A stretch of DNA of 64,000 bases from a virus, in the IMG/VR virus record IMGVR_UViG_3300046787_000316, positions 1-64,000 of that record; one strand, 5' to 3'. The notes under the pieces are model-generated. The model was not told where the DNA came from. It worked only from the letters and a program-made list of their open reading frames with translations, and made no database searches. The position numbers were made by a program, and so were the translations under genes. This document shows, one piece after another, positions 1 to 64,000 of the stretch. Every line of letters starts with the position of its first letter. The stretch's first letter is position 1.

Positions 1-1109
1 GCTCTTAATTTTTCGTTTAATATTTTAATCATTCTACCATCGTTTAATGATAGTTCTTTTGCTCTTTCGATACTCTTCATAGATTGTTCTAATTTGAATT
101 CACTATTATCTAATAATCTGTCCAAAGTTTCGAACAAATCCTTTTTGAATTTGAAGAACATTCCATCTGGCTCAATCTCTCTGTAACAATCTGATTCCTG
201 ATATATCATAGGTGTTCCGTTCATCATACAATCGGTTGCGGCAACACTCCATCCGTAATTGGTTTGCCTCATTTGAACTCCAACGGTACAAGATTGTAAC
301 TTTTTATAGTAATCATGCTTAGCCACTTTCGTATTATCAATCCAACTATGTTCCGGCTTACCATCCAATTGCGGCACCCATACAGTGAAATCTTGTCGTT
401 TTTCTCTATACTCTTCCATTAATTTAATGAAAGCGGGATATCCTTTATATGCAGCTGCTCTGTGATTGAATACAATGATGTTTTGCTTTGGTTGTGGAGT
501 TTCTATTATTTTAGAATTATCCACTCCCAAATTCCACACTACAAATATATCATTTAATTTTTGAATAAACAAATCATTGAACCATAATTTTGCTTCCTCC
601 AATACTCTATTCTTTTGGTCTTGAGTATTTAAGAAACAAGTATCCATTTGAGATACTCCCAATAATTCAATTGGCATCCATCTCCATTTATTTTTTCTAT
701 CTTCAGCGTTGCATGATTTCATTTCCCACCAATGTCCATATCCAATAACTTTGGTGTTGAAATCATTCTTATATCTACCAACTTGTGGCCAATCAGGTAA
801 ATGGGAGTAGATTACATCGTATTCCAATGTTTCCATTAATCTATTCATATCCGGTGGATACGTTCTCATTTTAATCATATCACCTGAAAATGGTAGGATG
901 TGTTGTTTCACATTTATCAAATTCAACTTTTTTACCGGCTGCGGTAATATGATATTCCAAAAGAATTCACCTTCCGATTCCAATCCTTTAATGTGGTTGT
1001 ATATAACATCCACAAAGGAATCCTTTTCAATATTGCCAGAGTTAGTGATATTTGGTATCACTAACACTTTTCTGGCTTTATTGTAATCTATTGTTTCCCA
1101 AAAACTCAT
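1..1109 (-). CDS. Glycosyltransferase, GT-B/family 4 type, partial at the window edge
   Basis: The frame opens at ATG 1109 (protein begins MSFWETIDYNKARKVLVIPN) and stays open to base 1, so the 3' end lies outside the window. About 369 codons are visible. The segment IIVFNHRAAAYKGYPAFI resembles the start of a GT-B C-terminal domain, and GWSVAATDCMMNGTPMIYQE matches the donor-binding region near the end of GT4 enzymes, where a conserved acidic residue sits in related proteins. It should move a sugar from a nucleotide donor to an acceptor that cannot be read from sequence: DNA base, virion protein or host glycan. It lies directly downstream of the DUF262-HNH gene and may share its transcript. 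The fold call is fairly firm, the substrate unknown. Confidence 0.75.
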   Translation of the reverse strand, partial: MSFWETIDYNKARKVLVIPNITNSGNIEKDSFVDVIYNHIKGLESEGEFFWNIILPQPVKKLNLINVKQHILPFSGDMIKMRTYPPDMNRLMETLEYDVIYSHLPDWPQVGRYKNDFNTKVIGYGHWWEMKSCNAEDRKNKWRWMPIELLGVSQMDTCFLNTQDQKNRVLEEAKLWFNDLFIQKLNDIFVVWNLGVDNSKIIETPQPKQNIIVFNHRAAAYKGYPAFIKLMEEYREKRQDFTVWVPQLDGKPEHSWIDNTKVAKHDYYKKLQSCTVGVQMRQTNYGWSVAATDCMMNGTPMIYQESDCYREIEPDGMFFKFKKDLFETLDRLLDNSEFKLEQSMKSIERAKELSLNDGRMIKILNEKLR

Positions 1110-1124
1110 TCGATTATATTAATT

Positions 1125-2618
1125 TTACTTAGTTTGTTTAAATTGTTTGATGAAATCATCACCATGTATATTAAGTTTCTGATTATTTAAAGTTTTAGAT
1201 GTTACAACTAAATTGGTGTATTCAGTAACACCCCCACGATTGATACCATAACTACGAGGAACATAGTGGTCTCCAGCGATATCCTTTTCATCTAATGGTT
1301 CTCCTGTAAAATAACATTTACAATCTTGCTCGTACCATTTTTTGAGTATATCTCCTTTGGCAAATGTTTCACGCGGGTCTAATTCTACAACACCAAATGA
1401 TTCTAAATTACCTTTAAGTTCCATATCTAATACACTACAAATACCACCAATAGCGTTTGCATTCTTACCACCAAACATTTCATTGAATGGCTTCATAGGA
1501 GTCTTATTTGGCATCTGATAATTTACCCAAAGTTTATCGGAGGTATCACTCCACTTTTTATACACATCGAAAAATTTAGTAGTAAATACGTCAACTCTAA
1601 GTTTTCCATATTTAGATTTCAATTCATAACCATATAGAATCAACATCTGCGATAGCATCGGTGTTAATCTTTGTTTATATTCCGTTGGAACTGATGTGAT
1701 TACTTTTTGAGAAAAATCAAGTAATTCATCTACATTCTTTTTTAATTTTTTAAATTTCTCTTCAGTCGAATAATCACCATTTTCGGCTTGAACTTTCTTA
1801 ACCCATTCCGTAAGTTGTGCAGGTTGTACACCTTTTCGAAACCCATTTATGTACATAAAAATAAGTTCCGATAACCACTCATCGACTTCCATTCTACAAT
1901 TAAGTGTAAATGATTTAGAAAAGTGAAGTAATGATTTTACAGGATTCGTACCATCGATTTGAATGGTTGTAAATAAAGCATGTTTTTCAAATCTAGCAGT
2001 ATTACGGATGTATGACGATAAGAAACCACGAATTGCATTACGAATTTCCTGTGGTTTCATTGTATTTACTTTATTCAAAATATTAATAAACAAATCAGCA
2101 GTCATTTCATCATCCATATTTTCATACCATGCACATAAAATTCGGTAATCTAAAATTTTGTTATATAGATTTGGAAAGTTTTGTCGTAGTTCTTCGGCAG
2201 ATAATCCGCTGATATCACATCCATCAACTACTAAATTCTTAGGTAAATTATATTCACCTTTTAAAAATCCTAAAATAGATGTAACACGTTGTTGACCATC
2301 TACTAATTCATAGTAAAATGCATTACCACGTTTAGTAACTCTGATGTGAATTTGTGGAATTTTAGCGTATCCTTTTAATAAGATAGTTAATAATAAGTTT
2401 TGTTTAAAAGTTAAACTAGCCACCTTTTCTCGTTGATACTCTCTAGCACCCGTTTCAAGTGTTTCGCCTTCTTTTTCTTTTAACCATTTAATACTCACAT
2501 TACCATCGGTAGATGTCGGAGCATCCGTTTCACCAAAACATTGTTCAGCGATTTCGCATTCAATAAAATCTCTTTTCATAATTAATACTTGTGTTTTAAA
2601 TCGTTCAACCTTCCTCAT
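1125..2618 (-). CDS. DUF262-HNH nuclease, GmrSD-like modification-dependent endonuclease
   Basis: A 497-residue protein. The N-terminal part has the DUF262 (ParB-like) signature: YQREKV at 61-66 and VDGQQRVTS at 106-114, where DGQQR is the family's conserved nucleotide-binding/hydrolysis motif. The C-terminus carries a compact HNH nuclease: CKCYFTG near 433, the DH pair at about 450, then NLVVTSKTLNNQKLN. Known relatives (GmrSD, BrxU, SspE) cleave modified DNA and use NTP hydrolysis or sensing. Met14 (ATG 2579) is a plausible alternative start, since the alignable part begins there. It has its own promoter at 2699-2730 and an unusually long leader. In a phage it could attack competing phages or the host; that role is inference. 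Confidence 0.75.
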   Translation of the reverse strand: MRKVERFKTQVLIMKRDFIECEIAEQCFGETDAPTSTDGNVSIKWLKEKEGETLETGAREYQREKVASLTFKQNLLLTILLKGYAKIPQIHIRVTKRGNAFYYELVDGQQRVTSILGFLKGEYNLPKNLVVDGCDISGLSAEELRQNFPNLYNKILDYRILCAWYENMDDEMTADLFINILNKVNTMKPQEIRNAIRGFLSSYIRNTARFEKHALFTTIQIDGTNPVKSLLHFSKSFTLNCRMEVDEWLSELIFMYINGFRKGVQPAQLTEWVKKVQAENGDYSTEEKFKKLKKNVDELLDFSQKVITSVPTEYKQRLTPMLSQMLILYGYELKSKYGKLRVDVFTTKFFDVYKKWSDTSDKLWVNYQMPNKTPMKPFNEMFGGKNANAIGGICSVLDMELKGNLESFGVVELDPRETFAKGDILKKWYEQDCKCYFTGEPLDEKDIAGDHYVPRSYGINRGGVTEYTNLVVTSKTLNNQKLNIHGDDFIKQFKQTK

Positions 2619-2656
2619 TTGGTTGGTATTTACCGATTTGTTTAACTTTCTTTGAT

Positions 2657-2680
2657 GTGAGTGTTAAGTAGGATGCTCAC
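2657..2680 (-). promoter_or_regulatory. Stem-loop in the leader of the DUF262-HNH gene
   Basis: GTGAG (2657-2661) pairs with CTCAC (2676-2680) across a 14-nt loop. It lies between the host-type promoter and the start codon. The stem is only 5 bp, so function is uncertain; it could be an operator or an RNA element. Confidence 0.25.
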
Positions 2681-2698
2681 TTCCCCCGTTATTATATT

Positions 2699-2730
2699 CA
2701 AATATACAAAATTATATTGACATAGCCAAA
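2699..2730 (-). promoter_or_regulatory. Bacteroidota-type promoter for the DUF262-HNH gene
   Basis: On the minus strand the -33 element TTTG (2730-2727) is followed after exactly 20 nt by the -7 element TATATTTG (2706-2699). This is the TTTG/TAnnTTTG consensus of Bacteroidota primary sigma factors. The element and spacing recur upstream of four other genes in this window. Confidence 0.8.
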
Positions 2731-2739
2731 TTATTTAGC

Positions 2740-2766
2740 AAAAAAAAGTGGGCTATCTACCCACTT
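2740..2766 (-). terminator. Intrinsic terminator after the DruA-like gene
   Basis: On the minus strand AAGTGGG pairs perfectly with CCCACTT around a 7-nt loop and runs into eight U residues. The stop codon of the DruA-like gene lies in the loop. It separates that gene from the DUF262-HNH gene, which then starts from its own promoter. Confidence 0.85.
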
Positions 2767-3979
2767 CTTTCAAATAATTATCTTTCATTTGTTCCCAAGT
2801 CATTCCAATTGCATCTACATAAAATAGAACCTCTGGTTTGATTTTACCTTCATCGTATAACTTAGTATATCGTTTAATTGCTTTATCTTTCCACCACTTT
2901 ACAGTGTAATCGTTACCATCAGCGAATTTCTTTTTAAGAATCAAATCCTTCTCTTCAATTTTAGATTGTAAGAATTCATTACCATTCTCATACATTTGTG
3001 CGAAATAAACACCTCTCTGAAATCCGTGGTCATAAGCGTTACCCTTTATACCCAATTCTTTGAAGATTGCTTGAATAATCTTTTGTTTGATTCCACTTAC
3101 AGGTCCGTTTCTATCGTAGCCCATATTAGCGCCATTACGTTCTCTCTCATCCATAATGTGTAACTTATACCACTCTGAACGATTTTCTTTTAACCATTGA
3201 TGCCATGGGTTATAAACTTTATCATCCGGCTTTGTAGAAATCTTACCTTTTGATTCTCCCAATGTTTTGAAATGTGGAATACCATTGTATTGAGAATGTA
3301 CTCCATATAAAGATGTTGTACCTACCCCAACTAATGGATTATCATATTTCTTTTTCCAATAATCTCTAACTTCCGGTGAAGTTGCCAATGCTGCGATTAA
3401 CTTGCCACCTAAGAAATTATAACCAAATGGTTGTGTAGATACAATAGTAGTTGCAATTGTAGTACAATTCAATTTACCATTTTTAAACTTATCTTCTTTT
3501 TGCCATCCAATGTAATTATCTCTAACTCCTAATGATGTAATATCCGAACCTAAGCAAATCTGTCCTAATATCTTACCACTAACTCTATCCTTCACATAAC
3601 ATTTAACATTACGACCTGGATTAGCCTGAAATTCCATTGTGTGAATCAATCTACGGATTTCAGTCCATCGAGTTGATTCTTTTGCATTATCATCTACGAT
3701 ATCAACATACGGGTCAATTGCTTCTATTTCAGCAATAGTTAACTCTCTGTTGGTGATATCAGTAGGTTTCCATAATGAATCATAATGAGATTGTAATACT
3801 GGCAACTTTTTCATATTACCAATTAAATCCTCATTCCACTCCATCCACTTTTTGTATAGAGTTTGCTCTTCGACTGACATTGTTCTTAGATAATCCAAAT
3901 TATCAATGAACTTCTTTTTCATTTCATCATAATCGAATTCTTCGGTATTAGTTTGTTCGCCTGTATCCCAAAATTTCAT
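2753..3979 (-). CDS. DruA-like (DUF4338-type) protein
   Basis: A 408-residue protein. The central region reads LGVRDNYIGW, then STQPFGYNFLGGKL, a W-x3-Y segment and LVGVGTTSLYGVHSQYN. This order (RD-x-IGW, a hydrophobic NLGGK-like strand, then a Y/W-rich active-site-like segment) recalls DUF4338, the family of DruA from the Druantia defence system, also seen in phages beside DNA-modification genes. No catalytic mechanism is established for the family. It has its own host-type promoter (4006-4037) and a terminator overlapping its stop codon, so it is expressed as a unit separate from its neighbours. I recognise the pattern but cannot verify it without a profile search; an unrelated phage family is the alternative. 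Confidence 0.5.
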   Translation of the reverse strand: MKFWDTGEQTNTEEFDYDEMKKKFIDNLDYLRTMSVEEQTLYKKWMEWNEDLIGNMKKLPVLQSHYDSLWKPTDITNRELTIAEIEAIDPYVDIVDDNAKESTRWTEIRRLIHTMEFQANPGRNVKCYVKDRVSGKILGQICLGSDITSLGVRDNYIGWQKEDKFKNGKLNCTTIATTIVSTQPFGYNFLGGKLIAALATSPEVRDYWKKKYDNPLVGVGTTSLYGVHSQYNGIPHFKTLGESKGKISTKPDDKVYNPWHQWLKENRSEWYKLHIMDERERNGANMGYDRNGPVSGIKQKIIQAIFKELGIKGNAYDHGFQRGVYFAQMYENGNEFLQSKIEEKDLILKKKFADGNDYTVKWWKDKAIKRYTKLYDEGKIKPEVLFYVDAIGMTWEQMKDNYLKEVGR

Positions 3980-4005
3980 ATTAATTCTTTAAATCGTTTA
4001 TATTA

Positions 4006-4037
4006 CAAATATACGAAAAATATTTGGATTTACCAAA
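4006..4037 (-). promoter_or_regulatory. Bacteroidota-type promoter for the DruA-like gene
   Basis: -33 TTTG at 4037-4034, 20-nt spacer, -7 TATATTTG at 4013-4006, on the minus strand. The ATG follows at 3979. The promoter overlaps the 3' end of the Mom-like gene upstream. Confidence 0.8.
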
Positions 4038-4833
4038 ACTTTACGGATATTTCTGAGTCTGGTTCAATCGTTGTATGAACTTCTACTCCTTTGTTGTATT
4101 CTCTTGCATTTTTAGGATATGGTCTGATTTCATGCTTCAATCGTTTAATCAAATCCTTTTTATCCTTCTTGTCAGCTCCAATAATCTGAATGTATCGATG
4201 TTTTGGTGGTTCTTCTCTTCTCCAAAATTGCTTATACCCATCCTTACCAATTTCTCTTCTAAGGTGTTCTAAGTTACCACTACCCCACTTTGTAAACACA
4301 GTCCTGCTATGTATCCATTTGAAAGGGTCATCCGATAATGAAATACCATAATTTGGCATTAGTGCAATATCGGTATTTAATCCTTGATAAATCCAATTGG
4401 TTGCTTGATAAATACCACCTAGATGTTCTTGTCCATTATCAGCATACGATATAAGAACTTTGATATTCTTATCATTCTCTCTGAACCATTTGAATGATTG
4501 TCCTAATGCGTATGATTCAATATTAGAACCATATCCATCATCACAATAAAGACGGGTTAATTCTAATACATTATCTTTAGTCAATCCCTCACAAACTGAT
4601 GTAGGTGCTTTTGCTCCTACGGGAAATCCATAAACTAAACATCCAATTAATTTATCGGAATCACCGATTGCATTAGCTTCATCCATTTTATAGAATATTC
4701 CTAATGCGTATCTACAAGCAGTCCAAGCGTGAGTGTAGTGTTTTTTTACGATAATCTCCTTTGCTACGTGACTTCCGATTTCCCTAACGGAAACTTTCGA
4801 TGTATCACAATAATTTTTGTTAACTTCTTTCAA
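4030..4833 (-). CDS. Mom-like DNA-modification protein, copy A
   Basis: A 267-residue protein with the conserved pattern of phage Mom-family proteins: ELTRLYCDDGYGSNIES, then LISYADNGQEHLG, GIYQATNWIYQG and KHRYIQI. Mu Mom is a GNAT-fold enzyme that converts adenine to N6-carbamoylmethyladenine and so protects phage DNA from restriction. The order and spacing of these motifs support the family call; the exact base and chemistry cannot be predicted. It overlaps the second Mom-like gene by 14 bases, so the two are translationally coupled. The two proteins share their N-terminus (KEVNKNYCDTSK versus KEPNKLYCDTSK) and all motifs, so they are tandem paralogues. Confidence 0.7.
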   Translation of the reverse strand: MKEVNKNYCDTSKVSVREIGSHVAKEIIVKKHYTHAWTACRYALGIFYKMDEANAIGDSDKLIGCLVYGFPVGAKAPTSVCEGLTKDNVLELTRLYCDDGYGSNIESYALGQSFKWFRENDKNIKVLISYADNGQEHLGGIYQATNWIYQGLNTDIALMPNYGISLSDDPFKWIHSRTVFTKWGSGNLEHLRREIGKDGYKQFWRREEPPKHRYIQIIGADKKDKKDLIKRLKHEIRPYPKNAREYNKGVEVHTTIEPDSEISVKFW

Positions 4834-5581
4834 TTGGTTCTAATTTTATAACTTCTTCAATAAATTCATCTTGTTGTTTTGGATAAGGTAGTTGTGGGTA
4901 TTTTAATTCCTTTAATAATTTTTTTCGTTCTCTACCATTCAAAAGTATATAAACATACCGATGCTTTCTTGGTTCTTTCCTAATCCAAATGGGTAAAGAG
5001 ATTTGCTCTCTAATCTTAGCGGGGTCGTTTGTTCCATAATATGGAAATATTGTTCTACCATGTTGCCATTCACCACCTTCGGTTAATTGGAATAACCAAC
5101 TATCACTCCATCTGATTTTGTTTCCTTGATAAATCCAATTTGTCGCCTGATATACAGTTCCTAAATGACCTGCCTTTGGGTCTGAATATGATATTAATGC
5201 TTTGATTGATGGAACATTGGTTCTTAACCATTCAAATGTTTTACCAACGAACCAACTTTCGATATTACTACCATACCCATCAAATACAAATAAACGAGTG
5301 AGTTCTAACACTTCCGTTCTATCCAATGATTCACATATAGATGCGCCGGAGTTTCTACCAATAGGGTCACCATAACAGGCGACACCAATTAGTTGTTCAT
5401 TTACTCCACCAAAGAATTTGTGTTCATCGTTTGAAACATAAAACAAACCAATAGCATAAGATACCTTCGTCCATATCCCACTATAATGGTTATTGACAAC
5501 GATATCTTTTGCTACGTTTTTGTTTATTTGCCTTACGACTAATTTTGAAGTATCACAATATAACTTATTAGGCTCTTTCAT
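4820..5581 (-). CDS. Mom-like DNA-modification protein, copy B
   Basis: A 253-residue paralogue of the downstream gene. Motifs are ELTRLFVFDGYGSNIES, LISYSDPKAGHLG, TVYQATNWIYQG and KHRYVYI. Compared with copy A it has an insertion before GVACYGDP and a different middle region after the IYQG motif. Keeping two diverged copies suggests different targets, different substrates or a heterodimer; none of these can be decided here. It overlaps the upstream HTH gene (stop at 5568) by 14 bases, so HTH, copy B and copy A form one coupled run. Family assignment is by motif only. Confidence 0.68.
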   Translation of the reverse strand: MKEPNKLYCDTSKLVVRQINKNVAKDIVVNNHYSGIWTKVSYAIGLFYVSNDEHKFFGGVNEQLIGVACYGDPIGRNSGASICESLDRTEVLELTRLFVFDGYGSNIESWFVGKTFEWLRTNVPSIKALISYSDPKAGHLGTVYQATNWIYQGNKIRWSDSWLFQLTEGGEWQHGRTIFPYYGTNDPAKIREQISLPIWIRKEPRKHRYVYILLNGRERKKLLKELKYPQLPYPKQQDEFIEEVIKLEPIERS

Positions 5582-5798
5582 ACGGCCACTTTATCATGTG
5601 TGTCCACGTTTGGTTTGTAACTATTTTCTTAATGTTAGCTGGTGAAACTCCGTAATTTCTAGCTATGACATTAACGTTTCTATGACCCATTTTGTATAGC
5701 TCTCTGATTTGCAGTATCTGCTCTTCAGTCAATTTGTGCATCGGATGCGCTTCTCCTCTTAACATATATCTAATATAACTATTTTTTTTGATATTCAC
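5568..5798 (-). CDS. Small helix-turn-helix protein
   Basis: A 76-residue basic protein. Residues of LTEEQILQIRELYKMGHRNV followed by IARNYGVSPANIKKIV form a resolvase/homing-endonuclease-type helix-turn-helix, and TWTHM follows as in the DNA-binding tails of phage HNH proteins. No nuclease domain is attached. It could regulate the coupled Mom-like genes that follow or be the remnant of a homing endonuclease that lost its catalytic domain. Its stop overlaps the start of Mom-like copy B. Confidence 0.6.
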   Translation of the reverse strand: MNIKKNSYIRYMLRGEAHPMHKLTEEQILQIRELYKMGHRNVNVIARNYGVSPANIKKIVTNQTWTHMIKWPYERA

Positions 5799-5807
5799 AA
5801 ATTTATT

Positions 5808-6071
5808 TTACTTTAAATGCTCATTTAATGAATTTATGTAAGTTAATTTAGCTTGTGCTCCGGCGAATCTATCAACCTCTACACCATCTTTTTCAATGAT
5901 AATAGTTGGAACTGAACGAATACCATATTTTGTAGCCTCATCAAATGCGGTATCTACATCATACTCTTCAAATACTACATTTGAGAATTGTCCTTTTACT
6001 TCGTTAATTACTGGAGCTAGTGCTCTGCAAGGTCCACACCATGCTGCGGAGAATTTTTTTAATGTTACCAT
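5808..6071 (-). CDS. Thioredoxin / glutaredoxin-like protein
   Basis: An 87-residue thioredoxin fold with the redox motif WCGPC (Cys12 and Cys15) and the cis-proline loop SVPTIII. It is shorter than cellular thioredoxins (about 105) because the first strand and helix are missing, as in many phage versions. Placed two genes after NrdA, it is the likely reductant of the phage ribonucleotide reductase, whose C-terminal CxxC tail needs an external dithiol. Its start overlaps the end of the upstream gene by 7 bases, indicating coupled translation. Confidence 0.88.
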   Translation of the reverse strand: MVTLKKFSAAWCGPCRALAPVINEVKGQFSNVVFEEYDVDTAFDEATKYGIRSVPTIIIEKDGVEVDRFAGAQAKLTYINSLNEHLK

Positions 6072-6925
6072 AATTTTAATTGTTTACTACGTTTTATTGA
6101 TAATAAGTAATGCTCATTTAGCATACTATATTCTTTTTCAAATTTACTACTAAATTGTGCTTCGAATTCTTTACAATGAAATATAATCGATTTACGATTA
6201 TGTTCATATATGTCTATACATTCTAACCACATACTGTAGAGTTCCTCTTTTGGTTTGTTTTTTAAATCCAATATAAGTTTTTCTACTGCCTTCATTCTAA
6301 TCGAATCATCCATTTCATCATAACTCTCATCGATGATATTTGAAAATGTTTTGAATCCCATTATTTTTAGATTCTTTAAAACATTCTTCTGCCCTATCAC
6401 AATGAATGGTCTTGGGAATGCTAATGCTTTAAATGTTTCTTCTGATATAAATGTTGAATCAATTGATAAGATTGCCGTATCATATTTTTTTTCATTTACA
6501 ATCTGAAACATATCACCTTCGAAATCCGTTTCCAACCTATATGGAAAATCACCAGAATCAAAAAATTCAAGTGGGGTGTTGGAATTGATGTGATATGGGT
6601 AATAATAAAAATTGAATTGTAAAAATCCTAATAGATTCTCATATTCTGTGCTTCTATTCTCATAGAAAATATGTAACTTCTTAGTATTTATTTTCTTTTC
6701 TAAAAAGAACTCATGTATTCTATATAAATTTAATATTGATTCAGGGGTGATTGGTTCACCCCCTTCACAATAAAATATTTTATAATCTCTATAAGTTTCT
6801 TCGTAAAAATTCAACAATTCAGAGATTTCATCAGCCGTATATGTTAATAATATAGGATGTGTAATGATAATACTTTTGGAGTTACCATCTATTGATATGA
6901 AATCTTTGAAATTATTATCCTTCAC
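6065..6925 (-). CDS. Conserved phage protein of unknown function between NrdA and thioredoxin
   Basis: A 286-residue protein I cannot assign. The middle has IFYCEGGEPITPESILNLYR and a late segment FIVIGQKNVLKNLKIMGFKT followed by a DESYDEMDD acidic stretch. I recognise that second pattern from uncharacterised phage proteins, without a known function. It is rich in Tyr and Phe and has no signal peptide or membrane segment. It overlaps the end of NrdA by 11 bases and the start of thioredoxin by 7, so it is embedded in the nucleotide-reduction operon. That placement hints at a role in nucleotide supply, but this is context only. Confidence 0.6.
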   Translation of the reverse strand: MKDNNFKDFISIDGNSKSIIITHPILLTYTADEISELLNFYEETYRDYKIFYCEGGEPITPESILNLYRIHEFFLEKKINTKKLHIFYENRSTEYENLLGFLQFNFYYYPYHINSNTPLEFFDSGDFPYRLETDFEGDMFQIVNEKKYDTAILSIDSTFISEETFKALAFPRPFIVIGQKNVLKNLKIMGFKTFSNIIDESYDEMDDSIRMKAVEKLILDLKNKPKEELYSMWLECIDIYEHNRKSIIFHCKEFEAQFSSKFEKEYSMLNEHYLLSIKRSKQLKLW

Positions 6926-8696
6926 AACTTACACAAGTTTCATCCATAGCCTTTGCTGCTATATCACCTCTTAAAACCGATTCCGTTCTCATATAGTAAA
7001 GTGTTTTAACACCTTGCTTCCAAGCTTCTAAGTGAACCTGATTAATCCATTTTGGTTCAGCCGTTGCAGGGAATGCCAGATTTAATGAAACCGCTTGGTC
7101 GATGTATTGTTGTCTTACACCAGCTTGTCTTACTAAATCCAATTGGTTGATTTCTTTAAATGTTTTAAATACATCCTTAACTGAACTACATCTATGTTGA
7201 TGCTCTTCAGCGGTTACATCATTACATTGTACCAATTTGCCATCTAAGTAACACCACTCATCTAAGAAGTCTAAATCTTGTACAGAACCACCATCTGCTA
7301 AAATCTTATCCCATACTTCTTTGGTATTTTTACCAAGTTTACGAAGTACCTTTTCCAATTCAGGGTTCTTTCTAATGAAAGTTCCTTTTGATGTCTGTTC
7401 CGTAAATACATTAGCTGCCCAAGGTTCAATACCACTACTTACGTTACCACTCAATTTAGAGTTTGATACCGTAGGTGCTACTGCTCTTAGGTGAGTATTA
7501 CGGAATCCACTTTCTTTACACCATAGGGGTTCACCATATTCATTTGCTAAATCTCTACTTGCTCTTTCAGATTCAATCTTTAATTGAGAGAAAATCTTAC
7601 GAGTTTCAAATTGAGCTTGTAAACCTTCAAATGGTAATCCTTTTTGTTGTAGGTAAGTGTGCCATCCTAATACACCCAATCCCAATGCTCTACCTCTTTC
7701 TGCTGAACGAACTGAATTCTCAAATCCTTTCATATTTTTAGCTCTCTGAATGAACTCTTCCAATACACCATCTAAGAACACAGTTGCTGTGTACACTAAA
7801 TCCGTATCTTTCCATTCATCGTATTTTGCTAAGTTTAAAGAACTTAAACAACAAACAAATGAATGTTGCTCATCGGTATGTAGAACGATTTCAGAACAAA
7901 TGTTAGTCATGTGAACTTTTAATCCATTCTTTTTGTACATTTCAGGGTTTTGTTTGTTAACATTACCTTTGTACATAATATAAGGTTCACCCGTTGCTTT
8001 ACGTTTTTGAAGTATTTTACCCCATTTACGTCTAGCTTCCGAATCTCCTTCTTCTACTTTCTTCATAAACCTATCACTAATAACCACACATTGATGTAAA
8101 TTAAGCGATTGTCTATTAACATCTCCCTTTGGTTCTCTAATTTCTAAGAAATCTTCGAAATCTTTGTGTTCAACTTTGATGTTAACCGAAGCTGCCCCTC
8201 TACGAACTGAACCCTGATTGGTTGCAAGTATCGTAGAATCGTAGATTTTAGCAAATGGTATAATACCATCACTTGTTCCGTTTCCAGTGATTTTAGAACC
8301 GGCAGGTCGTATCATATTGATTCCAATACCAACACCACCACCATGCTTAGCTAAAAGCATTAATTCTAAATTCTTAGAACCGATTTCATACACACTATCA
8401 CCCACATCGATACCGAAACAAGAGATTGGTAAACCTCTATCTGTACCTGTGTTTGATAATACTGGCGTTGCTAAACACAACCAACCTTTCCACATATAAT
8501 CGAAAAACTTTGTTGCTAATTGTGGTTTTTCCAATCTCTTAGCAACTGCCGTAGCAACTCTCCAATATGCATCTTTAGGTTTCTCACCAGCTTGTAGGTA
8601 TGTTTTAGATATAGTTTTTACATATATCTCATTGTTACCCCAATGTGGGAAGTCTACATCTACTTCCCAACCATATTCTTCTCCGTAATTTCTCAT
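6915..8696 (-). CDS. nrdA: Class I ribonucleotide reductase, large (alpha) subunit
   Basis: Reduces ribonucleotides to deoxyribonucleotides for phage DNA synthesis. Visible residues: Cys93 in LPISCFG and its partner in FVCCLSSLNL (282/283) form the reducing pair; NICSE at 265-269 holds the Asn, thiyl Cys and Glu of the active site; the C-terminus ends ETCVSCEG, the swinging CxxC. At 593 residues it is shorter than E. coli NrdA (about 760). It starts directly in the catalytic region, so the N-terminal ATP-cone that allows dATP inhibition is absent. It lies 10 bases after nrdB and overlaps the following gene by 11 bases. Confidence 0.95.
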   Translation of the reverse strand: MRNYGEEYGWEVDVDFPHWGNNEIYVKTISKTYLQAGEKPKDAYWRVATAVAKRLEKPQLATKFFDYMWKGWLCLATPVLSNTGTDRGLPISCFGIDVGDSVYEIGSKNLELMLLAKHGGGVGIGINMIRPAGSKITGNGTSDGIIPFAKIYDSTILATNQGSVRRGAASVNIKVEHKDFEDFLEIREPKGDVNRQSLNLHQCVVISDRFMKKVEEGDSEARRKWGKILQKRKATGEPYIMYKGNVNKQNPEMYKKNGLKVHMTNICSEIVLHTDEQHSFVCCLSSLNLAKYDEWKDTDLVYTATVFLDGVLEEFIQRAKNMKGFENSVRSAERGRALGLGVLGWHTYLQQKGLPFEGLQAQFETRKIFSQLKIESERASRDLANEYGEPLWCKESGFRNTHLRAVAPTVSNSKLSGNVSSGIEPWAANVFTEQTSKGTFIRKNPELEKVLRKLGKNTKEVWDKILADGGSVQDLDFLDEWCYLDGKLVQCNDVTAEEHQHRCSSVKDVFKTFKEINQLDLVRQAGVRQQYIDQAVSLNLAFPATAEPKWINQVHLEAWKQGVKTLYYMRTESVLRGDIAAKAMDETCVSCEG

Positions 8697-8706
8697 AAAC
8701 TATTTT

Positions 8707-9720
8707 TTAAAATATATCATCCCAATTTTCACCTTCTCCTGCTTTAGAATAATCCGTTGGCCTCATTGCGAAGAAATCTGTATGAGTAACACCACCTGTA
8801 AGATGGTAGAACCAATCTAATTCGGATGCTTTCTTCTCATTGAATTCAAAGTAATCATCCCCACCTTGCATTGGGTTATATCCTAATTCTGCCAATTTTT
8901 CATTAACTCTCTTTGTGATGAATTCTTTCAAATCACCTGCTTTAAGGTTTTCTAAATCACCCATTTCAAAAATCTTATCGATAAACTTATGTTCTAAATC
9001 AATGATAATTTTAGCTGCTTCGTAGATATCATCTTTAGCTTCCTCTAATAATTCAGGAAACTCATCGCACATGTGTCTGAATAATTGTACTCCCATTTTA
9101 GAATGAAGAGATTCATCTCTAACACTCCACTTCATTTGTTGTCCGATTCCTTTCAATAGATTTCTCATTTGAAACGAATACAATACAGCGAATGATGAAT
9201 AAAGTGCAACTCCTTCAGCGAATGCCGAAAAGATTGCCAATGAACGTGCTACTTCTTTTCTAGCAATTGGATTTGTATCCAAATCTTTTGGAGTCCATTC
9301 AGCGGTTGTATTGGTTAATAATTCAAAACGTTCTTTCATAGTCGAATCATGTAAGAACCCTTCAAAATCATCTAACCCCAATGTTTCATTGAGATATGAA
9401 TATGCGATTGAATGGATTGTTTCTTGCGAACCAAATGCCATTGCCATCTGTCTAATCTCGTGTTTTGGAAACCATTTGGTAACCATACCAGTCCAATAAT
9501 CAGATACCGCACATTCTGTTTGAGCAAACCCTAAGAGAATGTTTCCAACTAAATGTTTTTCCGATGGTGAAAGATTTTCATTCCAATCCTTAACATCGCC
9601 TTGCATTGGTATTTCGGTGTGTAACCAAAATGCCTGCATTTGTAATAACCATCCTTCATTATAATATACTGGATATTCAAATGGTTTAAAAGGAATTCTT
9701 TCTGTAAATAATTTGCTCAT
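8707..9720 (-). CDS. nrdB: Class I ribonucleotide reductase, small (beta) subunit
   Basis: A 337-residue ferritin-like protein that generates the tyrosyl radical used by the large subunit. The metal site is seen in SQETIHSIAYSYL (E-x-x-H), FAEGVALYSS (E) and RDESLHSKMG (E-x-x-H). A tyrosine follows the first EXXH by four residues, matching E. coli Tyr122, so this looks like a standard radical-bearing subunit. It leads the nrdB-nrdA-unknown-thioredoxin run. The 95-base gap before it contains no TTTG/TAnnTTTG promoter that I could find. Confidence 0.95.
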   Translation of the reverse strand: MSKLFTERIPFKPFEYPVYYNEGWLLQMQAFWLHTEIPMQGDVKDWNENLSPSEKHLVGNILLGFAQTECAVSDYWTGMVTKWFPKHEIRQMAMAFGSQETIHSIAYSYLNETLGLDDFEGFLHDSTMKERFELLTNTTAEWTPKDLDTNPIARKEVARSLAIFSAFAEGVALYSSFAVLYSFQMRNLLKGIGQQMKWSVRDESLHSKMGVQLFRHMCDEFPELLEEAKDDIYEAAKIIIDLEHKFIDKIFEMGDLENLKAGDLKEFITKRVNEKLAELGYNPMQGGDDYFEFNEKKASELDWFYHLTGGVTHTDFFAMRPTDYSKAGEGENWDDIF

Positions 9721-9815
9721 AATTTGTTTTTTATGTTAGAGATGTAGGTATAACTATGGTTCGTTTTTATAAATTTTCTTTTTTCTTTAGAAAACTTTAT
9801 ACAACTTTTCAACCA

Positions 9816-11171
9816 TTACCCCATATTCTCAACATACTTTTTGTGTAATAATTTTTTCTCTAAATTCTCTCCGTTTTTAGAGTCTTTGGTTGCATTCATT
9901 CCATCTTGCGATGTTGCTGCGAATACATCCATAATCCCGTGAAAAGTATCAATCTTCGCTGGGAAAGTCATTCCATCAGGTCCAAATCGATTTTTAACGA
10001 TGTGAATACGACCTGTATTTGATAACTTATCCTTTGTTTTTCTACTAACACTCATAATGAAATCAGCCGTTTGTACTTTCTTATAAGAATCTCCAACTGA
10101 ATCTGCTCCAATTACTTCGTGCTCAATAGCTGCTCTGTTTGTTTGTGTTGCTGTCCAAATAGGAATACCTGCTTCACCACTCAAACCTCTAAGTTCCTCA
10201 TAGATTCCACCCAATTCAGCGTATAATCCATCTCTACCACTACCTGATTTTAATAAATCGGCGTAATCGATGATGATTAAATCCGGTGCAAATCCAATTT
10301 GTTTTAATTTTTCAATATGAGCTGCAAGAGTCTTAGAAGATGCGAACTGTGGTGGATAGTATTTAATACGAACTCTACCTGGCGTACCTTTAATTTTTCT
10401 GATAATCTCATCTTTCCTCTCTTTATGTTCCGAAGTTTGGATTCCAGTCAAAATTGTAGTGTATCGTTGTCCCACATAACTTTCGGATAACTCCAATGAA
10501 TAATGTAAAACATTTTTACCTTTTTGCAATGCCGAACATGCTATCTTTGATAAGAACCAACTTTTACCGATACCCGATGGCGCCATTACAACACCCAATT
10601 CACCAGGTCCTAATCCCCCATCCATTAATTCATCAATAACTTCCCACCCAGTGGATACCGAATTACGTTTTACATCTTCCATAATAAGTTCAAACTCATC
10701 GATGTAATCCATACCTAAATCCGATTCTACACCCACTTTGGATGCCGCCATCATTGTATCAATGATTTGTTCGTAATTACCTGCTTTAAGCAAGTCTACG
10801 GATTTGAATAAGGCCTCTTTAACCTTTTGATTTTTAGCAAATGTAAGATATTCTTTCTTTACATACGGTAAATCTTCTGAACCTACTTGCGTATAAACAT
10901 TTTTTAGTTGGTCAACTACGGTTTGTTTCAACCCTTTGTCCTCAATCTCGCCTACTTTGATTTTGAACACTTCCATTGTTGGAACTGAACGATACTCATT
11001 AAAGTAGTGCAATACCGAATCGATAATCCATTGGTTTGCTTGTGATTCAAAAAATGCCGGTTTAGTGATTTCGTTTACCTGTTCAAGAAACTTAACATCT
11101 GTTATAAGAGAAGCAACAACTTTAGATTGATACGATTGACCATATTTGACAAGTGTATCTATTGCTTCCAT
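9816..11171 (-). CDS. 41: Replicative DnaB-type helicase (T4 gp41 homologue)
   Basis: A 451-residue hexameric 5'-3' helicase of the phage replisome. The N-terminal 150 residues form the helical domain. The RecA-like core has Walker A APSGIGKS (197-204), then LHYSLELSE, Walker B LIIIDYADLL and the loop ATQTNRAA. Length and motif order match T4 gp41 and DnaB. It overlaps the upstream small gene by one base (ATG/TAA junction at 11171). Primase and clamp genes are not in this window. Confidence 0.9.
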   Translation of the reverse strand: MEAIDTLVKYGQSYQSKVVASLITDVKFLEQVNEITKPAFFESQANQWIIDSVLHYFNEYRSVPTMEVFKIKVGEIEDKGLKQTVVDQLKNVYTQVGSEDLPYVKKEYLTFAKNQKVKEALFKSVDLLKAGNYEQIIDTMMAASKVGVESDLGMDYIDEFELIMEDVKRNSVSTGWEVIDELMDGGLGPGELGVVMAPSGIGKSWFLSKIACSALQKGKNVLHYSLELSESYVGQRYTTILTGIQTSEHKERKDEIIRKIKGTPGRVRIKYYPPQFASSKTLAAHIEKLKQIGFAPDLIIIDYADLLKSGSGRDGLYAELGGIYEELRGLSGEAGIPIWTATQTNRAAIEHEVIGADSVGDSYKKVQTADFIMSVSRKTKDKLSNTGRIHIVKNRFGPDGMTFPAKIDTFHGIMDVFAATSQDGMNATKDSKNGENLEKKLLHKKYVENMG

Positions 11172-11413
11172 TATTTTTTAGTTTTCTTTCTTGCTAACTT
11201 TTTTTCTTCGATTGATAATTCTTCTACCGTTTCCGATACTTCTACTACCACTTTAGGTTGTTGGGTTGGTTTGCGAAGTGCTTTCCACTCCGATTTTGGA
11301 CAGAACGCCCATACACCAGTACTTACTTTGTTATCCGCTTCCGATTCGGTTACTCTACGGATTGTACCGATTTTATTATCCTTTGTTTCTTTTACTACTT
11401 TAATACACTTCAT
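11171..11413 (-). CDS. Small conserved protein between GroES and helicase, unknown
   Basis: An 80-residue protein. The first half (MKCIKVVKETKDNKIGTIRR, then GVWAFCPKSEWKAL) looks like a small folded domain with a conserved Trp-Cys region; the second half is charged and ends in a Lys-rich tail (ARKKTKK). It abuts the helicase start and is preceded by the GroES homologue. Similar short proteins are frequent in T4-type phages of marine and freshwater bacteria, without a known role. Confidence 0.6.
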   Translation of the reverse strand: MKCIKVVKETKDNKIGTIRRVTESEADNKVSTGVWAFCPKSEWKALRKPTQQPKVVVEVSETVEELSIEEKKLARKKTKK

Positions 11414-11440
11414 ACTGTTTGTCCATGTTTAGTTTAAAAA

Positions 11441-11746
11441 TTATTTAATTACCATTAAGATTTCTGATTCTCTTAATAGGATGTAGGATTTTCCACCTAC
11501 TTTGATGTCTTGCCCCTGATGATATGGTGGTAAAATTACCTCATCACCAACCTCAACACTCATTGGAATCAATGTTCCGGCTTGTGTATAGATACCAGGT
11601 CCAACCGATTCTACTTTTGCACGTTTTACATCTTCACTTCGTACTGAATCAGGGATAATGATACCACCTGCCGTTTGTGAAACTTCCAAATCTAATTCTG
11701 TTAGAAGAACTCTATCTCCTAAAGGTTTTGCTGTTTTGTCTGCCAT
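11441..11746 (-). CDS. groES: GroES-type co-chaperonin (functional analogue of T4 gp31)
   Basis: A 101-residue Cpn10 protein. It shows PLGDRVLL at the N-terminus, the mobile-loop region with TAGGIIIPDS, the VGPG turn and VGDEVILPPYHQG. Unlike T4 gp31, whose sequence is hardly similar to GroES, this one is clearly GroES-like. It probably joins host GroEL to fold the major capsid protein. It sits 3 bases after the RNase H gene. Confidence 0.93.
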   Translation of the reverse strand: MADKTAKPLGDRVLLTELDLEVSQTAGGIIIPDSVRSEDVKRAKVESVGPGIYTQAGTLIPMSVEVGDEVILPPYHQGQDIKVGGKSYILLRESEILMVIK

Positions 11747-11749
11747 TGT

Positions 11750-12808
11750 TTAAAATTTTGCTATGTGAGAAAATGTGGATTGTAACCAATCGGTAACATT
11801 CGGAAATGCATCCAACACCGATGATTTTAATCCTACTTTTAAAAATTCTTGTTTACTGAACTTAGGTACTGGCTCTTCGAATCTATCAATGATTTTCATT
11901 CTAAGGTTACCACTAAACGTTGGTTCAGATAACTGCATTAAGGTACGATTTCTTTCTAAGATTTCCAAATTATTTTCAAATAATTCGTGTCCTTTTATTT
12001 TCTTTGGTTGAGCTTTAATATACTCCAACATAGATTCAGTAGTATGAACTTCTTCATCTGCTAATATTGGGAATGCTTTAAGAATCGTTTTTAATCCTAA
12101 TCCACTAATACCTTCTACGTTATCGGATTTATCACCATCAATTATTCTGAAATTGATAAAATTGTGCGGGTGTATCCCAAATTCCTCAACTACTTCCGGT
12201 ATGTTATAGATTTTCTTTTTTGAAGGTGAATATACACTTACATCTTTGTTTACCAATTGTAAGAAATCTTTATCGGTACTCATTATTACAACTTTCTCAT
12301 TTTCTTTCTTTAATTGGGTTGCTATGTAAGCCATAACATCATCTGCCTCAATTCCATCGTAAATCATAATAGTAACAGGTAGAACTGAAAGTAACTCACC
12401 CAATCCCGTCATTTGACGTTTCATCGATGCACTTTCCTCTTCCGGTGTCATTTCAATAGATGCGGCACGATTCAATCTCATTTTGATTTTGTTCTTACCT
12501 CTCTCCGATTTGTAACCAGAATATATTTCTTTTCTGCTATTAGAACCTCCTTTACCATCGAATACGATGACAACTCGTGTAGGGTTGATTGTACGGATGG
12601 CGTAGCCGATACTTTTTAAAGTACCGACTATTCCCCCAATGTGGTCACCATTCTCATTAAGATTTGGTGCAGTTGACCAAGAACGGATAAATGTATTAAG
12701 ACCATCTATCACTAATGTTTTAGAGTTACGTTGTAAATCTCCAAAATCATTGTGTTCTCTATCTATTTCTTTTAGTATTTCTAAAAACCTTTTGTTAATC
12801 TGACTCAT
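11750..12808 (-). CDS. rnh: 5'-3' exonuclease / RNase H (T4 rnh homologue)
   Basis: A 352-residue FEN/PIN-superfamily nuclease that removes RNA primers and flaps on the lagging strand. The metal-binding acidic residues are visible in LVIDGLNTFIR, VVIVFDGKGG, IYDGIEADDVMAYIA and VIMSTDKDFLQLV, and the helix-hairpin-helix in IDGDKSDNVEGISGLGLKT. Length is near that of T4 RNase H (305). Its start overlaps the end of uvsX by 14 bases. Confidence 0.92.
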   Translation of the reverse strand: MSQINKRFLEILKEIDREHNDFGDLQRNSKTLVIDGLNTFIRSWSTAPNLNENGDHIGGIVGTLKSIGYAIRTINPTRVVIVFDGKGGSNSRKEIYSGYKSERGKNKIKMRLNRAASIEMTPEEESASMKRQMTGLGELLSVLPVTIMIYDGIEADDVMAYIATQLKKENEKVVIMSTDKDFLQLVNKDVSVYSPSKKKIYNIPEVVEEFGIHPHNFINFRIIDGDKSDNVEGISGLGLKTILKAFPILADEEVHTTESMLEYIKAQPKKIKGHELFENNLEILERNRTLMQLSEPTFSGNLRMKIIDRFEEPVPKFSKQEFLKVGLKSSVLDAFPNVTDWLQSTFSHIAKF

Positions 12809-13898
12809 TTCCTTCGTCCGTTGTTATTTCAACTTCATCCGATGATGTTGTTTTGTATTGTAAAATTGTTGCTTCGCAAATCCTACGATAGATTTGGTCT
12901 TTAAGATTTTCGTTTTCAAGTAACTTCATAAAATCTTTCGATTGGAATTTGAAAACTTCACCAGTATCAATATCTACATATTCATACCAAGCTCCACCTT
13001 GCTTAACCAACTTCTGGTCTTTCATTACTGAAATCCATCCTCCGAAATTATCAATACCTCTATCAAAGAAGATATCAAAATCGGCGTGTCTTAATGGCGG
13101 CCCCATTCTGTTTTTGATAACCTGGCAACGTACTTTAATACCTACGATTCTATCTCCGGCTTTAAGTTGTCCCATATTCTTTAAACGAACTCTAACAGAT
13201 GCGTGGAATGCTAATGCCTTACCACCCGATGTTGTCCAAGGGTCACCGAACATTGCGTTCATTTTTTGTCTTAACTGATTCGTAAAGATTAAAGCGATTG
13301 ATTGTCTACCAATCATATTGGTAATCTTTCTCATTGCTTTAGAAATGATAATTGCTTTATCGGTTGCATACCCATCTTTACCATAATCGGCTTCTAACTC
13401 CTTATGTGTCGATGCTGCTGCTACTGAATCCACTACGATAGTTACTAATCTATCTTTATCTCCTTTACGAACTTGCTCAATAATTGTTTCACATGCTTCG
13501 AAAATACCTTCTACGGTATCAACTGAAACATATAGGAGTTTTGAAACATCTACCCCAATTGCTTCTAAGAATTCTCTACTAACTGCGGTTTCCGTATCAA
13601 TCAATACTGCTACACCACCTTTACGTTGTGTTTCAGCAAGGAGATGGGCGGAGAGCAAAGATTTTCCACTTTGCTCTAAACCCGTAATCTCTGTAATACG
13701 TCCAACTGGCAATCCACCATAAGGGCGGTTTGATATTGCCACATCTAACATAGCGTTTCCGGTAGATACCCAATCCTTTACGTTGGTAGGAGCATCGCCA
13801 CCCTCATCTGTTAGAAAGTAAGCAATCTTACCATCCTTATTTTGTTTGTTTAGAGAATCGGCAAGTAAACCTGCTAAATCTTCTTCTCTTTTTGCCAT
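12795..13898 (-). CDS. uvsX: RecA-family recombinase (T4 UvsX homologue)
   Basis: A 367-residue strand-exchange protein for recombination-dependent replication. Walker A is GLEQSGKS (73-80), a Walker B-like strand is VTIVVDSVAAAS, and IALIFTNQLRQK matches the RecA L2-proximal strand. The C-terminus is acidic (EVEITTDEGNESD), as in RecA and UvsX. It follows gp32 by 12 bases, and UvsX works on gp32-coated DNA, so co-expression makes sense. Confidence 0.93.
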   Translation of the reverse strand: MAKREEDLAGLLADSLNKQNKDGKIAYFLTDEGGDAPTNVKDWVSTGNAMLDVAISNRPYGGLPVGRITEITGLEQSGKSLLSAHLLAETQRKGGVAVLIDTETAVSREFLEAIGVDVSKLLYVSVDTVEGIFEACETIIEQVRKGDKDRLVTIVVDSVAAASTHKELEADYGKDGYATDKAIIISKAMRKITNMIGRQSIALIFTNQLRQKMNAMFGDPWTTSGGKALAFHASVRVRLKNMGQLKAGDRIVGIKVRCQVIKNRMGPPLRHADFDIFFDRGIDNFGGWISVMKDQKLVKQGGAWYEYVDIDTGEVFKFQSKDFMKLLENENLKDQIYRRICEATILQYKTTSSDEVEITTDEGNESD

Positions 13899-13910
13899 TT
13901 GTAACTAATT

Positions 13911-14789
13911 TTAGTTGTTAAATAAATCATCGAATGCCGATGCTACATCATCCTTTGGTTTGAATGCAGGAGTTGCTTCCGTTTCCCAAGGTAAATCAGC
14001 TGGAACTTCTGCTGTGGCAGGTGCTGATTGGAATGCTGGCGTTGATACAACAGGTGCCGATGCTACCGGAGCTGCGGTTGGTGCTGCTTTTGGTGCCTCC
14101 AATGCTTCGTTTACAGGGTTACCTGTTCCGTTAGCCGGTGCAGATGGGTTTAACCAATTCTCTAACACACCTTTTAACTCATCATAAGATAATTCAGAGT
14201 ATAATTCTGTGATTTCTTTTTGACCATCTAACAATTGCATTACATCGGAATCATTTTCTAAAATTTTAGAAGTTGCTGGTTTTACTCTAATTGTAGTTGT
14301 TGGATAAGCTGCGTTTGATTCTTCGGCTGATACCACTTCTAAAACGATATCTCTACCACTTAATGGGTCTGTAATATCTCCGTAATCTGGGTCAGCGATG
14401 TAACCTAAGATGTCCTGATAAACAGTCTTACCAAATCCCCAAAATTTAACACCTTCGTTTTCTTTACCTCTTACGATAACAGGTGCGAAAGTTCTTAATT
14501 TTGGCTCCATTTTCTTACCTGCTTTCCAATCATCGGTATCGCCTGTACGTTTAAGTTTTTCAGCGAATTCAACGATAGGGTCTGGTCTTCCAAATGAAAT
14601 TGGTGACAAGTACGTCTTGTTGTTAATGTTGTAGTGAAAATACAATTCGATAAAAGGATTATCCTTATTGAATTTGTAAGGTACTAAACGGATTTGAGAT
14701 TTTCCGTTTGCCGGTTTCCAGATTGAATCCGACTTCTTTGTGTTGTTTTGTAAAGAGCTAAATCTCTTTAATGCTAATGAAATGTCCAT
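13911..14789 (-). CDS. 32: Single-stranded DNA-binding protein (T4 gp32 homologue)
   Basis: A 292-residue protein with the gp32 layout: a short basic N-terminus (DISLALKRFSSLQNNTKKSD), an OB-fold core that includes WKPANGKSQIRLVPYKF and WGFGKTVYQDIL, an Ala/Pro-rich linker at about 215-265, and an acidic tail ending ASAFDDLFNN. The zinc-binding Cys/His set of T4 gp32 is not seen. It is driven by the promoter at 14890-14921 with a leader of roughly 95 nt, long compared with its neighbours; T4 gp32 represses its own translation through its leader. Confidence 0.88.
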   Translation of the reverse strand: MDISLALKRFSSLQNNTKKSDSIWKPANGKSQIRLVPYKFNKDNPFIELYFHYNINNKTYLSPISFGRPDPIVEFAEKLKRTGDTDDWKAGKKMEPKLRTFAPVIVRGKENEGVKFWGFGKTVYQDILGYIADPDYGDITDPLSGRDIVLEVVSAEESNAAYPTTTIRVKPATSKILENDSDVMQLLDGQKEITELYSELSYDELKGVLENWLNPSAPANGTGNPVNEALEAPKAAPTAAPVASAPVVSTPAFQSAPATAEVPADLPWETEATPAFKPKDDVASAFDDLFNN

Positions 14790-14889
14790 TGCTTTTTTGT
14801 TTTAAAGTTTATAAAAAATTGTTTTTAAAGTTCAGGTTGTATATCGATATTACCTATATCTAAATATAACCTTTTCGTCTTTTGTTACA

Positions 14890-14921
14890 CAAATATACGA
14901 AAGTTTTTTGTAATTACCAAA
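14890..14921 (-). promoter_or_regulatory. Bacteroidota-type promoter for gp32-uvsX-rnh-groES
   Basis: -33 TTTG at 14921-14918, 20-nt spacer, -7 TATATTTG at 14897-14890 on the minus strand. It sits just after the stop of the DUF1599-like gene and leaves a leader of roughly 95 nt before the gp32 ATG. Confidence 0.85.
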
Positions 14922-15281
14922 TTATTTTGCCCATTTATTTCTAGTCACCAATTGTGAGATAACTGAATAAACTGCAAGGTCTTGGTAAGTATCTTCAATT
15001 GATTCTCCAACCTCATCTGGCTGGCCTAATACTACCAATTGTTTCAATCTTTGAATTTTATCATTTTTTCTGAACCATAGTCCACTTAATGATAACTTAA
15101 CATCTTCTTTGGTTTGAAGTGCCGTTCCTACGGAAATGTTTCCAGGTCCATAGTTTCTTTGTTTTTTACAAAATGTTAGATACATTTCATCTAAGATGTT
15201 TTTGAATTCCTCTGTCATTTGAGGATACATCTCTTCGCAATATGAGATTGCGGATTCTACTTTTTCTTTTGCGTCGGTCAT
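14922..15281 (-). CDS. DUF1599-like (nucleotide modification associated domain 1) protein
   Basis: A 119-residue, mostly helical protein. FCKKQRNYGPGNIS, WFRKNDKIQRLKQLV and DTYQDLAVYSVI follow the pattern of DUF1599/Nmad1, a MazG-like all-alpha family often found in phages with modified bases. Its role is unproven; a nucleotide pyrophosphatase or modification-linked function is inferred from family membership. The start ATG lies 2 bases after the stop of a 41-residue ORF, implying coupling. Confidence 0.6.
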   Translation of the reverse strand: MTDAKEKVESAISYCEEMYPQMTEEFKNILDEMYLTFCKKQRNYGPGNISVGTALQTKEDVKLSLSGLWFRKNDKIQRLKQLVVLGQPDEVGESIEDTYQDLAVYSVISQLVTRNKWAK

Positions 15282-15283
15282 AA

Positions 15284-15409
15284 CTACTTTTTAAGATTCC
15301 ATTTTTTGTTTAAATACTCGTAATAATTTTTGGTTTTGTTACCATTATATAGAAACCATACAATGTAGATATCAAACCACCAATCCAATCTCTTTAGTAA
15401 CTTTTTCAT
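15284..15409 (-). CDS. Small ORF of 41 residues, Trp/Tyr-rich, hypothetical
   Basis: It starts MKKLLKRLDWWFDIYIVWFL and ends NKKWNLKK, and may be a short amphipathic or membrane-associated peptide. The ATG at 15409 lies inside the end of the upstream gene and the stop is 2 bases before the DUF1599-like ATG. It fills an otherwise empty 90-base gap, which is unusual in this tightly packed genome. Evidence is position and an open frame only. Confidence 0.4.
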   Translation of the reverse strand: MKKLLKRLDWWFDIYIVWFLYNGNKTKNYYEYLNKKWNLKK

Positions 15410-15713
15410 TTTTTCGTTTTAATTTATGTTTAACTTTCATAGCCTGAGCGCATACCTCATACTCCTCATAATCTACGAGGGTTTTGATATTCTCATCTAA
15501 TAATTCCATGAATTCAGCACTTTCGATTGCGAGAGTGATTATGATAGCATCCTTAACGAATACTCTGGCGAAATTAACTTTATCTTTGTTGTTTCGTACA
15601 CCAAAGTCTACACCATTAATTATTGCTTTAGAGATTTCACATCGATGATTTACAAAAACATCCGATGGACTGGTGACTTTGATTTCAAATGGTTTAAATC
15701 TATTTCTTTTCAT
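15372..15713 (-). CDS. Hypothetical protein, 113 residues
   Basis: A small protein starting KRNRFKPFEIKVTSPSDVFV with a Lys/Arg-rich C-terminus (VKHKLKRKNEKVTKEI). No family is recognised. The alternation of hydrophobic and charged residues suggests a compact alpha/beta domain. The host-type -7 box ends only 4 bases before the ATG, so its mRNA is probably leaderless. Confidence 0.6.
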   Translation of the reverse strand: MKRNRFKPFEIKVTSPSDVFVNHRCEISKAIINGVDFGVRNNKDKVNFARVFVKDAIIITLAIESAEFMELLDENIKTLVDYEEYEVCAQAMKVKHKLKRKNEKVTKEIGLVV

Positions 15714-15717
15714 TATA

Positions 15718-15749
15718 CAAATATAACAAAAATAATTTAGAATTCCAAA
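15718..15749 (-). promoter_or_regulatory. Bacteroidota-type promoter giving a probable leaderless mRNA
   Basis: -33 TTTG at 15749-15746, 20-nt spacer, -7 TATATTTG at 15725-15718. The ATG of the 113-residue protein begins at 15713, so transcription would start at or next to the start codon. Confidence 0.75.
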
Positions 15750-16144
15750 TTGTCTGTATTAAAACTTTTAAAAACTTTTGTAGGTATTTTTTTGTATCCA
15801 GCGCTTGATGTAGTAATTATACAATTTCTGAATTCATCCCAATCAATCATATATGAATTATCAAGTTGCCCACCTGTCTTAGATTTAACAACTTCGTTCA
15901 AAGCGTTAATCGTATAAATGGTATTTGATTGTTTCTTTCTATGTACTAATATGGTTTTCCAATTGGACATAATAGCCGAAGAACCTTTTCCTACATTAAA
16001 TGTAATAAAAGCCTCATCGATGTTCGATTTATTTTCCAATATAAAAATGTTTGGATTAGTCAATGTATAACTTTCTAATATGAAGTTAAACGAGTTATCC
16101 AATTCTTGCTTCGTTGTAAATAAGCAAAGTAGTTGTGTATTCAT
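15737..16144 (-). CDS. Hypothetical protein, 135 residues
   Basis: Begins MNTQLLCLFTTKQELDNSFN and includes a Trp-rich region SAIMSNWKTILVHRK and a DNSYMIDWDEFRNCII segment. No family is recognised. Its start shares one base with the end of the 619-residue gene, so it is probably co-translated with it, and its 3' end overlaps the promoter of the following gene. Both neighbours are also unassigned, so context gives little. Confidence 0.55.
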   Translation of the reverse strand: MNTQLLCLFTTKQELDNSFNFILESYTLTNPNIFILENKSNIDEAFITFNVGKGSSAIMSNWKTILVHRKKQSNTIYTINALNEVVKSKTGGQLDNSYMIDWDEFRNCIITTSSAGYKKIPTKVFKSFNTDNLEF

Positions 16145-18003
16145 TATCCGTATATTTCTTTATTTGCTTGTTCTAATATTTTAGCAAAGCGTTTATCTAA
16201 TTGCATTTCAAATTTAATTTGTCCTCCATAACCAACTCCATCTTCTCTAGCAACTATGGTAGCAATAGGTATTACTTTTTTAGAAGTTCCGGCTTTATAT
16301 GCTAAATATGGTGGTGTTGCATCAGTCATAGCAACCAATCCTTGTTTAATTTGTTCAAAATCCGATGTTTCAAATATTTGTTTCAATATTGCTCTATCCA
16401 ATGAATTAGGTCCAATTGCCATAGATTCTTCTCCCTCACCAACTGCCTTCAATGGAAACTCTTCTCTGATTGCACCTAACATACCTTCTTTTAATTTAGG
16501 ATTTGAACCTAATGCGGCTATAACATCATGTTGGTGTTGTCTGTGTTGTTTTTGAACTAAATCTAAATATTTTTTAGCAGTTGCATCTCCTTGAGTAGCT
16601 GCTGATTGAATTGATGCTAATACAACTTTTCGAATTGCTCTACCATTTCCTTTTCCAGATTGTAACTTAGCCAATGCATCTTTCAATGAATATCCTTTGG
16701 ATTTTATTATAGCTTGTAATTTCTTATCTTTCAATGCAGCCTTTTCTAATATGGCTATATTTTTAGTACCAAATGCCAATAAGTTTTGAGCTTCACGTTT
16801 CTGATATACGTTCGGATTAATATTATCTGGTAAGTTTTTATCCCATTCTAAGAATTTACCTGTACCTGAATTGATAAAGTTAACAATTACCGATTTTTTC
16901 AATGATACTTCATCTAATATAGATTCACCATTTTTTGTTTTGATTTTAAAATAAGCATCGGTAGAAAACCCTTTATTCTTTTTGTAATCTTTTAAACCCA
17001 TCGCCTCTACTTCACCTTGCGTATCCCAAGCACCAGCTTCGATGGATGCGCCAGGATATTCTCTACCCACTCTATTTAAAATAGCGCTTCGGTTATTGAT
17101 AGCGGCTTGTACCCAAGATTTAGTTACAATTCTACTTGCTTCACTTTTTAAATTAGGATTTTTGGCAAGTTGAGCGGATTCATGTTGTAATAATGAATTA
17201 TAGAATATACGTGCATCCTTATCATTTAACGTTGTACCAATTAAAGTCATCAACTCACCTGCTTGCGCAGAAATTTGACCAGCACCACCTGGTAAGTTTG
17301 AGAAATGTGACCATTTAACGGTATCCTGCGTTGCTCTCGTATTCATCATTCTTTCCAATGCCTTTAAGTGTCTTGGTGCAACTTTGGCATTTTTAATAAT
17401 ATCGATTGGAATTTTGTACGTTGGAGGTGGAGGACCTATTTGGAATTCTTTATTTTTCTTAGCAAATACAATATCATCCGGCTGTTGTTTCTGCTGAAAC
17501 TCCTTACTTCTTAATGTATCTACTTTGGCAAGTGTTTTATCTTTACCACTAATAGTTTTTTTCTTTGGAGTAGTATTACCAAATACACTAGCACCGCCAC
17601 CCGTTACACCAAACGCATTTGGTTTAGTTTCTTTATCATCGGGACCGGCATCAACCATCTGAATATCATTTTTAGAATATCCAGCTTTTTTCAACATACT
17701 ATGTGCTATATTATAGGCTTGGCTATTTTTCTCATATCCCAACGCAGATGCCACAGTAACATCGTTACCGGTATCTGGGTTTCTGAATTTTTGTGATAGA
17801 GCTTTATTTAGACCCGTAGTTGCTTCATTCAAATGTGAAAAATACACTTGAGCAACTTCAACAATCGGAGTTGGTGAATCTATACCAGCTTCTCGTAAAA
17901 TATCAACTAAATGATTTACGTGGGATTCTTTAGTTAAATCGGGTATTCCCCCATCTACTCTGTAACTTAGTTCCAATAAGATATCATCAAAATTTGGAGT
18001 CAT
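16144..18003 (-). CDS. Large late protein, possibly virion-associated with a nuclease-like core
   Basis: A 619-residue protein. The N-terminal 200 residues are low-complexity and linker-like. The middle (about 330-370) holds EAGAWDTQGEVEAMG, FSTDAYFKIKTKNG and ILDEVSLKKSVIVNF. An acidic residue followed by a strand and a (V/I)SLK-type segment resembles the PD-(D/E)XK core of some phage proteins. The C-terminus (YGGQIKFEMQLDKRF) may be another domain. It is preceded by the late motif at 18039-18047, unlike its replication-gene neighbours, so it is likely made with virion genes. It could be an internal or injected protein; the nuclease idea is a weak inference. Confidence 0.45.
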   Translation of the reverse strand: MTPNFDDILLELSYRVDGGIPDLTKESHVNHLVDILREAGIDSPTPIVEVAQVYFSHLNEATTGLNKALSQKFRNPDTGNDVTVASALGYEKNSQAYNIAHSMLKKAGYSKNDIQMVDAGPDDKETKPNAFGVTGGGASVFGNTTPKKKTISGKDKTLAKVDTLRSKEFQQKQQPDDIVFAKKNKEFQIGPPPPTYKIPIDIIKNAKVAPRHLKALERMMNTRATQDTVKWSHFSNLPGGAGQISAQAGELMTLIGTTLNDKDARIFYNSLLQHESAQLAKNPNLKSEASRIVTKSWVQAAINNRSAILNRVGREYPGASIEAGAWDTQGEVEAMGLKDYKKNKGFSTDAYFKIKTKNGESILDEVSLKKSVIVNFINSGTGKFLEWDKNLPDNINPNVYQKREAQNLLAFGTKNIAILEKAALKDKKLQAIIKSKGYSLKDALAKLQSGKGNGRAIRKVVLASIQSAATQGDATAKKYLDLVQKQHRQHQHDVIAALGSNPKLKEGMLGAIREEFPLKAVGEGEESMAIGPNSLDRAILKQIFETSDFEQIKQGLVAMTDATPPYLAYKAGTSKKVIPIATIVAREDGVGYGGQIKFEMQLDKRFAKILEQANKEIYG

Positions 18004-18038
18004 TATTTTTTTATATTTGTTATATACTATATTATAAG

Positions 18039-18047
18039 TATAAATAT
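18039..18047 (-). promoter_or_regulatory. Late motif ATATTTATA upstream of the 619-residue protein
   Basis: Exact copy of the nonamer that precedes most virion genes here, 35 nt before the ATG at 18003. It marks this gene as late although it lies among replication genes. Confidence 0.55.
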
Positions 18048-18053
18048 AATTTT

Positions 18054-19319
18054 TTAATCTATTACTACCAAATTATCATAATTTATACCTTCTTCAATCT
18101 TAACTGGGAAACCACCTTCTTCCATCATATTCTTAACCACTCCTAATATCTCTTCCCTCTCATTAGGATGAACATCAAATACAAACGCATCATAGGTATA
18201 AAGTATCATTTTCGATTCTTTCAACTCAATCCAATCTAAAACCTTATCAATCTTCATATAGTTTACTTCCGTTTCCAGCGCCTGTAACATATAGTTGAAT
18301 ACCTTTTGTTCAGTCGCTCCTTCAATTTTTGAGAAATGGATTTCCCTCTTATATAGAGGTGTCGTTAAACGACCGGAAATTACGAACTTTTGGTAAACTC
18401 CTCTAATGTATTGTTCAACCTTTTGAAAGAACGGAATTTGGCGTGCATTATCATCCAACCCCCCATAAAGATATGTAAAGGTTATCTTCTTTGCCGTTTC
18501 GTAATCACATCCATATAAGTCGGCAAGGTGTTGGTGAGCCGTAACCCCTTTGGGAAAGTCGTAACCGATTAATTTTGCAATCAAACGAATGTGGTATGAC
18601 TCGTAATCGAATTGTATGAGAGTTCCCCCATCGAATCTACTAACCATCATCGAACGTGTTCCATCGGATTTGTTAAGAGCGGACCAATTCACATTGAGAT
18701 GTCGATTCGAAGGTCTACCGGTTGTGGTGTATGGATTGTATTTTGTGTACACCAATCCGTTGTAGATATAATGCGGGTTGAAGGCAAAACTATCAATAAA
18801 TTTTTCTTCTTCGACTTTCACCCCAGCCCCCTCCAGCCTCCCAAGTGTTCGGATAGAATCTGAATAAACTTTATACCAACTCTGTCTATTTTGGATATCA
18901 GGAATAGTCTGTAAGAGTTCGTACCACTTCATTAGAGGGATACAATCATTCATCTCGGTATAATCGTTTCTATACCCCTTATAAAGCGATTCAGCGAACT
19001 CATTGATTACGAATGGTTTACCATACTCTTCAAGATATACCCACTCATAATCCAGCGAATCTGATTGAATATAGCGATTCCCTAAAATTAACGTATTCTC
19101 ATTACAAAGTCTGTTAATTGGGAAAGATTGTACACCTCCGGCATCAATATGATGAAAGTTGATTATACCATCTTCCTTATCGGTTCTATAATATAGAAAT
19201 GATATATGCGTACCAAGCTCATGCGCCTTATGGGAACTCCATATTGGTACTAATAATCTAATGTTTGGATTAGATTTGACAAAAAAATGTAGGGTATCCC
19301 TATTTTCTATTAAGTTCAT
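18054..19319 (-). CDS. DNA polymerase, family A type
   Basis: A 421-residue polymerase with family A motifs: TTTGRPSNRHLNVNW near 198-212, motif A FDYESYHIRLIAKL with Asp238, motif B AKKITFTYLYGG (Lys277, Tyr285) and motif C LYTYDAFVFDV with Asp377. The two metal-binding aspartates are present. Deviations from Pol I: the motif A Glu is His, the motif B Arg is replaced, and the motif C HDE is YDA. At 421 residues it has room for a polymerase domain and a reduced N-terminal region, but no complete 3'-5' exonuclease is evident. T4 itself uses a family B polymerase. The gene has a host-type promoter ending 6 bases before the ATG. Confidence 0.8.
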   Translation of the reverse strand: MNLIENRDTLHFFVKSNPNIRLLVPIWSSHKAHELGTHISFLYYRTDKEDGIINFHHIDAGGVQSFPINRLCNENTLILGNRYIQSDSLDYEWVYLEEYGKPFVINEFAESLYKGYRNDYTEMNDCIPLMKWYELLQTIPDIQNRQSWYKVYSDSIRTLGRLEGAGVKVEEEKFIDSFAFNPHYIYNGLVYTKYNPYTTTGRPSNRHLNVNWSALNKSDGTRSMMVSRFDGGTLIQFDYESYHIRLIAKLIGYDFPKGVTAHQHLADLYGCDYETAKKITFTYLYGGLDDNARQIPFFQKVEQYIRGVYQKFVISGRLTTPLYKREIHFSKIEGATEQKVFNYMLQALETEVNYMKIDKVLDWIELKESKMILYTYDAFVFDVHPNEREEILGVVKNMMEEGGFPVKIEEGINYDNLVVID

Positions 19320-19325
19320 ACCCTA

Positions 19326-19356
19326 CAAATATACAAAATTTATTTGTTATTTCAAA
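19326..19356 (-). promoter_or_regulatory. Bacteroidota-type promoter for the DNA polymerase, probably leaderless
   Basis: -33 TTTG at 19356-19353, 19-nt spacer, -7 TATATTTG at 19333-19326. Only 6 bases separate the -7 box from the ATG at 19319. Confidence 0.75.
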
Positions 19357-19358
19357 AT

Positions 19359-20132
19359 TTATTCTCCCCAATGTTTATTTCGGAGTTCATACATATCGAT
19401 TGCTTCTCGTTTCATCTGATTTCCTTTGTGGAAATATGCACCTTCTTTAAGATATCCACCTAAGAAGTTTCTTCTCATTCGGTTTGGGTCTCTGTTTGGT
19501 TCTGAACCATGAACTACGTGTGAGTGTAAAAGTGCAACTTGTCCTTTTTTAAGGTATCCTTCGATTTTTCTGAAATCATGTCCTTCTGGCATTACACAAC
19601 TAATTCCTCTCTCACTTCTCCAATTATCAGTATTGGTTGCCTTTCTTTCCTCATTATCTTCTACCGGTAAAACTGGCAATCTATGAGAACCTTCGTAATT
19701 CCACACTGCTCCGTTTTCAGGGTCGTGATTATCCAATGCTAATGCTGTATTGATAATTTCGTTATGTCCACATCCTGTGTAAAATGCGTTTTGATGTTGG
19801 TCACGTCCTAATTCACCTTTTGGTTTATAATATCCCCAAGTTTGTAAACCAACTACGTTTCCTTCCATTAGGAATTCAGCTGCTTCTAAAATCTTTGGGT
19901 GTGCGAATAATTTTTCAATTAAGGCAGAATCTCTATGCGGATACATAATTGGCTCGTATTCTTGCCATTTACCCGGTTCGTTTGCATTACGTTCTAATCG
20001 TAATCTATCTAATTCTGCGTTGATTTCATCTACTTCCGTTTCGGTAAGTAAATCTAAGACTGTGAAACCTCTGTATCTCCAATCAAATGACATTTGTTGA
20101 AGTTCTTCGGTTGTAAGATGTTTGTATGCCAT
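19359..20132 (-). CDS. PhyH-type Fe(II)/2-oxoglutarate dioxygenase
   Basis: A 257-residue double-stranded beta-helix oxygenase. The proximal metal motif region reads LGRDQHQNAFYTGCGHNE, a conserved strand is NTALALDNHDPENGAVW, and the distal part is VALLHSHVVHGSEPN, with His208 as the likely third ligand and Arg residues (220s) for 2-oxoglutarate. The usual H-x-D is H113-Q-N115, so the carboxylate ligand may be missing or supplied elsewhere. PhyH proteins are common in T4-like phages of aquatic bacteria; substrates are unknown. It has its own host-type promoter and lies next to the polymerase. Confidence 0.82.
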   Translation of the reverse strand: MAYKHLTTEELQQMSFDWRYRGFTVLDLLTETEVDEINAELDRLRLERNANEPGKWQEYEPIMYPHRDSALIEKLFAHPKILEAAEFLMEGNVVGLQTWGYYKPKGELGRDQHQNAFYTGCGHNEIINTALALDNHDPENGAVWNYEGSHRLPVLPVEDNEERKATNTDNWRSERGISCVMPEGHDFRKIEGYLKKGQVALLHSHVVHGSEPNRDPNRMRRNFLGGYLKEGAYFHKGNQMKREAIDMYELRNKHWGE

Positions 20133-20151
20133 AACTTAGTTTATTTATATA

Positions 20152-20183
20152 CAAATATATATATATTTTTTCACTAAACCAAA
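20152..20183 (-). promoter_or_regulatory. Bacteroidota-type promoter for the PhyH gene
   Basis: -33 TTTG at 20183-20180, 20-nt spacer, -7 TATATTTG at 20159-20152. It marks the boundary between the late virion genes above and the replication genes below. Confidence 0.8.
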
Positions 20184-20200
20184 TAAAATTTTAAATGATT

Positions 20201-20575
20201 TTATCTATGGAATTGTAACAGATTTGGTAGGTATAGTGCAATGTTTGTTATAACACTACCAACATTTCTTAACGAAGATTGATTTGATGCCCTAACTCCC
20301 ATATCATCAACTTCTCCGTTTGGTTGATATGTGGCTAATACAGGTCCAGTTATTCTCCACTTTAAATCAGATACTTTCCAAAATGGATTTGATTCTAATT
20401 CATCATATACTTCCGATGAAATCTCAAACACAAATCCATTCTTATCACTAACCTTTTGGCAGAAATATCTACGAATAAATCCATAACGATAATCGGTTTC
20501 CGTTGGAATTGGAACAATCGTTTTTGGTAATTCTATTTTAAATTTACTAAGGTTTGTTGCTATATCTTTATACAT
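20201..20575 (-). CDS. Probable baseplate-associated protein, unknown
   Basis: A 124-residue protein following the hub gene by 4 bases, at the end of the tail cluster. It shows RYGFIRRYFCQKVSDKNGF and WKVSDLKWRITGPV and ends with a hydrophobic ITNIALYLPNLLQF. No family is recognised. Position and coupling to the hub gene suggest a baseplate or tail-assembly role. Confidence 0.5.
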   Translation of the reverse strand: MYKDIATNLSKFKIELPKTIVPIPTETDYRYGFIRRYFCQKVSDKNGFVFEISSEVYDELESNPFWKVSDLKWRITGPVLATYQPNGEVDDMGVRASNQSSLRNVGSVITNIALYLPNLLQFHR

Positions 20576-20579
20576 ACTA

Positions 20580-22823
20580 TTAACTTGGTTTTATTCTGAA
20601 TCCAGCATCTAATGTAGTTGTCCATCCCTCTGGTGTAATACTATGTTTTGTATTTGTTATCTGAAATACTCCGATGTGGTTATACATTTCAGGCACACCA
20701 TCTATATGAAAATACTCACCACAACTAAATCCACTCAACCCATCAATTGTAATTGTTATTTCAATAGGTGTTAATATACTCTTACTATTTTCTTCTTTAC
20801 TTTTAACTTGTGTTCTGATAAATTCTAAGTCATTATAAATCAATAGCGCTAAATTATCTTTACCAACTTTGAATTTTATAGATTTGGAATCAATAATTTC
20901 CGTTATGTTCTTAGCTTCTGCTGGTTTCTCATCATCGACCGGTACAGTTGTTCCCTTTTCAACCATATCCTTATATGTTTTTTTAAGAGCTTCCAAGTCG
21001 ATTAAGTTTACGGAGTAATATCCATCTCTATTTGCAAACATAGAACTATCATATTGCGTATAGGCATTTGCAGGTAATCCAATTTTCTTCCTATCTTCGG
21101 GTTTAGTTTTCTTATATGCTTCGATTAAAGTTCTTTGTGCATTAAACACAGTTCTACCGGCTACTAAATTACTCATTTCAAAGTTAAAACTAAAATCTTT
21201 AACAATTGAATTTATAGTAGTTGGTTTGAATCTGTAAACATCTTTTGGTCTATCCTCATTTGTTGATTTTATATCAATAATAGTAGCTTTGCCACCTGAT
21301 ACTTGTGGATGATATCCTAATCTGAATAATCCGTATGAATTTGCGTTAACAATATCCAATATACCTTCTAAGAAATCTCCCTTTGTATATGATTTCTTCC
21401 AAGCTTCAACGACTGTTTTGTATTTTACAAATATATTTAATGCGTTACCATTTCTAATACCATCATCCGATACCGTATTCTTTTCGTTAATTACGATATC
21501 CTTTTTAGCACGTTCCATTGCCACTACATTTGAATCTTCAACTGAATATCCATTTATAGAACCATCGACTCTATTTTTATCATCAATTACAACATTGTTA
21601 CCATTCTTATCTCCTGTAAACTTTGGTAGGGTTTTATTTGGAAAAATAACTTCATCGGAAGATGATATTAAATTTTTATGAATTCGTATTGGGATGAATT
21701 GTTTAACCGAACCACCAACTTTGTATTCAGGTAATTCAAACTTAAATGTTCCATCATCCGTTCCATCTAATATTGAATAATTCATCAATGTTGTAAATAT
21801 AAATCTTAATGAAATATATGGATTTGGATTTGCGCCTTCATCCTTCTTTTCATCATTTATTTTACCCCAATTGAAAAATTCATTATTTGCTCCAGCAGCT
21901 GCGTTTTTTAATTTAGTATAATCCAAATTCAAATCGCTCGCCATTTGGGTAAGGTACTGCTGCATCTCATCTCCCTTTGCTTTGCTTTGAGCAGGAGCTA
22001 CTGATTTCTTTTCATCTATATTAATAGGAATCGCCAGAGTCATTTGATTTCCTTGTGATATTTCCAACATAACACTATATGTCCCATTGGCATCAATTGA
22101 AAAACTATAATCGGTAACCTTACCAGCTACCAAATCGTATGTTCCCCTAGCACATTCTATTCTTGTTAGATAATTTTTTAAATTTTTGGTATCTACTTTG
22201 TAATAGTCTGAAAACGTATTAATAAATGATTGATAATTGTTTTTTGGAATAATCGATTCAATTACGGATTTATATGGTTTTGGAGAATCTGCATCCTTTG
22301 AGTCAGGATATGATTTACGCTCCAATATATTACTACCATATTCAAATAGTACATTCATACCCGGTTTCATAAAAAACATTTCAAACATTTCCATTTGTTT
22401 CAATGAAAAACATCTAATGTTTATTCTAGCCGTTTTTAATGTATTATTTGCACCATCGGTATCAATATCAACCGATTCAATTAATGGTGTAGATATTCTC
22501 CTATTAGTTTCTCCTGGAACTTTTATTAGTTTGCCTTCGAAATCAATTCCAACAATCGTTTCATTCAATGAATAATTTAATTGGGAATCTATATTATTTT
22601 TAATTATACATCCGGAATATCCACCCGAGCTACCACCTTCTACTAAACTTTTAAATTTATCAGCAACGGCATCGGCATTATCAGGCATAGTATCTTTGAT
22701 AACTTTTGCACCGGATGTTAAAATCATCCAAGGTTGCATTAGCATAGTATCGATTCTATTTGATTCCCTATCTCTTAAAACATCGACAGTCCAATCCTTT
22801 AATGGAGCTAAATATGGAAACAT
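20580..22823 (-). CDS. Baseplate hub protein (gp27/gpD-like)
   Basis: A 747-residue structural protein. The C-terminal segment GVFQITNTKHSITPEGWTTT followed by LDAGFRIKPS matches the end of hub proteins of contractile tails (gp27/late control D type). The N-terminal region has a beta-rich domain with FEYGSNILERKSYP. It is longer than T4 gp27 (391), with insertions in the middle. It lies directly after a LysM gp53-like gene, as expected in a baseplate cluster. It probably forms the channel below the tube; enzymatic domains are not seen. Confidence 0.65.
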   Translation of the reverse strand: MFPYLAPLKDWTVDVLRDRESNRIDTMLMQPWMILTSGAKVIKDTMPDNADAVADKFKSLVEGGSSGGYSGCIIKNNIDSQLNYSLNETIVGIDFEGKLIKVPGETNRRISTPLIESVDIDTDGANNTLKTARINIRCFSLKQMEMFEMFFMKPGMNVLFEYGSNILERKSYPDSKDADSPKPYKSVIESIIPKNNYQSFINTFSDYYKVDTKNLKNYLTRIECARGTYDLVAGKVTDYSFSIDANGTYSVMLEISQGNQMTLAIPINIDEKKSVAPAQSKAKGDEMQQYLTQMASDLNLDYTKLKNAAAGANNEFFNWGKINDEKKDEGANPNPYISLRFIFTTLMNYSILDGTDDGTFKFELPEYKVGGSVKQFIPIRIHKNLISSSDEVIFPNKTLPKFTGDKNGNNVVIDDKNRVDGSINGYSVEDSNVVAMERAKKDIVINEKNTVSDDGIRNGNALNIFVKYKTVVEAWKKSYTKGDFLEGILDIVNANSYGLFRLGYHPQVSGGKATIIDIKSTNEDRPKDVYRFKPTTINSIVKDFSFNFEMSNLVAGRTVFNAQRTLIEAYKKTKPEDRKKIGLPANAYTQYDSSMFANRDGYYSVNLIDLEALKKTYKDMVEKGTTVPVDDEKPAEAKNITEIIDSKSIKFKVGKDNLALLIYNDLEFIRTQVKSKEENSKSILTPIEITITIDGLSGFSCGEYFHIDGVPEMYNHIGVFQITNTKHSITPEGWTTTLDAGFRIKPS

Positions 22824-22826
22824 AAC

Positions 22827-23129
22827 TTACTTATTTATTTTTTCTAAATCATTCATTATAATAGTGGTATTCGATGGAATTCTCATTTGAAGTCCAGGTT
22901 CTACATAAAATGTAGCATCGTTTATATTATTAGCAGTTGCTATAATCCACCACTTAGTTTTATCGTTATAGTATTTATGTGCCAATAAATCCAATCTATC
23001 ACCTGCTTCTGAAATGATGTATAAATCATTATCATTTGGCTTTATTCTCGGATATATAGTTGATTCCAAATATTGTTTATTGGTTTCTTTCGTTTTAATA
23101 ACTTTACTATATGCGTATCTATCTGCCAT
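22827..23129 (-). CDS. 53: Baseplate wedge protein with LysM domain (T4 gp53-like)
   Basis: A 100-residue protein. GDRLDLLAHKYYNDKTKWW followed by a NNINDATFYVEPG turn and MRIPS is a LysM fold, and the length and position match gp53-type baseplate proteins. In T4, gp53 clamps wedges together around the hub. It shares one base with the end of the upstream gene and is followed by the hub gene after 3 bases. Confidence 0.7.
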   Translation of the reverse strand: MADRYAYSKVIKTKETNKQYLESTIYPRIKPNDNDLYIISEAGDRLDLLAHKYYNDKTKWWIIATANNINDATFYVEPGLQMRIPSNTTIIMNDLEKINK

Positions 23130-24421
23130 TATTTGCTTGATTTAGGTGTTTGAATATATTTTTTACCATCCGCATTATATCCATCAAAATTGTATCGATA
23201 TGTCTTTGTTTCTCCTTTATTGATTGTATGATTTTCTATTATTCTCATAGAAATACTCACATTCACTACCGATGGATACAACGCAGTATCACCATTCTTT
23301 TCCATATATGGATTATTATTTGCCCATACAGTAGTATCATCTATACTGAATCCAATCGAGTCAACTATACCTAATATATTGTTATATAATCCTTCTATAT
23401 TAAGATGAACCAAATTTGGCGAAAACATAGTAGGTGTATTATCCGTAATTTCTTTAGATTCAGCGTATTGAACCATAGAAACTTCATCAAATGGAAATGC
23501 CAATGATTTTAAGAAATTTATTTTCTTAATCATTACATCCTTTTCTTTTGCCGTAAGATAGTATAATTTTAAATCAAATTTAAGACTACGTTCTACTCCA
23601 CCATATCTATATACTTTGAATGGAGAACCTACATATTTAAAATCAGACCATTCAGGTGTAATATCTTCCGATATACCACTAATTGCTCCAACGAATGGAA
23701 CAACTTTCGTAGTTCCGTATTTACCAAATGAAATCCATACTTGATTCGCATTACTATATTCTTTGGCTTTCTTTTTTAAATCTTCAATACTATCAAATGA
23801 TTCAATAGTCTGAATACTATCTTTAGCATCATCCCACCCATATAATGTATCACCTTCTCGTTTTGCTAATTTACCATTTTTATCAGTATAAAACTTTGAG
23901 AATTTCTTATCTTCTATTAAAACGGCTTTAGTTCCAGTCTTATCAGATGGACCATACTTTGGACCATATTGCTCATCGTTTGTTTTAGCTTTTAAATTAG
24001 ATGCTAATTTCTTTAAACCACCTTTAGTTACCGCTACTTTCGTTAATGCTAATCCAACATTTGCAGCCACCCCCAATGGAGATGAACCACCTTGTTTTAT
24101 TTTACCAATTAGGGAAGCAGGTGCCGGAGATTTTTTTACAAAATAATTAGTATCTGCTTCTGGACTTTGTAGTAATAATGAAATGGGCTTAGATAATACC
24201 GTATTGTTTTTAAAAATAGTATCACCAGGTCTATTGGCTGAACCCTTTAATACTCCACTAACTTGATTACCAATTAAATCGGCAATTGCGTTTGGAGATG
24301 AAGCTAACAATGCGGCTCCTCTTGGTGGATTGATTAAACCCAGAGAATTAATACGAATCTTTTCAGATTTTCCGTAAAGTTCAGTTTGTTTACTTTTGAA
24401 AAGGTCTTTAAGTGTTGCCAT
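23129..24421 (-). CDS. Baseplate / tube-initiator protein (gp48/gp54-like)
   Basis: A 430-residue protein. The N-terminal 200 residues are linker-like. The C-terminal half (VWISFGKYGTTKVVPFVGAI, WSDFKYVGSPFKVYRYGG, RSLKFDLKLYYLTAKEKD) resembles tube-related baseplate proteins such as gp48/gp54, which form the start of the tail tube. It lies between the tape measure and the gp53-like gene, the right place for such a protein. The late motif lies 18 nt before the ATG. The assignment is by position and fold impression. Confidence 0.5.
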   Translation of the reverse strand: MATLKDLFKSKQTELYGKSEKIRINSLGLINPPRGAALLASSPNAIADLIGNQVSGVLKGSANRPGDTIFKNNTVLSKPISLLLQSPEADTNYFVKKSPAPASLIGKIKQGGSSPLGVAANVGLALTKVAVTKGGLKKLASNLKAKTNDEQYGPKYGPSDKTGTKAVLIEDKKFSKFYTDKNGKLAKREGDTLYGWDDAKDSIQTIESFDSIEDLKKKAKEYSNANQVWISFGKYGTTKVVPFVGAISGISEDITPEWSDFKYVGSPFKVYRYGGVERSLKFDLKLYYLTAKEKDVMIKKINFLKSLAFPFDEVSMVQYAESKEITDNTPTMFSPNLVHLNIEGLYNNILGIVDSIGFSIDDTTVWANNNPYMEKNGDTALYPSVVNVSISMRIIENHTINKGETKTYRYNFDGYNADGKKYIQTPKSSK

Positions 24422-24439
24422 TTATAGTTTACTATTTAC

Positions 24440-24448
24440 TATAAATAT
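24440..24448 (-). promoter_or_regulatory. Late motif ATATTTATA
   Basis: Exact nonamer 18 nt before the ATG of the tube-initiator-like gene. Confidence 0.55.
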
Positions 24449-24467
24449 CTCTTATGAAAATTTATGG

Positions 24468-27173
24468 TTATCTACCACCAGTTACTGCCCCAATCACACC
24501 TGTATTATTGGTTGGATTAGATGCTTGTTGATTTTCTGTATATTTGTTGGATGCTTTTGCTATAATCTTGCCATCAACTTTAACCACAGTCGAACCTTCA
24601 TAGGTTGCTCTTGTCAATGCTTCTATTTTAGTAGTTAAATTCATAATAGCGGTTGTATTAGTATTTAACACTTTTAATTGATTAGTAGTATTAGCCGTAT
24701 TTACCATAGTAGCTTGAGTTCTAGCAACAATACGTTCTAAGTTACCATTCATCTGAACTAACTTATTTTGCATCCACTTTTCAGATGTAGCTGCGGCTGC
24801 CGTAATTGATGTTGAACCAGGTTTAGCAGAAGTAGTTCCTGCACTTGCATTTTGTGTAGTAGCTTTTGGTTTTGCTTTAGCTGCCGATTTTTTACCAACT
24901 CCGGTTACCATATCGGCTAACGAGCCACCACCCCATGCACCTAATGCACCACCGATGATTCCACCAATAGCAGTTCCTACGATTGGAACAACACTACCAA
25001 GTGCCGCACCTGCGGCTGCTCCTGCTAATGCTCCTCCCACTCCACCGGCTGTTCCAGCTACGGCTTGAGTATTAGTTTGCCCTTCATCTTTTCTATTTTT
25101 AAAATCAAATCCAGCTCCTAACACAGTTCCAACCACACCAAGTCCTTTTGCAAATTTAGCAAACTTAGCGCCTTTAGAAGCTACATTAGCCACATCATCC
25201 ACCATACCACCTGCTTTATTGGCACTGTATCTCATATCGGGAACACCCGCCTTTGTTAGAGGGCCGGTTGGTGCTGATATTTTTGGAGCTCCTTTTGAAA
25301 ATGGATTTCCAAAACTTGGCATTTTACCTTTAAACAATTGACCGGCTGCCATAAGTCCAATTGCACCAATTAAACTGAATATAGCAGTAGTTAATCCCAA
25401 TGTAGCATCTTTTAATGCTTCTTGTTGTGATAACGATACTTTCATATCCTTTATTCCACCGGTATTATCTTTTATAGCTTGTTGTAGCTGCATTTGCTCA
25501 GCGGTATCCAATTTAGACATCTGAATTGCCGTGTCGGATGATATACTTGCATTGGTAGCTTCCAATGAAGCTTGAGCCGCAACTGTTTTACTTAAAAATC
25601 CTTGATTACCTGCTCCAGCATTTCCAGCTTTTAACCCGCCAACTTCCTTTCCTTGCTTAGTAGAAAGTTTAGATAAGGTAGTTAAATCCATACCAGTAGC
25701 TTGTTGTAACATTTGTTGTTGGAACATATCCATTTTAGCAGGGTCTAATCCTTGCGCTTGTAATGCTTTAGTAGCTCCAACGGTATCACCTGCTGCAAAT
25801 TTAGAACGAACTTCTGAAAGGTCTACGTTCTTTCCTAACATAGCAGATAACTGCATTTCCGATTTGATACTATCTTTATAGTTCAATACCATACTTTGAC
25901 CTGCTTTTGCTATATCTTGGAAACTCACACCCATTGAACGAGCGAAAGTTACTTGCTTTGCTAATGCTGAACCTGATTTAATTTGGTAACCCAACATATC
26001 CTTAGATGCTTCTGCCATTTCTGCCATCAACCCACCTAAATTAATATTAGCTTGTTTAGCCATAGAACGCAATCCCTCTTGCATATTCAATGCAGTCGAA
26101 GCACTAACTCCATCCATTCGCATAAATGCCTCATTGATGTTAGCTATACTCTCTTCGGATTGACCCGTTCTCGTAGCCATAATAGCCATATCAGCCCCCA
26201 TCTTACCAGTTGGCATTTGACCCGTTGCATCAGCTGCGGCTGTCATACCGGCTGCTATTTTATCTGCACCGATACCTGCCATTTGAAGTTGTGCAGCTCC
26301 ATATCCAACTCCACCAATACCATTACCAAATAATGCGGTTTTTGCGGCGGCTTGAAACGATGCAGCGGCAGAACGCATCGATGATGCGAATTGTGCCATA
26401 GCTTTTTCTTGCACAAAGTTTCTACCACCAAATTTACCAGCTGCTATTTGTTTTTCCAATACATCAATTGCACCAGATGTTTCGGCTATTCCTTTATCAA
26501 AGTCGGCAGTAGTTCCTACCTTATCCCCCAATAATCCATAATTGTAAGCAAGTGCCCCCAATGCTCCACCCAATGCTCCTAATGCAAGAGTTAACCCCTT
26601 TCCTCCCTCAGCGGCTGATTTTATCACATCCCCCAATTCTCGGACACCAGCAACACCAGAGCCACCAATATGGTCTAATGCCATATTCATACCATCCAAA
26701 GCCTTTTGACTTCGTTTTGCGGCTTGATTGAATGATTCCATCTCATTCCCCATACTTTGTAATATAGGAAGGATTGCTTTGGCAGATTTGCCGGAGTTTG
26801 AAATAGATTTAACTAAATCTTTATAAGCCTCTTGCCCCTCTATAACTAATTTGTTATATTCGGCTTGAGTCATATTGCCTTTCTTTTGCTCAATTTTAGC
26901 ATTAGAAATGGCTACTTGTTGTTGTTTGTATTGTTTTACGGAATCCGTAATTGCATCCTTTTGCGCTTCAGTTAAATCATTATTACTTTGAAGCATATCT
27001 CCAATAGATGAAATCACACCTTTGGTGGTTTCCATCTTTTTTTGGATTTCTTTTAAAAATGCGTCTTGTTTACCAAAATTATTAGTGACACTTGCAATCG
27101 AGCGTTCGTATGCATCGAAATCTGTATATGCGCTATCTATTTTAGGTGGGTCAGATGGTTTACGTTTAGCCAT
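24468..27173 (-). CDS. Tail tape measure protein (T4 gp29 role)
   Basis: A 901-residue protein, the longest in the tail cluster outside the fibres. The N-terminal third is helical with coiled-coil character. The centre is Gly/Ala/Met-rich. Hydrophobic segments occur near 600 (TTAIFSLIGAIGLMAAG) and in a Gly-rich stretch at about 715-750 (GGVGGALAGAAAGAALG, then a similar run), as in tape measures that cross the host membrane. It sets tail length and helps DNA ejection. Position between tube genes and baseplate genes agrees. Confidence 0.8.
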   Translation of the reverse strand: MAKRKPSDPPKIDSAYTDFDAYERSIASVTNNFGKQDAFLKEIQKKMETTKGVISSIGDMLQSNNDLTEAQKDAITDSVKQYKQQQVAISNAKIEQKKGNMTQAEYNKLVIEGQEAYKDLVKSISNSGKSAKAILPILQSMGNEMESFNQAAKRSQKALDGMNMALDHIGGSGVAGVRELGDVIKSAAEGGKGLTLALGALGGALGALAYNYGLLGDKVGTTADFDKGIAETSGAIDVLEKQIAAGKFGGRNFVQEKAMAQFASSMRSAAASFQAAAKTALFGNGIGGVGYGAAQLQMAGIGADKIAAGMTAAADATGQMPTGKMGADMAIMATRTGQSEESIANINEAFMRMDGVSASTALNMQEGLRSMAKQANINLGGLMAEMAEASKDMLGYQIKSGSALAKQVTFARSMGVSFQDIAKAGQSMVLNYKDSIKSEMQLSAMLGKNVDLSEVRSKFAAGDTVGATKALQAQGLDPAKMDMFQQQMLQQATGMDLTTLSKLSTKQGKEVGGLKAGNAGAGNQGFLSKTVAAQASLEATNASISSDTAIQMSKLDTAEQMQLQQAIKDNTGGIKDMKVSLSQQEALKDATLGLTTAIFSLIGAIGLMAAGQLFKGKMPSFGNPFSKGAPKISAPTGPLTKAGVPDMRYSANKAGGMVDDVANVASKGAKFAKFAKGLGVVGTVLGAGFDFKNRKDEGQTNTQAVAGTAGGVGGALAGAAAGAALGSVVPIVGTAIGGIIGGALGAWGGGSLADMVTGVGKKSAAKAKPKATTQNASAGTTSAKPGSTSITAAAATSEKWMQNKLVQMNGNLERIVARTQATMVNTANTTNQLKVLNTNTTAIMNLTTKIEALTRATYEGSTVVKVDGKIIAKASNKYTENQQASNPTNNTGVIGAVTGGR

Positions 27174-27189
27174 AATATGCTATATCTTA

Positions 27190-27438
27190 TTAATAGTATT
27201 TTGCTAATAAGTCATCTATTTTTTTAGTATCCATTTTATGAACTTGCAATGCTCTCTTAGTAGCAAGTAAAGTTTTTTCCATATCAGAATCCCACTTATC
27301 CCACACTTTACCTAATTCAGCATCTTTACTTCTCAAAGTATCTTTGAATTCATCCTCTTTACCAACTTCTTTGGCTTTAAAAAATGCTCCAAACAATTTT
27401 GAAAGAAGATTTACTTCTACTATCATTCTTTTAGACAT
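27190..27438 (-). CDS. Small helical protein before the tape measure, unknown
   Basis: An 82-residue, charged, helical protein (LLSKLFGAFFKAKEVGKEDE; ending KKIDDLLAKYY). It lies between the hub-assembly gene and the tape measure, where tail chaperones are often found. A late motif stands 21 nt upstream of the ATG. No family is recognised. Confidence 0.55.
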   Translation of the reverse strand: MSKRMIVEVNLLSKLFGAFFKAKEVGKEDEFKDTLRSKDAELGKVWDKWDSDMEKTLLATKRALQVHKMDTKKIDDLLAKYY

Positions 27439-27459
27439 ACTCTTATATTATAATACTAT

Positions 27460-27468
27460 TATAAATAT
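27460..27468 (-). promoter_or_regulatory. Late motif ATATTTATA
   Basis: Exact nonamer 21 nt before the ATG of the 82-residue protein; it overlaps the last base of the preceding stop codon. Confidence 0.55.
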
Positions 27469-27731
27469 CATCTTCTTCTCGTTTTCGAAGAATTATTTGC
27501 AATTGATTTGGATTTTTCGATGGTTTCGTTTTCTTCTGTCTTTGTTTTAAGTAATTCTCTCCAATAAAACTCTCTCAATCTAATTGGCATATAATATAAA
27601 TCACTCCAATTAAATCCACCATTCGAAAAATAAATCATCTGAAATATTTGCTGATGTAATACTACTGCGTAATTATTCGGTAGGGTAAAAAAAGTCAATC
27701 CCGAATGGGATACGGAGAGCCTCCGTCTCAC
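27468..27731 (-). CDS. C-terminal part of the hub-assembly protein in a shifted frame
   Basis: The open frame gives 87 residues, but its first 15 are just the shadow of the upstream gene in another frame and the ATG has no support. The meaningful part begins after the T7 run at 27693-27687: LHQQIFQMIYFSNGGFNWSD and YYMPIRLREFYWRELLKTK. This Trp/Tyr-rich helical pattern is what I expect at the C-terminus of gp26-like or tail-chaperone proteins. A +1 (or -2) shift in the T7 run would join it to the 271-residue protein, giving about 339 residues. A one-base homopolymer error would look the same. A separate start at an internal ATG is a third option. Confidence 0.5.
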   Translation of the reverse strand: MRRRLSVSHSGLTFFTLPNNYAVVLHQQIFQMIYFSNGGFNWSDLYYMPIRLREFYWRELLKTKTEENETIEKSKSIANNSSKTRRR

Positions 27732-28488
27732 CTGTTAATGGGGATTCATAGTTAAACGTTAAATCCAAATCAGGAGTAATTGATGCCATATACTTTCTCA
27801 AAGCCTTAGAATCACCTGCCAATAATCTATTTGTTACAAAGTTACTAATAGTTCCCAAATCTCTAACACCATCCACCTCAACGATAACTCGTCTATATCT
27901 TGCAGTAATTTCGTTACCTTGCTTTAATGTCTTTTCGGATGCCTCAATATCTTTATTAATAGCAATCTCATCACCATGTGTAAGTAATTTGAACTTAATC
28001 TGTGCTTTAGAAACCGGCAAAGTAAATGGATATTCATTGTATCTATTTAAAATAGATTCATCCACTTCTTTAATTTGTATTTTCGATAAATCCACAATTG
28101 TATCAGTTGGTTCACCGGAATCTGGGTCCATTACGGATACTTTATAATCTGCCCCAAATGCTAATACTCTTGATGTTACCAATATAGCATTTTTATCACC
28201 AATCAATAAATCATTAATATTAACACCAGGTTCAACTACCACCGATTCCAATAGTTTATCCAAATGAATACCTTTCTTAACTAAATTAGCTGATGTAAGG
28301 ATATCTTCCTCTTTTGCTGTCATTAATTTGATGGTAATCTCTCCTTTAGATAGTGGGTGAGTTTCGGGATAACATAATCCCTTAGATGGTAAACTAATAA
28401 CTTCCGTTGGGAATGGATAGTTTCTTGGTTGAGATGTAGGTTGTGAACTCAACCCTCTTGTAACTTGTGGTTCTAAATTTTCTTCCAT
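27673..28488 (-). CDS. 26: Baseplate hub assembly protein (T4 gp26-like)
   Basis: A 271-residue protein with the family signature VISLPSKGLCYPETHPLSKG, MTAKEEDILTSANLVKKG and LDKLLESVVV, typical of the T4 baseplate (gp26-type) family. These act in hub assembly or tail initiation and are usually not in the mature virion. It ends ...IPFGIDFFYPTE just after a T7 run where a shift would give a longer protein. It lies between the tube gene and the small gene before the tape measure. Confidence 0.7.
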   Translation of the reverse strand: MEENLEPQVTRGLSSQPTSQPRNYPFPTEVISLPSKGLCYPETHPLSKGEITIKLMTAKEEDILTSANLVKKGIHLDKLLESVVVEPGVNINDLLIGDKNAILVTSRVLAFGADYKVSVMDPDSGEPTDTIVDLSKIQIKEVDESILNRYNEYPFTLPVSKAQIKFKLLTHGDEIAINKDIEASEKTLKQGNEITARYRRVIVEVDGVRDLGTISNFVTNRLLAGDSKALRKYMASITPDLDLTFNYESPLTGETEALRIPFGIDFFYPTE

Positions 28489-28523
28489 AATATAACTTTC
28501 TGTTTATATATAAGTATATACAA

Positions 28524-28557
28524 AATAAAAAAGGGGAAACATTTCTGTTCCCCCTTT
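28524..28557 (-). terminator. Intrinsic terminator after the tail tube gene
   Basis: Minus strand: AAAGGGGGAA pairs with TTTCCCCTTT (one mismatch) around an 8-nt loop, followed by a U-rich tract. It lies between the tube gene and the hub-assembly gene and would allow high expression of the sheath and tube genes. Confidence 0.8.
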
Positions 28558-28585
28558 GGGTATTTTTAAATTTTACATTTAGAGA

Positions 28586-29074
28586 TTAGTACTCAAGAAT
28601 TGCGAAATCATAAGTCAAAGTTAATTCTATCGATAATGGGTCATTTGATGCCCAATCTAATTCACCAAAGTTAGCCGAAGTAATGAATGCTCCTTTCAAA
28701 GTCCATTGTTCAACTTTATCACCTACCGGCCCTAATAAGTAGAATGTAATATCTTTCTTATAGAAAGCAGCGTATCCATCTCTACCTGTTAAAGATTCGT
28801 GTGAACTTCTAATCCACTCCATCACTTGCTGTGCACCTGATGGAACGATTGGGTCGTAAAGGGTGATGTTAATATCATCCCAAGTTGATTTTCCTTTTAT
28901 CTTACGTTTAACGTTGATATGGTCTAACTCAACTACTTCGGAAGTAAATGTTGGTCTACTTGCCGTTTTTATAATGTATGATTCTATACCATCGATTTCC
29001 ATAATAAATCGGTTACCCAATTTTGGTTCGAAGTTTGTATAAAACATTTTGTCAAATTCTAATATCTCTGGCAT
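28586..29074 (-). CDS. 19: Tail tube protein (T4 gp19 homologue)
   Basis: A 162-residue protein, the same size as T4 gp19 (163). It has the N-terminal LGNRFIMEIDGIESYIIKTA, KIKGKSTWDDINITLYDP in the middle and IELTLTYDFAILEY at the end, all typical of the gp19 fold. It forms the inner tube of the contractile tail. The sheath gene is directly upstream, and a late motif and a downstream terminator frame the gene. Confidence 0.92.
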   Translation of the reverse strand: MPEILEFDKMFYTNFEPKLGNRFIMEIDGIESYIIKTASRPTFTSEVVELDHINVKRKIKGKSTWDDINITLYDPIVPSGAQQVMEWIRSSHESLTGRDGYAAFYKKDITFYLLGPVGDKVEQWTLKGAFITSANFGELDWASNDPLSIELTLTYDFAILEY

Positions 29075-29099
29075 CTCTTTTGCTTATTTAATTGTTTAA

Positions 29100-29108
29100 T
29101 ATAAATAT
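29100..29108 (-). promoter_or_regulatory. Late motif ATATTTATA
   Basis: Exact nonamer 25 nt before the tail tube ATG. The sequence between motif and ATG contains TTAAATAAGCA, also present before the sheath gene. Confidence 0.6.
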
Positions 29109-29120
29109 CTATTTTTTTAT

Positions 29121-31364
29121 TTATCCGTTAAAACTAGCACCAGTTGGTAAAATGTTGAAATCAATTTGAATGAATTCAGCCGTTTTAGTTGGTTGTAAGA
29201 AGATAGAACCTTTCATAATGTTTCTATCGATTACATCTGGAGTGTTGTTTGATTCATCCATCACAACTTTAAATGCGTATAAACCTTGTCTTTGTTGGAT
29301 AGCCTCTAAATAAGGGTTAACGATATTTATAAATCTGTTTCTAGTTGTAGAAGTATTTTGTTCAAATACTAAATAACGAGAAGAAGATGCGATATACTTT
29401 CTTACAGTCAATAATAATCTTCTTACGTTGATTCTATCTAATGCAGATGGTTTATCTTGTAATGTTTTTTGTCCGAATACTACGATACCTTGTCCTGGGA
29501 ACTGAACGATTGGGTTCACTTTTCCTTCGTATAATGTATCTTTTTCTGATTGAGTCAATCTATTTTGAACTGAAACTGCTCCTGTCAAACCACCTCTATT
29601 TAAACCGGCTGGTGCGAACCATTCTGCTGCTACTCTATCATTCGAAGCGAATACGCCAGGTAATAATACTGATGGTGGAACTGAAATCAATTTGTTAGTA
29701 TTAACATCGATAGTCTTAACCCAAGGGTAATAAGTTGCTACCATGTTAGAATCTACTGCATCAGCTTGTGTTGTTGCTTGTGAGATAGTATCTCCGTATG
29801 AAGTTGAATCCATAATGTAGAAACAATCATTTCTTTGCTCAACCATATCCAATGTATCAGTTACAACTGATGAGTGTAATCTTCTGATAACACCTGGAGT
29901 TACAATCATATTAACATCCCATTCATCAGCGTTTGATAATGCTGCGATATGTTTTCCGTATGCTACTGAACCACTTGCAGTTGAAGATGATAAATCAAAA
30001 CCTTGTGAGTTTCCTGCTACAATATCAGAACCTTTATAAATTGGAGTTGCTGGATTTACACCATCAAATCCTTCTTGGAATCCTACTACGAATTGTGCAG
30101 ATGTTGAACCTACTGATAATGAACCACCATTAGCTACATCCAATCCGAATACTGAATTTGAACCTACACCTGCTCCAGTTGGAATTGGTTTTAAGTAAAT
30201 AGAGTTATCGGTATTAAAATCTAAATCGATACCACCATATTGAGTTGCCGATGCAGTTACGAATGTTACAGATGGAACTAATGCTCCAACTCCAGCAGAT
30301 GCTGATATAGGTAACGAATATGCAGCGTGTCCAAATGGAACGGCTTGAACCGGTGAATTTTCATTCAAGTTAACGATTCTGATATATTTTGAGTTATTTA
30401 CCCAATCTCCAGTTTCAGTAATTTTACCTGAACCATCGATTGTTAATTTTCTATCACCAATTACTCTACTAATAAAGTTTGGAGAATTAGGGTCTAAGTT
30501 TACATTAGAATAAGTTTCTAATACAACTTTCTTTTTATTTGTATCAGCAAAATCTCTAACAACTACTGTGAACGTTCCGTAATCAGTTCCGTTTACAGAA
30601 CCAGCTGCTTTAATATTTGTAATACCTATTTTAACTTTAGTGTTTGCAGAATTTCCAGCACCAATTGTTTCAAATTGGAACAAGTCGTATCTATCGCCAC
30701 TAATAGCTTGTGATTTAATTGAAGGAGTTGTTGCTTCTTGTGCATCAAATGTAAATAATTGGTTACCCAATGTAGTTACACTTACAGATGTAGTTACATC
30801 ATTGATTGTTACATTACTATTTTTGAAGAATCCATATACATACGCTCCTTTAGATGCGATTGCAGATGTTCCGAATGTAGATTCGATATCGTTTGTATCA
30901 GAATTATCTACTGATGATGTTCCTGCAAAATTAGTTGAACCCGTTACAGATAATGTGAAATCACCATTTGTTAAAGATACAAGTGTAGAACCACTTAATC
31001 CAGTTGCTAATGTATTTTTATCAGATGGGAATAAAATACCAACTGATGCACTTACTGCTCCAGAAGTTGCTGTTAATAATAAAGGAGCTGCTGCTGTATA
31101 TCCGCCAACACCACCTACTCTACAAATTGTTGCCGTTCCTGCTTCTCTCAAATACGATTGAACTGCCAACGGAGTGTAATATGTGTCATCTACATTACCA
31201 AACAATGTTTCAAATTCAGCTTGTGAATTTACTATTGTTGGAACTAAAGGACCTTCTTTAAAAGGACCAATAAATGCTGCACCGATTTCAGCTACACCTT
31301 GTTGTAAAAACGAAAGGTCATTTTCTTTTGTGAAAACCCCCGGTGATACTATTTTTTCTGCCAT
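29121..31364 (-). CDS. 18: Contractile tail sheath protein (T4 gp18 homologue)
   Basis: A 747-residue sheath subunit. It begins KIVSPGVFTKENDLSFLQQG, the standard sheath start, and ends in the conserved core: WFAPAGLNRGGL, a KINVR-type helix (DRINVRRLLLTVRKYI), RNRFINIVNPYLEAIQQRQG, KVVMDESNN and IQIDFNI. The middle is an expanded beta-rich outer domain, making it longer than T4 gp18 (659). It drives tail contraction. The next gene encodes the tube. Confidence 0.95.
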   Translation of the reverse strand: MAEKIVSPGVFTKENDLSFLQQGVAEIGAAFIGPFKEGPLVPTIVNSQAEFETLFGNVDDTYYTPLAVQSYLREAGTATICRVGGVGGYTAAAPLLLTATSGAVSASVGILFPSDKNTLATGLSGSTLVSLTNGDFTLSVTGSTNFAGTSSVDNSDTNDIESTFGTSAIASKGAYVYGFFKNSNVTINDVTTSVSVTTLGNQLFTFDAQEATTPSIKSQAISGDRYDLFQFETIGAGNSANTKVKIGITNIKAAGSVNGTDYGTFTVVVRDFADTNKKKVVLETYSNVNLDPNSPNFISRVIGDRKLTIDGSGKITETGDWVNNSKYIRIVNLNENSPVQAVPFGHAAYSLPISASAGVGALVPSVTFVTASATQYGGIDLDFNTDNSIYLKPIPTGAGVGSNSVFGLDVANGGSLSVGSTSAQFVVGFQEGFDGVNPATPIYKGSDIVAGNSQGFDLSSSTASGSVAYGKHIAALSNADEWDVNMIVTPGVIRRLHSSVVTDTLDMVEQRNDCFYIMDSTSYGDTISQATTQADAVDSNMVATYYPWVKTIDVNTNKLISVPPSVLLPGVFASNDRVAAEWFAPAGLNRGGLTGAVSVQNRLTQSEKDTLYEGKVNPIVQFPGQGIVVFGQKTLQDKPSALDRINVRRLLLTVRKYIASSSRYLVFEQNTSTTRNRFINIVNPYLEAIQQRQGLYAFKVVMDESNNTPDVIDRNIMKGSIFLQPTKTAEFIQIDFNILPTGASFNG

Positions 31365-31400
31365 TTTATATGCTTATTTAAAAATTTTTGTTATCTCAAT

Positions 31401-31409
31401 ATAAATATA
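31401..31409 (-). promoter_or_regulatory. Late motif ATATTTATA
   Basis: Exact nonamer 36 nt before the tail sheath ATG. Confidence 0.6.
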
Positions 31410-31431
31410 AAATTTATTTCCAAAACAATGA

Positions 31432-33156
31432 TTACGGTCTGTAAGTTGGTTGGAAATAGTTATATACTTGTGCTATCTCTGTTGAGCCTAATACTCTATT
31501 ATAGAACAATGTAGGGCCCATTTGACCTTTTACATAGTTATCACCTCCTCCAATTTTTACCGGATATGATGATGTTGCAGCAAATGCCGATACAGTTCCC
31601 GTTCCAACACTACTACCATTTAGATAATATGTTATACCAGCGGCTGCTGATACGGTAACTGCTACCATGTGCCAAGTATTCAATGCAGGAGCGGAGAATG
31701 TTTGTATTGTGTTACTAACAGTCCCTCTTGCTGATGAAAAATGGAAACCATTCCAATCGGTAGTAGTAGATGAATATAAATAGAAATTATAATCTCTATC
31801 AGCCCCTTCTTTTGAAAATAATCCACCAAACATCATATTTTGTGCGGTAGTTTGTCTAATCCATGCGATATATGTTATAGCGGATGTATCGAATTGTGTT
31901 ATACCACCATTAATATTTGTACTTCTATCTTTATACCAAAATGAGTTAGTTCCATTTAATGTCCAATACTTATCAATTCGAGTTGCCCCATTATTGTACG
32001 CTGGGTTTGAGCCCGTAATACCTGCTGCGTTTTGAACACCAGCTGGTCTAAAACCTGTATTATATCCACTCAAATCCAACCAATCGGTTGTAGCAGTTCC
32101 ATTTGTAGATGCCGCTTTCGATGGGTCTAAATACATTCTTAATCCAGATGATGGAATATATGGTTGTGTAGTTGTTCCTTTATTATGTGAAATTAAACCA
32201 TTTGAAACATAAACGTCAGCGTTTTCAACATTGATTGTTACAATTTCAGCATCTGCCATAATTGTTTCAATGTTTGTAACTTCCACTTCGGTTTCATCAT
32301 CCATTACTAATTTATCTCCAGGTAAAATATCTCCTACATTTTTAAATGTGTATTTAGATATTTCATTATCCCAAACATACAATGGGTGAGTTTCGGTTGC
32401 ATTAATCAATCCGTTATTAATAGAGTAATACCCTTCGGTAAAATTAAATGTTAAATCATTAACAACTACATTTTGGATTGAACCCGATAATTCAGCTGAT
32501 TGGTAAAACCTCCATTCAACTTGGTCACTTTCAGAATCTTGCGTTTCATCCGGTAATCCAGCTGGCACCCATGCTTTGATTTCATCACCAACGTTTAAAT
32601 CCTCAACATTGATTTCAGTACCATTTGCTAATTCAACCTTTGTTCCAAATAATAAACAAAAATCAGGTTGGTTAATTGTATTATATACATCAACCGCATA
32701 TAAAGTTTTTGTAGTTGCAGTATTGTAATTGGTTGCATTAAGATTATACCCATCCGCATATTTCAATGTTAACAACGAAGATGCTTCCGAATAAGTAGAT
32801 TGCGCAATACCGGCTGGTGTGATTGGAAACGATGGAGATGCTCCTAATGTTGGAGAACCTACTGAAAAGTTTGCGTTATCAAATGATACCGTATAATTTG
32901 CCGATACACTACCAACTCTACTACCATGTACTGCTCCTGCACTACCAAATGTAAATCCAGCGGTTTCAGTTGTACTTTCAACAATATAAGTATATGTTGG
33001 TACGTTTGGTGTTACCGAATCAATTGCAAACGAACCGAATGAAACTTGCGTTCCAGCCGATGCATTTCTCGCATTAATCGATGATGCTTGGGTAGTCCTA
33101 GCTGTTCCGGTAGTTGCTCTATATAAATTACCTAATGATAGATTAGTTTTTGCCAT
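31432..33156 (-). CDS. Virion-type protein with internal Hint (intein-like) domain and LamG domain
   Basis: A 574-residue protein in three parts. Residues 1-166: beta-rich head starting KTNLSLGNLYRATTGTAR. Residues 167-325: a Hint domain starting with Cys167 in FCLLFGTKVELANGT, block B TETHPLYVW with His257, and ending DVYVSNGLISHNKG with His324-Asn325. Residues from about 335: a concanavalin/LamG-like domain (GLRMYLDPSKA, WHMVAVTVSAAAGITYYLNG). The residue after Asn is Lys, not Cys/Ser/Thr, so this resembles a bacterial intein-like domain that may cleave rather than splice cleanly. No homing endonuclease is inserted. Position among fibre genes and a late motif suggest an adhesin or decoration. 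Confidence 0.8.
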   Translation of the reverse strand: MAKTNLSLGNLYRATTGTARTTQASSINARNASAGTQVSFGSFAIDSVTPNVPTYTYIVESTTETAGFTFGSAGAVHGSRVGSVSANYTVSFDNANFSVGSPTLGASPSFPITPAGIAQSTYSEASSLLTLKYADGYNLNATNYNTATTKTLYAVDVYNTINQPDFCLLFGTKVELANGTEINVEDLNVGDEIKAWVPAGLPDETQDSESDQVEWRFYQSAELSGSIQNVVVNDLTFNFTEGYYSINNGLINATETHPLYVWDNEISKYTFKNVGDILPGDKLVMDDETEVEVTNIETIMADAEIVTINVENADVYVSNGLISHNKGTTTQPYIPSSGLRMYLDPSKAASTNGTATTDWLDLSGYNTGFRPAGVQNAAGITGSNPAYNNGATRIDKYWTLNGTNSFWYKDRSTNINGGITQFDTSAITYIAWIRQTTAQNMMFGGLFSKEGADRDYNFYLYSSTTTDWNGFHFSSARGTVSNTIQTFSAPALNTWHMVAVTVSAAAGITYYLNGSSVGTGTVSAFAATSSYPVKIGGGDNYVKGQMGPTLFYNRVLGSTEIAQVYNYFQPTYRP

Positions 33157-33161
33157 AATAT

Positions 33162-34163
33162 TTAGTTGTTCTCATTATAAATATCTAAAAGTTTTTCTTT
33201 CCATTCCTCTGTATTAGAAAAGTGGGTTATCATCCAACTTTTAAGTTTTTCAAATTCAGTTTTACGGGTTTCGTAATCATCTTCACACATTACTTTGTAG
33301 ATTTCATAAAATGATTCTTTACTATCCGCTTTGTATTTATAGTCAAGAGGTACGTGCCAGTTTTCATGTAAAATTGGAAGTTTTCCAAAATCAACTGCTT
33401 CGAATATTCCATATCCAAATGGTTCATGTTCAAAGCAAGAGTGAGATATTCCCCAATCAAGGTTATAGAACCTCTCTTTATATTTGTAATCAAATTTGTA
33501 AACCTTTGATTTCTCAAATTTATATCCGTATTTCTTTTTATAGTATTTATTGAATGTTTCAGAATTGGTTGATATGTAAGATTTTAATCCATCTATATAT
33601 TCCAAATTTTTTCTACCTTCTGCTCTAGCTGCAAATCCTATTGTCGTAGAGTCTGAAAGTTCTTTGTTATGTTTAAATTTATAAACATTTGGAATATGGT
33701 GTAGATTTTCAGTCTGATATGGGAAATGATATAATCCAACCCATATTTTATTTTTAATTTTATCAATTAATTCCGATTCGTATTCCCAATTTCCATACCA
33801 ATGTAAGTATTCATCCTTCCCCATTTGTGACATTAAAGACACTTTGGTTAAGTTATGAAATACTATCGAGTCAATCTTTTCCAAATTTTGGTGAATAGCT
33901 CTGGTAGGAGTATAATGACCATGTAGAATATGAATACGTCTTGCACCATCTAATATTTTTATTATTTCATCTTCCGATGTTTCCCAAATATGGTCGATTT
34001 CTATCGGAAATTGTTCGTAGTTATTTGGCTTCGTTCTATGTAACAAAAGAAGTGGCTTCACTTCTAAATGAGGTGCCACTTCTTTTATCCATTCGGTTAC
34101 CCACATATCTGCCCCACTATTAAACCAGGGCCCACCAGCGGTGGTGTAAAAAACATCATACAT
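33162..34163 (-). CDS. Glycosyltransferase (GT-B type) within the fibre cluster
   Basis: A 333-residue protein with GT-B features: an N-terminal domain with a GGPWFNSGADMWV loop, a middle strand TIGFAARAEGRKNLEYIDGL typical of GT4 proteins at the start of the donor domain, and SCFEHEPFGYGIFEAVDFGK, the E-x7-E-like donor motif (EPFGYGIFEA). The substrate cannot be read. Lying 3 bases downstream of the S74 fibre gene and 5 bases upstream of the Hint-LamG gene, it may glycosylate fibres or other virion proteins. Confidence 0.75.
   Translation of the reverse strand: MYDVFYTTAGGPWFNSGADMWVTEWIKEVAPHLEVKPLLLLHRTKPNNYEQFPIEIDHIWETSEDEIIKILDGARRIHILHGHYTPTRAIHQNLEKIDSIVFHNLTKVSLMSQMGKDEYLHWYGNWEYESELIDKIKNKIWVGLYHFPYQTENLHHIPNVYKFKHNKELSDSTTIGFAARAEGRKNLEYIDGLKSYISTNSETFNKYYKKKYGYKFEKSKVYKFDYKYKERFYNLDWGISHSCFEHEPFGYGIFEAVDFGKLPILHENWHVPLDYKYKADSKESFYEIYKVMCEDDYETRKTEFEKLKSWMITHFSNTEEWKEKLLDIYNENN
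33176..33184 (-). promoter_or_regulatory. Late motif ATATTTATA
   Basis: Exact nonamer 19 nt before the ATG of the Hint-LamG protein, inside the end of the glycosyltransferase gene. Confidence 0.55.
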
Positions 34164-34166
34164 TGA

Positions 34167-37079
34167 TTATAAACCTTTTTTCTTTTTTAATGTTTCTACT
34201 TCTACTGTAAGGTTATCTATTTTTATTTGTTGTTCTTTTATTGCTTCAACTAATAACCCCATCATTTTAGAATAATCCAATCCTAAATATCCGTTTTCTC
34301 TTTCTACTACAACTTGCGGTAATACTGCCTGAACTTCTTGTGCAATTAAACCTGTGGTTGGTGTTGTTTTTGTTACTTCATTCACATCATCATTCCATTC
34401 CCAAGTTACACCATTCAATTTCTTAACTTTATCCAAAGCATTTGTAATAGTTTGAATATTGTTTTTGTGTCGTCTATCCGAAGTATAGAATGCGGTAATA
34501 TCGCCTGTTGCGGTAATAGTTCCGTTAATTGTTAAGTTACCAAATGTTGGAGTAGCGTTTGTTGCTACCGATTGTCCAATTGATATCGTTACTGCGCCGG
34601 TTGCCCCACTTACACTAACACCCGTCCCAGCTACTGCCGAAGTTACACCGGTATTACTAATGGTAGAATTACCTGTTCCAGATGATACCGATATTCCCGT
34701 ACCTGCTATATTTGTAGTTACAGTATTGGTATCAGTTACCGATTCAGTTCCCGTACTATACCCCGTAACGTGCCCGTATGTATCAAATGTTAATGCTGAT
34801 ACATAAGTTCTACTTGTAGCGCTTAAATTAGCTGCGGTAGATGTATCGGCATGGCTAATAGTAACTGCTCCAGTTGCTCCACTCACATCAATAGCGTTTC
34901 CTGCTACTGCCGATGTTACACCTGTATTTGTAATAGTAGATGCTCCCGTTGCCGAACTCACCGATATACCCGTACCTGCTACGTTTGAAGTTACACCTGC
35001 ATTGTTTAGAGTTATAGTCCCACCCAATGATACCAATCCACCGCCAGTCATTCCCGTTCCAGCGGTTACGGTTACGGATGAATTACTCAATTGCCCGTTT
35101 GTAATTCCACTTATTTGAGATGAGCCGGATACTAAATTTGGTATTGTTATATTAGATGAACCATCGAATGATGTTCCGTTAATCAATCTAGCAGTCAATA
35201 ACGTATTTGCAGTAGATGCGTTTCCAACTATTGTTCCAACAATACTACCGGTTACTTGTAAATTTCCTGGAATAGAAACAGTATCATTATCTACATAAAT
35301 CTGCGATGAACTAATATGGTCGCCACCAACTGAAACTGCTAATCGATTTGAAGTTAATCCAACTTCCGAACCCAATGCTCCAGTGTTACGAGGGCCAGAT
35401 ATAAACATACCACCACTATATGCACTACCACTTGATTTTTGATAAATCCATCTTTCATTTTCGGAATCCCAAAATAAAGAACCCGTTCCTGCGGTTGAGC
35501 CTGAATCAAATACAGATATACCACCAAATCTAACAGCAGGTGTATCGTTATTTAAGTTAATAATATTAGTTCCAATTGAAACTACCGATGCTGATATATT
35601 TTGTAAAGATGAACTACCTTGTACAATCATATCACCACTTATATACATTGAACCCGTTATAGTCTGTGTTCCTGTGAATATATTAGATGAATTGGTTCTT
35701 GCAAAAGTTCCACTAATTGCTTCATTAGCCGCCAATCTTTGTTCGTGATTTGATGCGGTTAGTATTAATGATGCACTTATTGTAGCTAATCCACTAAATC
35801 TACCATCCACACTTGATGTGTGAGATTGGATAGATGTTAATTTAGCATCTTGTGCATTATTTGTAGATAACGCAGTTGCGGCAGATGCTTCAACATTACT
35901 TAAACGTAAATCTTGTGCGTTATTTGTAGTAATATCTGAACCTGTGTAAGCTATTAATGCTGCTATTTTATCGTTAATACTACCTGTATATGTTGCTAAT
36001 GTTTGAAATTTCGCATCAGTTGAACCCGTAGCAGATGTTAAAGAGTTTAATGTATTCAAACTCAATCCACCAACTACACCAGTATTATCTACAAACTTAA
36101 TAGAGCCAGTTGAAAGATATAAATCTTTAAAATAATTTGTAGATGAACCTAAATCAAATGTATTAGCTGAATCAGGTAATACGGATGATGAAATGTGAAT
36201 TTCGTTATTATTATCAATTGTAATAGCAGGTGTATCCCATTGCCCTCCACCAAATAAGTGAGTGTGGGCATGTGAACCTGTTCTATATGGTCCTATATAA
36301 ATATCAGCAGCGGTAGTGGTTAAATATGCATCATTTTCATATCCTAAAACTCCAGCCGAATAATTTGATGAGTTTAATCCTAAATCTAAAAAGTCACGAG
36401 TTTCGCTTGAAATATCATTCCAAAGAACTAAGTCGGTTGATGCATTTGAACCACTTCCAAAGTTTTTAATGTTAACTTCAACAAAACTTTCATTTTTAGA
36501 TGATTGGAATGTTGCAATGTTAAACGAATCCCCATTATCAACAATTAATCTTTCCGGCTGAGCCGCGTTGAATCCGGTTGTTCCAACTCCAATTGTTGAA
36601 CCACTATTAGTAATTTGTATAGCGGATGCACCAGCTATACTATGTTCATCCGTAAAATATGCTAAATGATTTTCTGAACCTGTTATATTACTAGCTCTAA
36701 AGTACCCCGTATTCAATGAATGGGACATATATACCGAACCATTGAAGATATGGGTATCATCTGCACTATCACCAAATTGAGTTGAACCACTTTCATATAA
36801 AACAGAAGAAGATACGACTGAAGTGTGTATCTCTTTTGCTGTTATAGTTCCACCAATGATAACGTTACCATCGATTTTTGCGTTTCCGGTAATATCCAAT
36901 GATGAACCCGAAATACCTGCTACCGATAAATTACTCCCCGTACCAATTGCGGATAGTGTTACATCGCCAGAATCTAATCCAATTTGTAGAGTTCCTAATG
37001 TTGTATTTACATACGGCTCTCCGAATGCTAACGAACCTGATTTCTGTGCGGTTGTCCCACGTCTAAATTTAAGTGCCAT
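34167..37079 (-). CDS. Tail fibre protein with C-terminal S74 chaperone domain, 970 residues
   Basis: Trimeric-fibre type protein. The N-terminus LKFRRGTTAQKSGSLAFGEP matches the adaptor seen in the other fibres. The shaft has repeats with NAQDxxL and TGSxxTK, then a module FGGISVFDSGSTAGTGSLFW shared with the 746-residue fibre, and beta-helical repeats with AGTGISVSSxTG near the end. The C-terminal about 110 residues form an S74 intramolecular chaperone: YTSDRRHKNNI (catalytic Ser and Lys), TGLIAQEVQAVLPQVV and a coiled coil. S74 domains assist trimer folding and cut themselves off. Confidence 0.88.
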   Translation of the reverse strand: MALKFRRGTTAQKSGSLAFGEPYVNTTLGTLQIGLDSGDVTLSAIGTGSNLSVAGISGSSLDITGNAKIDGNVIIGGTITAKEIHTSVVSSSVLYESGSTQFGDSADDTHIFNGSVYMSHSLNTGYFRASNITGSENHLAYFTDEHSIAGASAIQITNSGSTIGVGTTGFNAAQPERLIVDNGDSFNIATFQSSKNESFVEVNIKNFGSGSNASTDLVLWNDISSETRDFLDLGLNSSNYSAGVLGYENDAYLTTTAADIYIGPYRTGSHAHTHLFGGGQWDTPAITIDNNNEIHISSSVLPDSANTFDLGSSTNYFKDLYLSTGSIKFVDNTGVVGGLSLNTLNSLTSATGSTDAKFQTLATYTGSINDKIAALIAYTGSDITTNNAQDLRLSNVEASAATALSTNNAQDAKLTSIQSHTSSVDGRFSGLATISASLILTASNHEQRLAANEAISGTFARTNSSNIFTGTQTITGSMYISGDMIVQGSSSLQNISASVVSIGTNIINLNNDTPAVRFGGISVFDSGSTAGTGSLFWDSENERWIYQKSSGSAYSGGMFISGPRNTGALGSEVGLTSNRLAVSVGGDHISSSQIYVDNDTVSIPGNLQVTGSIVGTIVGNASTANTLLTARLINGTSFDGSSNITIPNLVSGSSQISGITNGQLSNSSVTVTAGTGMTGGGLVSLGGTITLNNAGVTSNVAGTGISVSSATGASTITNTGVTSAVAGNAIDVSGATGAVTISHADTSTAANLSATSRTYVSALTFDTYGHVTGYSTGTESVTDTNTVTTNIAGTGISVSSGTGNSTISNTGVTSAVAGTGVSVSGATGAVTISIGQSVATNATPTFGNLTINGTITATGDITAFYTSDRRHKNNIQTITNALDKVKKLNGVTWEWNDDVNEVTKTTPTTGLIAQEVQAVLPQVVVERENGYLGLDYSKMMGLLVEAIKEQQIKIDNLTVEVETLKKKKGL

Positions 37080-37139
37080 CTAGTTTACCTTTTTTTTAGT
37101 ACGGTTAATTATGTTGTTATAGTAACTCTTATAAGTATC

Positions 37140-39662
37140 TTATTTTTGTTCCAATCTATCAACTTTTGCAGATAATTCTTTAACTGCTTCAATTAATAAT
37201 GGAATTAATTTTTCATATTGAACTGCTTTATATCCAGTATCTCTGTTTGTAACTAATTGTGGTAATATACTTTCAATCTCTTGTGCAATTACCCCCACAT
37301 CATTTCCTTTGTGAGAATGTATTTCTTCAAATCCTTCTTTCCAATCATACGTGTTACCACTAATTTGATTTACTTTTTCTAAAGCGTTTGGAATTGGGAT
37401 AATATTTTCTTTTAATCTGATATCCGATGAGTAAAATGCGGTAATATCACCTGTTGCTATAATTTCACCAGCTACACCGGTTGGCGATACATTAACACCA
37501 ATTGAATTGAATTGATAATTCCCAACTGAACCACTATGAATACCGCTACCTTTCAATTCGTATGAACCCGTAACTGCTTCCAATGAAGTCAATCTACCAT
37601 TTTGCGTAGTGTTTAACGTATCATTTGAACCCGTATAAGTATTTAACGATGATAGTATATCAATCACTTGTGATGAACCGGATACTACCCCTCCTATCAG
37701 ATTAGCTGTAATGTTGCCATTTGTAATAGTAAAATCAACAGTATTGGAATCAGTTGATGCCGATACTATATTTGTTCCACCTAATACTTGAATAGAACCA
37801 CTCAATACTCCTTCAACATTCAACTTAGTTTTAATAGTTGTATCAATTGATGAAGTAAATGAATTTAATTCAGAAAGGCTGATATCCACACTTGCGGATT
37901 TAGCTTCTAAATTATCCAAGCGGCTATCAGCCGATGTGGTGAATTGATTTATATAATGTAAACTACTACTAGCCGATGAAGTAAATTGATTTAACGAATC
38001 TATTGCCGCTGATAAATTACCAGGGTCTAATACACTAATTCTATAATCAAAACTTTCACTAACCGCATCGTATGAATTTGAAAAATCAGTAAATACTGAT
38101 GCTGAAAAGAAGTTAATAGAAGCGCTGAATAAATTTAGTGATGCGGTTGTTTGGTGTATTGATGTTAAATCACTTAATACACTTGCACTAAACGTATTTA
38201 AACTTGCCGTTGAACTTTGTACTTCTACAAATTTAGTATCAATTGAGCTTGTATAAGTTTGTAATACTAAATCTTTTGATTCTTGTGAACCACTAAATGT
38301 ATTTAATAATGAAACAGAGTTATCAATACTAGCCGAAGTTGTTTCTAAATTACCCAAACGACTAGCTGCGCTTGAAGTGAATGTATTTAAACTAGCAGTG
38401 GCTACTCCTACATTATCAAATTTAGTATCAACCGAACCAGTATAGGTTGCCAATGTTACTAATCTATTTTCAATTGATGCCGTTTCGTTATTAATATGTA
38501 CAATACTAACATCAACACTTGATGATTTGGTTTGTAAATTTGTTAATCTACTATCTACCGATGTTGAAAATGCCCTAAAATCGGTTGAACCTGATAATAC
38601 ACCATCTCCACCTGCTAATAATATTTTTGATTCTAAATCTTTCTTACCAGCTTTCCAATAATCAGTAGTTGAATCCCATAATAATGAACCCGATATAGTT
38701 GAACCACCCGTTGCATCTTTTGTATAAATTCCAGCTTCGGTAGCAGAACCACCAAAGTTTAATTCTAATATGTTTTCACCAATATTAACTTGAGTTGAGT
38801 TAATTTGAGTAGTTGTTCCATTCACTGTTAAGTTTCCTAATACAGTCACATCTACTCCACTTAAATCTATTGCAGTTTTAAGAGATGATGTATATGAATG
38901 AATTTCTGCCAAAGAAACATCAACTGATGCTGATTTAGATTCTAAATTAGATAGTCTACCTAATGCGCTTGAACTAAATGAATTTAAACTTGCAGTTGAA
39001 CTTTGTACTTCTACAAATTTAGTATCAATCGATGCAGTATAAGTTGCTAAAGTTAAATTTTTAGATTCTTCCGAAGCACTGAATACATTCAAACTTGCCG
39101 TTGAATATTGTGTTTGTAAGAATTTTGCATTAACAGAACTTGTATAAGTTGCTAAAGTTAAATTTTTAGATTCTTCCGAAGCGCTAAATGAATTTAAACT
39201 TGAAGTAGAATATTGTGTTTCTAAAAATTTAGATGAAACCGATGCCGAAAATTCTCTTACATCGCCTATACCTTCGATTGCTCCTGATATAAATGAAGCA
39301 GATACAGTTTCAACATATATACGTTTGTACCATTTATCCTCTGAACCTAAATCATAAGTTTTAGTTATGTTTGGAATGATATCAGAATCTAAGTCAGCAT
39401 TAATCGTAATCGAATCGGTAGTCTGGTCACCAATTGTGATATTACCACCAAGTACAACGTTACCACTAATATATGCGTTTGAAGCAGTCAAATCGCCACT
39501 CAATATCATTGAGCCGATATTTTCTTCATTTAACTTTGCTAAAGTTACAATATTAGTATCACTTCCTACTTGTAATGAGCCAGAGTTTTTATGTAAGTAT
39601 AATTCGCCATCCATTAATGATACCGAACCCGAACCTCTTCTTATTTGAAATATAGCTGCCAT
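37140..39662 (-). CDS. Tail fibre protein with C-terminal S74 chaperone domain, 840 residues
   Basis: N-terminus AAIFQIRRGSGSVSLMDGEL is the shared adaptor. The shaft carries many copies of a heptad-like unit of the type YTSSVNAKFLQTQYSTASLN and FSASEESKNLTLATYT, giving a long coiled coil. A central beta module (INIGENILEL-like, SGSLLWDSTTDYWKAG) matches other fibres. The C-terminus YSSDIRLKENIIPIPNALEK, VGVIAQEIESILPQLV is an S74 chaperone. Protein repeats imply repeats at DNA level, prone to slippage or recombination. Confidence 0.85.
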   Translation of the reverse strand: MAAIFQIRRGSGSVSLMDGELYLHKNSGSLQVGSDTNIVTLAKLNEENIGSMILSGDLTASNAYISGNVVLGGNITIGDQTTDSITINADLDSDIIPNITKTYDLGSEDKWYKRIYVETVSASFISGAIEGIGDVREFSASVSSKFLETQYSTSSLNSFSASEESKNLTLATYTSSVNAKFLQTQYSTASLNVFSASEESKNLTLATYTASIDTKFVEVQSSTASLNSFSSSALGRLSNLESKSASVDVSLAEIHSYTSSLKTAIDLSGVDVTVLGNLTVNGTTTQINSTQVNIGENILELNFGGSATEAGIYTKDATGGSTISGSLLWDSTTDYWKAGKKDLESKILLAGGDGVLSGSTDFRAFSTSVDSRLTNLQTKSSSVDVSIVHINNETASIENRLVTLATYTGSVDTKFDNVGVATASLNTFTSSAASRLGNLETTSASIDNSVSLLNTFSGSQESKDLVLQTYTSSIDTKFVEVQSSTASLNTFSASVLSDLTSIHQTTASLNLFSASINFFSASVFTDFSNSYDAVSESFDYRISVLDPGNLSAAIDSLNQFTSSASSSLHYINQFTTSADSRLDNLEAKSASVDISLSELNSFTSSIDTTIKTKLNVEGVLSGSIQVLGGTNIVSASTDSNTVDFTITNGNITANLIGGVVSGSSQVIDILSSLNTYTGSNDTLNTTQNGRLTSLEAVTGSYELKGSGIHSGSVGNYQFNSIGVNVSPTGVAGEIIATGDITAFYSSDIRLKENIIPIPNALEKVNQISGNTYDWKEGFEEIHSHKGNDVGVIAQEIESILPQLVTNRDTGYKAVQYEKLIPLLIEAVKELSAKVDRLEQK

Positions 39663-39681
39663 TTAATTCTTTTATGTTTCT

Positions 39682-39690
39682 TATAAATAT
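39682..39690 (-). promoter_or_regulatory. Late motif ATATTTATA
   Basis: Exact nonamer 19 nt before the ATG of the 840-residue fibre. Confidence 0.55.
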
Positions 39691-39691
39691 G

Positions 39692-40489
39692 TTATATATT
39701 AAAATCCAAATCACCTGATGGATTTATGTATTTTGCTAAATGATAATAGTTTGCCGTAATACTACCAGTTGTTACATTAAACGATGATGCGCTTATTGAA
39801 AGGTAAGTGTTGCCAGCTATTACTACATCCATTGAACCCGTTCTAGCCAAAACTTGAGTATTTTCGGTATCATCTGCTATGTACCCAATCTTACCAGCGC
39901 TTGGGTCTAAATTAAAATCAAATGTATTTGCAGTAGTTCCTCCACCAACTTCGGCACCATTTAATAAAAATGAACCCGTTATGGAAACTGAACCTGTAAA
40001 TGTATGGGTATCATCTAATGTGTTACCAAAATTAGAACTACCACTTTCGAATAATATCGATGATGATATTACGGAAATATTAAATTGTCTGGCATTTACT
40101 TCTCCAAAAACAGTCAAATTATCCGTTATAGTAGTTGAACCGGATACAATTAAACTTCCACTCAATATTGCAGAACTACCGGTTATATCTCCTAATATAT
40201 CGATACTACCATTTCCAACAATATCTCTTCCTACATATAAATCTCTTTGAATGTTTACATCTTGCGATACAATTACTTCACCGAATGAACCCGTTTGAGT
40301 TAGGGTAATTGAACCGGTGTTTATTACGTTGGTTGTTAATACTTCCTCAATTGACTCAATAGAACCCGAACGCTTAATGAATAATTTACCATCATAAGTG
40401 TTTACCGCAATTTCTCCCACATTGAGAGATGAGGTCGTAGGTACTTTACCAGGAAGCGCAGAACGCTTTAGTATAATATTTTGAGCCAT
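39692..40489 (-). CDS. Short fibre-family protein, 265 residues
   Basis: The N-terminus AQNIILKRSALPGKVPTTSS, LNVGEIAVNTYDGKLFIKRS is the adaptor of this family and closely matches the next upstream gene. The body is a series of GSxxIxGxLxVxGS beta repeats. It has no S74 domain and ends NYYHLAKYINPSGDLDFNI. It is probably a short fibre or connector. Its C-terminal segment VISSSILFESGSSNFGNTLD is close to VVSSSVLYESGSTQFGDSAD in the 970-residue fibre. Confidence 0.7.
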   Translation of the reverse strand: MAQNIILKRSALPGKVPTTSSLNVGEIAVNTYDGKLFIKRSGSIESIEEVLTTNVINTGSITLTQTGSFGEVIVSQDVNIQRDLYVGRDIVGNGSIDILGDITGSSAILSGSLIVSGSTTITDNLTVFGEVNARQFNISVISSSILFESGSSNFGNTLDDTHTFTGSVSITGSFLLNGAEVGGGTTANTFDFNLDPSAGKIGYIADDTENTQVLARTGSMDVVIAGNTYLSISASSFNVTTGSITANYYHLAKYINPSGDLDFNI

Positions 40490-40541
40490 ATATATGGAAT
40501 TCTTTAAAGTTATATAACAACAACGTAGTATATACTACCCC

Positions 40542-40550
40542 TATAAATAT
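40542..40550 (-). promoter_or_regulatory. Late motif ATATTTATA
   Basis: Exact nonamer 52 nt before the ATG of the 265-residue fibre protein, directly after the terminator of the preceding gene. Confidence 0.55.
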
Positions 40551-40561
40551 ATTATAAAAAC

Positions 40562-40583
40562 AAAAACCCTTCCGAAGAAGGGT
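40562..40583 (-). terminator. Intrinsic terminator after the 212-residue fibre gene
   Basis: Minus strand: ACCCTTC-TTCG-GAAGGGT, a perfect 7-bp stem with a UUCG tetraloop, followed by five U residues. Confidence 0.9.
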
Positions 40584-40605
40584 CTTATAGTAATTTTATT
40601 TAATT

Positions 40606-41244
40606 TTAGAATTCACCACCATCCGAGCCGGCTTCTAATGCTGATAATCGATTTGCTACTGAACCACTAAATGCAAGTATATCTCCAATTCCGTAAAATG
40701 ACCCACTAAATCCATTTGTTGTGTCAAATTTACCTCTTACTTCTTCGTTATATCGGAATTCAATCCCACTATCTACACTAGCTATCTTGTAAAGAGAGCC
40801 ACTACCTTGTAAATATCCGATTGTTCCAGCGAATGGTTCTGAATTGAAATCGAAATCATCCGGTCTCATTGATGCGGTTACACCTGTTAGTCCTGCACCA
40901 CTACCAACGAAGATAGAAGCAGATACTGCTCCCGCTACATCGATATCACCATTTCCAATTATATCATTGGTTACATATAAATCGTTTCCAATGTTAGCAT
41001 CTTGTGATACGACTAATTCACCAAATGAACCGGTAGCTAGAATATTAATAGAACCGATTGTATCCGAACCAGCTACTACTATATCTACAATTGTATCAAC
41101 GGAGCCGGACTTATGTAAAAATGCCTTACCATCATAGGTATTCACACCAATTTCACCTACAAGTAATGTAGATTCGGTTGGTCTAGAGCCGGATATTTCC
41201 GACCTCCTATGTAGTATTATCGTTTTGTTGTTATTCGTAGCCAT
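40606..41244 (-). CDS. Short fibre-family protein, 212 residues
   Basis: Paralogue of the 265-residue protein. The N-terminus reads IILHRRSEISGSRPTESTLL, VGEIGVNTYDGKAFLHKSGS, then SGFGELVVSQDANIGNDLYV-type repeats. The end is SGSVANRLSALEAGSDGGEF. No late nonamer is seen upstream (the nearest sequence is TATCTAAATA). A strong terminator follows. Confidence 0.7.
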   Translation of the reverse strand: MATNNNKTIILHRRSEISGSRPTESTLLVGEIGVNTYDGKAFLHKSGSVDTIVDIVVAGSDTIGSINILATGSFGELVVSQDANIGNDLYVTNDIIGNGDIDVAGAVSASIFVGSGAGLTGVTASMRPDDFDFNSEPFAGTIGYLQGSGSLYKIASVDSGIEFRYNEEVRGKFDTTNGFSGSFYGIGDILAFSGSVANRLSALEAGSDGGEF

Positions 41245-41276
41245 TGTATTTAGATATTTAATTCATTTAATAATTT

Positions 41277-41303
41277 AAAAAATCCCCCATTTTTCAGGGG
41301 GAT
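41277..41303 (-). terminator. Intrinsic terminator after the 746-residue fibre gene
   Basis: Minus strand: ATCCCCC pairs perfectly with GGGGGAT across an 8-nt loop (TGAAAAAT), followed by a run of six U. Confidence 0.9.
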
Positions 41304-41311
41304 ATGATTAT

Positions 41312-43552
41312 TTAGAATGAACCACCATCTATTACATTACTCATTACGAAATCAGTTCCATCCCATTGTGCAATATCACCAACATTAGTAGGTGCTACTA
41401 CAAATTCAATGTTACCAACTGCGCTTCTAAATGCTAAACGTTTTGATGAACCTGCTCCCGGTATATTAATAGAACCCGTTACATTCGCTGCTACTGCTAC
41501 GCTTGAACTGAATTCATTTGTTGTACCATTATATTTAAAACTTGCAGTAGTACCTGCCACTTCAAATCCAGCACCATCTGCCGTTGCATTATTTGTAGAA
41601 CCACTTGCTAAAGTAATTAACTTATCTTCAACAACTAAGTTATTAGTATTTAATGTTACAGTGTTACCCTGAACTACTAAGTCACCACCTACGATTACAT
41701 CACCTGCCGTTGTTACTTTATTGAAGGTTACATCATTAGTTGTACCTAAACCTTGTATTGTACCAGTACCTTCCAATGTAGTTAATCTACTATCAGCGTT
41801 TGATGCCGATGCTATTAACGAACCACTCACTACACCGATTTCAGTAAACTTAGTTATAGCAGATGCTGTAAATGCGTTTAATGCGGTTGTAGAAGTATTT
41901 GATGAAGTGTATGCGTTTAATGCTGCTATTGATATACTTGCAGCTGATGCTGAACTTATCAATGAACCACTCACTACACCAATTTCGGTAAATTTAGTAT
42001 TAGCCGAAGATGTGAAAGAGTTTAAATTAGAAATACTTACATCTTGTGAATCATTTGTAATCTTTGCAGCAGATGCTGAAGCGATTAATGAACCACTAAC
42101 AACTCCAATTTCAGTAAACTTAGTATCAACTGAACCTGTATAAGTTGCTAATGTAGAATTTTTAGATTCTTGTGAAGATGTGAAGGAGTTTAAGTTTGTG
42201 ATAGAAACTCCAACGCCAGAACCAACGTTTGCAACAACTGCTGCGATTGAGGCTGAAATCGAACCACTAAAATCTGTATATCCAGTTGTATCTGAAATTA
42301 CGATTTGTGATGAACCACTAACTACACCATTCGTTGCTGCGATTGAACCTACAAATGTAGTCGCAGTTACCGAACCTGTTATGATTAAGTTACCACCAAC
42401 TGAAATTGTTGCGTTATCAGTTGATTGCTCAATAATCGAATCACTAATATGGTCATCGCTTGTAGCTAATGTAATTTTTCCTCTTGTCAATCCTGCTTCA
42501 TTACCCAATGAGCCACTATTTTCAGGCCCAGCAATTAATCTAGCAGAATTATATGTTTCACCTGAACCGGATGGGTGTTGGTACAACCAATGGTTGTTTA
42601 ACGAATCCCAAAATAATGAGCCAGATGCTCCTGCTCCCGAACCCGAATCTGCTACCGAAATACCACCAAATCTAACGGCAGGTGTTGCTGTATTTAATAC
42701 AATTGTATTTTGCCCAATATCTAAAGCCGATGCGGTTACATTGAATAACGATGATGAACCATAAACAATTAAGTCGTTTGTGATATACATCGAACCGGTA
42801 ATAACTTGATTACCTTGAAATGTATTTGAACCAGTAGTTGCGTATGTTAATCCAACTGCTTCTAAATCTGCGATAGCAGTTGCTGCAGCTGATGCCGATG
42901 AGATTAAGCTTCCACTAACAACACCAATTTCAGTCATTTTTGTATTAACCGAAGAACTGAATGTGTTTAAGTTTGCTATCGAAATATCTTGTGAATCATT
43001 TGTAGTTTTTGCAGCTGATGCTGAACTTATCAATGAACCACTAACAACTCCAATTTCTGTGAATTTTGTATCAACTGAACCAGTGTAAGTTGCTAATGTA
43101 GAATTCTTAGATTCCTGCGAAGATGTAAATGAATTTAATAATGTTACAGAGTTACCAATAGAACCACCGCCAATAGAAGCACTTAATGCGTTTATCGAAG
43201 TTGCTACCGATGAACTGAAATTACTAATGTTACCTTCCAAGTTAATGGCGTCATTTCCACCACTTCCAAGTAAGTATAAGGTTGCACTACCACTTGCGTA
43301 GTAAGGAACACCTTTAACCATTCCGTTATAAGTTCCTGCTGAAAATGTATTCGGTGCAGAATCTCCTATTAAAAATCGGTTAGTAGCTTGTACTTGACCA
43401 TTTTCAGGAACAGCAAATACTAAAGATGACCCATTGGTTACCGTTAGATTTGATGAACCAGATGCGATTACTATCTCACCTTTTTGTAAGGATGAGGTTA
43501 CCGCCGATAGGGATTCTAAACTACCCCTTCTGTGTTTAATTATTTGTGCCAT
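41312..43552 (-). CDS. Fibre-family protein with coiled-coil repeats, 746 residues
   Basis: N-terminus AQIIKHRRGSLESLSAVTSS, QKGEIVIASG is the adaptor. The shaft has at least six copies of a unit containing KFTEIGVVSGSLI(S/A)SAS and three of LNSFTSSQESKN-type. The middle module AVRFGGISVADSGSGAGASG, SLFWDSLNNHWLYQHPSGSG matches the 970-residue fibre. The C-terminus is a beta domain ending GDIAQWDGTDFVMSNVIDGG, with no S74 chaperone. It is flanked by a terminator and has a near-match late motif (ATATTTATT) upstream. Confidence 0.8.
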   Translation of the reverse strand: MAQIIKHRRGSLESLSAVTSSLQKGEIVIASGSSNLTVTNGSSLVFAVPENGQVQATNRFLIGDSAPNTFSAGTYNGMVKGVPYYASGSATLYLLGSGGNDAINLEGNISNFSSSVATSINALSASIGGGSIGNSVTLLNSFTSSQESKNSTLATYTGSVDTKFTEIGVVSGSLISSASAAKTTNDSQDISIANLNTFSSSVNTKMTEIGVVSGSLISSASAAATAIADLEAVGLTYATTGSNTFQGNQVITGSMYITNDLIVYGSSSLFNVTASALDIGQNTIVLNTATPAVRFGGISVADSGSGAGASGSLFWDSLNNHWLYQHPSGSGETYNSARLIAGPENSGSLGNEAGLTRGKITLATSDDHISDSIIEQSTDNATISVGGNLIITGSVTATTFVGSIAATNGVVSGSSQIVISDTTGYTDFSGSISASIAAVVANVGSGVGVSITNLNSFTSSQESKNSTLATYTGSVDTKFTEIGVVSGSLIASASAAKITNDSQDVSISNLNSFTSSANTKFTEIGVVSGSLISSASAASISIAALNAYTSSNTSTTALNAFTASAITKFTEIGVVSGSLIASASNADSRLTTLEGTGTIQGLGTTNDVTFNKVTTAGDVIVGGDLVVQGNTVTLNTNNLVVEDKLITLASGSTNNATADGAGFEVAGTTASFKYNGTTNEFSSSVAVAANVTGSINIPGAGSSKRLAFRSAVGNIEFVVAPTNVGDIAQWDGTDFVMSNVIDGGSF

Positions 43553-43635
43553 GTTTTGGATTTAGTTATTCTCTTTAGTTAATAAATATCAATTTTTGAA
43601 TCAATCGTATTATATATTACAATTATATTATTAGT

Positions 43636-43920
43636 TTACCACTCACCCTGGTCAATTATTTGAGAAGATGTAGTTTGTAATTCATAATCCGTTGCAAATG
43701 TGTCTCCCAATGAAGCAGTATATTCGTTGAAAGATGCCGTAGTTTGAAATCCAAATTCAATGATTTGGGTTGAACCCGAAACCAACCCGTCCGGCAATAG
43801 TCCAACCACTTCGGTTGTAATAATATTTACTACCGATTGTGAGAAATCTGAGCCGATATCAGCTGATGATTGTAGTGCCGAGCCACTTTCTATTTGTTTT
43901 AATCGTATTAGGTTTGCCAT
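43636..43920 (-). CDS. Small fibre-like protein, 94 residues
   Basis: Starts ANLIRLKQIESGSALQSSAD and contains GLLPDGLVSGSTQIIEFGFQ, a piece also found in the large 1134-residue fibre (IPDGIISGSEQITAFGF). It looks like a trimmed relative or an accessory of that fibre. The late nonamer lies only 4 nt before the ATG. Confidence 0.6.
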   Translation of the reverse strand: MANLIRLKQIESGSALQSSADIGSDFSQSVVNIITTEVVGLLPDGLVSGSTQIIEFGFQTTASFNEYTASLGDTFATDYELQTTSSQIIDQGEW

Positions 43921-43924
43921 TATG

Positions 43925-43933
43925 TATAAATAT
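43925..43933 (-). promoter_or_regulatory. Late motif ATATTTATA, very close to the start codon
   Basis: Exact nonamer with 4 nt to the ATG of the 94-residue protein. If it is a -10-like element the mRNA would be leaderless or start inside the gene, so this copy may be a weak or non-functional site. Confidence 0.4.
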
Positions 43934-43935
43934 CG

Positions 43936-46900
43936 TTAAAATAATCTTTCTATTGAAATAAAGTTATTGAGGTATGATGCACCTATCATTAGTGAAACAC
44001 GATAAACTCTATTATTTGTTTTATCTACTATTTGATATTGAGAACCATCACCTTCCGTTGGGAAATGCCAATTATATAAAGAATTTGATGCTGTTGTTGT
44101 ATATGTACCATTATTAGCAGTACCACCACCTGTCCCACCATTAACAGTATATTGACCACTAATATTAGCAGTATATGATGTTGATACCGCACCTAAACTT
44201 AATCCTCTATTACCAGATGTTGTGACTGTACATTTAATATTATCTAAACTTACAAAAGTTCCTGCATCTACGAATCCACTTGTTTTCCAGATTAACTCAC
44301 CATTAGCGTTACTTGGTGCTTTACTCAAATCAATATTTACACCTCTTGCAGTACCACCACTTTCTAAAATTCTAAATAAATTTCTATATACATCAACGAT
44401 TACACTACCTGTTAGTGATTGATTTGTTTCCGCTAAACCTAAACGAAGTTCACCACCCTCATCTCCACCATTTGTACCAATTGTTACTACATTATTAAAT
44501 GTGTTTGTTCCGGTAAATGTATTGTTTGTAGATGGCAAGTTTGTATTTGTTTTTAATTCTACTGCCGTTAAAACGGGACCAGAGGCCTCGCCAAAATCAA
44601 AAACACCGGATATTCCACTAACAGTTCTCATACTATATGAATAAGTTCCTGCTGGTGGGGTGTCTATTACATTTACACAATATGGAACATTTAGGTTTGA
44701 ACTATTTTCAACCTGAACAATACCACCAATTGCATTTTCATTTCTGTAAATTTGTAATCTAGTCCAAGATGTAACATTTACCGGGTTTGCATCTCCGGTC
44801 ACCATAATTTGAACGGGATTACCTGTCGTAGTAATACTTCCACTTATTATTGATACGCCGGTTGATGTAATGTTAGTTCTCCTATTTCCTAATACTTGCA
44901 CATAGTTTACACTTCCGGTTATGATTGATACTTCCAATGTATCCAATCTGCTATCTACCGAAGAACTTAATGTATTGAATGAACCAGTCTGAACATATCT
45001 ACCATCAAATGAACTTGTCAAAAATGAACCCGTAGTCATTGTAATCGGTTGGTTGTTACTACCACCTACCCACACATATCCACTTCGTAAATTTGGTAAA
45101 TCATGCACGCCCTCGGTTCTCACAATGCCCATACCATTGTTACCCTGTCTTGTCACAACACCCAATGATTGTATTGGAGTTGTTGAACCCGTTGGACGAG
45201 TTGCAGTCCATCCACCACCTACTCCTACATAAACTTCCGTTCCCGGTGGATATGAGGTCGTATCTACTCCTTGAATATGTCCTAATATAATAGCTTTACC
45301 AACTGCGTTTGCTGCCAATGTGGAATCACCTGCAATAAGTGTTGCTGGCATTCTTAGCGGATTTCCAGCATCTGCAATATAAACATCTGCATTATCACCC
45401 GTTGAACCACTAACGAATAAAGGTGTTCCCAATAATATAGAAGAGGTTTCTTTATTTCTAATATTTTGATAAAGTGTTTTTACATATTGAAGTGTCAGAT
45501 TACCTACACCATCACTTTGCATAAATGAATATACACCATTATCAGAAGTTGGATAGTGCAATCCATCCACTTTTAATGTACTTGCTGTAAGTTCTCCTAT
45601 AATTTGCGCATTACCTACTACATTCAAAGAACCACTAACCATAACACTTCCTGTCAATTGAGTATTACCTGTCATTGTGTTGTTACCAATCATTATGGTA
45701 GAACCACTAACATTTAATGAACCCGTTGTGATTGTATTACCAATCATTACAGTATCACCGGTTCTAAATGCTGAACCAATATGAGTAAAACTTCCACTTA
45801 AATATTGGAATGAACCAGTTGTTGCAATAAACGATGCATCTCCAACTAATCTCATACCACCTGCTGAAACTAAAATGTTTCCGCCGATGTTTGTTAAAGT
45901 TGTGTTTGGGGCACCTAGTGTATCCGATGCTATGTTGATTGAACCAGATGATACGAATATTTCACTAAAAGGTCTTTCGAATGTTCCTAATGTTGCTCCT
46001 CTTGCTGTTTTTGGAACGATATTTCCACCTAATTCGGTTGCTCCACTTATGAATAGAGAACCTGTTATAGTTTCATCACCGGTGAATGTATTTGAACCCG
46101 TAGTTGCGTATGTTGTTGGAATAAATGCGGTTGTTTGTATTGTTGTATCTGGAAATACTAAACTACCACTTGCATCAAATTGTAAACTACTTGCCCCTAC
46201 TTCAATTGTGAATTCACCTGGAAGATTGTTTTCATTATCAATAGTTATTACATCGCCATTGGTGTATCCACTACCAGCGGTATTTATAGTAATTTGTTCA
46301 ATAGCAATATACCCACCACCTCCTGCTGCAACATCTACTGTCAAACCTGTACCCGTTCCACCTGTTGTAGATAGATTAGAATAGAAACCTTGATTCCACC
46401 CACCTTGTCCGTTCCAATCAGATACACCATTTGGAATGCCAGATGAAATATTTATCGTTAAAGGACCATTTATTGTTTGACTTCCGTTGAATGTGTTTGA
46501 GCCGGTTGTTGCTAATGAACCCGTATCTATTGTCTGCGATGAACTTATAAATCCAAATGCAGTTATTTGTTCCGAACCACTTATAATTCCATCGGGTATA
46601 GTTGGAATAGAGTTGATTATATTGATTAGATTATCAGTTATAGTATTTCCGGTACCATTGTTTACCATTTCGGTATCCCCAATTACACTACCCAAATATG
46701 AATCAGTAACAATTTGGTTTCCACTATTACTTGAGCCAATATAAACTGCACCATCTGCATTAAGAACTATATCACTATTGGTTGCCTGCAATGTTATAGC
46801 TCCGTTTGTAATTGTTTGTTCTGTAAATGTGAAATCTGCAATATCTACTGATTGTGAAACTATACCATCTGGTTTGTTTGCAATATTATCCCAAGTTGTT

Positions 46901-47340
46901 TGAGTAATACTCCCACTTAAAACGTATCTTTCATCGTATGAAGATGTCAATTGTGATGAACCACTTATTAAACCATTAAAAGATTGCTCATTTGTTGCTG
47001 CTAAAATTTCACTATGAACTGATGCTGAAAAATCATTAAATGAAGATGTTTGCAATCTTGCATTTATTCCGTTTGTAAATACGGAATTTAATGTATTTTG
47101 AGAAGCAGTAAATGAATTTAAAGAACTATCATTTGGAATCGATAATGAAGAACTAAATTGCTCCAATGAATTCAATCTATCCCTATCTATTATATTTACT
47201 CTAGCGGTTACCGCATCGGCTAATGTATCCAACTCAATTTTATAAGTTGTCCCATTATCTATACCAACTATCGTAGTATCAAGTGATGCGGATGTTAATG
47301 CCGTTAATTCGGATATACGTTTTCCTCTATTTGTTGCCAT
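43936..47340 (-). CDS. Large tail fibre / adhesin, 1134 residues
   Basis: The longest protein in the window. N-terminus ATNRGKRISELTALTSASLD. The shaft has SGS-rich beta repeats (TGSLFISGATELGGNIVPKT, VSGSTIMIGNNTMTGNTQLT), and from about 620 a globular region (GTPLFVSGSTGDNADVYIAD, YPPGTEVYVGVGGGWT, VTRQGNNGMGIVRTEGVHDL) of the type found in phage fibre tips. The C-terminus ends YRVSLMIGASYLNNFISIER. It has no S74 domain. It starts 1 base after the stop of the 223-residue gene and is likely a main receptor-binding protein. Confidence 0.8.
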   Translation of the reverse strand: MATNRGKRISELTALTSASLDTTIVGIDNGTTYKIELDTLADAVTARVNIIDRDRLNSLEQFSSSLSIPNDSSLNSFTASQNTLNSVFTNGINARLQTSSFNDFSASVHSEILAATNEQSFNGLISGSSQLTSSYDERYVLSGSITQTTWDNIANKPDGIVSQSVDIADFTFTEQTITNGAITLQATNSDIVLNADGAVYIGSSNSGNQIVTDSYLGSVIGDTEMVNNGTGNTITDNLINIINSIPTIPDGIISGSEQITAFGFISSSQTIDTGSLATTGSNTFNGSQTINGPLTINISSGIPNGVSDWNGQGGWNQGFYSNLSTTGGTGTGLTVDVAAGGGGYIAIEQITINTAGSGYTNGDVITIDNENNLPGEFTIEVGASSLQFDASGSLVFPDTTIQTTAFIPTTYATTGSNTFTGDETITGSLFISGATELGGNIVPKTARGATLGTFERPFSEIFVSSGSINIASDTLGAPNTTLTNIGGNILVSAGGMRLVGDASFIATTGSFQYLSGSFTHIGSAFRTGDTVMIGNTITTGSLNVSGSTIMIGNNTMTGNTQLTGSVMVSGSLNVVGNAQIIGELTASTLKVDGLHYPTSDNGVYSFMQSDGVGNLTLQYVKTLYQNIRNKETSSILLGTPLFVSGSTGDNADVYIADAGNPLRMPATLIAGDSTLAANAVGKAIILGHIQGVDTTSYPPGTEVYVGVGGGWTATRPTGSTTPIQSLGVVTRQGNNGMGIVRTEGVHDLPNLRSGYVWVGGSNNQPITMTTGSFLTSSFDGRYVQTGSFNTLSSSVDSRLDTLEVSIITGSVNYVQVLGNRRTNITSTGVSIISGSITTTGNPVQIMVTGDANPVNVTSWTRLQIYRNENAIGGIVQVENSSNLNVPYCVNVIDTPPAGTYSYSMRTVSGISGVFDFGEASGPVLTAVELKTNTNLPSTNNTFTGTNTFNNVVTIGTNGGDEGGELRLGLAETNQSLTGSVIVDVYRNLFRILESGGTARGVNIDLSKAPSNANGELIWKTSGFVDAGTFVSLDNIKCTVTTSGNRGLSLGAVSTSYTANISGQYTVNGGTGGGTANNGTYTTTASNSLYNWHFPTEGDGSQYQIVDKTNNRVYRVSLMIGASYLNNFISIERLF

Positions 47341-47341
47341 T

Positions 47342-48013
47342 TTATATTATTATATTTTCATCGTTTTCGGTTAAAATATCGAAATAATCTTCGGTATCCA
47401 ATATTATATCTATGAATTTACCAAATACTTCAATATCATTTGTAGTTACTGAACCATAATCTATGAAATCATCAAAGAATGTAATCACCACATTATATCC
47501 CACTTCTTTTATAGTATAATTTCCAGGTAAATGCAATCCGTTAACTAATATTTCGAAATTTTCAGAAGATGCCCCCTCCGTTCCATAATCTAATGCTACA
47601 TTGTATATAGTCAATGTGTTATCCACATCATTGAGTTCATCAATTTGTCTTGATGTATATCTCGCACTATATTGCAATATTTCAGTATGGAAATCATTTA
47701 TAGTTATTTTATTATTTACAATCTTAGTTGGATTTGGATTCTCCCTTACTTGCGATTGATATGAACTTGTTACCGGCATTTGAATACTTTCCAAACTAGC
47801 CGTAGTATATAACGAATTATTTAAGTTATTAACATTTACAATCTTAACTCCAAATGGATGTTTTCTAACATTAGATTGAAATGTTTTCGCAGATGGTATT
47901 TCAATATTTTCCAAGCTACCCGTTAAATACAAACTATCGTTTAAATTATTAACGTTAATTTTAGAAATTATTCTATTTAATTTTCTCGTATTTGATGAAA
48001 ATTGATTACGCAT
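47342..48013 (-). CDS. Neck/tail protein with duplicated N-terminal unit and shared C-terminal domain
   Basis: A 223-residue protein. The N-terminal half holds two copies of a roughly 40-residue unit: VNNLNDSLYLTGSLENIEIP and VNNLNNSLYTTASLESIQMP, each followed by a QSxVRxxPxxxKIV segment. The C-terminal 80 residues (ENFEILVNGLHLPGNYTIKE, NDIEVFGKFIDI) belong to a domain shared with the next two upstream genes. It overlaps the 109-residue gene by 8 bases. Role unknown, probably structural. Confidence 0.65.
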   Translation of the reverse strand: MRNQFSSNTRKLNRIISKINVNNLNDSLYLTGSLENIEIPSAKTFQSNVRKHPFGVKIVNVNNLNNSLYTTASLESIQMPVTSSYQSQVRENPNPTKIVNNKITINDFHTEILQYSARYTSRQIDELNDVDNTLTIYNVALDYGTEGASSENFEILVNGLHLPGNYTIKEVGYNVVITFFDDFIDYGSVTTNDIEVFGKFIDIILDTEDYFDILTENDENIII

Positions 48014-48335
48014 ATTGCTCTATATCACCTTTTATTTCTATATAATCAATCGTATCTAATTCGTATTCAAATTGATTTTTTATAAATTTAATTATTAATC
48101 CACTTGAACCCGATTCTACGATATAATCGTTTGCACTAATTGATTGTGTATTTATCCTAATATCCAACCTATCTTGCGAAGTTCGGATTTCCACTTCCCG
48201 TAATATACTTACAAATCTAAATCCCTTAGCTTGCCAAATCGAATAAACATCATTACTTAAGTCCAATGGAGTTAATATAGTGGAAACTACCTTTCTACTA
48301 ATCTTTTGTGTTATATCTAATAATGTGCGTTTCAT
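48006..48335 (-). CDS. Small neck/tail protein with the shared C-terminal domain, 109 residues
   Basis: It starts KRTLLDITQKISRKVVSTIL and ends with RLDIRINTQSISANDYIVES, LIIKFIKNQFEYELDTIDYI, EIKGDI, parallel to the ends of its two neighbours. It shares one base with the end of the 372-residue gene. No established family is recognised. Confidence 0.6.
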   Translation of the reverse strand: MKRTLLDITQKISRKVVSTILTPLDLSNDVYSIWQAKGFRFVSILREVEIRTSQDRLDIRINTQSISANDYIVESGSSGLIIKFIKNQFEYELDTIDYIEIKGDIEQYA

Positions 48336-49453
48336 TATACAATATCAATGAATTTTCCTGATATTGCCACTTCATCGGTTGGAGTTACATTAAATCCAAT
48401 ATTACCTACTATAAAATTTATAGTTAAAGTGGTCGCGGTAACCGATACGTTGAAATCGGTTTGATAATACCTAACACCATTTATATAAACCTTTAAATCG
48501 TATGAGTTTGGTCCAATTGTAATCCCAGCCGTTACCACACTTGCTAATTGTTGAGGCGCTTTTATTAGCTTTATATCAGTAAATGTAATTGTATCGTTTG
48601 TAATTGGTTTTTGAGATTTACTATTATTTAATGCAAGAAAATCTACTAAATCCTTATTATCATAATACGCAGATGGAGTTGTTAATAATCCTTCCAATCT
48701 ACCATTTCCGCTTGTTACATCGGTTTCAGTTGAAACAAATACTTTCTTAGTGCTAAATGATTTTTTAGTAGTTTCTTCGCCATCCCATTTTTCTGGCAAT
48801 AGATATGCTTTTACATTTAATGTAAATTCAATCCTATTAATCCTTTCAGTTCCCTCACCTACTTCGTTTATAACATTGTAATCTGCTATTTGAGTTCTGA
48901 ATTTATACCTATCTTTATCTCCCCAATAATCAGTAGTATATGATAGGTGTTCGATTACTTTATTCAAATGTTCTGTGAATGAAGTCCAAACCATACAATC
49001 ATAATTTATATCTACATATTGAGGCATAGTTATATTGTATAATTCATACGATGGTTTTGTTCCATTTAAAATAGTAAATCTATCGTATCTATTATTTTTA
49101 TTAAATTTACTAATAGTTGCGTATGAAACGTGATTATTGAACATCGGCATCGATTCATCATTTGCAATTGATGTTCTACGAAGCATCATTATTGGTAACT
49201 GAATCTTTCCTTTTATATCTCTGTAAATTCCCTCTCTTCTTGCACCATTCCATCTTTCGGAGTTACCATATACAACAGGTATCTTTACAATGTTACCATC
49301 ACCATCTTCCAGAGTCGGTAGAGCAACATCTTCCAAATATGACATCATAGCATAGTCTATATCAAACAGCGAAATACCATGCTTTAAATCACCTTTTTCG
49401 GACTTTATCTGATTTGCTCTATTTAGAGCCGGTCTAATTGGATTTTTTGCCAT
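48335..49453 (-). CDS. Tail sheath stabiliser / completion protein (gp3/gp15-like)
   Basis: A 372-residue protein. The N-terminal region FDIDYAMMSYLEDVALPTLE, IVKIPVVYGNSERWNGARR resembles proximal tail sheath stabilisers (gp15/gp3 type), which cap tube and sheath and connect to the neck. The extra C-terminal domain (LKVYINGVRYYQTDFNV, DEVAISGKFIDIV) is shared with the two following genes. It comes right after gp13- and gp14-like neck genes, as gp15 does in T4-type clusters. Confidence 0.55.
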   Translation of the reverse strand: MAKNPIRPALNRANQIKSEKGDLKHGISLFDIDYAMMSYLEDVALPTLEDGDGNIVKIPVVYGNSERWNGARREGIYRDIKGKIQLPIMMLRRTSIANDESMPMFNNHVSYATISKFNKNNRYDRFTILNGTKPSYELYNITMPQYVDINYDCMVWTSFTEHLNKVIEHLSYTTDYWGDKDRYKFRTQIADYNVINEVGEGTERINRIEFTLNVKAYLLPEKWDGEETTKKSFSTKKVFVSTETDVTSGNGRLEGLLTTPSAYYDNKDLVDFLALNNSKSQKPITNDTITFTDIKLIKAPQQLASVVTAGITIGPNSYDLKVYINGVRYYQTDFNVSVTATTLTINFIVGNIGFNVTPTDEVAISGKFIDIV

Positions 49454-49459
49454 TGTTTA

Positions 49460-49915
49460 TTATTTTACTCTTTGTTCAATATTCAAATCTGATTTTCTAG
49501 TCATAAATGCAGTACAAACAATACTCCAATTATTATTTGGCTGCCCACCTATAAATTGAACTTCGTTTGTATTATCTATTTCATAATAAGATTGGTCAAA
49601 TAAGATAACATCACCTATTTCAGGATATATTCCCTTTTCTTCACAAGTCAATTTATCGATTTTAAATGTAATTGTTTGAGAATTATCTGGACCAAATCCT
49701 TCATATACGACATTTTCAGGCTCTTTATCAATTAAGCAGAACATCTCTACTCCTTGATACCAAGTCTTATTGATTGCCTCACCATATATGTTAACTTTAC
49801 TTTCGTATATGTTAAGTTTAAATAATGTGATAGCAGTCTGAATTACATCATCTACCAATTCTCTGGCGATGGATTTGAAAAAATCTAAATCTCTTCCAAC
49901 TAAAAATTTTGGCAT
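49460..49915 (-). CDS. 14: Neck protein (T4 gp14-like)
   Basis: A 151-residue protein with LVDDVIQTAITLFKLNIYES, VNIYGEAINKTWYQGVEM, PEIGDVILFDQSYYEIDNTN and EVQFIGGQPNNNW, a pattern known from gp14-like head-completion proteins. It is shorter than T4 gp14 (256). It lies 1 base after the gp13-like gene. It closes the filled head and receives the tail. Confidence 0.65.
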   Translation of the reverse strand: MPKFLVGRDLDFFKSIARELVDDVIQTAITLFKLNIYESKVNIYGEAINKTWYQGVEMFCLIDKEPENVVYEGFGPDNSQTITFKIDKLTCEEKGIYPEIGDVILFDQSYYEIDNTNEVQFIGGQPNNNWSIVCTAFMTRKSDLNIEQRVK

Positions 49916-49916
49916 A

Positions 49917-51125
49917 TTATCCTACATATATTTTTAAAGGCACTTTTCTTAACATATCTTGATGATGGTCAGATTCGTGTGCCTGTTTTTCAAAAACATT
50001 CTTTCTACTCATCTCTTCCAAATTTTCTCGCAATTGAGTCATTAGTATATCTTTTTCAACTTGAGCTTCTGCTCTCAATGCTGCGCCATCCAATGATACT
50101 TCTCCATCTGGAATCGGAATTGAGTTATACTTTTCTCTAATTGCGCCCAATAATTCCTTTGTAAGTGCAAGTGTATATTTTCTAATCCATTGCTTACCAA
50201 CATCATTTATGTCGGAATACTGAATAAAGTTATATGGAATATCGGAGTAGTCCGAAAGTGAGTCGGCTTGAATGGTTTGAGAATCATGCTCAAACTCATC
50301 TCTACTCATATATTCAATGTAAACTCTACTAACAGTTCCAACTGTTGGTATAGGGAATATTTCTAATTTATTATCTACTATATTAAATGTATGTGCTGAT
50401 TTACGAATATGGTCATTAAATTCGATTTGTTGCATTCTCAATACATCTTCGTAAAGAGGCATCATTAAAAATTGTGCAGCCGGAGAAAAGTTCCCAAATC
50501 CCAACTCACTCATTAAATTTAAAGTTCCTTGTGCTCCTACCGAATATGGGTCGAAGAATCTCGCAATCGCAGGAGTTGCTTCGTGAAATACTCGTGTTAC
50601 ATCCACAGTTGAACCACTTGTAAATAAAGTTGAAAATGAAGAAGATGTTGTTGTATCAATAGCTTCAGTCATTATATCGTATTTCTGCTTTCCAGGAGTT
50701 AAATCGATATATGCCTTATTAATTGCAGTTGAACCCCCTACTCCCGCTTGCGTTCCATATTGCTGAGCCATACGAATAGCAGTTGGTAAAAATGAACCAT
50801 CTACAAGAGTTTGTGAATAATTTGCAACTCTACCTTTGGGTTGCCCTCTTAAAATATCTAAGTTATTTCTAAGATTAAATTGATTTACTTGTGCCGAATA
50901 TTCCGAAGTAGATTCTTCAAAGCATGCCCAAATTTGCGGATTATCCAATTCAATGTTTACAATGGGATATCCCAATCGTTTTGCTACCCAAACTGCTGTT
51001 TTTGGTGCATCACTTCTGAAATCTACATCCGAATCATATAATCCAAATGGAGTTGCTTCAGCTGATGCCGATGCTGATAAGAATGCTGCTGCGGTTGAAC
51101 CCGACCAATAAGTGTTTACCGACAT
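49917..51125 (-). CDS. 13: Neck protein (T4 gp13-like)
   Basis: A 402-residue protein. Features: TAVWVAKRLGYPIVNIELDN, a QIWACFEESTSEYSAQVNQF segment, LGFGNFSPAAQFLMMPLYED and a long helical C-terminus ending MLRKVPLKIYVG. Position after the capsid gene and before the gp14-like gene agrees with T4 order. The late nonamer is 21 nt upstream of the ATG. Confidence 0.7.
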   Translation of the reverse strand: MSVNTYWSGSTAAAFLSASASAEATPFGLYDSDVDFRSDAPKTAVWVAKRLGYPIVNIELDNPQIWACFEESTSEYSAQVNQFNLRNNLDILRGQPKGRVANYSQTLVDGSFLPTAIRMAQQYGTQAGVGGSTAINKAYIDLTPGKQKYDIMTEAIDTTTSSSFSTLFTSGSTVDVTRVFHEATPAIARFFDPYSVGAQGTLNLMSELGFGNFSPAAQFLMMPLYEDVLRMQQIEFNDHIRKSAHTFNIVDNKLEIFPIPTVGTVSRVYIEYMSRDEFEHDSQTIQADSLSDYSDIPYNFIQYSDINDVGKQWIRKYTLALTKELLGAIREKYNSIPIPDGEVSLDGAALRAEAQVEKDILMTQLRENLEEMSRKNVFEKQAHESDHHQDMLRKVPLKIYVG

Positions 51126-51146
51126 ATTTTTAGTGTTATTATTTAC

Positions 51147-51155
51147 TATAAATAT
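51147..51155 (-). promoter_or_regulatory. Late motif ATATTTATA
   Basis: Exact nonamer 21 nt before the gp13-like ATG, just downstream of the terminator of the preceding gene. Confidence 0.6.
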
Positions 51156-51161
51156 AAGAAT

Positions 51162-51193
51162 AAAAAAAGAGATGATATTTCTACCATCTCTTT
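51162..51193 (-). terminator. Intrinsic terminator after the 122-residue gene
   Basis: Minus strand: AAAGAGATG pairs perfectly with CATCTCTTT across a 10-nt loop, continuing into U residues. Confidence 0.85.
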
Positions 51194-51215
51194 CTTAATT
51201 TAGATTATCTTAATA

Positions 51216-51584
51216 TTATGATAAACGAACTTTAACAGTTCCCAATGTGTGATATAATCCACCAACCGGAACTCCAGCGGCAGATGCAGATGCATCATTC
51301 CAACCACCGTTTGTAGTTGAACCTGTTACATACGCAAAATCTGTATTTGCCATTTTAGTAGCAATACTACCACTTAAAGATACTCTAGCTGCGTTTGAAG
51401 CTGATACATCGGTATCGGTTGCCAAACCTGCTCCATCTAAAGTTGTTTGTAAATTTGATGCAGAGATATATCCCCAATTACCATCTGTATTCTTTGCTAA
51501 TAATGTTGTTCCTACTACACTTGAGTATTCAGGAAAGTCAGCCGCTTGGCCTGTTATTGTGTACTGTTTTTCTGGGTATGCCAT
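51216..51584 (-). CDS. Small virion-type protein, 122 residues
   Basis: It starts AYPEKQYTITGQAADFPEYS and ends WNDASASAAGVPVGGLYHTL, GTVKVRLS. The ending GGLYHTLGTVKVRLS is one I associate with short phage structural or decoration proteins. It is an isolated transcription unit between two terminators, right after the major capsid gene, suggesting a capsid decoration protein. A near-match late motif (ATATTTATT) lies upstream. Confidence 0.6.
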   Translation of the reverse strand: MAYPEKQYTITGQAADFPEYSSVVGTTLLAKNTDGNWGYISASNLQTTLDGAGLATDTDVSASNAARVSLSGSIATKMANTDFAYVTGSTTNGGWNDASASAAGVPVGGLYHTLGTVKVRLS

Positions 51585-51623
51585 TTTTGTTTTTTTTAGT
51601 TATTGAATTGTAGCAATAAATAT

Positions 51624-51654
51624 AAAAAAAAAGAGGGAACATTACTGCTCCCTC
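51624..51654 (-). terminator. Intrinsic terminator after the major capsid gene
   Basis: Minus strand: GAGGGA pairs with TCCCTC (extendable on the inside) across a 10-nt loop, followed by nine U. It fits a very highly expressed gene. Confidence 0.88.
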
Positions 51655-51680
51655 AATCTTTTTTCTAAAATCCGTTAAGA

Positions 51681-53288
51681 TTAAAGAGTTTCTAATCCAT
51701 CGATTAAGATTTTACCATAGAATTCTGGTCTTACGATTTTCTTAGCGTATCTTGTCATAACTCCTCTTCTTGGAGTGAAGTTAGTTGGGTCATACACTAA
51801 TGGAGTCATAATCAACGGAACGTATGGAGCGTAAACAGCACCTGTTTCGAAGAAGTTAGAACCTTTGAATCCCATTAACGCAACGTTTTCAGTCATGTAA
51901 GGGTTTTTGTAAACATCGTATCTGTTTGAGATTTGTCCGATGTTAGTTACACCAGCTGCGAATGATAAAGCGTCTTTCCCTGGGTTAGCAGAGAATCCGT
52001 TCATAGATTCTAAGATAGTTGCAACGTTTGGAGAAACTACGATAAAGTTTGCTCCACCTCTCATTGTTAATTGGTGAATCTTGTTAGATACTTTTTGTAA
52101 TTTAATACCTAAAGTCTGGAACCAAGTATTTTTTTGGTAAGCAGATGCCGCAGCAGCGTTAGAATCGATAGAGAATCCGTTTCCGTTCCAATCGTATCCA
52201 ACTTTTGCAGACCAATATTCAGTTGTGAAAGCGTTTTGTTGTAACATCTCTAAGATTTCTAAATCAATCTCTAAAGAGATGTATTCAGATAACATTTGAG
52301 TCAACTCAGCTTCTGCATCAACAGAGTGGTATGCGTTCAAATCTTGCGCCAATTCAGGAGTCCAGATTGCTTTTAATTTTCTTGTCTTAGCAACGATAGG
52401 CTCAGATTTCAATTCTAATTCGATTTCTGGGATAGCCAAGTCAGTTCCTCTATCTTCGAAATCACCTCTTGTGATATCAGTAGGTTGAACGTGGTATGCT
52501 AACGATGTTCCAACAGATGGAGCTGTACCTGTTCCACTTACTACGAACTCAACGTTTGTTCCGTTTTTAGTTGTATATTGTGGGAAGTAAGCCAAGTTAG
52601 AACCTGTTGCTAATGTTAATTCGAATGCTCTAATACCATTGAAGTCGGCATCAGCAGGCAATGCTACAGTTACTTTTTTCAATGTGTTTGCTGCGTAAGA
52701 TGCAGAAACAGTAGCGTTAGATAAATCATAATCAATATCACCTAAAGATGCAGATGCAACAGTTGCAGTGATAGCAGCAGTAGCGTTATTGATTGTGTAT
52801 CCGAAACGTCCTGCTCCATATAAACCACCTTCTGTTACTTGAGTAGAACCCAATTTGTTTCCTGATGGAGATAATGAATCTTTACCAAAAGTTCCACCAT
52901 TACCGAATAATGAAGAACCTGTAAAGTTTGGATTACCAGCTGGGTTTGAACCATATTTGAAATCCATATAGAAAATAAGACCTGATGGTAAGTTCATTGG
53001 TTGAACCGAAACGAATTCTTTCGCTGCGATAGAACCGAAGATTCTTCTTACCAATGGTAATGCTACACCAGCCCACTCTTCTGAACCAGATGATGTACCT
53101 GTTCTTGTAGCCTCATCTAATAATTGTTTAGCTTGGTTTTCTAACATTACTGCCATACCATGCTTAGTTGTTTCAGAACCTACTCCTTCAAGTAATCCTG
53201 TTTTTTCCCATTTACCTTTCAAACCTCTAGTTTGTTCAAGCATAACGCTTTGTGGGTTAGCGCCGTTCATTAATTTTTTTAAGTCCAT
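51681..53288 (-). CDS. 23: Major capsid protein (T4 gp23 homologue)
   Basis: A 535-residue HK97-fold capsid protein, close to T4 gp23 (521). Landmarks: WAGVALPLVRRIFGSIAAKE, VSVQPMNLPSGLIFYMDFKY, LKAIWTPELAQDLNAYHSVD, NFIVVSPNVATILESMNGF and the C-terminal YAKKIVRPEFYGKILIDGLE. The T4 prohead protease cuts after (L/I)-x-E; LLE at 32-34 (and MLE at 16-18) are candidate sites for removing the N-terminal propeptide. AAAGGA stands 6 nt before the ATG, a rare strong ribosome site here. Confidence 0.96.
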   Translation of the reverse strand: MDLKKLMNGANPQSVMLEQTRGLKGKWEKTGLLEGVGSETTKHGMAVMLENQAKQLLDEATRTGTSSGSEEWAGVALPLVRRIFGSIAAKEFVSVQPMNLPSGLIFYMDFKYGSNPAGNPNFTGSSLFGNGGTFGKDSLSPSGNKLGSTQVTEGGLYGAGRFGYTINNATAAITATVASASLGDIDYDLSNATVSASYAANTLKKVTVALPADADFNGIRAFELTLATGSNLAYFPQYTTKNGTNVEFVVSGTGTAPSVGTSLAYHVQPTDITRGDFEDRGTDLAIPEIELELKSEPIVAKTRKLKAIWTPELAQDLNAYHSVDAEAELTQMLSEYISLEIDLEILEMLQQNAFTTEYWSAKVGYDWNGNGFSIDSNAAAASAYQKNTWFQTLGIKLQKVSNKIHQLTMRGGANFIVVSPNVATILESMNGFSANPGKDALSFAAGVTNIGQISNRYDVYKNPYMTENVALMGFKGSNFFETGAVYAPYVPLIMTPLVYDPTNFTPRRGVMTRYAKKIVRPEFYGKILIDGLETL

Positions 53289-53294
53289 TTTATG

Positions 53295-53300
53295 TCCTTT
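53295..53300 (-). promoter_or_regulatory. Shine-Dalgarno site of the major capsid gene
   Basis: Minus strand AAAGGA, 6 nt before the ATG. Most genes in this window have no such site, so it stands out and confirms the start. Confidence 0.75.
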
Positions 53301-53316
53301 GTGTTTTTGTGATTAA

Positions 53317-54567
53317 TTATTTTAAAATACCTGCTAATTTTTTGAATCTATCAGATAATTGAGTGCTTTCTGCAATTACTTGCTTAGTTGCTTTTGGTGC
53401 AGTTGATTTAACTACTTTACTTGCAATACCCTCTGTGATTGATTTTTTAGCGATTTTGTTAGATGAAGTGTATTTGAAGTTCTCTGCTAATGTAGAGAAT
53501 ACCAATTTAACCTCTCTTACTGATTTAGTTCTATCCAAAGTTTCGATTACTTTCACTTTTTGTTCGTTAGTCATATTATGAGCTCTGAACAATTTGTTAG
53601 CGAATAATAATTTTGCGTTTAACAAATTAACTTCGTTGATAGTTCTTTGTAATGATTTGATAGTTTTGTAAGCTTCTTGTAAATCCTGTGCAGTTGCAGA
53701 GTCTTTTTCTTCAGCGTCATCACCTTTCATATCATTTTCCATTTCACGAAGGATTTCTTCCAAATCGATAGTTTCGCTATCTTCTTCTTCACCTTCGTTT
53801 GTTACAACAACTTTAGGAGTTTCTCCTTTGTCAGTTCCAGCTTCTGAACCATCTGCTAAATTTTCATTAGCTGCGAAAGGGTTTTCTTCTGCAGGAGCTT
53901 CTTCTTCCGAAGCTTCTTCATCGCCTTCACCATCCATTGCTGCTTCTAATTCTCTAATGATAGCCTCTAATGTGTTATCATCTTCTGAATCATCTGAATC
54001 CATACCCATGTCCATTTCATCATCACCTTCAGCTGCTGCGAAAGGGTTTTCTTCTGAATCCATACCCATGTCCATTTCATCATCACCTTCTGTTTGTGCA
54101 AAAGGATTTTCTTCTTCCGAATCTTCTCCTTCTAATTCTGCCAATCTAGCTTTCAATTCTGCAATCTCTGCATCTTTGTCACCTTCTTGGTCAGCAAAAG
54201 GGTTTTCTTCTTCTTCGTTGATATCTGCTACTTTAGTGTAGTCAGTACCAGCCGCTTCTGGCTTACCACCATCTTTAGTTACACCTACTGATAAATCAGT
54301 GTCTGCATCTAATGTTGGAGTTGCACCAGGAGTTTCAGCGTATCCAGCTTCTACTTTAGAACCGATACCATCTGAACTTAATTCCTCGTCTACTTTTTCA
54401 GCATCCATATCCTCAGCTTCAGCTTCTGCTCTCATTTTTTGAGATAACATAGATTGAAGTCTTGGAGTGAAAGCTTCTTCAAGCGCAAGTTTTGCGTTAG
54501 CTAATGCAGTTTCTTTAACAGCTTTAGCATCAGCAATTGCTTCTTTCAAAAGTTTTGAATTTGCCAT
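53317..54567 (-). CDS. 22: Prohead core / scaffolding protein (T4 gp22 role)
   Basis: A 416-residue, strongly acidic protein. The N-terminus is helical (LLKEAIADAKAVKETALANA). The middle (about 100-285) is dominated by Glu/Asp with five copies of EENPFA(D/A/Q) and two nearly identical GDDEMDMGMDS units. The C-terminal third is helical and basic (RTINEVNLLNAKLLFANKLF, then SIKRFKKLAGILK-like end). This layout and the position directly before the capsid gene fit the internal scaffold. The C-terminal helical region recalls capsid-binding ends of gp22. Confidence 0.8.
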   Translation of the reverse strand: MANSKLLKEAIADAKAVKETALANAKLALEEAFTPRLQSMLSQKMRAEAEAEDMDAEKVDEELSSDGIGSKVEAGYAETPGATPTLDADTDLSVGVTKDGGKPEAAGTDYTKVADINEEEENPFADQEGDKDAEIAELKARLAELEGEDSEEENPFAQTEGDDEMDMGMDSEENPFAAAEGDDEMDMGMDSDDSEDDNTLEAIIRELEAAMDGEGDEEASEEEAPAEENPFAANENLADGSEAGTDKGETPKVVVTNEGEEEDSETIDLEEILREMENDMKGDDAEEKDSATAQDLQEAYKTIKSLQRTINEVNLLNAKLLFANKLFRAHNMTNEQKVKVIETLDRTKSVREVKLVFSTLAENFKYTSSNKIAKKSITEGIASKVVKSTAPKATKQVIAESTQLSDRFKKLAGILK

Positions 54568-54576
54568 TCTTTTTTT

Positions 54577-54582
54577 CTCCTT
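54577..54582 (-). promoter_or_regulatory. Shine-Dalgarno site of the scaffold gene
   Basis: Minus strand AAGGAG, 9 nt before the ATG at 54567. Confidence 0.75.
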
Positions 54583-54597
54583 GTTTGATTGTGAAGT

Positions 54598-54605
54598 TAT
54601 TTATA
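54598..54605 (-). promoter_or_regulatory. T4-like late promoter octamer TATAAATA in sense orientation
   Basis: The only gene-sense TATAAATA that I found directly upstream of a virion gene, 30 nt before the scaffold ATG. Elsewhere the reverse complement-type element ATATTTATA is used. It may be a promoter for scaffold and capsid genes or chance in AT-rich DNA. Confidence 0.35.
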
Positions 54606-54689
54606 GGAAACTCCAATAGAATTATGTTGATTGTTCGGTCACGCCTTATAGAGAAGGGTATTCATTAATCAACTATTACCTTTAATATA

Positions 54690-54708
54690 ATCCTTTATGA
54701 GAAAGGAT
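54690..54708 (-). promoter_or_regulatory. Hairpin in the region upstream of the scaffold gene
   Basis: ATCCTTT (54690-54696) pairs with AAAGGAT (54702-54708) across a 5-nt loop. It is not followed by a U-tract. It lies in the largest intergenic gap of the window (54568-54791), together with a terminator, TATAAATA and a Shine-Dalgarno site, so this gap is the control region of scaffold and capsid genes. Confidence 0.4.
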
Positions 54709-54744
54709 ATTTGAGAATAAATATATAATTTTTTAGAAAACTAA

Positions 54745-54771
54745 AGAAAAATCCCAAATTTCTTTGGGATT
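54745..54771 (-). terminator. Intrinsic terminator after the Dps-like gene
   Basis: Minus strand: AATCCCAAA-GAAA-TTTGGGATT, a perfect 9-bp stem with a GNRA-type loop, running into U residues. Confidence 0.9.
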
Positions 54772-54791
54772 CTTAGTTTTTTTTATTATTT

Positions 54792-55163
54792 TTATTGGTG
54801 GTTAACCAATTTATATTTAGTTTTGTATAATAAAGATACAACGGTATCGATATCATTTTGTATCCAACTATCTTGTAATTTTGGACTTGTTCTTAGTTTT
54901 GCAACTAAATCACATAATGTTTGGAAGTAATTAATAATGTTTTTAATATCATTATTCTTATCCAATGTTCCTATGCCTGATATTTGAATTAATCCTTCTT
55001 TACCTTGGTATGCTTCGACTAATCCATCTACTAAATCGCCGATTGAATCATAATAATCACCTAATGCAAGGTGAGCGGAATGTGAACCGATTCCTTTTAC
55101 GCCCCAATGAAATGAGTGAGCTTGAGTTCTACTCTGTAACAATAATGATGCTAATTCTTCCAT
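54792..55163 (-). CDS. Dps/ferritin-like helical protein (DUF5856-type)
   Basis: A 123-residue four-helix protein. LLLQSRTQAHSFHWGVKGIG, SHSAHLALGDYYDSIGDLVD and GLVEAYQGKEGLI match the Dps-like pattern: H-x2-HW in helix 1, and a D-x2-D/E set in helix 2. Ferritin-like phage proteins of this kind are known as conserved hypotheticals. It may bind iron or DNA or be a structural helical bundle. It lies in the head cluster after a 227-residue unknown protein and ends at a strong terminator. Confidence 0.6.
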   Translation of the reverse strand: MEELASLLLQSRTQAHSFHWGVKGIGSHSAHLALGDYYDSIGDLVDGLVEAYQGKEGLIQISGIGTLDKNNDIKNIINYFQTLCDLVAKLRTSPKLQDSWIQNDIDTVVSLLYKTKYKLVNHQ

Positions 55164-55171
55164 TTTTTAAT

Positions 55172-55855
55172 TTACATTTTTCCACCGGCGATATCACCAA
55201 CTATAAAGTCGGCATCATCGGCATATTTTTTTGAACATATTACAAAATTTCCACCACCTACTTTAATCCAAAAGTGAGGAATACCCGAAGTAGTAAAATC
55301 AGCCTTATACCCAGCTGCTTTTAATTTAGGACCTAATCCAATTAGAGAGCCACCACCATCAACGTGTTGCGTAACAACATCTTTAATTTTAGTTATCTCC
55401 GATTGAGATATACCTTCTGTTAAGGTTTTGTTACAAGCGCTACATTCTTGTAATCCTAATCTCTGTTTCATCACTTCTTCCGAAACATCGGCGATTTCAA
55501 AGTATCTACCCAATACGTGTCCCATATCTTCGTATAATGCTTCTAATCTTTGTTGCTGCGATTGAGCTTCTAATGCTTCTTTTTCAAATGCACTTTGTAG
55601 TTTTTTTAACTCATTCATATTACGTTTAATCGTAACTCTATCGAACCAATCACCACCTTCTCTTAAAGTATATTCTTGTGCTGCATCAGCTATACCACCT
55701 AAAGTTTCTGCAATCTGTCTGATATCAGACTTTCTGCTCATTCCTTCTCTATGTTGTCCATAGGTAGAAATGATTTCCAAAAAATGTTTTTTCATTTCAT
55801 TTGGAAGTTGCTGAAACTCTTCAGCTTCTTTTAATAAATCTGTTAAACGTATCAT
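55172..55855 (-). CDS. Head-cluster protein, unknown, with CxxC motif
   Basis: A 227-residue protein. Residues up to about 140 are helical (YGQHREGMSRKSDIRQIAET, KLQSAFEKEALEAQSQQQRL), followed by a LQECSACNKTL segment with a Cys-x-x-Cys, and a small C-terminal alpha/beta domain (HFWIKVGGGNFVICSKKYAD). The start is 1 base after the previous stop. No family is recognised; position suggests an internal head protein or a maturation factor. Confidence 0.6.
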   Translation of the reverse strand: MIRLTDLLKEAEEFQQLPNEMKKHFLEIISTYGQHREGMSRKSDIRQIAETLGGIADAAQEYTLREGGDWFDRVTIKRNMNELKKLQSAFEKEALEAQSQQQRLEALYEDMGHVLGRYFEIADVSEEVMKQRLGLQECSACNKTLTEGISQSEITKIKDVVTQHVDGGGSLIGLGPKLKAAGYKADFTTSGIPHFWIKVGGGNFVICSKKYADDADFIVGDIAGGKM

Positions 55856-55856
55856 A

Positions 55857-56108
55857 TTATTTTTTTAAAATATCGTTTTTCTTAATGTTTTGGATATATC
55901 TCATTAATTCCTGTCTATCCATTCCCATTGCTTCGATTACTTTAGCAAGAACAAGCATCTCCTTTTTACGATTAAGGTTCATTCCCTTAATTTGCGATAC
56001 CATCTTATCCAAATATCTTTCAACGGCTTGTGGTAATGTTGTATCCAAATCTTCTAAAGATTCTTTAACATTCATTTGTTTACCAGGCACTAAGTTTACT
56101 AATTTCAT
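55857..56108 (-). CDS. Small prohead-type protein, 83 residues
   Basis: A short helical protein beginning MKLVNLVPGKQMNVKESLED. The MKL(V/I)NL(V/I)P start is shared with the 167-residue protein before the terminase, suggesting related targeting peptides for internal head proteins. It follows the prohead protease by 5 bases. Confidence 0.6.
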   Translation of the reverse strand: MKLVNLVPGKQMNVKESLEDLDTTLPQAVERYLDKMVSQIKGMNLNRKKEMLVLAKVIEAMGMDRQELMRYIQNIKKNDILKK

Positions 56109-56113
56109 ATTTG

Positions 56114-56704
56114 TTAGTTTATTTCAATTATAATTTCTCTCATCAAATCTTGTGCTCTACACCATTTACCACATTCATCTGCGATTTTAGCCCATTGCTT
56201 TGATTCATTCATTGGCGCCATAAATGCTCCGTGTGTAGATGGATTTGAAACAAAATCCCAACCCACTAATTCAAAATCTTCTTGAACCATTACAGTCCCA
56301 TCTCTAAGTTCTTTAACAGAACCTAAACCTCTTGATGAAATTCCTAAACGAATATTGTTTTTTAACAATTCTCTCAAAATGTTTCCAGATGGAGTTGATA
56401 GAATTTCTACCACACCACATACATCATCCCCTTCCCAATAGATTTCTCTAATGTTATGAGATACATTTTTTAAATTGATTACGGGAGAATCTGGATGGTC
56501 TAACTCACCAAGAGCTCTTCTCTCTTTAATAAGTTGCTGATATTTGTTACACTCTCTTTCTAAGATGTCTTTTGGATATCTTCTATGATTTTGGTTTGGT
56601 GCTCCAGCTCTTTGCAAGATACCCTTAACTAAATAAGTTCCGTTTTCTTCCTGAACCATTTTAGCTTCAAACAAATGGGTTTCTATCAATAATCCTTTAT
56701 TCAT
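56114..56704 (-). CDS. 21: Prohead core protease (T4 gp21 homologue)
   Basis: A 196-residue serine protease of the herpesvirus assemblin type. His70 in GELDHPDSP and Ser123/124 in LGISSRGLGS are the catalytic residues, and FELVGWDFVSNPSTHGA is the conserved third region. Length is close to T4 gp21 (212). It processes scaffold, capsid and internal proteins after (L/I)-x-E. It starts 1 base before the stop-side of the membrane-segment ORF. Confidence 0.93.
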   Translation of the reverse strand: MNKGLLIETHLFEAKMVQEENGTYLVKGILQRAGAPNQNHRRYPKDILERECNKYQQLIKERRALGELDHPDSPVINLKNVSHNIREIYWEGDDVCGVVEILSTPSGNILRELLKNNIRLGISSRGLGSVKELRDGTVMVQEDFELVGWDFVSNPSTHGAFMAPMNESKQWAKIADECGKWCRAQDLMREIIIEIN

Positions 56705-56705
56705 C

Positions 56706-57118
56706 TTACTTTATATCATTTTTAACTTTTTCGATTGCCTTATTGGTGATAGAAGTATCACTCCAAGCTTTCAAAAATATATCCTTTAATCCTTTTTCTA
56801 TTTCAGTATCGGATACCTTACCATCGTATGAATCAACTACTTTTTTAATTTGAGTTTGAACGATTGGCAATTTAACCATTTTTTTAGCAGTAGTATCATC
56901 GATACCTTTTTTTACATCAATCATATTTGAAACATCATTGATGAATTTTTTATCATCCGATAAGGTATCTAATATATTCTTAACGGCTTCGGTTGAATCC
57001 TTTCCACCATTAAAATATCGATATCCTCGTTCTGCTAACTCAACTATCCAATAAAAGATAATCTTACCTATAAGTATTGTTCCCAATGTGGTTAATATAC
57101 CTACGGCAAGATTCTCAT
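56706..57118 (-). CDS. C-terminal part of a frameshifted protein with a membrane segment
   Basis: From the A11 run the frame reads VDENLAVGILTTLGTILIGK, IIFYWIVELAERGYRYF, a membrane-type segment, then a charged helical domain (NILDTLSDDKKFINDVSNMI, KKVVDSYDGKVSDTEIEKGL). No in-frame ATG precedes the membrane segment: the first possible start is TTG at 57086, in its middle. A -1 shift at the A AAA AAG site just upstream would fuse it to the 101-residue EF-hand-type protein, giving about 237 residues. I read it as the second half of one product; independent initiation at TTG would cut the membrane segment. Confidence 0.55.
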
Positions 57119-57424
57119 CTACTTTTTTTTTTTACTTTCGTCTTTTCTTAACTTAGCTAAATCCGAACCTTCAATCTCACCATCTTTATCAACATCTAAT
57201 TTCTTTTGTCCTGCTGATAATTCTGCTTCATTATATCCTCGTAATTTACCTTCGTTTTTAGCTTGAAATGCTTTATCAACTGCATTAAAGAATTTTTTCT
57301 TATCATCATCAGACATATCTACGATTGATTTACCATGTCTATTCAACATAGTTTTGAACAATTGTTGATAATCTTCTTCTTCTTTAATTACTTGCTTTAC
57401 AAACTCTCTTAGTTGACTTTTCAT
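57119..57424 (-). CDS. Head-cluster protein with EF-hand-like loop; N-terminal part of a probable frameshift fusion
   Basis: A 101-residue charged protein. Residues 77-88 (DVDKDGEIEGSD) form a full 12-residue EF-hand loop with Asp at 1, 3 and 5, Gly at 6, Ile at 8 and Asp at 12, so calcium binding is plausible. It begins KSQLREFVKQVIKEEEDYQQ, like other internal head proteins. The end is encoded by an A11 run with the stop directly after A AAA AAG. The late nonamer is 19 nt before the ATG. Confidence 0.6.
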   Translation of the reverse strand: MKSQLREFVKQVIKEEEDYQQLFKTMLNRHGKSIVDMSDDDKKKFFNAVDKAFQAKNEGKLRGYNEAELSAGQKKLDVDKDGEIEGSDLAKLRKDESKKKK

Positions 57425-57443
57425 TATTATAGTATGTTATATA

Positions 57444-57452
57444 ATATAAATA
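57444..57452 (-). promoter_or_regulatory. Late motif ATATTTATA
   Basis: Exact nonamer 19 nt before the ATG of the EF-hand-type protein, in the short gap after the DUF3008-like gene. Confidence 0.55.
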
Positions 57453-57455
57453 TAG

Positions 57456-57998
57456 TTATTTTTTAAATTCACTAACTACTGAATAACCAGTCAAGTCAGC
57501 TTGCCTTTTACCTTTTGATTTTTCACTTTCAGGTTTACCAAATGCAAATGGAGTATTATATTCACCAGCAGCTCCGCTAGTATTCATCTCATCCACATCA
57601 GCTTTCAATTCAACATCTTTATACATACCACTCACCTTCGCCTCTAATTCATCTGCGAATTTCTTTTTAAGAGTTTGTAGTTGTTTTAAACGTTCAACGG
57701 CTTTCTTTTCGTTTGGAGTTCCTTTTGATTTTTTATACAATTCCAAAGTTTGTGCAATTGCATCAACGGTTTTCATATAATCGGTTTGAATGGATTTAAC
57801 TCCTCTCAATTCGTTTATCACCATTTCTTTTACGTGGTCTGGCAATCCTTTATGTTTGGTAGATGCAAAATCCTTAGCGGCTTTATCATCCATATCTTTT
57901 GATACTTTGGCAACTTCCGGTGATGCAGGAGTTTCACCTTTATCAGCGGCATGTACCATACCCATAAATCTTTGTTGTGCTTTTGATTGTGCTGGCAT
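57456..57998 (-). CDS. DUF3008-like head protein
   Basis: A 180-residue basic, helical protein. The N-terminus PAQSKAQQRFMGMVHAADKG and DFASTKHKGLPDHV is the DUF3008 signature, found in small phage and bacterial proteins of unknown function. The remainder is a coiled coil (AVERLKQLQTLKKKFADELE) and a disordered tail. In T4-like phages such proteins sit in the capsid cluster and may be packaged. It follows an 81-residue gene by 10 bases. Confidence 0.7.
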   Translation of the reverse strand: MPAQSKAQQRFMGMVHAADKGETPASPEVAKVSKDMDDKAAKDFASTKHKGLPDHVKEMVINELRGVKSIQTDYMKTVDAIAQTLELYKKSKGTPNEKKAVERLKQLQTLKKKFADELEAKVSGMYKDVELKADVDEMNTSGAAGEYNTPFAFGKPESEKSKGKRQADLTGYSVVSEFKK

Positions 57999-58008
57999 CG
58001 TTATAGTT

Positions 58009-58254
58009 TTATGCTAATACATAAACTGAACCACCATTGGTTACAGTTACATTTTGTACATAACAAGGAAAAGGTTGACCCGCTGTCAAATGTTCCAATG
58101 CGATTGTAGGATGTACTGTACTACCAGTTCCAAATCCTTCCAATGTAATAGTACCGGTAACACCACTTACAGGCAATACACCCCAAGCTCTGTCAACTAA
58201 GGCAGTTGAACCAGATGTTACTAATTTTGCGTTAAATGTTCTATAATTTACCAT
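58009..58254 (-). CDS. Small beta-rich virion protein, 81 residues
   Basis: A short protein rich in Thr, Val and Gly (LVTSGSTALVDRAWGVLPVS, GTITLEGFGTGSTVHPTIA). It is probably a beta-sandwich and could be a decoration or head-fibre protein. It lies 3 bases after the 291-residue gene. No family is recognised. Confidence 0.6.
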   Translation of the reverse strand: MVNYRTFNAKLVTSGSTALVDRAWGVLPVSGVTGTITLEGFGTGSTVHPTIALEHLTAGQPFPCYVQNVTVTNGGSVYVLA

Positions 58255-58257
58255 TTT

Positions 58258-59133
58258 TTATTTTTTTATCGATTGTTTTAATTCGTTTAATAACTCATAA
58301 GTCATCATTAATGCTGAAAGGTGTTGTTCTTTAATCTTTTTTACAGATTTTACCTTCTTAACATTTGCAATCGTTTCTGCTAATTTAATTTTAGTTACCT
58401 TATCCGAAATTTGAGAACCTACCTCTTTTAAGTTTGCTATTAATGTATTAACTTCGGCGATAACGTAATCGTTTAATTTACCAGTGTTGTTAATATTGTT
58501 AATATATTCTCTTAATAAAGATTTTTGTTCGGTTGTTAAGTTCTTATACTTTGTATTAAAACTTTCAATTAATAGTTTGTAAGATACTGCTCTTAAATCT
58601 TCATCTTGCTTTCTATATTCTTCTAAAACTGCATCTTTTAATTTAGAATCTTTGTTCTGAATTGATGAGTTAATAATATTTTCTGCAATAGTGAAACGTG
58701 AGTTAACAATATCGGTTGGTTCAAATTGCTCATCTATCGTTACAACCTCAAATATTTTGTAGATTGATGCAAGAGTTTTATAATTTGAAATAGGAGATTT
58801 AATAAACTCATCTAAATTGTAAGTATCTTTAATCTCTTTTATAAGATTATACTTCTCTTTTGTAAGTTTTTTCTCGTCTAATCTTTTACGAGCTTCGCAA
58901 ATAGTATCGATAAATTTCTCAGCTTTTGCTTCTGAATTGTATTTCTCATTAATAAGATATTGATACAACTTTAATTCTTTCGATAATTCTTTTTTAGAAT
59001 TGAAATGCTCTTTTAAAATCTTTTCAGCCGTTGACTTATCAGCAGACATGATTTCAGATGTAATTTGTCTTACTAATAGTTCAAATATAAATCCCGTATT
59101 TTTAAACTTCGAATGTTTTATTTTTTTCATCAA
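58258..59133 (-). CDS. Conserved helical protein next to the portal, unknown
   Basis: A 291-residue, Lys-rich, almost fully helical protein. It begins MKKIKHSKFKNTGFIFELLV; KNTGFIFELLVRQITSE is a pattern that I know as conserved in marine T4-type phages, without function. The long helices suggest a core or scaffold-associated protein. It is directly downstream of the portal gene and has its own late nonamer 17 nt before the ATG. Confidence 0.6.
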   Translation of the reverse strand: MMKKIKHSKFKNTGFIFELLVRQITSEIMSADKSTAEKILKEHFNSKKELSKELKLYQYLINEKYNSEAKAEKFIDTICEARKRLDEKKLTKEKYNLIKEIKDTYNLDEFIKSPISNYKTLASIYKIFEVVTIDEQFEPTDIVNSRFTIAENIINSSIQNKDSKLKDAVLEEYRKQDEDLRAVSYKLLIESFNTKYKNLTTEQKSLLREYINNINNTGKLNDYVIAEVNTLIANLKEVGSQISDKVTKIKLAETIANVKKVKSVKKIKEQHLSALMMTYELLNELKQSIKK

Positions 59134-59150
59134 TTGTGTAATTTGTCAGA

Positions 59151-59159
59151 TATAAATAT
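59151..59159 (-). promoter_or_regulatory. Late motif ATATTTATA
   Basis: Exact nonamer 17 nt before the ATG of the 291-residue protein. Confidence 0.6.
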
Positions 59160-59176
59160 GTTTTATTATTGGATTA

Positions 59177-60928
59177 TTACTCTTTATCCAAATCTTCTGT
59201 TAAAATCCTTGTTTTATTACCTTTCATATCCTTAAATATTTCTTGATAATTGTTTCTTGGCTTATATTTTACAGAACCTTCTCTTTGTTTTAGAGTTTTA
59301 ATCCCCAATGGGTCACGCCCTTCCGGATGGTCATCTTTTCCATATCTAACCGGGTCTTTTGGTCTACCAACACCATCTTCTTCTAATTCGGATTTTAATC
59401 TATCCAATTCCTCTTCAACATTAGTCGGTCCTCCATCTACTCCCGTTTCTTTCGCCGGGTCTACACCTTGCGTTTCTATCGATGTTAATCTAAATGCTTG
59501 TTTGGTATCATCCAATACTTGCAATGTTAATTCATCTTGCTCATCTTTAGTCATCTTCATTACTGCTTCATACATCCATTCTTTGGAGAACATTTTAGTC
59601 GCTTGCATTTGTTGAATTAATCCTACCTTTGCAGTATATAATTCTACTTGCTCTTGCTCATAAATTTTCGATGGTATTGTAAGTTCAATTGAGAATTCCG
59701 TTAAACGGTCATCTTCAATCCCTTGTGCATATAAGTGAACAATTGCTATTTTGGTTAATTCTGAAATTAATACTCTCTGAACTCTCTCAATAGTCTTAGC
59801 GAATCGGATATCCATAGCTGCTAATGTAGCTTTACCATTTGTATCTTCTTCATACCCTAAATATGCTTTTGGAATTTTCAATGCCGCCATCAATTTACCT
59901 TTTAAGTAATTGATATCACCGGTCATATCGTATTCCATACCTTTTAATGTATCGATAGATGTCCCATTATCATTACCACGAACTGGCATATAGTAATCTT
60001 CGATTAGGTTTTGCATATTGTATTTCAAATTATACTCACCCGATTTTTCATCTATAAAAGGAACTTTCTTAGATGAATTGATAATTTTTTGCATGTAATT
60101 ATCAACTTCATTAGGTGGAATATTACCAACATCGATTTTAAAGATTCTCTTTTCAGGAGCTCTCATTACTCTGTGGATTAACATCGCATCTTCTAACAAC
60201 ATTAATTGTTTCCAAACTCTTCTACCACCTTCAATCATAGATTTTCCGTAAGGTAAGAAGTTTGAATCTGAATTTAAACGGAAGTGAGCTATTTCATAGT
60301 TTTCAAATTCCTTTTTATTTGTTTGAGGCGAACCACCATAAGGATTCATATATGGTGCGTAAATAAATTTAACTCTTTGTGGGTTTTCCGGGTCAAACCC
60401 TTCCACTCTACTCATTTCATAAGTAGATAATGGTAAAACGTTTACAATACCCAATCCTTCTGCCATTTCTAATTGTAAAAAGAAATCTCCGTATTTAACT
60501 AAGTTTCTTGTCCAAGGCCAAAGGTTAAATTCTACATTAAGAATATCGTAGAATAAGTTTTCTAAAATTTGTTTGATATTATCATCTGGGTGATGGATTT
60601 TAAGAACCGTACCCATTTCATTTCTTGCAGTACATTCATCGGCATAAACATCCAATGCGGATGCCATAATCGGGTCCATGTCCATTGAATCGTAATCTCT
60701 GAATAAATCTATACGAACTTGTTGGTATGCCATCGATGATTCAATACCACTATTTCCACCATATCCAAAATTACTTACTTTTAATCTTGCATATCTGTCT
60801 ATAAGATTGGTGGTCATATTTTGATACTCATCCGTATCGATTACCTTTACACCATTCTGTGTTTGTCTAACTATTGTGTTCGTTGAAAATAATTTCTGTA
60901 ACCTACCGAATACTGTTTTATCTGCCAT
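59177..60928 (-). CDS. 20: Portal protein (T4 gp20 homologue)
   Basis: A 583-residue portal, close to T4 gp20 (524). Landmarks: DPIMASALDVYADECTARNE, WPWTRNLVKYGDFFLQLEMA, LPYGKSMIEGGRRVWKQLML, EDAMLIHRVMRAPEKRIFKI and MAALKIPKAYLGYEEDTNGK. These are the conserved wing, stem and crown parts of the T4 portal family. Twelve copies form the DNA entry ring and the prohead initiator. The C-terminal 90 residues are charged and probably disordered. Confidence 0.95.
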   Translation of the reverse strand: MADKTVFGRLQKLFSTNTIVRQTQNGVKVIDTDEYQNMTTNLIDRYARLKVSNFGYGGNSGIESSMAYQQVRIDLFRDYDSMDMDPIMASALDVYADECTARNEMGTVLKIHHPDDNIKQILENLFYDILNVEFNLWPWTRNLVKYGDFFLQLEMAEGLGIVNVLPLSTYEMSRVEGFDPENPQRVKFIYAPYMNPYGGSPQTNKKEFENYEIAHFRLNSDSNFLPYGKSMIEGGRRVWKQLMLLEDAMLIHRVMRAPEKRIFKIDVGNIPPNEVDNYMQKIINSSKKVPFIDEKSGEYNLKYNMQNLIEDYYMPVRGNDNGTSIDTLKGMEYDMTGDINYLKGKLMAALKIPKAYLGYEEDTNGKATLAAMDIRFAKTIERVQRVLISELTKIAIVHLYAQGIEDDRLTEFSIELTIPSKIYEQEQVELYTAKVGLIQQMQATKMFSKEWMYEAVMKMTKDEQDELTLQVLDDTKQAFRLTSIETQGVDPAKETGVDGGPTNVEEELDRLKSELEEDGVGRPKDPVRYGKDDHPEGRDPLGIKTLKQREGSVKYKPRNNYQEIFKDMKGNKTRILTEDLDKE

Positions 60929-60982
60929 TTTAATTTATATATAATTTATAAAGATAAGTAAAATTTTTTACATTTCCAAATT

Positions 60983-61486
60983 TTACCATTTCCTACAAGA
61001 CCAGTATCTTGCTTTGTGTCTTGGACCTGGTTGGTCGCAATTATGTCTTGCTCTGAAACTTCTTCGTCTATCTGGGTTATTCTTTTTAATCTTAACTCCC
61101 TTTTGACCGAAGTTTACTTTTACAACATTACCCGATGGATTTTTTACATATACTTTGAACTTCTTAACATCGCCAGCCATTGGTTTGCCTAATTGGACAT
61201 TTCTACCTTGATATTCAGCTTCCTTTAAACATGCACATCCCTCGTTTAATGATTTATCATATCCTCGGATGAATGCGATGAAATCTTCCATATCTTCATC
61301 TTCGACATCATATTCTTCCGGCTCAACTAAACCATAATTTACATCATCATCCGAATCAATATCTTCTTTTACAGGTACACAATTAGGAACTTCTCTGCCA
61401 TCCTTATTTTTCATACCAATTTGTTGGTATCCTTTCCAACAAGGATTCTCATCTTCTTTTAATGGAATAAGATTTATTAGTTTCAT
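60983..61486 (-). CDS. Internal head / prohead core protein, 167 residues
   Basis: It starts MKLINLIPLKEDENPCWKGY, with NPCWKGYQQIGMK and VPNCVPVKE, then an acidic stretch (EPEEYDVEDEDMEDFIAFIR), and ends RRRSFRARHNCDQPGPRHKA, RYWSCRKW. Both end patterns recur in phage prohead core and protease-associated proteins. The Cys/His-containing tail could bind zinc. It lies between the terminase and portal genes, with a late nonamer 25 nt upstream of the ATG. Confidence 0.65.
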   Translation of the reverse strand: MKLINLIPLKEDENPCWKGYQQIGMKNKDGREVPNCVPVKEDIDSDDDVNYGLVEPEEYDVEDEDMEDFIAFIRGYDKSLNEGCACLKEAEYQGRNVQLGKPMAGDVKKFKVYVKNPSGNVVKVNFGQKGVKIKKNNPDRRRSFRARHNCDQPGPRHKARYWSCRKW

Positions 61487-61511
61487 TTTAATTTAATTTG
61501 TAGTTTCAACT

Positions 61512-61520
61512 TATAAATAT
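61512..61520 (-). promoter_or_regulatory. Late motif ATATTTATA
   Basis: Exact nonamer 25 nt before the ATG of the 167-residue protein. Confidence 0.6.
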
Positions 61521-61527
61521 ATAAAAA

Positions 61528-63135
61528 TTATTGAAGTAACCAAGTTAAGTTCTCAACTTCACCCTTACCTACCTCCATTTCGTATGGATTTCTGGAAAGA
61601 TATCCCGTTGATACAAATCCATCGTATTTATTTACTTGTGATGCGTTTAACATACTCTTAGTTAAATCAATTCCTTCTTGTCTTAATCTAAGTGCGGTAT
61701 TACGAACCCATAATCCAATAGCCAATGCCATCGTAAGGTCATCATTATATCCCTTCATAGCTTCAGCTCTACCACCACTCCAAATAAATGTAAACAATTC
61801 ATCTATTAATCGTTGTGAACGGATTATAATATCTTTATCATTCATATATGTATCCAATGCTGAAATAATAAGAGGACGGGTTTTAGATGTAGTGGAGAAT
61901 CCTGCAACCATTTGCTTTTCATCTCTGTAATACTTACTACTCATTTGTCTTTCAACATCGATATATTTTAAATCATTACTCATATAGAATAAGTTTGCAT
62001 AATTTCTATCAATTACTTGTTGAATACAAGCCCAACCTACGTTTGAGTTCTCAATTACTAAAAGTGCGTTATTATATTCAGTTGCCAATGCCGTTAAGAA
62101 ATTTCCAAAATCTTTAGTATCGATTTTACCTTTATATTCGGCAACTTGCGATGAATCCTCAATATCAATTACTTGGGCAGTGGAATAATCGGCTCCATCT
62201 CCCCTCGCAACGTCTGCGGATATCATATATTGTCTATTGTAGTTAGGATGTTCCCATACCCATAGATTGCCATCGAATCCTCTTTTTTCAACCGGGTCCA
62301 TTACATAGGTATCTTTATACCAAGTTAGTAATGCCGGGTCCATTACGGTATCTCCCGAACCAATAAAGTCACAATCACATTCCTGCGCTGCTCCTTTAAC
62401 TCCTAAGATACGAGTTTGTTCATCTCTCCATTTTTGGTCACGTTCAGGGTGAACAGTCCAGTGTAAATTAATACAATTGAATCCGTTTTGACCGGCTTCA
62501 CCTGCTACCCAAGTTTTATGAAAGAAGTTACCCACACCATTTGGTGTAGAAAGAATAATTGCCGAACCCCCAGTTGATAATGTAGATTGTGCTGATAACC
62601 AAATCTCATCAATATCTCTAATAAATGCTGCCTCATCCACTACCAACAATGATAATGCTTCCGAACGTCCTGCATCCGGAGATGATGCGATTGCTTTTAC
62701 TTGAGAACCATTTTTTAATTTAAGTGATAATTTGTTATCTTCTGCCGCTGCTGTACCACCATCTCTTAACCATACGGGTAAGAAATCGTGCATAACTCTA
62801 ACCTTTTCTACGAGGTTTTTAGCTACGGTTACTTTGGTTGCAATAACCAATGCGTTAAAATCTTCGTTGAAAATCATTTTCCAAAGAATAAATCCCGCCG
62901 ATAAGGTTGATAAACCTAATTGTCGAGATTTAAGAATGATATTAAATCGATTGTTTTTGAAGTCCGTTAAACAATCTTCCTGGAAAGGATAAAGGTGAAA
63001 GGGGATTTTCCCTCTCACCGGATGTTGAATAACACAATACTTTTTCATAAAGTAAATGGGGTCTAATGCACATTTACGATACTCTTCAGCGATTATTTCT
63101 TTTAGACTTTTCGTTGGTTTCCCTTGAACTGCCAT
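61528..63135 (-). CDS. 17: Terminase large subunit (T4 gp17 homologue)
   Basis: A 535-residue packaging motor. ATPase: Walker A KSRQLGLST (69-77), Walker B LLVVDEAAF with Asp167-Glu168, and the coupling motif ILSTPNG. Nuclease (RNase H-like): Asp308 in MISADVARGDGADYS, Glu362 in LLVIENSNVGW, and the Asp pair in YNDDLTMALA. Cuts and packages concatemeric DNA through the portal. Shorter than T4 gp17 (610). The upstream gene ends 1 base before it. A small terminase subunit is not recognised here. Confidence 0.96.
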   Translation of the reverse strand: MAVQGKPTKSLKEIIAEEYRKCALDPIYFMKKYCVIQHPVRGKIPFHLYPFQEDCLTDFKNNRFNIILKSRQLGLSTLSAGFILWKMIFNEDFNALVIATKVTVAKNLVEKVRVMHDFLPVWLRDGGTAAAEDNKLSLKLKNGSQVKAIASSPDAGRSEALSLLVVDEAAFIRDIDEIWLSAQSTLSTGGSAIILSTPNGVGNFFHKTWVAGEAGQNGFNCINLHWTVHPERDQKWRDEQTRILGVKGAAQECDCDFIGSGDTVMDPALLTWYKDTYVMDPVEKRGFDGNLWVWEHPNYNRQYMISADVARGDGADYSTAQVIDIEDSSQVAEYKGKIDTKDFGNFLTALATEYNNALLVIENSNVGWACIQQVIDRNYANLFYMSNDLKYIDVERQMSSKYYRDEKQMVAGFSTTSKTRPLIISALDTYMNDKDIIIRSQRLIDELFTFIWSGGRAEAMKGYNDDLTMALAIGLWVRNTALRLRQEGIDLTKSMLNASQVNKYDGFVSTGYLSRNPYEMEVGKGEVENLTWLLQ

Positions 63136-63136
63136 A

Positions 63137-63778
63137 TTATTTTTTTAGTTTAATCTTCCAATATACACCAGCTCCAATGAATGGTGTAAGTGAACCATTA
63201 GTACCATCGGTTACTTTGTTGGTAACACCAGCTCCTAATTGATAAAGTTTTTCACCCTTAGTTTTGATTATAATACCAGCTCCCATACTTGAGATTACAT
63301 CGGTTTTATTAAATCCACCATTGAATCCCCAATATACTTGAGTTTTAGGTAATTCTTTTACAATTGTAGTTTCTTTAATAGTTCTTTGTTTAACACTTGC
63401 ATTAAAAGTTCTAAATGCTATTTTATTTTGTGTAATAGTATCAGTTACGGCTACAGTTCCTAATGAATCTGGCAATACCAATACATCCTTATAAACATTT
63501 TTAGAATAATAGTTCTGTAAGATAGCGGTTGTATCTACTATTGTAGGGATAACAACTTCTTTAATTGTTTCGTGGTAAATATCTTCACCTTTTTTCGTTA
63601 CCACTTTGGTTTTGATTACATCAATGGTATCTACCGTGTGTTTGATAACTTCGTATTTTTTACCATCAATTCTGATAGTTCTTCCTGGCATATTTCCAAA
63701 TGGATTGAAAAATTCCATTAATACAATTACAATTAATACTGCAATTGCAATATTTTTTAAATTCAAATACTTTTTCAT
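63137..63778 (-). CDS. Membrane-anchored protein with beta-rich C-terminus, unknown
   Basis: A 213-residue protein. A basic start (KKYLNLKN) followed by the hydrophobic IAIAVLIVIVLMEFF forms a signal anchor. The middle has Thr/Val-rich repeats (VDTIDVIKTKVVTKKGEDIY), and the C-terminus (VYWGFNGGFNKTD, GAGIIIKTKGEKLYQLGAGV, PFIGAGVYWKIKLKK) alternates like outer-membrane beta strands. A role at the envelope, such as spanin-like lysis or a membrane change during infection, is a guess. It lies 1 base before the terminase. Confidence 0.55.
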   Translation of the reverse strand: MKKYLNLKNIAIAVLIVIVLMEFFNPFGNMPGRTIRIDGKKYEVIKHTVDTIDVIKTKVVTKKGEDIYHETIKEVVIPTIVDTTAILQNYYSKNVYKDVLVLPDSLGTVAVTDTITQNKIAFRTFNASVKQRTIKETTIVKELPKTQVYWGFNGGFNKTDVISSMGAGIIIKTKGEKLYQLGAGVTNKVTDGTNGSLTPFIGAGVYWKIKLKK

Positions 63779-63781
63779 AAT

Positions 63782-64000
63782 TTAATTTTTTATAAGTTCT
63801 GGATGATTTAATTCACGTAACTTATTTTCTAATGCCAACTTACGTTCTAACAATGCTTCGATTGCATCATAAGCTCCATCAATATCACTTTGGATATCTG
63901 CTTTTACTTTATCAATATCAATATCCCATTGCCAGTTTTGAGTAGTCCCATCTTCATTTAAAATTTGGATTTGCTGACTCACTCCTTTTAATGCTTCTTC
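63782..64000 (-). CDS. Coiled-coil protein, partial at the window edge
   Basis: The frame remains open from the stop at 63782 to the window end (73 codons). The visible part reads QIQILNEDGTTQNWQWDIDI followed by a helix AYDAIEALLERKLALENKLR. A GTG at 63982 could start it, but its AAGGAG-like sequence overlaps the GTG without spacing, and the codons before (EEALKG) look like protein, so the true start is probably outside the window. Position before the terminase is compatible with a small head or packaging protein. Confidence 0.45.
   Translation of the reverse strand, partial: EEALKGVSQQIQILNEDGTTQNWQWDIDIDKVKADIQSDIDGAYDAIEALLERKLALENKLRELNHPELIKN

What the first reader, a model, noticed from the sequence alone, without database searches (positions are those of the whole stretch)
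1..6071. Accessory block: glycosyltransferase, DUF262-HNH nuclease, DruA-like protein, two Mom-like proteins, HTH
The sequence shows a GmrSD-type nuclease (DGQQR plus HNH), a DruA/DUF4338-like protein and two Mom-like DNA modifiers in 5 kb, with a glycosyltransferase at the end. GmrSD-type enzymes attack modified DNA, Mom-type enzymes modify adenine, and DruA belongs to a defence system. A phage carrying all of them could protect its own DNA with a modification while its nuclease destroys DNA of rival phages carrying other modifications. Such a combined modification and restriction system on a T4-like phage of Bacteroidota would be new as far as I can tell. The two nuclease-side genes have their own promoters, so dosage is controlled separately.
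Basis: partly seen in the sequence, partly recalled or inferred. Interest (0 to 1): 0.8.

Follow-up and report, generated by a model that had tools for sequence, protein, structure and literature searches.

The report
Phage DNA-marking operon with swappable nuclease slot
A T4-like phage, probably of Bacteroidota, carries two Mom-type DNA-marking enzymes beside a slot where related phages swap unrelated nuclease genes in and out, which looks like a modular self/non-self DNA discrimination system carried by a virus.

Summary
Window 1-6071 (minus strand) encodes HTH, Mom1, Mom2, a DruA-domain protein, a DUF262(GmrSD_N)-HNH protein and a glycosyltransferase (GT) on a T4-like contig. In relatives, HTH-Mom1-Mom2 is a conserved core. 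Among long records, 16/17 carry Mom, 16/17 carry DruA and only 4/17 carry DUF262. The nuclease sits at a fixed place just upstream of the GT. The closest relative lacks it, with DruA and GT abutting. The window's insert is self-contained: terminator, Bacteroidota-type promoter, ORF. In 47 non-redundant loci this place is empty 17 times and otherwise holds one of eight ORF clusters, mostly ParB/DUF262-type sensors joined to HNH, GIY-YIG or PD-(D/E)xK-like nucleases. Scans that started from the nucleases found a Mom or DruA gene immediately upstream in 46 of 61 cases. The DruA-like protein is not Druantia: no DruE-type helicase is present, its model has a GNAT/Mom-like fold, and it also occurs in marine T4-like phages without Mom nearby. 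The best reading is a phage-borne restriction-modification-like locus with a constant acyl-marking part and an exchangeable nuclease. A Mom-nuclease pairing was already proposed for jumbo phages. The swappable slot and the DruA fold appear new. Which DNA is cut is untested.

The parts
1..1109 (-). Glycosyltransferase (GT-B, GT4-like), start codon at 1109; 3' end lost at the record edge
   Evidence: Pfam PF00534 E 2e-4, below cut-off; 96% identical orthologue L149:12831-13943; downstream neighbour of 56 of 80 non-redundant slot genes
1125..2618 (-). Slot gene: DUF262 (GmrSD_N, VDGQQR) N-terminal sensor/NTPase domain + C-terminal HNH domain (AGDHYVPRS...N...N). Relatives suggest the start may be the later ATG (about 2579)
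   Evidence: PF03235; motifs invariant in 4 aligned homologues at 54-56% identity; PADLOC NsnA 4e-12
2699..2730 (-). Promoter of the slot gene, Bacteroidota type TTTG-N20-TATATTTG
   Evidence: similar promoters precede slot genes in L163 and L107
2741..2771 (-). Terminator-like hairpin with T-run overlapping the DruA stop codon
   Evidence: -15.8 kcal/mol, z -5.1; similar hairpins before slot genes in L163 and L107, z -2.4 and -2.9
2753..3979 (-). DruA-domain (DUF4338) protein, predicted GNAT-like fold
   Evidence: PF14236 2e-20; model pLDDT 85.6; Foldseek top PDB hits mostly acetyltransferases at marginal E; phage Mom FSL SP-031, prob 0.99, E 0.03
4006..4037 (-). Promoter of the DruA-like gene, TTTG-N20-TATATTTG
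4030..4833 (-). Mom2, Mom-family acyltransferase paralogue
   Evidence: PF25680 2e-43; PDB 8bv8 1e-4; forms its own clade
4820..5581 (-). Mom1, Mom-family acyltransferase
   Evidence: PF25680 8.5e-45; model matches Mu Mom 8bv8, E 1e-12, TM 0.62-0.77
5568..5798 (-). Small HTH protein overlapping Mom1, conserved upstream of the Mom pair
   Evidence: PF02796 3e-5; orthologues in most loci

Best explanation
A phage-borne, modular restriction-modification-like locus. The constant part, HTH-Mom1-Mom2, probably assisted by the GNAT-fold DruA-like protein, would put an acyl-type mark (Mom chemistry, N6-adenine) on the replicating phage DNA. Next to it is a slot for one self-contained nuclease unit with its own terminator and promoter. 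In this phage it is a DUF262-HNH protein: its ParB/Srx-fold NTPase domain senses the DNA state and licenses the HNH domain to cut DNA lacking the phage's own mark (host or rival phage). In relatives other nuclease units fill or vacate the slot, so specificity can change without touching the marking enzymes. Shown: gene content, fold and family assignments, slot exchange, linkage, separate promoter. Inferred: the mark, the cutting, its direction and the benefit.
For: Families. Mom1 and Mom2 are two old clades, each kept (support 99/97), both under purifying selection. The serine that appears to correspond to Mu Mom S124 (8bv8 is the inactive S124A mutant) is invariant in 42 Mom1/Mom2 proteins. 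Slot: 47 non-redundant loci, 17 empty, 30 with exactly one nuclease-like cluster. Clusters: DUF262-HNH (window type; C5 PF03235 2.7e-9 plus HNH 2e-5; C4 DGQHR plus HNH motif, hhalign 78% to the window type); ParB + PD-(D/E)xK-like (C6, PDB ParB hits E 9e-4); GIY-YIG-like + DGNHT (C3, SegE weak hits). Nuclease-first scans: 46 of 61 usable genes have Mom (31) or DruA (15) as nearest identified upstream gene. Another route to the same pairing: an N4/N6-methylase-like plus a GNAT gene upstream of distant C3 genes. The closest relative has the exact empty site. Insertions elsewhere in the same gene string are mostly not nucleases. DUF262 is a ParB/Srx-fold NTPase that gates a nuclease in GmrSD, BrxU and SspE (PMC10952713).
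Against: No activity data. Slot genes also occur where no Mom or DruA was found (49-kb record G026, 27-kb G027) or with DruA only (148-kb G004); these records may be fragments. The nuclease-first scans were seeded with Mom-linked members, and the phages are related. C2, C12, C13 and C14 are called nuclease-like by motif or weak profile links only. Homing by mobile endonucleases would also give a filled-or-empty slot.
Confidence: 0.5

Rival explanations
1. Type IV-like exclusion: the Mom mark protects this phage from host restriction, and the slot nuclease separately destroys DNA of rivals that carry other modifications.
For: DUF262-HNH architecture as in GmrSD/BrxU, which cut modified cytosine; separate promoter; the nuclease is dispensable while Mom stays.
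Against: The C-terminal domain is not DUF1524. Mom linkage also holds for ParB-PD-(D/E)xK-like and GIY-YIG-like slot genes with no Type IV precedent tested here.
Confidence: 0.2
2. Homing or mobile-endonuclease hot spot: slot genes are selfish nucleases that cut phages with an empty or different slot and spread by repair; Mom is a bystander.
For: One gene per site, filled or empty alleles between near-identical flanks; the GIY-YIG-like C3 has weak hits to T4 SegE; T4-like phages are rich in such genes (general knowledge).
Against: Slot proteins carry ParB/DUF262 NTPase domains, and each unit checked brings its own terminator and promoter. Flanks differ (Mom2-GT, DruA-GT) while the Mom/DruA neighbourhood stays, including in distant phages.
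Confidence: 0.15
3. Host takeover: the nuclease degrades unmarked host DNA to feed nucleotides (nrd genes lie upstream) while Mom protects the phage genome.
For: The Mom genes sit downstream of nrdA, nrdB and thioredoxin on the same strand.
Against: Many close relatives have Mom and nrd but an empty slot, so the role is not essential; a separate promoter.
Confidence: 0.1

Closest known systems
Mom-nuclease proteins of jumbo phages (PMC7824862)
   Same: Phage-encoded Mom acyltransferase paired with a DNase predicted to attack host or superinfecting DNA
   Different: There, Mom is fused to an REase-fold domain; here, two separate Mom paralogues, a DruA-like protein, and an exchangeable, separately transcribed ParB/DUF262-type nuclease
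GmrSD / BrxU Type IV restriction enzymes
   Same: DUF262 with D-G-Q-Q-R plus a His-Me/HNH nuclease in one chain
   Different: No DUF1524 match; phage-borne; linked to DNA-marking genes; target unknown
SspABCD-SspE
   Same: DUF262 nuclease linked to a self-DNA mark
   Different: Phosphorothioate mark and host-borne; here Mom-type acyl mark and phage-borne
Phage Mu Mom (8bv8)
   Same: Same family and fold, conserved serine
   Different: Two diverged copies in tandem; no Com partner sought
Druantia DruA
   Same: PF14236/DUF4338 domain
   Different: No Druantia helicase on the record; GNAT-like model; also in marine T4-like phages

Membership tests
Mom DNA-modification family | PF25680 domain above cut-off | tested here: met
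   149 and 153 bits against a cut-off of 27
Mom DNA-modification family | Mom fold | tested here: met
   Foldseek 8bv8, E 1e-12, for Mom1
Mom DNA-modification family | Catalytic serine (Mu S124) | tested here: met
   Mom1 S109 and its Mom2 counterpart invariant in 42 sequences, aligned to Ala of the S124A mutant chain; numbering offset inferred
Mom DNA-modification family | Modifies adenine in DNA | not testable with these tools
   needs nucleoside mass spectrometry
GmrSD Type IV restriction | DUF262 with (I/V)DGQQR | tested here: met
   PF03235 over cut-off in the genome search; VDGQQR
GmrSD Type IV restriction | GmrSD_C/DUF1524 nuclease domain | tested here: not met
   no PF07510 match at E<=10; HNH_4-like motif instead
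GmrSD Type IV restriction | Cuts modified DNA | not testable with these tools
   needs a cleavage assay
Druantia | DruA domain | tested here: met
   PF14236 2e-20; PADLOC DruA1 3e-22
Druantia | DruE-type YprA helicase (MZB) | tested here: not met
   no PF09369 in the 137-kb record; the record may be incomplete
Restriction-modification (functional kind) | M genes adjacent to the nuclease, M present wherever R is | tested here: inconclusive
   46 of 61 usable nuclease-first genes next to Mom or DruA; exceptions on fragments and on 148-kb G004 with DruA only
Restriction-modification (functional kind) | M protects from R | not testable with these tools
   needs an assay with and without Mom
Free-standing homing endonuclease | Cuts the empty site and spreads by repair | not testable with these tools
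   empty and filled alleles exist

The most novel reading that the evidence does not exclude
T4-like phages carry a modular self/non-self system: constant GNAT-fold DNA-marking enzymes (a Mom pair and a DruA-type protein, making DruA itself a Mom-like DNA acyltransferase) and a plug-in slot where ParB/DUF262-gated nucleases of different catalytic folds replace one another. By extension, DruA in bacterial Druantia would also be a DNA-marking enzyme.
Probability: 0.35. Interest if true: 0.82.

Novelty: new variant of a known kind. Interest (0 to 1): 0.62.

Why it matters
It would show that lytic phages keep an exchangeable restriction arm next to a fixed DNA mark, a direct weapon in phage-phage competition, and it names nuclease families to test. 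It also gives DruA, for which the searches here found no described biochemical role, a testable one as a GNAT-fold modifier.

Tried and rejected
Druantia membership (no MZB helicase). DruA-Mom homology by profile (hhalign prob 0.8%), so that link rests on fold alone. Mom2 as a dead 'S124A-like' copy: I first aligned the mutated residue to the SYADN motif, then saw that the mutant Ala lies at the NxE(S) motif, where both Moms keep Ser. dCMP-hydroxymethylase supporting a DNA-glucosylating GT: none on this record, while 5 of 8 records searched carry a thymidylate-synthase family gene; not resolved further. Single-protein searches with the window nuclease found nothing; the alignment-based scan found 17 relatives. 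PDB profile searches with DruA and C3 found nothing; those with the window nuclease and C4 found only chance-level hits. The sigma-70 promoter scan was at chance; the Bacteroidota motif was not.

Full report
Observation. The window is bases 1-64000 of a 137,364-base IMG/VR record, so the GT at 3-1109 is cut by the record end. On the minus strand, in order of transcription, come nrdB, nrdA, a 286-aa unknown, thioredoxin, HTH (5568-5798), Mom1 (4820-5581), Mom2 (4030-4833), DruA-like (2753-3979), DUF262-HNH (1125-2618) and GT. Pfam supports Mom1, Mom2 and DruA strongly and DUF262 at the cut-off. The HNH end is seen by motif (GDHYVPRS...N...N) and by weak hits (HNH_4 E 0.08; PHROG endonuclease VII 3e-4). 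The phage is T4-like: Gp23. TTTG-N20-TATATTTG promoters sit in front of exactly the DruA and nuclease genes; they point to a Bacteroidota host, as inference.

Anatomy of the slot. In L149, whose DruA and GT are 93% and 96% identical to the window's, the DruA stop and GT start abut. In the window a unit lies between them: a terminator-like hairpin over the DruA stop (z -5.1), the promoter, the ORF and 15 nt. L163 (relative of the same nuclease) and L107 (unrelated slot gene C13) carry the same layout of hairpin, then TTTG-N20-TAT(A/C)TTT(G/A).

Relatives. From 157 loci taken with DruA and Mom1 queries, the Mom pair with its HTH is the stable core, and DruA lies next to it or a few kb away, beyond DNA polymerase and a probable sliding clamp. 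In 17 records, 16 have Mom, 16 have DruA and 4 have DUF262. Of 47 non-redundant loci with Mom and a downstream GT, 17 have no slot gene and 30 have one cluster each: C2 9, window type 6, C4 4, C6 4, C5 3, C3 2, C13 1, C14 1. C5 is a DUF262-HNH relative of the window gene (hhalign 99.7%). C4 carries DGQHR and an HNH motif (hhalign 78%). C12 joins C2 (97.6%). C6 has a ParB domain (PDB ParB hits, E 9e-4) and a conserved DxDI...(V/I)E(V/I)K stretch of PD-(D/E)xK type. C3 has a GIY-YIG-like start (SegE, E 0.008-0.03) and a DGNHT motif. C2 ends in LDLGH...N...HHNR, HNH-like by eye. GmrS-type DUF262 and ParB share the ParB/Srx fold (PMC10952713; PMC5512222).

Linkage from the other side. Scans seeded with the window-type nuclease, C3, C6 and C4 gave loci L162-L243. 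Among 65 non-redundant genes of these four kinds (80 with the others), four have too little upstream sequence. Of the other 61, the nearest identified upstream gene is Mom in 31 and DruA in 15. In more distant phages DruA takes the Mom position: L175 DruA-DUF262-GT; L196 and L203 DruA-C3-GT; L229 DruA-C6-GT. The distant C3 genes of L209-L213 are preceded by an N4/N6-methylase-like gene and a small GNAT gene (Pfam on L210 only). Some Mom-less loci have Mom elsewhere on the record (G003, G017, G030), others do not (G004, G026, G027). Insertions between nrdA, Trx, HTH, Mom1, Mom2, polymerase and clamp are mostly PhoH-like, GT, SGNH, oxygenase or methyltransferase genes by inspection, with only two or three nuclease-like. 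The nuclease enrichment is therefore specific to the slot.

Mom pair. Mom1 and Mom2 are 44% identical paralogues forming two supported clades. Both keep the residues shared with Mu Mom (KHY, ELxR, NxES, YQAxN). The purpose of two copies is open: two target contexts, or a heteromer.

DruA-like protein. The model is good (pLDDT 85.6). Its PDB matches are overwhelmingly acetyltransferases, but with marginal E (0.009 and up; prob up to 0.98). The viral library adds Mom of phage FSL SP-031 (prob 0.99, E 0.03) and giant-virus homologues. One depositor named a cyanophage homologue 'methylcarbamoylase mom'. A sequence profile comparison to Mom gave nothing. I take GNAT fold as likely (about 0.75) and DNA as substrate as a guess (about 0.45). 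Pelagiphage and cyanophage homologues stand among replication genes with no Mom nearby.

Mechanism and alternatives. Main reading: the acyl mark labels self and the slot nuclease, gated by its ParB/DUF262 domain, cuts unlabelled DNA. A Type IV-like role, homing, and host degradation remain possible; confidences are given separately. The direction of discrimination is not determined by any result here.

Novelty. The pairing of Mom with a nuclease on a phage is known as a prediction (PMC7824862). A search for papers holding most of Mom, ParB, DUF262 and GNAT terms found none, but the library is partial. The swappable slot and the GNAT-like DruA are the new elements. Filed as a new variant of a known kind.

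Noticed in passing
L209-L213, e.g. L210:141-1427 and 1424-1867: N4/N6-methylase-like gene plus small GNAT gene directly upstream of a C3 (GIY-YIG-like/ParB-like) nuclease: possibly another acyl-type DNA mark
   Followed up: partly
L130:10846-12450, L133, L115, L162: GHKL/MORC-type ATPase with a C-terminal Mrr-like nuclease between DNA polymerase and the clamp gene
   Followed up: partly
L022:3484-4395; L030:6002-6925: DNA methyltransferase (N6_N4_Mtase) inserted between Mom2 and DruA in L022, and a similar one elsewhere in L030
   Followed up: partly
G030:26397-27597: A distant phage with DruA-C6 nuclease-GT also has two adjacent, diverged Mom genes elsewhere on the record
   Followed up: no
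window 4006-4037, 14890-14921; L107, L163 slot promoters: Recurring extended promoter TTTGGTAA...TTTTCGTATATTTG, maybe a phage expression class
   Followed up: no
one search hits A0A3G4ZXG3, A0A5K0UAJ3, A0A3G4ZRA1: DruA-like fold in giant viruses (Faunusvirus, Yasminevirus, Dasosvirus)
   Followed up: no
window 6065-6925: 286-aa protein with no Pfam or PHROG match; in 39 loci this position (nrdA-Trx) holds a PhoH-like ATPase instead
   Followed up: no
L122:982-1461; L157:8758-9429: Small HNH-like and GIY-YIG-like genes inserted between Mom1 and Mom2, and between nrdA and Trx: likely homing-type elements
   Followed up: no

Follow-up and report, generated by a model that had tools for sequence, protein, structure and literature searches.

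Class 1 protein splicing requires Cys, Ser, or Thr at position +1, directly after the Hint domain, for the branched intermediate; class 3 inteins have a non-Cys first residue and a Cys in block F (WCT), and in Hedgehog (Hog) proteins the Hint domain is followed by a sterol-recognition region. A-type BIL domains, reportedly described by Amitai in 2003 and Dassa in 2004, vary in the residue at +1. Those that have the C-terminal His-Asn pair and no +1 nucleophile mostly cleave and weakly splice by aminolysis, an attack on the thioester by the amine set free on the C-part (PMC4031507). For BIL2 of Tetrahymena BUBL1, a C-extein lysine is reported as the nucleophile and an isopeptide bond as the product (PMC8616854). 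Full-text searching of open-access literature turned up no publication on a Hint domain in a phage adhesin.

Here, we analyze a Hint domain located between an N-terminal domain and a LamG part in a phage protein. The window, i.e., the whole stretch of DNA studied, comprises 64,000 nucleotides (positions 1 to 64,000) of the 137,364-base virus record IMGVR_UViG_3300046787_000316; the features are collected in Table 1.

Comparison with Known Hint Domains

Conservation was assessed over a set of 148 DNA-distinct complete members of the family, reaching about 42% identity. The domain shares with the A-type BIL of structure 2lwy the common Hint fold (TMt 0.77), Cys1, TxxH, the C-terminal His-Asn, and the absence of an endonuclease; neither has Cys, Ser, or Thr at +1, and both lie between modules with a variable C-side part. 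Cys1 and the C-terminal His-Asn are present in 148 of 148 members, all of which have Lys, not Cys, Ser, or Thr, at +1, and, as regards the variable regions typical of BILs, which lie in proteins that are themselves not conserved, the LamG side is exchanged and the N-domain is conserved. The differences are that the domain belongs to a phage and to a probable virion protein, that Lys at +1 is invariant and not variable, that the domain is fixed, and that its activity is predicted. BIL2 (6Y75/6TMM) is the best Foldseek Hint match, a likeness at the level of fold, and its reported nucleophile, a C-extein lysine that is not necessarily at +1, is a second point of likeness; it differs in its ubiquitin-like flanks and its eukaryotic origin. 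As for BUBL-type use of lysine, the Lys here is invariant at +1 and is a putative nucleophile.

Class 1 mini-inteins share Cys1, TxxH, and HN and also have no endonuclease, but the domain differs from them by the missing +1 nucleophile: +1 is Lys326, T328 is not conserved in the second clade, and intein-free alleles are absent among the complete members. Unlike class 3 inteins, the protein has Cys167 as its first Hint residue and no WCT block F Cys, and, unlike in Hedgehog proteins, the Hint domain is followed by a LamG domain. The tail Hints of jumbo phages (NCTB, Erwinia Y3/Yoloswag, Dickeya AD1, Yersinia fHe-Yen9-02) can be aligned over the full length (hhalign E 1.4e-15), but they form the very C-terminal end, behind collagen-like repeats, and have Thr, Val, Met, or Ala at +1. 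In the Hint tree, they did not group specifically with the family, the deep branching being without resolution.

Domain Structure of the Protein

The open reading frame, whose strand and length were checked in the ORF list, encodes 574 aa, among which Cys167 is the sole cysteine. The sequence around H257 reads ETHPLY, and the C-side junction reads LISHN/KGTTT (H324, N325, K326), where the slash marks the end of the Hint domain.

The Hint assignment was tested by Foldseek on an AF2 model (pLDDT 77.5) and by profile–profile comparison with hhalign. For the single sequence, Pfam support was weak (Intein_splicing E = 0.04; AXH 1e-3). Foldseek matched BIL2 of Tetrahymena BUBL1 (TMt 0.69–0.73 and E as low as 1.7e-8 for 6tmm/6y75), the BIL of C. 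thermocellum (TMt 0.77 and E 3.5e-7 for 2lwy), and, with TMt 0.74, the Prp8 intein, while hhalign against the tandem/PT-HINT set and the jumbo-tail Hints gave end-to-end alignments (E 3e-15 and about 1e-15, respectively) that keep Cys1, TxxH, and HN in register. On the basis of the BIL and intein matches and the profile–profile E of about 1e-15, the assignment of residues 167–325 to a genuine Hint domain is firm. A 153-aa predicted structure from BFVD superposes on the domain (TMt 0.89); from its equal length, we infer that it is the stand-alone Hint of phage NCTB.

For the C-terminal part, PF13385 was detected in 28 out of the 35 relatives, with 2.6e-17 as the best value, and Foldseek gave a ConA/LamG fold. 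The AF2 model of the N-domain is confident (pLDDT 86.7, pTM 0.81) and beta-rich, and no PDB structure matched it at E ≤ 1e-3 (best 5.5e-3). Both Hint junctions are predicted to be flexible (on the C-side, pLDDT < 50 at linker residues 326–332) yet are highly conserved.

These data largely bear out a first-pass annotation made from the sequence of the window. The reading frame and the key residues Cys167, His257, His324, and Asn325 stand exactly where it had placed them; the 159 residues of the Hint domain are too short to house the homing endonuclease that it had reported absent; the usual C-extein nucleophile, which it had called missing, is replaced by Lys326 in 148 of 148 members; and its LamG assignment agrees with both the PF13385 hits and the fold. 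Its label of "anchor" for the N-domain, whose beta-rich fold has no clear counterpart among solved structures, is unsupported.

Table 1. Positions of the Hint–LamG gene, its parts, and its neighbors in the window
Feature	Position	Strand	Basis or remark
Whole Hint–LamG protein, 574 aa	31432..33156	−	ORF list; full-length IMG/VR relatives
N-terminal domain, residues 1–158, beta-rich	32683..33156	−	AF2 model
N-side junction NTINQPDF, residues 159–166	32659..32682	−	Flexible (pLDDT < 50 at 156–164); strongly conserved
Hint (intein-like) domain, residues 167–325	32182..32658	−	Foldseek, hhalign, 21 invariant columns
Cys167, first Hint residue, putative thioester nucleophile	32656..32658	−	TGT codon in 148/148
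Block B TxxH, T254–H257	32386..32397	−	Both residues invariant; codons vary synonymously
His324-Asn325, C-terminal Hint motif	32182..32187	−	Invariant; CAT/CAC and AAC/AAT all common
Lys326 at +1, not Cys/Ser/Thr	32179..32181	−	Lys in 148/148 (AAA 143, AAG 5)
Linker KGTTTQPYIPSSGLRMYLDP, residues 326–345	32122..32181	−	dN/dS 0.094, lowest among segments
LamG/ConA-like lectin part, residues 346–574	31435..32121	−	PF13385, fold matches
Tail sheath gene, downstream neighbor	29121..31364	−	PF04984, PF17482, phrog_23
Glycosyltransferase-like gene	33162..34163	−	GT-B-like by eye only

Distribution, Conservation, and Selection

No fewer than 80 IMG/VR loci carry full-length relatives with 62–78% identity, with 253 stretches as candidates in the pattern scan; altogether, the IMG/VR pattern scans gave hundreds of matching stretches, and about 190 full or partial members were read. 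The family members were found only in uncultured phage contigs. The pattern scan of genome contigs gave no cellular homologues, the 50,697 phage records gave nothing beyond remote Hint matches, and scans seeded with LR756508 proteins gave no matches. In the nearest cultured relatives, Flavobacterium phage immuto and Microcystis phage Mel-JY01, other genes precede the sheath, with no N-domain, Hint, or LamG match. The carriers are uncultured T4-like phages from freshwater that form a large group, with the domain permanently fixed in a probable adhesin gene. Among the candidates rejected as family members, the Lak, Gordonia, Proteus, and similar phages have ordinary inteins in other proteins, the Ruminococcus phage matches are PT-HINT, and the LR756508 match is a distant Hint without TxxH.

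The Hint domain has 21 invariant columns among the 148 complete members. C167, T254, H257, P258, E304, T307, S323, H324, and N325 do not vary, nor do Lys326 (+1) and Gly327 (+2) after the domain. Since the catalytic residues are kept by all of these members, the residue pattern is not due to chance, and since third codon positions differ at most of these sites, it is the protein sequence that is held constant. The second clade, 42% identical, has Leu for Phe at −1 and Ala or Ser for Thr at +3 and keeps SHN/KG.

The dN/dS values (medians over about 60 pairs by a simple counting method, to be read as a relative measure only) were 0.188 for the Hint domain, 0.186 for the N-part, and 0.194 for the C-part, with 0.094 for the 20-residue linker that follows the Hint domain. 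The Hint value (0.19) equals that of the flanking parts, and the domain is therefore not decaying, so that we reject a decaying intein. No Hint-less allele was found among the complete members; the N-domain homologues without it were truncated or interrupted contigs. Three family members (L152, L177, and L272) are broken inside the Hint domain by a stop or frameshift; these breaks are probably assembly errors and possibly real split forms.

The LamG parts are swapped behind a co-inherited N-domain/Hint unit, because the C-part diverges where the N-domain and Hint domain stay nearly identical. In some pairs, identity is 1.00 in the N-domain, 0.96 in the Hint domain, and 0.37 in the LamG part. 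The Hint domain is at least 0.95 identical but the C-part less than 0.6 in 23 pairs, and there was no pair with N-domain identity of at least 0.95 and Hint identity below 0.75; the pairs are of related sequences, and the independent exchange events are fewer than the pair count.

Genome Neighborhood

By its portal, its tail sheath and tube, and its S74 tail fibers, the virus belongs with the T4-like contractile phages; its portal and sheath were matched best by those of Mel-JY01 and immuto, with about 48–52% identity. The order of the glycosyltransferase-like gene, the Hint protein, and the tail sheath is nearly fixed: the sheath adjoins the Hint gene in 142 of the 144 loci with room, and the glycosyltransferase-like gene lies directly upstream in 132 of 134. 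Judging from its position beside the sheath, the tube, and the S74 fibers, the Hint–LamG protein is a probable virion adhesin.

The glycosyltransferase-like gene gave no match in Pfam or PHROG. A homologue (35.7% identical) is located beside a Hint-bearing protein in the 484-kb phage LR756508 (L323:3485–4504), and the presence of this gene next to a Hint protein in two phages suggests a functional link. In the window, two long tail fibers (34167–37079 and 37140–39662, both on the minus strand) have C-terminal S74 chaperone domains; the start of the former is Mtd_N-like (E 5e-5, below the Pfam cut-off).

Other Hint Domains in Phages

The HN/K motif recurs in distant phage Hints, at the protein end in LR756508 (HNKH), in NCTB (HNKVD), and in a tandem-Hint protein of a relative, whose last Hint ends in HNK, and internally in another relative (HN/KVTTTTS). 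In other Hints from phages, the +1 residue is Thr, Val, Met, Ala, Phe, Leu, or Tyr, and Lys at this position is thus recurrent, not general. In LR756508, NCTB, and the tandem-Hint protein, the tails after HN/K have one to three residues, to which ligation would add almost nothing; this speaks against taking every HN/K for a ligation site.

The tandem-Hint protein of relatives (735–765 aa; L398:3860–6124(+), L399:3444–5651(+), L400:3645–5942(−)) has a degenerate Hint, whose terminal HN either adjoins Cys1 of a second, strong Hint or precedes it by no more than two residues, and then a third Hint; its N-terminal part looks ATP-grasp-like by eye (E.NTD, RLAYDE). The virus's own record (124143–125528(−)) and L334 (143–1528(−)) encode a 461-aa protein that ends in a degenerate Hint, VIHNYCPNQK, with neither Cys1 nor TxxH, and seems to be related to the tandem-Hint protein in a shortened form. 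The LR756508 portal match (record 145778–149521) falls into three segments that span 3.7 kb, a pattern that inteins or introns could produce. Cultured jumbo phages L322, L324–L329, and L374 encode collagen-repeat tail proteins that end in a Hint and a short tail; their annotation is virion structural protein or tail protein.

Discussion

We consider it moderately likely that an active, fixed, A-type-BIL-like Hint domain self-processes a probable virion adhesin. A thioester would arise when Cys167 attacks the carbonyl of Phe166, with T254 and H257 assisting, and Asn325, helped by His324, would cyclize and cut the chain before Lys326. The thioester may then be hydrolyzed, so that the Hint domain leaves and the N-domain and LamG part are both free, and/or be attacked by an amine of Lys326 in the freed LamG part, which would join the N-domain to LamG; a branched ester is impossible because +1 is Lys and not Cys, Ser, or Thr. 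We lean toward cleavage as the larger flux and regard ligation as a serious possibility; in either case, such phages would probably cut or re-join the adhesin unlike ordinary inteins. The complete invariant catalytic set, the purifying selection, the fold nearest to BILs, and the end-to-end alignment with other Hints support self-processing, as do the absence of Hint-less alleles among complete members, the LamG exchange, and the conserved junctions, whose predicted flexibility a processing site would require. It counts against this reading that simple hydrolysis needs no invariant Lys and that gene splitting, of which none was seen, could replace a cleaver.

T328 as a substitute nucleophile is ruled out, since +3 is Ala or Ser in the second clade; Lys326-Gly327 alone stay fixed. 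If only water or the alpha-amine took part, one would expect drift in the side chain at +1, but Lys at +1 and Gly at +2 never change, and a role of the Lys326 side chain is plausible by analogy with the BIL2 lysine. An active-site role or a function as the mature LamG N-terminus would explain the invariance equally. That the side-chain amine itself is the splicing nucleophile on the Cys167 thioester, with Asn325 cyclization completing release and yielding an isopeptide-linked adhesin, or one covalently fixed to the virion, without Ser, Thr, or Cys, seems quite unlikely.

It is unlikely that the domain is a splicing mini-intein with Lys at +1, i.e., an immobile persistent insertion whose main product is the joined N-domain–LamG protein. 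The splicing residues are complete apart from the +1 nucleophile, both junctions are under strong selection, A-type BILs show amine-driven splicing, and the top Hint match, BIL2, makes an isopeptide bond via a C-extein lysine; however, intein-minus alleles are absent among complete members, a homing endonuclease is lacking, the class 1 requirement for Cys, Ser, or Thr at +1 is unmet, and the insertion site is outside a conserved enzyme motif. Very unlikely, in our estimate, is a conjugation device, in which a nucleophile of some other virion component would take over the N-domain from its Cys167 thioester, comparable to the transfer onto cholesterol in Hedgehog and onto other proteins in BIL2. 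In the cultured jumbo-phage tail proteins, which end in a Hint and a short tail, N-side chemistry alone would matter, but these C-terminal Hints are distant, a candidate acceptor is lacking, and the C-side HN/K, which pure N-side transfer does not need, is conserved as much as the N-side. Equally improbable is that the Hint no longer reacts and serves as a chaperone or in a structural role: these phages do contain degenerate Hints, including the second Hint of the same genome, which has lost Cys1 and TxxH, but that paralogue is a picture of relaxed selection, whereas every catalytic residue is invariant over the 148 members, in a domain much of which varies.

The first-pass annotation had proposed that this Hint would separate the N-part from LamG or transfer it to another nucleophile, a fair inference by analogy with the repertoire of A-type BILs (PMC4031507); conservation, selection, and fold agree that the domain is apparently active. 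Its description of the protein as "virion-type" stands as far as gene position beside the sheath, tube, and S74 fibers carries it. Its word "unusual" for the maturation should be toned down, since a BIL class without Cys, Ser, or Thr at +1 has been described and tail proteins of cultured jumbo phages have C-terminal Hints. The architecture, which it had suggested looking for in other phages, occurs in 148 complete uncultured members. The invariant Lys, the fixation of the Hint domain in the family, and the swapping of LamG behind it go beyond that annotation.

With its unchanging Lys at +1, this Hint domain, which is natural, abundant, and under strong conservation, offers a testbed for the purpose of BILs, and the cultured jumbo-phage Hint tails offer an easier system for phage Hint processing. 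If Lys326 is indeed the splicing nucleophile, there would be a lysine-based class of protein splicing in viruses, with the Hint domain as a fixed joint for maturation and module exchange. If processing occurs, these phages would have a self-contained way to mature and swap an adhesin, which may also provide a lysine-specific ligation tool.
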